From a virus, in the IMG/VR virus record IMGVR_UViG_3300023179_000637, positions 1-20,021 of that record: 20,021 bases of DNA. The stretch is one strand, 5' to 3'. The notes below the pieces were generated by a model. It made no database searches and was not told the DNA's origin. It worked only from the letters and a program-made list of their open reading frames with translations. Position numbers and translations under genes: made by a program. Below are positions 1-20,021 of the stretch, piece by piece (the first letter of the stretch is position 1; each line of letters begins with the position of its first letter).

Positions 1-2
1 TA

Positions 3-182
3 TCAGATGTTGTTTTGATTTGCATTGATTCTTTCTCTCAGCCATAAGATGGAGCAACGTATATGAAACAAAGCTTCTTCTGCGTGATTTAAAGCTATGT
101 CAATGTCTCCGATGTTTACATTTTCATACACGCGCTTGAGTTCATTGTGCGTGTTAAACAGATGTTTGCTGATGTCGTTCAT
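3..182 (-). CDS. small helical phage protein, unknown function
   Basis: A 59-codon ORF, last leftward gene in the window. It starts at an ATG preceded by GGAAACAGTT, a usable SD site, and ends at a TGA at positions 3-5. The protein looks all-helical, with many charged and Asn residues, a central NHAEEALFHIRCSILWLRE stretch and no transmembrane segment. It lies 9 bp from the stop of the gene upstream, as expected for an operon. No family recognised. Support is the SD site, spacing and position in a tight co-directional series. Confidence 0.6.
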   Translation of the reverse strand: MNDISKHLFNTHNELKRVYENVNIGDIDIALNHAEEALFHIRCSILWLRERINANQNNI

Positions 183-191
183 AACTGTTTC

Positions 192-392
192 CTAAAAAGG
201 GGCTAGGTCAACGTCTTCAAGTTTATCTTCACGATAAACTTTAACATCCTTGCGTTTAACTATAATGTAGTCAGGGAACGGCCATCCGTCCGTTCGGGGA
301 ACCCTAACTAAGAGTTCACCCGACCGTGATTCCTTAACAAAGTAGCCGATCTGACCAGTCTTTTTAAGAACGACCTTGTCGAGCATTTTCAA
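192..392 (-). CDS. small unknown protein, likely TTG start
   Basis: 66 aa, basic in its N-terminal half, probably a small beta-rich domain (LLVRVPRTDGWPFPDYIIVKRKDVKVY). No family recognised. Two starts are possible: TTG at 390-392 or ATG at 384-386. The TTG is preceded by GAAGG at a spacing of 6, while the ATG would have its SD 12 nt away, so the TTG start is preferred. It overlaps the 3' end of the winged-helix gene by 29 nt, suggesting translational coupling. The C-terminus is acidic (EDKLEDVDLAPF). Confidence 0.6.
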   Translation of the reverse strand: MKMLDKVVLKKTGQIGYFVKESRSGELLVRVPRTDGWPFPDYIIVKRKDVKVYREDKLEDVDLAPF

Positions 393-750
393 GAGCTGCC
401 TTCAAACGTGCTCTGACTGCGTCTAACACGTAGACTTTATTGACAGCTTCATTTAACTCGTCGGTCGCCAACTCAATTTCTTTTTCAAGAAAAGACTTAA
501 CAGAAGGGGCAGCTATAGCCTTAGAAACAGGCTTGGGATCAAAAGCCTCTGTCTCATCAACAGTCACAGGGATTTTAGAAACCGCATACAAAACCCCATC
601 TTTGACCACAGCGCCAGTGGACATTAGACGATCTAAAACTTTATATAAAGTTCCGGGTCTAACACCTAAAGACTTAGCAATCTGTGCGGCCTTGGTTGGG
701 CCTTTGCCTAACATCTTAACTACTTTATCATCATACTTAGGTTTACGCAT
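364..750 (-). CDS. winged-helix DNA-binding protein
   Basis: 128 aa. Residues about 5-58 read as a winged helix-turn-helix: a basic first helix, then AAQIAKSLGVRPGTLYKVLD as the helix-turn-helix pair, RLMSTGAVV, and a short beta wing (DGVLYAV). This resembles MarR/IclR-type or phage replication-organiser wHTH domains. Residues about 60-85 are a Pro/Ala/Ser-rich linker, and 88-125 form a charged helix that could dimerise. The ATG has an AAAGGA SD at spacing 7. It overlaps the nuclease gene by 8 nt, so the two are probably translated together. Likely a transcriptional regulator or DNA-binding accessory protein; its target is unknown. Confidence 0.7.
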   Translation of the reverse strand: MRKPKYDDKVVKMLGKGPTKAAQIAKSLGVRPGTLYKVLDRLMSTGAVVKDGVLYAVSKIPVTVDETEAFDPKPVSKAIAAPSVKSFLEKEIELATDELNEAVNKVYVLDAVRARLKAALENARQGRS

Positions 751-1042
751 TTGAAAATCCTTTCAAGTAACTAACTAAATGAACTACATTATCTTCATTG
801 ATAAGTAGACTGACTCCACCGCATCTTTCAATGCGGTCAAGGTTATCAAGCTGAAGTGCCGTGGGCTTTCCTTTACCGGCCTTGCACTCCACCCCAATAA
901 ATCTTCCGTTAAAACATATAAGAAAATCAGGTACGCCGGAGCGCCCGTACCCGCCCGTGACAGGCATGACGTAATACGCCCCAACGTATTCTAAAGCTTC
1001 CTTGACTTTCTTCTTTACTTTTGACTCAGGTGTCGTCGCCAA
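743..1042 (-). CDS. VRR-NUC domain nuclease (Holliday-junction resolvase-like)
   Basis: 99 aa, the normal length of a stand-alone phage VRR-NUC protein (PD-(D/E)XK superfamily). Visible motifs are the N-terminal E6, G36-V-P-D39, the catalytic E52-C-K54 of the ExK motif in FIGVECKAG, and Q64 in the following helix, then a Gly-Gly turn (CGGVSLL) before the last strand. Such proteins cut branched or flapped DNA during phage replication, recombination or repair. The start is a TTG with GGAGG at spacing 7. The first in-frame ATG (codon 26) would remove E6 and the first helix, so the TTG start is firm. It overlaps both neighbours, which places it in the leftward operon. Confidence 0.85.
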   Translation of the reverse strand: MATTPESKVKKKVKEALEYVGAYYVMPVTGGYGRSGVPDFLICFNGRFIGVECKAGKGKPTALQLDNLDRIERCGGVSLLINEDNVVHLVSYLKGFSNA

Positions 1043-1500
1043 AAGAATTCCTCCAAAAAAGGCAAAGTAGGTTCTGTCGGTGCAAGCACATACCTACCAT
1101 GACCTTTGTTATAGACTCTGTACTCCATCAAACCTAACTCATTATATTGGTCTCCTTTCAGATTAGTCAAGTCTTTTGTTGGCAAAATTACGATAAAAAG
1201 TTCTTTCGTCACGTACCAACCGATCTCACAAAAATTACTATCCGGCGGGTAGTCGTACGCATGGGTGAACGTAGGCATTCCAGTAGGATCATCAGGCACT
1301 TTCTGCCCTGCCTTAATCATAGTGATTAAGGCTCTGATGTTATCAGGCAGACTCTCCTCACTGAATATTCTTACCATCCTGTCGCCAACATAGACTTCGT
1401 ACTTTTTGTTGATGAATGCCACAGGCACACGGTGATGGCTCTCCAATGTGGCATGGCGTATGGGTGCAAGCTTGGTACGAAAGTCAGTTGGATCTCTCAT
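1015..1500 (-). CDS. unknown phage protein, 161 aa
   Basis: 161 aa, soluble, mixed alpha/beta, with aromatic and Pro-rich stretches (HAYDYPPDSNFCEIGWYV, LPFLEEFFWRRHL). No family recognised. The start is the ATG at 1498-1500, preceded by AAAGGGG at spacing 7. A TTG six codons upstream extends the frame but overlaps that SD and was rejected. Its first 17 nt overlap the 3' end of the upstream gene and its end overlaps the nuclease gene by 28 nt, so it is a tightly coupled member of the operon. It may serve with the two unknown genes upstream of it. Confidence 0.7.
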   Translation of the reverse strand: MRDPTDFRTKLAPIRHATLESHHRVPVAFINKKYEVYVGDRMVRIFSEESLPDNIRALITMIKAGQKVPDDPTGMPTFTHAYDYPPDSNFCEIGWYVTKELFIVILPTKDLTNLKGDQYNELGLMEYRVYNKGHGRYVLAPTEPTLPFLEEFFWRRHLSQK

Positions 1501-2440
1501 CTGATGGCCCCTTTGCAATAGCTGTGAAATAGTCCCTATATCCGTCAGACGAATCGTATCGGGTGACTACGTCACTTTCTTGGTAGAAGTCATCACTGTT
1601 AACTAAGAACCTATTGAGCGGGCCGTTTTCGATACCCCAAGGTCTGTTATTTGTAATTCTTTTCTCATTTGCAAGTTCCCACATCTTAAACATAGACAAG
1701 GCTTCGTCAGGCAAGTCGTCTACATCCTTCACGATACGCCAGTCATCCACAGGCACATGAAAGTCTTCAATTTTGCCGTTGATGTTATGCTTAACTTTCT
1801 TCATCTCAGCAAAGATTGTTGGCGATGAACTAGAAGTGTACAGTAGATAGATGTTCTCGAAACACGTTAAACGCTCTCTATACGCGGCAATGTTTCTATC
1901 CACTTTGTAAAGCTCTTGCCGATATTCGGCCATCTTATCGTAGACCTCTTGCGACAAAATATTTCCATCTATGTGATGTAGCGCAAGATTTGTAAGCTCG
2001 TGATCTCTCAGATATAAACTCGGTCTGTGGTCAACTTTCATAGCACTGTTAGCCGCAGACATTATGCGTGCATAGATTTTGTTTAAATTACCTTTTAGTT
2101 CATGTATGGACGGTCTGGTTGTAGGTATCTCTTTCCTCAATATCTTGACCATAACTTTAAGCGAAGTGGATAGTCGCAGATTCCTGCAAGCCCGCTCTTT
2201 CTTGATCTTGTCGTGCTTCAGACCGTAGACCGTGCAGCTTTTTGAATTTATGGTTGCCTCCGCAATACCAAAGTACAAGCCGTTAGGGTAAATTAATGAC
2301 ACCTTCCCCTTCTCCATTACTTTGTACGGATACACGCCGTAGACTACGTGTAATTCTTTGACCAAATCCTGAAGTCCTACTGTGGTTTTTACTGTGTCAA
2401 CTGCTTCTTGGTTCAATACAAGTTTGAATACATCATCCAT
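1484..2440 (-). CDS. unknown phage protein, 318 aa (cassette with MoxR/VWA genes)
   Basis: 318 aa, soluble, no signal peptide or membrane segment. The N-terminal 130 residues look alpha/beta (KVSLIYPNGLYFGIAEATI). Residues about 110-240 are mostly helical and include IYARIMSAANSAMK and MAEYRQELYKVDRNIAAYRERL. The C-terminal third is acidic. No family recognised. The ATG has AGGAG at spacing 7 and lies only 2 bp after the stop of the next unknown gene. The weak resemblance of IYARIMSAANSAMK to FKAARAFIMAANMETLR in the neighbour hints at distant paralogy. Its place directly after the VWA gene suggests a role with the MoxR-VWA pair, but that is inference. Confidence 0.7.
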   Translation of the reverse strand: MDDVFKLVLNQEAVDTVKTTVGLQDLVKELHVVYGVYPYKVMEKGKVSLIYPNGLYFGIAEATINSKSCTVYGLKHDKIKKERACRNLRLSTSLKVMVKILRKEIPTTRPSIHELKGNLNKIYARIMSAANSAMKVDHRPSLYLRDHELTNLALHHIDGNILSQEVYDKMAEYRQELYKVDRNIAAYRERLTCFENIYLLYTSSSSPTIFAEMKKVKHNINGKIEDFHVPVDDWRIVKDVDDLPDEALSMFKMWELANEKRITNNRPWGIENGPLNRFLVNSDDFYQESDVVTRYDSSDGYRDYFTAIAKGPSDERSN

Positions 2441-2442
2441 GA

Positions 2443-3342
2443 TTATGCTCCTGTGTGCTTAACTATTTTGAATCCCCAGTTGCCAGTCGGCAGACGCTCT
2501 CCGGCTTGTAGGTATCGGGTTTTGAAGGGTTTCTCTTCCAAATATATACCTTCCAGAATTTTCTTTTTAGCTCTGTCAAACCATGTAGTTTTTTGCTCCT
2601 CTAAAACATTGTTTAAATAACTAACTGCGCTGTTTCTGAATGAACGAACAGTAAGTTCTTTCCATATATAACTGACAAACTTCTCATATATATCTCTCTC
2701 GTACACTGATTTTATGTTGTGAGAGTCTTGCCGCAGAGTTTCCATATTTGCAGCCATGATGAAAGCTCGTGCGGCCTTGAACTCATCTTCGTACTTGCTA
2801 CGTAAAGCTTTAGTCAATTTCTTGTCAAGATAGGTTGCTTCAACGTAATGATTACTCGACGGATGCAATTCCAAAGTTTTGATGTTCACACGCAGACCAT
2901 CAAACACAATGTACTGAACGCTTCGGTCAGGCATTCTTGTATGAAAGTCTCTTTTGATGAGTACCATTCCACCTTCTCGTGAAAGCCTAGTTAGCCAAAA
3001 CGCATCAAACAAGCGATTCAATACATCCTGCTTGCAGTTGTAAGACGCCCAATTGCGTGTGTTAGTGAACTCGAAGGTATCGTCTGAATGCACGTATCCC
3101 ATAACAGTATTCTGATACTTGATCGTGACTGCTCCACCGTTACCCTCGTAGTAGTATCGCCTATCACTGTACCTACGCAGACCCAGCGGGTACTCCTTAC
3201 CCTGAGTACCGTTGTATGGTTTGTTGGCGACAACTACGTTCTGAGGATTTTTAGAGTAGTAACCAATCCGCTTCAAAGTTTCAAACATAGGCTTAATAAA
3301 ATCCGCGTAGCTCTTACGCGGATATATGTCGTAGAACATCAT
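2443..3342 (-). CDS. unknown phage protein, 299 aa (cassette with MoxR/VWA genes)
   Basis: 299 aa, soluble, Tyr/Arg-rich (LRRYSDRRYYYEGNGG), with an N-terminal part that looks alpha/beta and a helical middle (KLTKALRSKYEDEFKAARAF). No family recognised. The correct start is the ATG at 3340-3342, preceded by GGAG at spacing 7. A longer frame with 14 more residues exists, but the SD and the 1-bp gap to the VWA gene stop favour the shorter form. The order VWA gene, this gene, then the 318-aa gene, with 1-2 bp gaps, implies one polycistronic unit and perhaps a fixed stoichiometry. Function unknown. Confidence 0.7.
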   Translation of the reverse strand: MMFYDIYPRKSYADFIKPMFETLKRIGYYSKNPQNVVVANKPYNGTQGKEYPLGLRRYSDRRYYYEGNGGAVTIKYQNTVMGYVHSDDTFEFTNTRNWASYNCKQDVLNRLFDAFWLTRLSREGGMVLIKRDFHTRMPDRSVQYIVFDGLRVNIKTLELHPSSNHYVEATYLDKKLTKALRSKYEDEFKAARAFIMAANMETLRQDSHNIKSVYERDIYEKFVSYIWKELTVRSFRNSAVSYLNNVLEEQKTTWFDRAKKKILEGIYLEEKPFKTRYLQAGERLPTGNWGFKIVKHTGA

Positions 3343-3343
3343 G

Positions 3344-4600
3344 TTATTTCTCCATAAATACTTTCTTGCCGACAGGCACTTCAAGGTCTTTGTTATGCGT
3401 AATCATCCATAACAGCGGCGACTGATGCTTCCAATCAATACGTGACTCGACATGGCCGTCAGTAAAGATAATCACGCAGTCCACGTTCGCGTTCTTGCTA
3501 ATTAGGTATTCACTTACGCATGAAACTCTCGTTCCACCCCCACCAACCGGCTTGAGCATATGTTCTAGTCCGGCGTAGTTGCCTGAGAATACTTGTTCGC
3601 CATGAACGTGAGCATCCCACCAGACCACGCGAACTTTGTCGGGATTGACGCTTTCACAGATAGAGACCAGTTCTGTAGCAAACTCAGTCAGCTCTGCCGT
3701 ACCGATTGACCCGCTCGTGTCGATGGCAACAACTACATCCCCGATAGTCTCGCTGATGGCCGAGGGAATATAGATGTCGTTCGCAACCATCCTACGGTTG
3801 TATCTACGCCAAGAATATTCTTGCTTACCATTGCACGCGGCATTGACAAACTCAAGTAGTGCTTCCTTCCAATTAATCTTTGGGTTCAACAGCTCGTCGA
3901 TGCTGCGCGGCTTATCACCGCCCAAGATGCCAGCCAAGATACCGCCTTGACGCAGAGCACCGTCGATCTTTTCGGATACTTCTTTCTCGTCGTAGCCTGC
4001 ACCCGCTTCAATGTCATGCTCGTCAAAGTTCTTACGGTTCCTGATTGCTTCCTCGATGTTGGTTGGCGTGGGATCTGTCTGACCTTTAAGTTGCTTATCA
4101 CCTTGAAGTGAACCGCTATCTTGGCAGTCACCTTGCCCACCATCTTGGTCGCCTTCTTTCTCTTGCTTGTCTTTCTCTTTCTTCAGATAGTCAAATACCT
4201 GAACCACGTTCCAATTACGGAACATGGGATTCCAAAGCCAGCCTTCACCTATGAGAATGTCTGGGGTGTTCCAACGTACGATGATGTCATTGACGACAAA
4301 GTCTGCGGCCATGTTCGCAAGCACCCTATCCTCATTGAACAGCCGCTTGTAGTGTGTGATGTGACGCAGAAACTTGTGACCTACCTCGTGCATGACAGTC
4401 GCCCGTAGCAGTGGCTCATCGCATCTGGCAAGATAGTCTTCACCATAGACCACGTTGATACCGTCGGTGTACGCAGTGGGTACGCCTTTCTTTACTTCAC
4501 TCTTACCCATGACGATGATGCCTGAGAACAGCATCGTCTTCTCGTGCTTCATAAGAAACACATGGGCACGCTTTAGTCTTTCGAGCTGACTTTCTTTCAT
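3344..4600 (-). CDS. putative metallopeptidase fused to VWA-like domain (DUF2201-type)
   Basis: 418 aa. The N-terminal domain (about 1-135) carries a zincin-like H71-E-V-G-H75 motif (HExxH) and the downstream NMAADFVVND helix typical of the putative metallopeptidase part of DUF2201 proteins. Residues about 140-180 are a low-complexity Gly/Asp/Gln/Lys linker. Residues about 285-415 form a VWA-like domain with the MIDAS residues DTSGS (294-298), T357 after GGGG, and D381 in FTDGH. VWA proteins of this kind partner with MoxR-type AAA+ ATPases, and the ATPase gene is immediately upstream. ATG 4598-4600 has AGGAG at spacing 6; an upstream TTG was rejected. Probably an adaptor or chaperone component; protease activity is untested. 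Confidence 0.85.
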   Translation of the reverse strand: MKESQLERLKRAHVFLMKHEKTMLFSGIIVMGKSEVKKGVPTAYTDGINVVYGEDYLARCDEPLLRATVMHEVGHKFLRHITHYKRLFNEDRVLANMAADFVVNDIIVRWNTPDILIGEGWLWNPMFRNWNVVQVFDYLKKEKDKQEKEGDQDGGQGDCQDSGSLQGDKQLKGQTDPTPTNIEEAIRNRKNFDEHDIEAGAGYDEKEVSEKIDGALRQGGILAGILGGDKPRSIDELLNPKINWKEALLEFVNAACNGKQEYSWRRYNRRMVANDIYIPSAISETIGDVVVAIDTSGSIGTAELTEFATELVSICESVNPDKVRVVWWDAHVHGEQVFSGNYAGLEHMLKPVGGGGTRVSCVSEYLISKNANVDCVIIFTDGHVESRIDWKHQSPLLWMITHNKDLEVPVGKKVFMEK

Positions 4601-4617
4601 AGTTTTCTCCTGATAAA

Positions 4618-4634
4618 GAGGGGGCAATGCCCCC
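4618..4634 (-). terminator. hairpin between ATPase and VWA genes, weak terminator or attenuator
   Basis: On the minus strand the RNA forms GGGGGC-ATT-GCCCCC, a 6-bp all-GC stem, right after the ATPase stop codon. The tract that follows is TCTTTATC, not a run of U, and the VWA gene SD comes next. This is more likely a partial terminator, attenuator or stabilising stem that sets VWA versus ATPase levels than a full stop. Confidence 0.4.
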
Positions 4635-4642
4635 GTGAATTA

Positions 4643-5752
4643 CTAACCAAGTAAATGATGATTCTGAATAGCCCAATTCTTGACAGTCTCGTTGTAACGG
4701 CCAAGTCTTGCTTTATTAGATCTCATCAATAAGATGAACCACAAGGTCTGGATCTCAACCTGTTTGATACGATTGACAAACAATTGAAACTTGTTGAGCT
4801 TGTCCTGCGTGTCAATATGATCCAAGCCTTGGAACAACATCAACAGAAGCGGCGCAGTCTCGTCCTCGTCCGGCATCTCAATACCCTCTGGATTCTTGAT
4901 GATGTCATCAAACTTCTTGACCTTCTTCTCCATCTGGATAAATGCACTCATGTCCCGTGCGCCTCTCTCGCCGATAGTGCCAGCCAACAACGCAAGAGTC
5001 ATATCTTCCGGCAATTTTGCATTGACGATGGGATCGCACTTCTCCAATGAGCGAGGAGATACAAACGACAACATCGTAGAGCTTGGCCTGAAGATATATG
5101 GATTGTCATGTTGGTCAGAGTCAAGATACGACTTCATCATTCTCGGATACATCGCAACAGTTGCACGAATGATTGGATTGATGTTTCTCTCCGCAGCCCA
5201 CACCAGCCAGTCTCTCATGCTCGGCTTCTGCATACGTACGATAGTCAAGCGATTCGCGGTGTGAGCAGGCAGTACATCACCTACACCATCACTGCTATTG
5301 TTTGACGTAGCGAGGATATACGAACCTTTCGGAAGCGGCTCGTCACCAACAGTTTTCTCCAAATACATCCTAGTGAATATAGGCTGCAACAGCTTAGGTA
5401 CTTTCAACGCCTCATCAACCAAGATGACCTTGGGTCGTGGGTTAGTCATGTTGAACAAGCAAGAGATGTAGTAGTCCATACTCTTGGACGCATGATTTGG
5501 AATGGTTGCGGCCAAGTCCATCATCTCTTTGTTCGGGCCGTCGATGTAGATGTAGTCGTACTTGTCATCCTCGAAAGAGTCACCAACGTTGCGCCACTTG
5601 TCACCGAACATCTCAGCCAAACCACGGAGGATACTCGTCTTGCCACACCCAGGCTCGGATAAGACAAGGATAGTGTTCGTTGTACCGATAGCGGCGATTG
5701 CCTCAGTGGTTTGACTGATGGTCAATGTGGGATAAGTTGTAATAGCAGACAT
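4643..5752 (-). CDS. MoxR/CobS-type AAA+ ATPase
   Basis: 369 aa. Walker A is SEPGCGKTS (32-40), Walker B is VILVDEA (109-115), sensor 1 is ATSNNSSDG (148-156), and AHTANRLT (163-170) holds the likely arginine-finger region. The spacing and the sensor-1 NN pattern are those of MoxR/AAA_5 ATPases, which act as hexameric remodelling chaperones with a VWA partner (as CobS with CobT, or RavA with ViaA). The first Gly of classical GxxxxGKT is replaced by Ser, which is tolerated in this clade. The C-terminal 180 residues are helical. The ATG follows AAAGGT at spacing 8. The VWA gene lies 42 bp downstream and the DUF3150-like gene 36 bp upstream, forming a three-gene set. Confidence 0.88.
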   Translation of the reverse strand: MSAITTYPTLTISQTTEAIAAIGTTNTILVLSEPGCGKTSILRGLAEMFGDKWRNVGDSFEDDKYDYIYIDGPNKEMMDLAATIPNHASKSMDYYISCLFNMTNPRPKVILVDEALKVPKLLQPIFTRMYLEKTVGDEPLPKGSYILATSNNSSDGVGDVLPAHTANRLTIVRMQKPSMRDWLVWAAERNINPIIRATVAMYPRMMKSYLDSDQHDNPYIFRPSSTMLSFVSPRSLEKCDPIVNAKLPEDMTLALLAGTIGERGARDMSAFIQMEKKVKKFDDIIKNPEGIEMPDEDETAPLLLMLFQGLDHIDTQDKLNKFQLFVNRIKQVEIQTLWFILLMRSNKARLGRYNETVKNWAIQNHHLLG

Positions 5753-5788
5753 GGTTGTTTACCTTTTAATGGTTGAGTGAAACGTTAA

Positions 5789-6670
5789 TTAGATCTTCAT
5801 ACCAAACTTCGACAGAATGTCATCCATGCCATCTTTGACTGTCGCCTTAACAGCCTCGGAGTCACGGATATCTTCGGCGGTGTAGTCCGCAAGCACCTGT
5901 CGAGCTTGCTTGCGAATTGCCTCGATCTTTGGATCTTGGATAATGTTGAATGATGCAAGTGTGTCTATCAATTCTCTCGCACCTTCAATCGTAGATTGGT
6001 ATACTTTAGGTTTACGTTTACCTTCTTCCGGCTGCGAACAGGCGTGTGCGATTCTCTCGATGTAGTCAAGTAGTTGCTCGCATGCGCTAGTCATCACCTC
6101 GTGGATCTGATCGTTCGCTTGCTGTGAGTAGTAACCATTCAGATCATCTACAATTTCTTGAGCGATTGAACACCTAAAATCTGCAAGCGGCACAGGGGCA
6201 ATATGTAGTTTCATGCTGAAGCGATTCCGTACTTCTTCTGCTGATGGATACAGAGTCTGGTCAAACATAGTCCCCTGACTGAATGCCATCTGTGCAACGA
6301 TTGATGGGTAGTGGGTGCAAAAGTCATCGACAAGTCCCTCGTGTTCAGCCTTGTGGTCGTTGTACTCGGCCTTGACCTTCTCAAGTCGAGCCATAGGCAA
6401 CAGTCTCTGCGAGCCAGCCCAGTCAAAAGTTGGTTTCTTGAGCCAGTTGTACACACTCTGCCTATGGATGGTCAGCTTCTCGTGGCGTGGATCACCTGCC
6501 AAAAGGTTTTGGATGAAGCGGCCAGCCTTGGGGTCGGCATTCTTGGCAGTCGTGACCTCGTTGGAGACCTTGCGGTCTTGTCGTGTCGCTGACCAGACTT
6601 TCACCTCCACGTTAATCAGTACTGAAGATGAAGCAAGTGAAATAAGGTAATCAGGTTTCTTGAGTATCAT
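5789..6670 (-). CDS. DUF3150-like phage protein
   Basis: 293 aa, soluble, mostly helical. The N-terminal pattern VLINVEVKVWSATRQDRKVSNEV (about 17-39; W26 and the basic DRKV) resembles DUF3150 proteins, which I recall as being encoded beside MoxR/CobS-like ATPases and VWA proteins. Residues about 50-130 hold helices that suggest coiled-coil packing (KAEYNDHKAEHEGLVDDF). The C-terminus is helical and acidic/basic mixed. ATG 6668-6670 has AGGAG at spacing 7; a TTG ten codons upstream was rejected. The SD overlaps the stop codon of the 29-codon membrane ORF. Likely a partner or substrate adaptor of the ATPase. The family name is from memory and moderately certain. Confidence 0.6.
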   Translation of the reverse strand: MILKKPDYLISLASSSVLINVEVKVWSATRQDRKVSNEVTTAKNADPKAGRFIQNLLAGDPRHEKLTIHRQSVYNWLKKPTFDWAGSQRLLPMARLEKVKAEYNDHKAEHEGLVDDFCTHYPSIVAQMAFSQGTMFDQTLYPSAEEVRNRFSMKLHIAPVPLADFRCSIAQEIVDDLNGYYSQQANDQIHEVMTSACEQLLDYIERIAHACSQPEEGKRKPKVYQSTIEGARELIDTLASFNIIQDPKIEAIRKQARQVLADYTAEDIRDSEAVKATVKDGMDDILSKFGMKI

Positions 6671-6680
6671 GGTGTTTCTC

Positions 6681-6770
6681 CTAAAATGTAATAACGTCAA
6701 AAGTAAATAAAAGAACTAATGAAATGGCTGCGAATACCATTCCCCAACCAACTACAACATCAATGTTCAT
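6681..6770 (-). CDS. putative 29-aa single-pass membrane protein
   Basis: A 29-codon ORF fills the gap before the DUF3150-like gene. After MNID, residues about 5-28 are nearly all hydrophobic (VVVGWGMVFAAIS, then LVLLFTF), enough for one transmembrane helix. The ATG lies inside the last codons of the upstream gene (11-nt overlap), with GAGG 9 nt before it. Its TAG stop is fused to the SD of the next gene (TAGGAG). This is classic translational coupling and argues that the frame is used. Could be a small holin-like or membrane-anchor peptide; function unknown. Too short for normal gene callers. Confidence 0.5.
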   Translation of the reverse strand: MNIDVVVGWGMVFAAISLVLLFTFDVITF

Positions 6771-7017
6771 TTCTCTTTTCCTCTCTGGCATAGACTTGTT
6801 TTACAACGGTTGTGAACGCATTGATTGCTTGGAACTGAGTGTATCCTTCGACGCAGAAGGCAGATGCAACCAAGTTGGTCAGCACACACTGACCTACTTC
6901 TTTGTGAACATTATTTTTAGGATCGCTAAAGAATTGAGTTAACGAATCAGAAAGTTTGTTGCACTCCGCGTCGAACTCATCGTCTGACATTTCATGTCTG
7001 GGTGAATTGCTATTCAT
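6760..7017 (-). CDS. small unknown phage protein, 85 aa
   Basis: 85 aa, soluble and helical, acidic N-terminus (MSDDEFDAE), with two Cys residues in the middle. No family recognised. The ATG has AAGGAG at spacing 8. The start overlaps the end of the upstream gene by 8 nt and the end overlaps the 29-codon membrane ORF. The first codons coincide with a copy of the dispersed CGTGAATyGCTAA motif, so part of the N-terminal sequence may be shaped by that DNA or RNA signal. Confidence 0.65.
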   Translation of the reverse strand: MNSNSPRHEMSDDEFDAECNKLSDSLTQFFSDPKNNVHKEVGQCVLTNLVASAFCVEGYTQFQAINAFTTVVKQVYAREEKRNEH

Positions 7018-7249
7018 CTGTATCTCTCCTTAGTGAGGGGTGTGTCATCTTGCCTGCTCTGGTTTTCAGCATGGCATCGGCAATTGCGTAGGCTTCCCAC
7101 ACCATAGCTTCCATCGCATCCCCATGCCAATCTTCATACGTGTTATCCATAAACATCTCACGGGTGTGTGTCACAAGCGCAGGCAATATGTGCATGGCAA
7201 AGTAATCCCTCGCTGTTAATTCTGAAATTTTGCAGTCGTTTTCACTCAT
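7010..7249 (-). CDS. small phage protein with ELTARDYFAMHIL motif
   Basis: 79 aa. It combines an N-terminal LTARDYFAMHILPAL segment with a C-terminal AYAIADAMLKTR helix. This pairing is familiar from many small uncharacterised phage and prophage proteins (often LRDYFA...AYAIADAMLAAR), but no function is known. The ATG overlaps the upstream stop as ATGA (4 nt), with GAGG about 10 nt before it. Soluble, no signal peptide. A conserved accessory gene of temperate or environmental phages; confident as a gene, not as to role. Confidence 0.75.
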   Translation of the reverse strand: MSENDCKISELTARDYFAMHILPALVTHTREMFMDNTYEDWHGDAMEAMVWEAYAIADAMLKTRAGKMTHPSLRRDTDE

Positions 7250-7503
7250 AATGTTTCTTCCTCATAGATACCTACGTTGCCTTTGAACTTGTTCTGCATC
7301 GGTTCCTTCTTGCACAACATACATGAGCAAGGGCGACCATGCGTCGAACTCCACTTGCCAAGCCGTGCGGCATCGTCTGTAGAAAAGTTCCACAGCTTCA
7401 GCTTGTGCTTGGTCTCTTCCTTGGCACGCTTGTCCTCGTGCCGTGTCCTTGCGCGTGAGGGGTTCTTCATCCACTCGAAAACAACTGGGTTTCGTTTTTT
7501 CAT
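7246..7503 (-). CDS. small basic protein with CxCxxC motif
   Basis: 85 aa, strongly basic (many Lys/Arg in the first 40 residues). Around residue 58 it has HGRPCSCMLCKKEP, a C-x-C-x2-C cluster that could bind zinc. Similar short phage proteins ending in PCSCxMCGNPR-like motifs exist, but without known function. The ATG has AGAGGAG at spacing 5 and overlaps the preceding DUF2591 stop as ATGA. May bind nucleic acid, judging from charge and the Cys cluster; this is inference. Confidence 0.7.
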   Translation of the reverse strand: MKKRNPVVFEWMKNPSRARTRHEDKRAKEETKHKLKLWNFSTDDAARLGKWSSTHGRPCSCMLCKKEPMQNKFKGNVGIYEEETL

Positions 7504-7802
7504 TTCAGCTCCTCTGGTATGTCCACTTCATCACCTAACTTACTTGCCACGTAGCACCGCATAGCGGCGATGAGTGGGGTTGGGCCGTCTTCAAACGCAG
7601 TAACAGTATGCTGCTCGTTGTATGCCATTGCGTTCCAACATCCACGCAAAGACTTGGCGAGAAATATTTCCTCTCGCTCAATGATCGGCCCACCTTGCGC
7701 CCAATCAGTTGAAAAGAATGGAGTTGACGGATCGTCGCAGCACTCCTCTATTTGGTTCACCGCCCAATCAAGGGCAGCTCCTGTTAGTTCATTCGTTTTC
7801 AT
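7500..7802 (-). CDS. DUF2591 family protein (phage NinX-like)
   Basis: 100 aa. The family signature is plain: MKTNELTGAALDWAV at the N-terminus, STDWAQGGPIIEREEIFL (31-48), W56 N A, and DGPTPLIAAMRCYVASKLG (72-90) with an acidic end. This matches phage DUF2591/NinX proteins, common single-domain genes in lambdoid and environmental phages; biochemical function unknown. I chose the ATG at 7800-7802, which starts the conserved MKTNELTG and has GGGAG at spacing 8. A frame extended by 22 residues overlaps the upstream gene and was rejected. ATGA overlaps link it to both neighbours. Confidence 0.9.
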   Translation of the reverse strand: MKTNELTGAALDWAVNQIEECCDDPSTPFFSTDWAQGGPIIEREEIFLAKSLRGCWNAMAYNEQHTVTAFEDGPTPLIAAMRCYVASKLGDEVDIPEELK

Positions 7803-8005
7803 TCCCACGGCTCCCTTCTGAATTGCATGTGTGCGTTCAGTACCATGTGAACTGAGTACGTGTTCCATGATTGGCTCATGCCTTGCTTCTCGGCATAGTC
7901 TCGTGCTTCTTCCTCAGTATCAAAGAAGCCGTAAACCTCCACAGGTGAATGTGGAAAGAAGTTCAAGATTATCCACTTGCCTGTTTCTTCGTCGGTTGTG
8001 TTCAT
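7799..8005 (-). CDS. small phage protein, 68 aa
   Basis: 68 aa, soluble. It reads as a small alpha/beta unit: KWIILNFFPHSPVEVYGFFDTEEEARDYAEKQG, where a strand pair is followed by an acidic helix, then SYSVHMVLN-like strand residues. The pattern is reminiscent of small phage proteins that give sensor-like ferredoxin folds, but no family is recognised. The ATG has GAGG at spacing 7; the stop overlaps the next start as ATGA. Confidence 0.65.
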   Translation of the reverse strand: MNTTDEETGKWIILNFFPHSPVEVYGFFDTEEEARDYAEKQGMSQSWNTYSVHMVLNAHMQFRREPWE

Positions 8006-8024
8006 TTCATATCCTCGTGAATTG

Positions 8025-8240
8025 CTATTTAATATCTTTGGGGTAGCGTAGACCTGTGTTCAGGTCAAGCTGACCGGCAAGTTTGGCGAGGGGGATTACG
8101 TAGAGATTGGCAATCTCTCGCATGGTGTCGCACAGTTCCTCGTCGGTTATAAGTCCCGTCACGTACTGATTGATTACTTCTGCAATTACATCATGCTTGA
8201 TTTCAATCATTGTCTGAGCGTCTGTATTGGTCGTAGTCAT
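8025..8240 (-). CDS. small helical phage protein, 71 aa
   Basis: 71 aa, acidic, helical (MIEIKHDVIAEVINQYVTGLITDEELCDTMREIANLY), ending in RYPKDIK. No family recognised. The ATG overlaps the upstream stop as ATGA, with GGGAGG 9 nt before it. The stop lies next to a copy of the dispersed CGTGAATTGCTATT motif. Real by SD, coupling and lack of competing frames. Confidence 0.65.
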   Translation of the reverse strand: MTTTNTDAQTMIEIKHDVIAEVINQYVTGLITDEELCDTMREIANLYVIPLAKLAGQLDLNTGLRYPKDIK

Positions 8241-8449
8241 TTTACTAAGCCTCCCTTGTTGTTAAGACCTGCGAGCAGGTCTCGGTCTGTGATGAGCATG
8301 TAATTGCTCTTGTGCATCGGTGCGATGCACCAATGCCGCCTTGCTTCGACTGCGTTGAGTTCGCGGCAGTCGGCACAAAAGCCGTTCAGGGTGTCTATTG
8401 GGTCAAGCAAGTCATGGCCGCAGTCGCGGCAGTGCATCCATCGTTTCAT
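8237..8449 (-). CDS. small zinc-ribbon protein
   Basis: 70 aa. Two CxxC pairs, C7-R-D-C10 and C25-A-D-C28, give a zinc-ribbon fold; the rest is helical with a basic C-terminus. The start is the ATG at 8447-8449, with AGGAG at spacing 7. A 16-residue upstream extension is in frame but has no SD. It is the first gene of the leftward operon, about 95 nt downstream of the predicted transcription start, so it is expected early and high. Possible nucleic-acid or protein-binding regulator; target unknown. Confidence 0.75.
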   Translation of the reverse strand: MKRWMHCRDCGHDLLDPIDTLNGFCADCRELNAVEARRHWCIAPMHKSNYMLITDRDLLAGLNNKGGLVK

Positions 8450-8492
8450 AGTGATTCTCCTGTGGGTGAAAGGGTAAATAAAAGTGGTTGGA

Positions 8493-8508
8493 TTCACGCA
8501 TGCGTGAA
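8493..8508. promoter_or_regulatory. 16-bp perfect palindrome, operator or leader hairpin
   Basis: TTCACGCATGCGTGAA is a perfect inverted repeat in the predicted 5' leader of the leftward operon, between the promoter and the first gene. It is the best copy of the inverted repeat found upstream of the two cassette promoters. It could be a repressor operator or form a hairpin in the leader RNA. Confidence 0.55.
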
Positions 8509-8550
8509 CTGCTAACTACTGGACAACAAATACTGCGGTACTACAATATT

Positions 8551-8578
8551 ATTATACCACAAAAACGTTTTACCACAA
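8551..8578 (-). promoter_or_regulatory. extended -10 sigma70 promoter of the leftward operon
   Basis: Minus strand: TTGTGG, a 16-bp spacer, then TATAAT preceded by TG one base away (TGGTATAAT), a perfect extended -10. The start point would be near 8544, about 95 nt before the zinc-ribbon gene. A direct repeat TACCACAA (8555-8562 and 8571-8578) flanks the palindrome AAAACGTTTT (8562-8571) within the promoter, so a regulator may bind there. Confidence 0.7.
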
Positions 8579-8612
8579 GGACTTTATTTGACTTTTTTTA
8601 TTAGCGGGTGAC

Positions 8613-8949
8613 GTTCCAGTTGTTCCAGAAAAAAAGATAGGGTGGTGGAACAAGTGGAACGGGGAGAATTTGAAGTTAAATTGTTGAAATATAAAGGATT
8701 ATATATATAATATATATACTAGTGTAGTGCTCGTTCCAATGTTCCAGCGTTTTTTGGGTTTTCCCCCTTTTTGGCTTTTCGAGGTCAAAAATAAAATTTG
8801 CATTTGCCGCAGACGTTCCATGCCTTCACATTCTTGAAAACCCCCACTATACATTAAAAACGTGGAACAGTGGAACAAGACTAGGTAAGTTCTTGATTAC
8901 AAAGGCAAAACCCTGTTCCACGTTATAGATTTTATGGAACACGTGGAAC
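8613..8949. repeat. array of 12 GTTCCA/TGGAAC iterons around an A/T-only tract
   Basis: Copies start at 8613, 8622, 8646, 8655, 8733, 8741, 8815, 8863, 8871, 8915, 8935 and 8944. Ten of them form five close doublets with periods of 8 or 9 bp, and the orientation changes between doublets. Positions 8698-8718 are only A and T, and 8671-8722 is AT-rich. The layout fits an iteron-type replication origin or a multi-site operator. The stretch 8450-9138 (689 bp) has no gene with an SD; besides this array it holds the promoter, palindrome, terminators and repeats listed separately. Confidence 0.7.
8671..8722. other. AT-rich tract inside the iteron array
   Basis: Positions 8698-8718 contain only A and T (alternating TATATA) and the flanks are also AT-rich. 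It lies between the second and third GTTCCA/TGGAAC doublets, a plausible unwinding element of an origin. Confidence 0.5.
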
Positions 8950-8950
8950 A
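8922..8950 (-). promoter_or_regulatory. weak leftward promoter candidate after inverted repeat 2
   Basis: Minus strand TGTTCC, 17 bp, TATAAC, placed relative to the inverted repeat at 8954-8969 almost as in the two cassette promoters. The -10 is good and the -35 poor, so it may need an activator. It overlaps two iterons and has no gene with an SD directly after it; transcription would run across the iteron array toward the early operon. Confidence 0.35.
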
Positions 8951-8953
8951 CGT

Positions 8954-8980
8954 TTCACCCATGCGTGAATCGCTAATTAG
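8954..8980. promoter_or_regulatory. inverted repeat 2 plus CTAATTAG
   Basis: Near-palindrome TTCACCCATGCGTGAA followed by TCGCTAATTAG. Same block as at 9861-9888 and 10732-10757, and a copy of the dispersed motif GCGTGAATCGCTAATTAG. Probable regulator binding site. Confidence 0.55.
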
Positions 8981-8994
8981 GGGTTGACAACGCG

Positions 8995-9028
8995 AAAAAA
9001 AAGTGATACCCTGCGTGCAGGGTATCAC
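8995..9028 (-). terminator. intrinsic terminator T1 (duplicate of T2)
   Basis: Minus strand: a 26-nt near-palindrome at 9003-9028 (GTGATACCCTGC arm, one mismatch at the centre) followed by eight U. No gene ends directly before it. It is a copy of T2, about 100 bp away, and may be left from a lost gene cassette. Confidence 0.8.
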
Positions 9029-9051
9029 CGAAGGCCAAAATAGCAACGCTC

Positions 9052-9085
9052 GCACAGCACGCCCACAGAAAAATAACTGGCATCA
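9052..9085. repeat. 34-bp intergenic repeat, copy a
   Basis: Contains GCACAGCACGCCCACAG at 9052-9068 and ATAACTGGCATCA at 9073-9085. Copies occur at 9901-9934 (one mismatch) and 10771-10804 (four mismatches), each immediately downstream of a terminator relative to leftward transcription. Function unknown; probably part of the duplicated cassette unit. Confidence 0.75.
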
Positions 9086-9097
9086 GTTGACAAGACC

Positions 9098-9131
9098 AAA
9101 AAAAAGTGCTACCCTGCATGCAGGGTAGCAC
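9098..9131 (-). terminator. intrinsic terminator T2 of the 213-aa paralog
   Basis: Minus strand: a perfect 26-nt palindrome at 9106-9131 (GTGCTACCCTGCA arm) followed by eight U, 7 nt after the stop codon. Strong factor-independent terminator. Compared with T1, an A-U pair in the stem is replaced by C-G on both arms. Confidence 0.9.
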
Positions 9132-9138
9132 CGAAGAA

Positions 9139-9780
9139 TTACTTGATTGACCAGTAAGCCGCGATTCTGCGCTTGGTCAATTCGACGTTAGCAGTAGGAT
9201 CATTACCACGGCTATCGGCGTTCCTCACACGGGTGAGGATTTCATCCATGATCTTTTTCTCATACTCACCGAAGGCTAAGGCTTGAACCCGTTCGGCTTT
9301 GATCCCGTTCTGCGCCTTGTATATCTTTGTCGCCTTGGCAATAAGATCACCTAAACGATTTGAAATGTAGGCGTTGCAGTCTGTTTTCAGTCCCTGTATC
9401 AATTGATAGCGTACGTTATCATTATTTTTCATGTCGTTTAACATTTGCTGGGATATGGCAAATGCTACTGGCACTGAAAGCTTGAACTTTTCGCATGAAA
9501 GCTTTTCAAGTTCTGCTGATGTTTTCTCAACGTACTGGCCGTCAACTATGGCAAACAATCGCTCAGGCTTGATCGACTCACTGTAGTGGGTCATATAACC
9601 GCCGCCAAGTTCCTCACGTTGTTCTTTGTTGATTTGATCTTTGCGCGGGATATCAGGATTGCCAAGGGTCGAGATTCTCGACATGGCAAAACGGGCAATA
9701 TCTTCGAGTGCCGAATTGTTGCGAGCCTGCTGATAACCTGCATCTGCAAGGGATTGAATAGATATAGACTTTTTACTCAT
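9139..9780 (-). CDS. unknown protein, paralog 1 of the control-region pair
   Basis: 213 aa, soluble, basic, mostly helical. It is clearly homologous to the 219-aa protein at 9986-10645. Shared blocks: SLADxGYQQ (about 10-18), FAMSxIxTLG, EQR...GYMT (about 52-64), AFAIxQQxxNDxKxND (about 107-122), NAYxSNRxGxL, GIKxERxQALAF, and LTRxRNAxSRGNDPT near the end. About half the residues match by eye. It is a single-gene transcription unit with its own promoter (9829-9857) and terminator (T2). ATG 9778-9780 has AGGA at spacing 7. Role unknown. The position between divergent early and late operons and the separate control suggest a regulatory or abundant DNA-associated protein, but this is inference. 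Confidence 0.85.
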   Translation of the reverse strand: MSKKSISIQSLADAGYQQARNNSALEDIARFAMSRISTLGNPDIPRKDQINKEQREELGGGYMTHYSESIKPERLFAIVDGQYVEKTSAELEKLSCEKFKLSVPVAFAISQQMLNDMKNNDNVRYQLIQGLKTDCNAYISNRLGDLIAKATKIYKAQNGIKAERVQALAFGEYEKKIMDEILTRVRNADSRGNDPTANVELTKRRIAAYWSIK

Positions 9781-9828
9781 GGTATTTTCCTGTAAAAATA
9801 TCGGTGCGGGATTGCATCCGATGGTTTA

Positions 9829-9857
9829 CTTATACCTTTGTTCTATGATATTGTCGA
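9829..9857 (-). promoter_or_regulatory. promoter of the 213-aa paralog
   Basis: Minus strand TCGACA, exactly 17 bp, TATAAG. Start point near 9822, about 42 nt before the ATG. An inverted repeat (9861-9878) lies 3 bp upstream of the -35. It shares the GACAAT...TATAAG layout with the promoters at 10698-10726 and 11372-11400. Confidence 0.8.
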
Positions 9858-9860
9858 GCA

Positions 9861-9888
9861 TTTCACGGTGGCGTGAAATCCTAATTAG
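9861..9888. promoter_or_regulatory. inverted repeat 3 plus CTAATTAG upstream of paralog 1 promoter
   Basis: TTTCACG-GTGG-CGTGAAA (7-bp arms) then TCCTAATTAG. It starts right upstream of the -35, the usual place for an activator site or for an UP-like AT element (CTAATTAG). Same block as inverted repeats 2 and 4. Confidence 0.6.
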
Positions 9889-9900
9889 CGGTTCACGCGC

Positions 9901-9934
9901 ACACAGCACGCCCACAGAAAAATAACTGGCATCA
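9901..9934. repeat. 34-bp intergenic repeat, copy b
   Basis: Matches copy a at 33 of 34 positions. Lies between terminator T3 and inverted repeat 3. Confidence 0.75.
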
Positions 9935-9942
9935 ATAGGCAC

Positions 9943-9977
9943 AAAAAAAGGTAGCAGGGCAAAAGCCCTGCTACCTT
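9943..9977 (-). terminator. intrinsic terminator T3 of the 219-aa paralog
   Basis: Minus strand: 11-bp stem GGTAGCAGGGC/GCCCTGCTACC with a four-base loop (U on the RNA), extended by A-U pairs and followed by a run of U. It ends the 219-aa gene 8 nt after its stop codon. Its stem sequence is unrelated to T1/T2 although the position is the same. Confidence 0.9.
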
Positions 9978-9985
9978 AGATCGCG

Positions 9986-10645
9986 TTACGCTTTCGCTTT
10001 GAACGCGGCAATTTGGCGTTTCAGTCTTTCAACGTCTACCGTTGGATCGTTGCCGCGTGACTCAGCGTTACGTGCTCTTGTCAGCATATCGTCTAAAGTC
10101 CTTTCTATATATTTTTCAAACGCTAACGCTTGGATACGTTCGCGTTTAATACCTAGCTGAGCGCGTCTAATCTGTTTAGCTTTGTTTATGAGTTCGCCAA
10201 TTCGATTAGAAGCGTATGCGTTAAACTTCGTTTTGACGTCTTGGACTAACTGATACCAGACAGAGTCATTAGACTTAAGATCGTTCATCGCTTGCTGAGT
10301 GATTGCAAAGGCAATATGAACGTCTAGCTTTCGCTTTTCACTAGCTAACTGTTCAAACGCTTTGCCGTCTACCATTTCAACCAAGACCTTGTCATCTGTC
10401 ACTCGAAAGTAACGCGGAACTTCCACGACTTCATTGTAATAAGTCATGTAACCTTGTTTAATTTGGTCTCGTTGTTCCTGTGTCATCTGTTCATTACGTG
10501 AAGCGTTCAAGTCACCAAGCGTAGGGATTTGTGACATTGCGAACTTTGTAATGTCAACAAGCTTAGACTCGGTCTTGCCTTGTTGGTATCCAACATCGGC
10601 GAGGGAATGCAATTTAAGGTCTTGCTGACCGTTGGCTTTAGCCAT
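9986..10645 (-). CDS. unknown protein, paralog 2 of the control-region pair
   Basis: 219 aa, soluble, basic, mostly helical, homologous along its full length to the 213-aa protein at 9139-9780. Best conserved are HSLADVGYQQ (13-22), the central AFAITQQAMNDLKSNDS, NAYASNRIGELI, GIKRERIQALAF, and the C-terminal MLTRARNAESRGNDPTVDVE. The main difference is the variable acidic stretch around residues 70-95. ATG 10643-10645 has AAAGGAG at spacing 6. Own promoter (10698-10726) and terminator T3. The two genes are a tandem duplication that has diverged by about half, so both copies are probably kept by selection. Function unknown. Confidence 0.85.
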   Translation of the reverse strand: MAKANGQQDLKLHSLADVGYQQGKTESKLVDITKFAMSQIPTLGDLNASRNEQMTQEQRDQIKQGYMTYYNEVVEVPRYFRVTDDKVLVEMVDGKAFEQLASEKRKLDVHIAFAITQQAMNDLKSNDSVWYQLVQDVKTKFNAYASNRIGELINKAKQIRRAQLGIKRERIQALAFEKYIERTLDDMLTRARNAESRGNDPTVDVERLKRQIAAFKAKA

Positions 10646-10697
10646 GATGCTCTCCTTTGAGCGTAAATGTCAGAATCCGTCTGACTCGGTATTAATA

Positions 10698-10726
10698 CTT
10701 ATACGCTTCCCGCATGACATTGTCTA
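10698..10726 (-). promoter_or_regulatory. promoter of the 219-aa paralog
   Basis: Minus strand TAGACA, 17 bp, TATAAG. Start point near 10691, about 46 nt before the ATG. The inverted repeat 4 left arm (TCACG) begins 5 bp upstream of the -35, the same distance as for paralog 1. Confidence 0.8.
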
Positions 10727-10731
10727 GGATC

Positions 10732-10757
10732 TCACGGTAGCGTGAATCGCTAATTAG
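10732..10757. promoter_or_regulatory. inverted repeat 4 plus CTAATTAG upstream of paralog 2 promoter
   Basis: TCACG-GTAG-CGTGA then ATCGCTAATTAG. Same position relative to the promoter as inverted repeat 3. Probable binding site of a shared regulator. Confidence 0.6.
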
Positions 10758-10770
10758 CAGCGACGCGCTC

Positions 10771-10804
10771 GCACAGCACGCGCACGGACACATAACTGGC
10801 ATCA
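10771..10804. repeat. 34-bp intergenic repeat, copy c
   Basis: Matches copy a at 30 of 34 positions; differences cluster in the middle, the ends GCACAGCACG and ATAACTGGCATCA are identical. Lies between terminator T4 and inverted repeat 4. Confidence 0.7.
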
Positions 10805-10817
10805 AAGATGTGGGGTC

Positions 10818-10850
10818 AAAAAAAGAGAGGGAGCCGCAAGGCTCCCTCTC
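10818..10850 (-). terminator. intrinsic terminator T4 after the acidic 61-aa gene
   Basis: Minus strand: perfect 11-bp stem GAGAGGGAGCC/GGCTCCCTCTC with loop TTGC, followed by seven U. One base after the stop codon of the small acidic gene, so it ends the two-gene unit that starts at the 11372-11400 promoter. Confidence 0.9.
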
Positions 10851-10851
10851 G

Positions 10852-11037
10852 TCAGTCTTCGTAATCGTACTCGTCTTCCTTGCTGTCCAAGGCATATACC
10901 ATGTTGCTGTAAATGGTTTCTTTTTCTTCTAAAGTTGCCTTTGACCATTCTTCCCAGAACTCCATGTCCGGTCGCACATCATAGGCAAACTTATGTAGGT
11001 CACTGACTGTCAAGTTCATCTCTTCTTCGCGTGTCAT
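10852..11037 (-). CDS. small acidic protein, 61 aa
   Basis: 61 aa with 19 Asp/Glu against 6 Lys/Arg (net about -13) and an acidic tail SKEDEYDYED. The middle (FWEEWSKATLEEKETIYSNMVYAL) is a likely amphipathic helix pair. No family recognised. ATG 11035-11037 has AGGAG at spacing 6. It lies 42 bp after the 75-aa gene, is separated from it by a GC-rich hairpin, and ends at T4. Its charge and size recall small phage inhibitors or DNA mimics, but nothing in the sequence proves this. Confidence 0.7.
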   Translation of the reverse strand: MTREEEMNLTVSDLHKFAYDVRPDMEFWEEWSKATLEEKETIYSNMVYALDSKEDEYDYED

Positions 11038-11050
11038 GATTTTCTCCTGT

Positions 11051-11073
11051 GAGGGGCGGGTTCGCCGCCCCTC
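11051..11073 (-). other. GC-rich hairpin between two small genes
   Basis: GAGGGGCGG/CCGCCCCTC, a 9-bp stem with a 5-base loop, between the 75-aa and 61-aa genes. No U run follows on either strand; the SD of the acidic gene comes next. More likely an mRNA stability or processing element than a terminator. Confidence 0.5.
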
Positions 11074-11079
11074 GTTACG

Positions 11080-11307
11080 TTACGCTAGCAGTGCTCGGCT
11101 AGCGACTACCCGACCCATCCGAGTCCTAACCCGCACAACGTGCGGCCCATATGATCTGCCGTAGCATCTCATCCAGTCCAAAGCCTCAACTTGCGTCCAG
11201 GCTTTGTGAGTGATCTGCCTGTCACTCTCCAGGTCGAGGATCTCAACTCGATACGGCTGTAACGCTGCCTTCACGGTCTGCAGTAGCAGACGAAACACTT
11301 TAGCCAT
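11080..11307 (-). CDS. small basic protein, 75 aa
   Basis: 75 aa, net positive (13 Lys/Arg, 6 Asp/Glu), with an N-terminal amphipathic or hydrophobic stretch VFRLLLQTVKAALQPYRVEIL, a middle DWMRCYGRSYG, and an Arg-rich end. No family recognised. I start it at ATG 11305-11307 with GGAGG four bases before. The open frame extends 59 codons upstream, but that part covers the promoter at 11372-11400, and the only inner ATG there (near 11361) would fall about at the transcription start. First gene of a two-gene unit with the acidic 61-aa protein; opposite charges may mean they interact, which is speculation. Confidence 0.6.
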   Translation of the reverse strand: MAKVFRLLLQTVKAALQPYRVEILDLESDRQITHKAWTQVEALDWMRCYGRSYGPHVVRVRTRMGRVVASRALLA

Positions 11308-11371
11308 ATGGCCTCCGGTGTAATGCCAAACTCCCTTTGGCGTGGGGCATGGAACGCTTTCCATGACTTTA

Positions 11372-11400
11372 CTTATACCGAACCCTACGGCAATTGTCAC
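11372..11400 (-). promoter_or_regulatory. leftward promoter of the 75-aa and 61-aa genes
   Basis: Minus strand GTGACA, 17 bp, TATAAGTAAA, the same design as the two paralog promoters; the -10 region TATAAGTAAA is identical to that at 9825-9834. Five bp upstream of the -35 a partial inverted-repeat arm remains (CCACGGTA, 11406-11413), within a different small dyad CGGTA-ACCC-TACCG. Confidence 0.7.
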
Positions 11401-11469
11401 GCATCCCACGGTAACCCTACCGGCCCCCCACCCCCTAGACTGGCGGCTTGGCGCACACCCCCCTCCACC

Positions 11470-11498
11470 CCATAATTTGCACAAATGGTTTATATAAT
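11470..11498 (+). promoter_or_regulatory. candidate late promoter for the rightward morphogenesis operon
   Basis: A perfect -10, TATAAT (11493-11498), lies about 60 bp before the small terminase gene. At 17 bp upstream the -35 is CCATAA, a poor match, so expression may depend on an activator, as is common for late phage promoters. It sits back to back with the leftward promoter at 11372-11400. The C-rich stretch 11421-11470 between them has no other clear signal. Confidence 0.45.
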
Positions 11499-11558
11499 CT
11501 TCAATACCAAAAGCACCCCCCTTGTTTTTTAGGTTCCATACGATTACATTACGACCCT

Positions 11559-12149
11559 ATGCAAACATATATGCTAAACATAGACCAAAACATATCTCTG
11601 CCCGCAAATGCGGCGGAAGCTCTACCGCCCATGACTCCTAAACAAGAATTAGAAGTCAGGAGCAAAACTATAAAACTTATAGCAGATCTTCAGGGCAAAC
11701 CCATCCACCCTACCGAACAAAATAAAAAAGAAGCCCGCACCCTTGCTAAAAAAATGGTTGAAGACCCCAAGGGGCAAATTCAATTTAGCAATTACAAAAA
11801 CGAAACCCTTGCTTATTTAGCTGGGATGGTCGCCCAATATGACCAAATGATCGTAAGAGACCTAGCTGACTTTAAGCTGTTCGTTATTAACAAACTTGTA
11901 GAGCAGACTGATTCTAAAAATCCAAGAGAAGCAATTGCTGCACTGCGGGCTTTGGGCGAAGTTGACGGCATTGATGCTTTTAAACGCCGAACAGAGCTTA
12001 CAATCAAAGTCAAACCAATTGATGAAGTAGAAAAAGATTTACTAACTAAGCTGGAAAAACTTGAGCGGCTAACTTTATTAGCCAACACTCAAGACATAAT
12101 TGATGTCGAACCAACCGAAACTTACACCTCAGAAGATAGCGACTCTTAA
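11559..12149 (+). CDS. terS: putative terminase small subunit
   Basis: 196 aa from ATG 11559-11561 (ATG 11571 is an alternative). The middle is helical. The segment AIAALRALGEVDGIDAFKRRTELTIKV (about 125-151) resembles the oligomerisation region of phage small terminases, followed by a charged KPIDEVEKDLLTKLEKLERL helix. Small terminases bind the packaging site and load the large subunit; this gene is directly upstream of, and overlaps, the large subunit gene, which is the strongest support. No SD is visible before either ATG, unlike most genes here. An in-frame TTG at 11448 was rejected because it lies upstream of the predicted promoter. Confidence 0.7.
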   Translation: MQTYMLNIDQNISLPANAAEALPPMTPKQELEVRSKTIKLIADLQGKPIHPTEQNKKEARTLAKKMVEDPKGQIQFSNYKNETLAYLAGMVAQYDQMIVRDLADFKLFVINKLVEQTDSKNPREAIAALRALGEVDGIDAFKRRTELTIKVKPIDEVEKDLLTKLEKLERLTLLANTQDIIDVEPTETYTSEDSDS

Positions 12150-13626
12150 AAAACTCTTACCTTTAGCCTCCGCCGACGAAAAACGGGAGATTTTAAGGGA
12201 TTTAGAGTTTTGGGAATCGCAACAAGCCCAAACTTTTGGGCAAAAAAGCCTATTAGCCTTCGCAGATCATGTGTATCCCGGCTATAAAGTAGGCCCACAC
12301 CATAAAAGACTAGCCAAAATCTTTGAAGATATAGCCGCTGGCCGTAAAAAACGGGTTGTTGTCAACATTGCACCGCGTCACGGCAAGTCAGAACTCATTT
12401 CTTACCTTGCCCCGGCTTGGTTTTTGGGTAAATTTCCCCATAAAAAGATCATTATGGCCTCCCATACGGCGGATTTGGCCGTTAATTTTGGTCGTCGAGT
12501 GCGAAATTTGGTGGCTAATGATGCTTACAAACAAATTTTCCCCCAAATTGAACTACAACAAGATTCAAAATCAGCTTCTAGATGGGGTACTAACTTTAAC
12601 GGCGAATATTTTGCTATTGGTGTTGGCGGTGCTCTTGCTGGTAGGGGTGCCGATCTTTTTATTATTGATGATCCTCATTCCGAACAAGAGGCTAAACAAG
12701 GTAGACCGGACGTATTTTTACCAGCTTGGGAATGGTTTCAGTCTGGCCCTATTCAGCGTCTTATGCCTGGGGGGGCTATTATTATTGTTATGACTCGCTG
12801 GTCAAAACTTGACTTAACAGGTCAAGTTATAAACCACATGACCAAGAACGAAGACGCAGATCAGTGGGAATTGGTTGAATTTCCTGCGCTTTTGCCGTCT
12901 GGTAACCCACTTTGGCCAGAATTTTGGTCCGCCGAAGAACTAAACGCTAAAAAAGCTTCACTTGACCCGCGTTATTGGCAAGCCCAATACATGCAAAACC
13001 CAACTTCCGAGGAAGGAGCATTAATTAAGCGTGAATGGTGGAAAATTTGGGAAAAAGACGACCCACCCAACTGCGAATACGTAATTATGTCGCTTGACGC
13101 GGCACAAGAAACCAACAATCGTGCAGACTACAACGCACTAACTATATGGGGTGTTTTCTTTAATGAGGAAGTTAACAACTACAATATCATACTGTTAAAT
13201 GCGATCAAAAAACGACTTGAATTTCCAGAACTTAAGAAGCTGGTCTTTGAGGAATACAAAGAATGGCAACCAGACACATTTATTGTCGAGAAAAAATCTA
13301 ACGGTGCCGCGCTTTACCAAGAATTACGTAGGATGGGTGTACCGGTACAAGAGTTCACGCCAAGTAAGGGTCAAGATAAAATATCTAGAGTTAATTCAGT
13401 GACTGATTTATTTGCTTCTGGTATTGTTTGGGCACCCGAAATGCGATGGGCTAAGGAAGTTATAGAAGAATGTAACGATTTTCCTAGCGGGTCAAATGAT
13501 GATTTAGTTGATTCCACAACACAAGCCTTGATGAGGTTTCGCAAAGGTGGGTTTATTAAATTACCATCAGACGAACCCGAATCAACTGAATACTTTAGGC
13601 GTAAAAATCAATACGCTTACTATTAG
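12103..13626 (+). CDS. terL: terminase large subunit
   Basis: 507 aa, normal for the family. ATPase domain: adenine-binding region near GPHHKRLAKIFEDIAAG (64-80), Walker A APRHGKS (90-96), Walker B ADLFIIDDP (183-191), and motif III IVMTRWS (228-234). RNase H-like nuclease domain: SLDAAQ with D332, IVEKKSNG with E396, and NDDLVDST with D467/D470. It cuts concatemeric DNA and drives packaging through the portal with ATP. The first 45 residues (TPQKIATLKKLLPL...) match the helical leader common in this terminase group. Its start lies 47 nt inside the small-subunit gene and has no clear SD, so translation is probably coupled. Confidence 0.95.
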   Translation: MSNQPKLTPQKIATLKKLLPLASADEKREILRDLEFWESQQAQTFGQKSLLAFADHVYPGYKVGPHHKRLAKIFEDIAAGRKKRVVVNIAPRHGKSELISYLAPAWFLGKFPHKKIIMASHTADLAVNFGRRVRNLVANDAYKQIFPQIELQQDSKSASRWGTNFNGEYFAIGVGGALAGRGADLFIIDDPHSEQEAKQGRPDVFLPAWEWFQSGPIQRLMPGGAIIIVMTRWSKLDLTGQVINHMTKNEDADQWELVEFPALLPSGNPLWPEFWSAEELNAKKASLDPRYWQAQYMQNPTSEEGALIKREWWKIWEKDDPPNCEYVIMSLDAAQETNNRADYNALTIWGVFFNEEVNNYNIILLNAIKKRLEFPELKKLVFEEYKEWQPDTFIVEKKSNGAALYQELRRMGVPVQEFTPSKGQDKISRVNSVTDLFASGIVWAPEMRWAKEVIEECNDFPSGSNDDLVDSTTQALMRFRKGGFIKLPSDEPESTEYFRRKNQYAYY

Positions 13627-13635
13627 GAATAGATC

Positions 13636-16161
13636 ATGGCTACAAGCAGCTTTTTTGATAAGTCATTAAACCAAGCACCGATAGGTCTAACAGACCGCGA
13701 TGATATGGAAGAAGGCCCAGGTATTGAGATCGAGATTGAAGATCCTGAGTCTGTATCTATTGGTTTAGGCGATTTAGAGATTGTAATTGGCAAAGAAGAT
13801 GGCACCGATGAAGATTTTAATGCCAATCTTGCCGAAAAAATGGACGAAAAAGAGCTGGCTACACTAGCAAATGATTTATGCGGTGATTTTGAAGACGATA
13901 TTTCATCCCGTAAAGATTGGATGCAGACCTTTGTTGATGGCTTAGATTTGCTTGGGTTAAAGGTTGAGGATCGCACAGAACCTTGGCCCGGAGCTTGTGG
14001 TGTGTACCACCCGCTGTTGACAGAAGCTGTTGTGAAGTTTCAGTCAGAAACAATTATGGAGACTTTCCCAGCGCAGGGACCGGTGCGTTCTAAGATCATT
14101 GGGGAAGAAACTAAAGAAAAGAAAGAGTCTGCTGCTCGTGTGCAAGCAGATATGAATCATCAGCTTACTGACGTTATGGTTGAGTATCGGCCAGAACACG
14201 AAAAGATGTTATGGGGACTGGGGCTGTCAGGTAATGCGTTTAAGAAAGTCTATTATGACTTGCGGCTTGGTCGTCAGACATCGATGTATGTATCAGCGGA
14301 TGATATTGTTGTGCCTTACGGTGCCGCAAATATTGAGTCTGCAGAGCGTGTTACGCATGTAATGCGTAAAACTAAAAACGAGCTGCAACGTCTTATGGAC
14401 ACAGGGTTTTATATTGATATTAAGCTTAGCGAACCGGTTGATGCACTTGATGAAGTAGAAAAGAAGATTGCAGAAAAGATGGGGTTTAGGGCTACTGCTG
14501 ATAGTCGCTACAAAATTCTGGAGATGCACGTAGACCTTGATCTTCCAGGGTTCCCAGATAAAGACAAGGACGGAAAAGAAACTGGGCTGGCTATTCCGTA
14601 CGTAGTAACAATTGAAAAATCAAACAGCAGGATTCTTTCTATCCGAAGAAACTGGAAACCAAGCGACGAGTTAAAGCAAAAGCGTCAACACTTTATTCAT
14701 TACCCGTATATACCCGGATTTGGGTTTTATGCCTTTGGTTTGATTCATTTAATTGGCGGGTTTGCCAAGTCGGGTACGTCCATACTACGACAACTAGTCG
14801 ATGCAGGTACGCTATCTAATCTTCCCGGCGGGTTTAAAACCAAGGGCATGCGTACTAAAGGTGATGACACACCTTTCTCCCCTGCGGAATGGCGCGATGT
14901 TGATATTGGCTCAGGCACGCTAAAAGATAACATTATGCCGCTCCCATACAAGGAGCCGTCGCAAGTACTAGCGATGCTGATGGATAAAATTGTTGACGAA
15001 GGCCGCAGGTTTGCTTCGGCGGCTGATCTTAAAGTTAGTGATATGTCCGCTCAATCCCCAGTTGGGACTACGCTAGCTATTCTTGAGCGCACGTTGAAAG
15101 TCATGTCTGCTGTTCAGGCACGGATTCACTATGCGATGAAACAGGAGTTTAGGCTCCTGAAGGAAATTATTGCAGACTATACGCCAGAAGAGTACGACTA
15201 CGAACCGGTTGACGGCAGACCTAGAGCCAAAAAGTCCGATTACGACAACGTCGATGTAATTCCTGTTAGCGACCCTAACGCTGCGACGATGAGCCAAAAG
15301 GTTGTGCAATATCAAGCAGTTTTGCAGCTAGCTACCACCGCACCACAGCTATACGACCTACCATATTTACATAGGCAGATGCTTGAGGTTCTTGGCATTA
15401 AGAACGCTGAGAAACTTGTAGAAATAGAAGATGATATGAAGCCGGTCGATCCGGTTTCAGAAAACATGAACCTATTTACAAATAGGCCGGTCAAAGCATT
15501 TATGTACCAAGACCATGCCGCACATATAACAGTGCATATGACCGCACTGCAAGACCCAATTACTGCACAAATTCTTGGCCAGAGTCCAAATGCTCAGGCT
15601 ATGAATGCAGCATTTATGGCTCACATTGCCGAACATTTTGCGTTCCAATACCGCAAAAACATTGAAGACAAACTTGGGGTTCCCTATCCCGCACCTGACG
15701 AAGAAATGCCTGAAGACATGGAGGTCGAAGTTTCTCGCCTTGCCGCAGCCGGTGCTCAAAAACTATTGCAAGCAAATCAAGCAATGGTGCAACAGGCACA
15801 AGCACAGCAGCAGGCACAAGATCCAATTTTGCAAATGCAGCAACAAGAGCTTCAGCTACAAGCTCAAGAGTTACAGCGCAAAGCACAAAAGGATCAGACC
15901 GACGCACAACTCAAGGCAGCTCAAATCGACACCGAACGTATGCGTATTCAATCACAGATGGATATCGACGGCGCTCGCCTTGGCGCACAGATTGCCAAAG
16001 ATCAGATGGAGCAAGAGTTCCAGCAGGGCGTCGAGGCTGTACGTAACGAGATTGAGGGTACACGCATAGGTGCAGATATCGCCAGAAATATTGCTGCAAT
16101 GCAGCAACAACGCGAACAGGCTACACAGCAAGCGGTAAAGCCAAAGGGAGCTGAAGAATGA
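13636..16161 (+). CDS. portal protein (large, P22-like)
   Basis: 841 aa. Residues about 110-620 form the portal core: ... EPWPGACGVYHPLLTEAVVKFQSE (115-138), the WGLGLSGNAFKKVYYD strand region, YPYIPGFGFYAFGLIHLIGG with the following long crown/wing helices, and SPVGTTLAILER. The N-terminus is acidic and contains IEIEIEDPE. Residues about 700-835 are Gln/Ala-rich and would form a long coiled coil, like the barrel helices of podophage portals. The dodecamer is the DNA gate at the capsid vertex and docks TerL. ATG has AGGA at spacing 7, 9 bp after the TerL stop. Length and C-terminal barrel suggest a podovirus-like virion. Confidence 0.92.
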   Translation: MATSSFFDKSLNQAPIGLTDRDDMEEGPGIEIEIEDPESVSIGLGDLEIVIGKEDGTDEDFNANLAEKMDEKELATLANDLCGDFEDDISSRKDWMQTFVDGLDLLGLKVEDRTEPWPGACGVYHPLLTEAVVKFQSETIMETFPAQGPVRSKIIGEETKEKKESAARVQADMNHQLTDVMVEYRPEHEKMLWGLGLSGNAFKKVYYDLRLGRQTSMYVSADDIVVPYGAANIESAERVTHVMRKTKNELQRLMDTGFYIDIKLSEPVDALDEVEKKIAEKMGFRATADSRYKILEMHVDLDLPGFPDKDKDGKETGLAIPYVVTIEKSNSRILSIRRNWKPSDELKQKRQHFIHYPYIPGFGFYAFGLIHLIGGFAKSGTSILRQLVDAGTLSNLPGGFKTKGMRTKGDDTPFSPAEWRDVDIGSGTLKDNIMPLPYKEPSQVLAMLMDKIVDEGRRFASAADLKVSDMSAQSPVGTTLAILERTLKVMSAVQARIHYAMKQEFRLLKEIIADYTPEEYDYEPVDGRPRAKKSDYDNVDVIPVSDPNAATMSQKVVQYQAVLQLATTAPQLYDLPYLHRQMLEVLGIKNAEKLVEIEDDMKPVDPVSENMNLFTNRPVKAFMYQDHAAHITVHMTALQDPITAQILGQSPNAQAMNAAFMAHIAEHFAFQYRKNIEDKLGVPYPAPDEEMPEDMEVEVSRLAAAGAQKLLQANQAMVQQAQAQQQAQDPILQMQQQELQLQAQELQRKAQKDQTDAQLKAAQIDTERMRIQSQMDIDGARLGAQIAKDQMEQEFQQGVEAVRNEIEGTRIGADIARNIAAMQQQREQATQQAVKPKGAEE

Positions 16162-16352
16162 GCTTTGAAGTTTTAGAGTATTTGATTAAGCGTTGTCACG
16201 AGGAGGAAAGCCGTTTGGCCGAAACCTTGGGCCAGGGTTTAGCAAAGGACCACGCTGATTATCGCCATCAGTGTGGAATTATTAGAGGTTTGGCAATGGC
16301 GAGGCAAATGCTAATTGACATAGCAGAAAGGATGGAAAACGACAATGAGTGA
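16158..16352 (+). CDS. small helical protein after portal
   Basis: 64 aa, helical, charged. The pattern ESRLAETLGQGLAKDHADYRHQCGIIRGLAMARQML is like the small uncharacterised proteins often encoded just downstream of portal genes in podophages (typically with SGGAKDYAEYRxxxGxIxGL). Function unknown; perhaps a head-assembly accessory. It overlaps the portal stop as ATGA and the next gene by 8 nt, so it is translated by coupling. Confidence 0.75.
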   Translation: MSFEVLEYLIKRCHEEESRLAETLGQGLAKDHADYRHQCGIIRGLAMARQMLIDIAERMENDNE

Positions 16353-16746
16353 ACTCCTAGTAGGGTCTACAGACGGCTCTGCGACGGTGCTACCTGAAAC
16401 CGCCGAAGAAAAAGCACGACAACTCCCCGACCCATCAGGTTATCGGATTTTATGTGGGATACCGGATATTGACGACAAATTTGTTAACGGCTTGCTTAAA
16501 GCCGAAGTAACTTTGCACCACGAAGAATTACTGACTACGGTGCTGTTTGTTATCAAAATGGGGCCAGACGCATTTAAAGACGAGAAGCGATTTCCGTCTG
16601 GGCCGTATTGCAAACCCGGTGATTTTATATTAGTCCGCCCGCACGCGGGTACACGGTTGAAGATTCATGGCCGTGAATTTCGCATCATTAACGATGATTC
16701 TGTCGAGGGGGTCGTAGAAGATCCTCGCGGTATTAGTCGCTCATAA
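16345..16746 (+). CDS. phage co-chaperonin, GroES-like
   Basis: 133 aa. Residues about 31-127 read as a GroES/Cpn10 barrel: GYRILCGIP at the first strand, a divergent mobile-loop region (about 41-65), FVIKMGPDAFKDEKRFP (68-84), PGDFILVRPHAGTRLKIHGREFRIINDDSVEGVVEDP (91-127). This matches the Cpn10 consensus GDxVLFxxYAGTxxKxDGxEYxILxxxDILAxxE. The first 30 residues are a disordered leader. Phage co-chaperonins such as T4 gp31 replace GroES on the host GroEL to fold the capsid protein, and here the gene lies between portal and scaffold/capsid. Overlaps the preceding gene by 8 nt. Confidence 0.87.
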   Translation: MSELLVGSTDGSATVLPETAEEKARQLPDPSGYRILCGIPDIDDKFVNGLLKAEVTLHHEELLTTVLFVIKMGPDAFKDEKRFPSGPYCKPGDFILVRPHAGTRLKIHGREFRIINDDSVEGVVEDPRGISRS

Positions 16747-16756
16747 GGGGTTAATC

Positions 16757-17680
16757 ATGGCCGAAAATGCCAACAAAGATGTTGAAGATCGAATTGAAAT
16801 TGAGATTGAAAACGATACGCCACCGGAAGATCGTGGGCGGGAGCCTTTACCTAAAGATCTTGTAAAGGAGCTTGAAGAAGACGAGTTGGAAGAGTATTCC
16901 GACAAAGTCAAAACCAGACTTAAGCAAATGAAAAAAGTCTGGCACGATGAGCGCCGTGAAAAAGAACGCGCTCTGCGTGAGCAGCAAGCCGCCTTAGATA
17001 TGGCGCAGCAGTTGCAAAATGAGATTAGGCAGTTAAGATCAAGAGTAACTGAAAACGAAGGGCATTTAGTTAATACGGCAACTAATGCGGTGGAATTGGA
17101 ATTACAAAATGCTGAAAAAGCTTACAAAGAAGCATATGAAGCAGGTGATTCCGATAAACTGCTAGAAGCTAATAAACAACTAAACGACGCAACTTTTAGA
17201 CTCCAGAGATTGAAAGGGTACAAACCCCCTGTACAACCTCAAGAAAATGGTGTAAATTACTTACAACCGCAGCCACAGGCTCCTAGGTTAGACCCCAAAA
17301 CTGATTCATGGCGTAGACAGAATACGTGGTTTGGATCAGATGATGAAATGACTGCTTCTGCTCTAGGTTTACACCAAAAACTTATTAGAGAAAAAGGGCA
17401 ATCTTTCGAGGGCACCGACGAGTACTGGGAAATCGTTGATAAAACGATGCGTAAAAGATTCCCCGAATACGAATGGGGTGATGAACCTGCTGAGACAGCC
17501 ACAAAACCTGCTCAAGCACGGACAGATAAACCAGCTACCGTTGTAGCGCCGGTTTCTCGTAGTACGGCCCCCACAAAGGTCAGACTAAAAGATTCCCAAC
17601 TTGCCATCATCAAAAAGATGGGTATTACTCCTGAACAATATGTTAGGGAAATGATGAAATTGGAGCGTACAAATGGCTGA
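16757..17680 (+). CDS. capsid scaffolding-like protein
   Basis: 307 aa, hydrophilic. N-terminus acidic (IEIEIENDTPPEDRG), residues about 40-155 a long coiled coil (KVKTRLKQMKKVWHDERREKERALREQQAALDM...), then a Pro/Gln linker. A conserved block follows: SWRRQNTWFGSDDEMTASALGLHQKL...GTDEYWEIVDKTMRKRFPEYE (about 182-236). The C-terminus ends KDSQLAIIKKMGITPEQYVREM. This coiled-coil, WFG-x-D-x-EMTA, basic-tail layout is that of podophage scaffold proteins, which direct capsid assembly and then leave. Position directly before the head genes agrees. ATG has AAGGGG at spacing 6. Overlaps the next gene by 8 nt. Confidence 0.8.
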   Translation: MAENANKDVEDRIEIEIENDTPPEDRGREPLPKDLVKELEEDELEEYSDKVKTRLKQMKKVWHDERREKERALREQQAALDMAQQLQNEIRQLRSRVTENEGHLVNTATNAVELELQNAEKAYKEAYEAGDSDKLLEANKQLNDATFRLQRLKGYKPPVQPQENGVNYLQPQPQAPRLDPKTDSWRRQNTWFGSDDEMTASALGLHQKLIREKGQSFEGTDEYWEIVDKTMRKRFPEYEWGDEPAETATKPAQARTDKPATVVAPVSRSTAPTKVRLKDSQLAIIKKMGITPEQYVREMMKLERTNG

Positions 17681-18122
17681 AAATCGTTTAACCCGTGATG
17701 TAGAGAACCGTGAGCGCAGTGCTCGTCCGAAACAATGGAAACGTGCTGATGTCCTTCCTGAAGTGGAGCCGATGCCTGGGTACAAACCCCGCTGGGTGCG
17801 TGTGGCTTCGTTAGGAAAATCTGATCCCAAAAACGTCTCTGCCAAGCTCAGAGAAGGATGGGAGCCGGTAAGGATTGAAGAGCAACCGAACCTAAAGTTT
17901 TTGCGTGACGAAAACAGCCGGTTTAAAGACAATATCGAGATTGATGGACTGTTACTCTGCAAAATCCCTGAAGAATTTGTTGACCAACGTAGTGCTTACT
18001 TCAACAAGGTTAATAAAGACAACATGGATGCTGTAGACAGCAATTTTATGAGAGAGAGCGATGCTCGTATGCCACTCTTTGCTGAGAAGCGTACAAAAGT
18101 ATCGTTCGGTAAAGGAACTTAA
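17673..18122 (+). CDS. conserved virion-associated protein, unknown role
   Basis: 149 aa, basic, soluble. Pattern: KQWKRADVLPEVEPMPGYKPRWVRVASLGKSDPKNVSAKLREGWEPV (about 20-66), then GLLLCKIPEEFVDQRSAYFNKVN. The PGYxxRWVR...REGWEPV signature recurs in proteins encoded next to the capsid genes of many aquatic phages; role not known to me. ATG has GGAG at spacing 7 and overlaps the scaffold-like gene by 8 nt. Likely a minor head component, given location; that is inference. Confidence 0.7.
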   Translation: MAENRLTRDVENRERSARPKQWKRADVLPEVEPMPGYKPRWVRVASLGKSDPKNVSAKLREGWEPVRIEEQPNLKFLRDENSRFKDNIEIDGLLLCKIPEEFVDQRSAYFNKVNKDNMDAVDSNFMRESDARMPLFAEKRTKVSFGKGT

Positions 18123-18142
18123 TTTTTTAAAAGAGGTCAAAA

Positions 18143-19030
18143 ATGGCATATCCTGTTATTGACGCTCCCTACGGTTTTAAAGCTATTAATGAGCTTAATG
18201 GTCTACCGTACGCAGGAGCAACAAGACAGTTCCCGATTGCCCGAAGCTATCCTACTAACCTGTTTTACGGGGATTTAGTACAGCTAACGACAGACGGAAC
18301 TCTTATTAAAACTGGCTACACCGCTGCTTCCAGCCCCAGTTCGGTGATTGCTGGTGCAATTGGTGTGTTTGTTGGTTGTCAGTTTACCAACCCAACGACT
18401 AGGCAACTTCAGTTCTCGCAGTATTATCCTGCTAGCACTGCTGCTGACGACATCGAAGCTTTTGTTATTGATGATCCGTCTGCTGTGTTTAAGGTCGTAA
18501 TGACTGGTCAAACTTACAACACTATTGCTAATACTGGCACCACAGTTGCTTACGCTAACCAGTCGTTTATTGGTACTAACGTGTATGCAATTACTGGAGC
18601 TGCTGGTAGCACGACCACTGGCAATTCTGCTATGTCGGTGTCTGGCACTTACCCAGCTACCAGCGGTACTGGCGCAGTTCGTATTGCTAGTACTGTCTTG
18701 CCTTTCCGTGTTGTAGCTTTAGTTCCTGAAACTGCTTATACCGTAACGGGTACGGGTGGTACATCTGGTTCTTCGACGACGTTGACGCTAACTGCTGCTA
18801 TTACTGGCCTCCAGGCAGGTATGCAGGTTGTCGCTCCCGCAGCTTCTGCTGGTGCTTACTTCCCTGGTAGCTACAACTACGTCACTAATGTTAATAGTAC
18901 GACTGTTACGCTCGCTTCTGCGATTACGCTTGCAAGTGGCTCTCAGGTTTCCTTCGTTGGATATCCTGAGGTTCTTGTTAAGTGGAACCAGGGCTGGCAT
19001 AGCTATCAGTACGCTACTGCGCTCGCATAA
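18143..19030 (+). CDS. capsid decoration-like structural protein with inserted domain
   Basis: 295 aa, Thr/Ser/Ala/Gly-rich, beta. The N-terminal two thirds (MAYPVIDAPYGFKAIN, IPIARSYPTNLFYGDLVQL, GVFVGCQFTNPTTRQLQFSQYYPAS, AFVIDDPSAVFKVV) and the last 22 residues (PEVLVKWNQGWHSYQYATAL) resemble a structural protein found beside the capsid gene in many aquatic phages, often called decoration or head protein. Between RVVALVPETA and GYPEVLVKW, about residues 199-272, sits an extra Ser/Thr/Gly-rich beta segment that looks like an inserted surface (Ig-like or repeat) domain. ATG has GAGG at spacing 6. Virion location is inferred from context. Confidence 0.7.
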   Translation: MAYPVIDAPYGFKAINELNGLPYAGATRQFPIARSYPTNLFYGDLVQLTTDGTLIKTGYTAASSPSSVIAGAIGVFVGCQFTNPTTRQLQFSQYYPASTAADDIEAFVIDDPSAVFKVVMTGQTYNTIANTGTTVAYANQSFIGTNVYAITGAAGSTTTGNSAMSVSGTYPATSGTGAVRIASTVLPFRVVALVPETAYTVTGTGGTSGSSTTLTLTAAITGLQAGMQVVAPAASAGAYFPGSYNYVTNVNSTTVTLASAITLASGSQVSFVGYPEVLVKWNQGWHSYQYATALA

Positions 19031-19041
19031 GGGGAATTTAA

Positions 19042-19950
19042 ATGGCTATTTCACGCGCACAACTACTGAAAGAGTTGCTCCCCGGCCTGAACGCCCTGTT
19101 CGGTCTGGAGTATGCTCGCTATGGCGAAGAGCACAAGGAAATCTACGAGATCGAGACTTCTGAGCGTTCGTTTGAAGAGGAAACCAAGCTGTCAGGCTTC
19201 TCCGCCGCTCCGGTGAAGAACGAAGGCAGTGCGTTGGCCTACGATAACGCGCAAGAAACCTGGACTGCTCGTTATGTCCATGAGACTATCGCTCTGGGAT
19301 TCTCGCTAACCGAAGAGGCTATCGAGGATAACTTGTACGACAGTCTTGCTAATCGCTACACCAAGGCTCTTGCTCGCGGTATGGCATATACCAAGCAAAC
19401 CAAAGCTGCTGCAGTTCTTAACAATGGCTTTAACTCCGCTTACCCAGGTGGTGACGGTGTGGCTTTGTTTTCAACGGCACATCCCTTGGTCTCTGGTGGC
19501 ACCAACAGCAACACGCCCGCAGTCGCATCTGATCTTTCTGAAACATCGTTGGAAGCAGCGGTTATTCAGATTGCAGCATGGACTGACGAACGTGGACTGT
19601 TGATTGCAGCCCGTCCGAGAAAGTTGATTATTCCGTCTGCATTGCAGTTCGTTGCAACCCGTATTTTGGAAACAGAACTGCGTGTTGATACAGCAGACAA
19701 CACGATCAACGCGTTGAAGAGTAATGGTTCAATCCCCGAGGGTTATTCCATTAATCACTTTTTGACTGATACGGATGCTTGGTTCCTTTGCACCGACGTA
19801 CCCAACGGTATGAAGCATTTCATTCGCGCCCCGATGACACAGGGAATGGATGGTGATTTTGACACCGGAAACGTTCGTTATAAGGCCCGTGAGCGTTATT
19901 CGTTTGGTTGGTCTGATCCGCTTGGGATGTTCGGTTCGCCCGGAGCCTAA
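19042..19950 (+). CDS. major capsid protein (HK97-fold, Mu gpT-like)
   Basis: 302 aa. Features of the Mu gpT-like capsid group: N-terminal helix SRAQLLKELLPGLNALFGLEY, KLSGFSAAPVKNEGSALAYD, RYVHETIALGFSLTEEAIEDNLY (78-100), the extended-loop region with DGVALFSTAHPLVSGGTNSN (138-157), then RPRKLIIPSALQFVATRIL and the C-terminal RAPMTQGMDGDFDTGNVRYKARERYSFGWSDPLGMFG. It forms the icosahedral shell, likely as pentamers and hexamers. ATG has AAGGGG at spacing 7, 11 bp after the decoration-like gene. A strong terminator follows, so it is the last gene of this transcription unit. No cleavage site is obvious. Confidence 0.93.
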   Translation: MAISRAQLLKELLPGLNALFGLEYARYGEEHKEIYEIETSERSFEEETKLSGFSAAPVKNEGSALAYDNAQETWTARYVHETIALGFSLTEEAIEDNLYDSLANRYTKALARGMAYTKQTKAAAVLNNGFNSAYPGGDGVALFSTAHPLVSGGTNSNTPAVASDLSETSLEAAVIQIAAWTDERGLLIAARPRKLIIPSALQFVATRILETELRVDTADNTINALKSNGSIPEGYSINHFLTDTDAWFLCTDVPNGMKHFIRAPMTQGMDGDFDTGNVRYKARERYSFGWSDPLGMFGSPGA

Positions 19951-19975
19951 GCAAAATCAAGCACTTAGCGCAGAG

Positions 19976-20006
19976 AACCCCGCTTCGGCGGGGTTTTTTG
20001 TTTTTT
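19976..20006 (+). terminator. intrinsic terminator after the capsid gene
   Basis: AACCCCGC-TTCG-GCGGGGTT, an 8-bp stem with a UUCG tetraloop, then TTTTTTG and six more T. Starts 26 bp after the capsid stop. A strong factor-independent terminator that separates head genes from what follows. Confidence 0.95.
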
Positions 20007-20021
20007 ATTAAACTTGTGGTA

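Follow-up and report, generated by a model that had tools for sequence, protein, structure and literature searches.

A two-strand iteron array upstream of terL as a probable phage replication origin with a proposed DUF927 primase-helicase initiator

Introduction

In the P4 genome record, ori type 1 repeats (TGTTCACC) are annotated at both crr and ori, on either strand and with same-strand pairs 9-10 bp apart; the P4 alpha primase-helicase binds the two sites. Among the DUF927 helicases (Cch, SaPIbov1 Rep) and the D5-type helicases (Cch2, SaPI5 Rep), self-loading initiators have been described whose targets are short iterons (PMC7581432). SaPI Rep binds its iterons through its C-terminal domain, the SaPI origin lies just downstream of rep, and Cch2 requires the repeat AAGTG (PMC7581432). 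Such iterons can also come under attack: PLE origins are cut by the Odn nuclease of ICP1, from which variant iterons give protection (PMC8263062).

The origins of uncultured phages are seldom identified. Here we analyse a complete virus record of 20,021 bp (the window, meaning the whole stretch of DNA under study), in which an array of short two-strand repeats lies between genes. The array is a known kind of element; its distance from the initiator gene and the repeated change of its word among relatives are new. No published description of this array was found in the open-access literature.

Results

Twelve TGGAAC/GTTCCA words lie in the non-coding stretch 8613-8949 (337 bp). The whole window holds 25 of them against 9.8 expected from shuffles, and the word is not equally dense outside the array. 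The densest 337-bp stretch in 300 second-order Markov simulations contained at most four words, and a Poisson estimate whose rate is the word density outside the array gives 2.5e-17 for a twelve-word array. Ten of the twelve iterons form five same-strand doublets with spacings of 9, 9, 8, 8 and 9 bp, and a search of the window finds the pattern TGGAACN{2,3}TGGAAC nowhere else. The region between doublets 2 and 3 has a G+C content of 25%, compared with 46% in the window, and includes the window's longest A/T-only run (21 bp). The copy number, the 8-9-bp doublets and the A/T-only run had all been claimed in an earlier sequence-only reading of this DNA, and each was borne out; the same reading had called for the expected word count given above. 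The features are collected in Table 1.

Table 1. Coordinates of the array, its parts and neighbouring elements (window positions unless a locus is named)
Feature	Position	Strand	Remarks
Iteron array, 12 TGGAAC/GTTCCA, proposed replication origin	8613..8949		word count, simulation, conservation in relatives
Iteron doublet 1, TGGAACAACTGGAAC	8613..8627	-	copies 8613/8622, 9-bp spacing
Iteron doublet 2, TGGAACAAGTGGAAC	8646..8660	+	copies 8646/8655, 9-bp spacing
A/T-rich core, candidate unwinding element	8661..8732		between doublets 2 and 3
A/T-only run, ATTATATATATAATATATATA	8698..8718		21 bp
Iteron doublet 3, TGGAACATTGGAAC	8733..8746	-	copies 8733/8741, 8-bp spacing
Single iteron	8815..8820	-	
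Iteron doublet 4, TGGAACAGTGGAAC	8863..8876	+	copies 8863/8871, 8-bp spacing
Single iteron	8915..8920	-	
Iteron doublet 5, TGGAACACGTGGAAC	8935..8949	+	copies 8935/8944, 9-bp spacing
Palindrome, TTCACGCATGCGTGAA	8493..8508		left flank, before gene 8237-8497
Palindrome, TTCACCCATGCGTGAA	8954..8969		right flank
Terminator-like hairpin	9002..9029	-	separates array from minus-strand genes to its right
Second terminator-like hairpin	9105..9132	-	after gene 9139-9780
TGAACC/GGTTCA arrays, examples	L413 8147-8433; L440 7229-7517; L451 9772-10052		

The DNA upstream of terL was then searched at 38 terminase-related loci, the window included, by a method that presumed no word and accepted arrays only beyond 60 dinucleotide shuffles. 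A two-strand repeat array was detected at 35 of these 38 loci, some of which are near-copies of one another, always at a distance of 1.5-4.6 kb upstream of terL. The arrays use TGGAACA, GGAACGT, TAGAACA, TTGGAAT, TGTAACA and a few other words. Of 133 short same-strand spacings, 87 measure 8-9 bp, and this spacing is also seen in relatives whose word is not GGAAC. The array and its doublet spacing, whose retention in related phages had been proposed as a check, are thus conserved. The three loci without an array beyond the shuffles (L032, L037 and L041) group together; in two of them (L041 and L032) a weaker cluster of TGGAAC words occupies a comparable position. Three named relatives, DSL-LC04, HTVC023P and Pag-Yong1, lack TGGAAC doublets, and a de novo search gave no convincing array in them.

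In an alignment of this intergenic region from ten phages, the iterons are kept and the DNA between them has diverged. The second-copy word of doublet 2 is retained in all ten aligned relatives, and GGAAC is invariant in both copies of doublet 4. Doublet 5 is missing in the group formed by L010, L012, L014, L017 and L018, in which many copies have jointly changed to GTTCCG/GGAACGT. Most iteron copies of the G001-type relatives have changed together to GGAACGT, which points to recognition in trans. On a terminase tree of 36 phages, some of them near-copies, the iteron word classes (drawn by us, with the weak arrays of L032 and L041 counted as TGGAACA) require at least ten changes.

The window, a fragment of 20 kb, contains no DUF927 gene. 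Nevertheless, every one of the 11 window relatives of 39 kb or more that were searched encodes a DUF927 protein of 940-990 residues. G001, which is collinear with the window, has genes for PolA, SNF2 and VRR-NUC as well. Since the left end of the window falls at about 22 kb in G001, the DUF927 gene would sit about 10 kb outside the fragment, and the phage presumably encodes one. Compared by sequence with solved structures, the G001 and G018 helicases match 8tch (a pathogenicity island protein), that of G018 also matches 5dgk (an active helicase), and that of G016 matches 7ola (a DNA primase). AlphaFold models of the DUF927 proteins are poor (mean pLDDT 58 and 30). Among 11 proteins, no clear covariation of the iteron word with the helicase C-terminus was separable from kinship. 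As a side observation, the "putative integrase" of L234 (Rhizobium phage RHph_TM3_14A) is related to the DUF927 primase-helicase over 90% of its length, and its annotation looks wrong.

Arrays of TGGAAC also occur in phages with no other relation to the window. A scan of viral contigs for TGGAACANNTGGAACA returned at least 120 loci. Many TGGAAC clusters among the listed matches are one-strand coding repeats with long open frames, and these were set aside. Two-strand clusters of five or more words within 400 bp (up to 13 words) are present at 11 of the 120 loci listed, compared with three two-strand clusters of 5-6 words each per 120 loci for a control word of the same composition. TGGAAC doublets are confined to one place per record in 13 records. 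A gene for DUF927, D5/DUF5906 or VapE is present in 7 of 11 array contigs of at least 15 kb among the matches listed, and in 1 of 20 control contigs, the controls being mostly longer (Fisher p 0.0009). The four array contigs without a primase-helicase, again among the matches listed, are fragments of 15-21 kb.

Adjacency is also seen: the array adjoins a D5/DUF5906 gene in G016 and G019. Most relatives of the G018 DUF927 protein have a TGAACC array, with pairs 8-11 bp apart, immediately 3' of the helicase gene, and those having a GGAAC array elsewhere are without the TGAACC array. In the set L399-L451, TGAACC/GGTTCA arrays with 8-11-bp pairs lie directly 3' of the DUF927 gene and probably serve as origins in a large group of prophages or satellites.

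We also considered whether D5/VapE/DUF927 phages share GGAAC universally, and rejected this: no GGAAC doublet occurs in 13 of 17 such phage records, and the doublets in the remaining four are not array-like. As GGAAC is not general to this class, the link between array and helicase rests on co-occurrence, adjacency and anatomy.

Both genes that flank the array (8237-8497 and 9139-9780) lie on the minus strand, and the stretch between them is free of genes, as had been claimed; rightward genes begin near 11.4 kb. No transcription unit diverges from the array, and the "early promoter" that the sequence-only reading placed beside it is unproven. Palindromes of the type TTCACG-N4-CGTGAA, each beside CTAATTAG or a similar word, occur at 8493-8508, 8954-8969, 9862-9877 and about 10730-10750, and recur upstream of several minus-strand units of the window. 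Two copies are followed by a promoter-like TCGACA/TAGACA-17-TATAAG, and the 8954 copy, read on the minus strand, leads into the iteron array. Together with the neighbouring word, these palindromes look like a repeated regulatory unit, and the two that flank the array are probably regulatory sites separate from it.

Several other features of the window were recorded. The genes 9139-9780 and 9986-10645 encode two paralogues, of 213 and 219 residues, that have no confident family match; a similar hairpin follows each, and one or two copies are kept in relatives. At 3344-6700 lies a cluster of a DUF2201/VWA-type protein, an AAA ATPase and a DUF3150-like protein that is conserved in several relatives. 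Its first gene (3344-4627) is annotated "HNH endonuclease" through PHROG 1314, whereas its Pfam matches are to DUF2201 metallopeptidase and VWA-like domains. Searches of the window for tRNA genes and Rfam families were empty.

An operator array, in which a phage regulator binds the doublets cooperatively and controls the genes running leftward from 8497 or transcription through the region, is an unlikely explanation. The array is intergenic and upstream of a leftward gene block, there are sigma-70-like sites within and beside it, and the small zinc-ribbon-like protein of 8237-8497 is conserved and encoded beside the array in several relatives. However, twelve sites in both orientations over 337 bp would be unusual for an operator, the arrays of otherwise unrelated phages adjoin D5 or DUF927 genes rather than any one regulator, and the TTCACGCATGCGTGAA palindromes, repeated near several units, are the better operator candidates. 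The sequence-only reading had left origin and cooperative operator side by side. The origin half is well supported by conserved position and spacing, co-occurrence with primase-helicases, the P4-like anatomy and a nearby GC-skew minimum, while an operator explains the wide recurrence less well.

We regard a pac site bound by the small terminase subunit as more doubtful still. Some small terminases bind repeated motifs, and the position of the array, 1.5-4.6 kb from terL at 35 of 38 loci, would suit such a site. Nevertheless, in G016, G019 and the G018 DUF927 group the neighbours of similar arrays are primase-helicase genes rather than terminase, and in P4 the matching layout is found in the origin, not in a packaging site.

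It is very improbable that the array is a centromere-like parS cluster for a ParAB system. The repeats are clustered and TGTTCCACG resembles a parS half site, a likeness that the sequence-only reading had pointed out while noting that no full palindrome exists. The latter statement holds, but the half-site hint does not: the doublets are direct repeats, the best match to a parS-like palindrome has three mismatches and is itself a doublet, and no ParB_N domain was found in 16 array-bearing or related contigs.

Finally, a chance cluster or an AT-rich low-complexity artefact, for which the only point is that TGGAAC is common in coding repeats of other phages, is excluded by the Markov simulations (at most four words where twelve are observed) and by the control-word scan (three two-strand clusters where the iteron word gives 11).

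One further prediction concerned strand composition at the array. Three large relatives, G001, G009 and G023, have their GC-skew minimum at a distance of 1.5-3.4 kb from the array, in an area where gene orientation also switches. The minimum therefore falls near the array but not inside it, and the orientation switch confounds the skew, which makes it weak support for an origin.

Discussion

Taken together, our results lead us to conclude, with a probability of roughly three in four (0.77), that the phage's DNA replication originates at the iteron array, or that the array is the initiator-binding, cis-acting part of the origin, and that it is bound by the phage's own DUF927 primase-helicase.

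In the mechanism that we propose, a phage primase-helicase of the DUF927 type, a relative of SaPI Rep and of Cch from SCC elements, would bind the GGAAC iterons flanking the A/T-rich core. The two adjacent iterons of each doublet, about one helical turn apart, would both be occupied, and the bound protein may then oligomerise and assemble into rings. It would next melt the A/T-rich core and load itself as the fork helicase, so that replication would begin at the array. The phage PolA, the SNF2 helicase and the VRR-NUC nuclease would make up the rest of the replication module.

A broader proposal, which we put forward tentatively and at somewhat less than even odds, is that origin and initiator gene are unlinked in one phage family, where the word has changed repeatedly under a fixed position and helical spacing. 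The family might then represent a natural series of matched initiator-origin specificities, each helicase reading a slightly different word.

The signature described here is computable: a two-strand array of one word, with 8-9-bp pairs and near terL, allows the probable origin to be placed in dozens of relatives, and with it the P4/SaPI kind of origin reaches into a large family of tailed phages. As the word drifts while the spacing stays fixed, one can ask which residues of the helicase determine iteron specificity, and also what lies behind the change. The conflict of ICP1 Odn with PLE (PMC8263062) is a precedent for origin iterons as targets between phage and satellite.

Among described systems, P4 closely matches the window in layout. 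Judged by sequence, the window array shares the arrangement of P4 ori and crr: short repeats in both orientations in non-coding DNA, same-strand pairs, and A/T-rich DNA alongside. It differs from them in word (TGTTCACC in P4, TGTTCCA on the same strand in the window) and in forming one array, whereas the P4 repeats are split between ori and crr about 4.7 kb apart. Moreover, crr adjoins the alpha gene, while in the window's relatives the helicase gene is some 16-20 kb off.

The SaPI and SCC origins served by Rep and Cch resemble the model proposed here in combining a DUF927- or D5-type helicase with multiple short iterons; the helicases of G001 and G018 match 8tch, and that of G016 matches 7ola. 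The SaPI origin, however, is directly downstream of rep, whereas arrays of the window type lie near terL and at a great distance from the helicase gene (in G001, G009 and G023 some 16-20 kb separate the array and the DUF927 gene), and the Cch2 iteron is AAGTG rather than GGAAC. Iteron plasmid origins (Rep/RepA) share the general plan of direct repeats and an A/T-rich region; in contrast to them, the window has words of 6-7 bp in two-strand doublets, and its proposed initiator is of the helicase type instead of a plasmid Rep protein.
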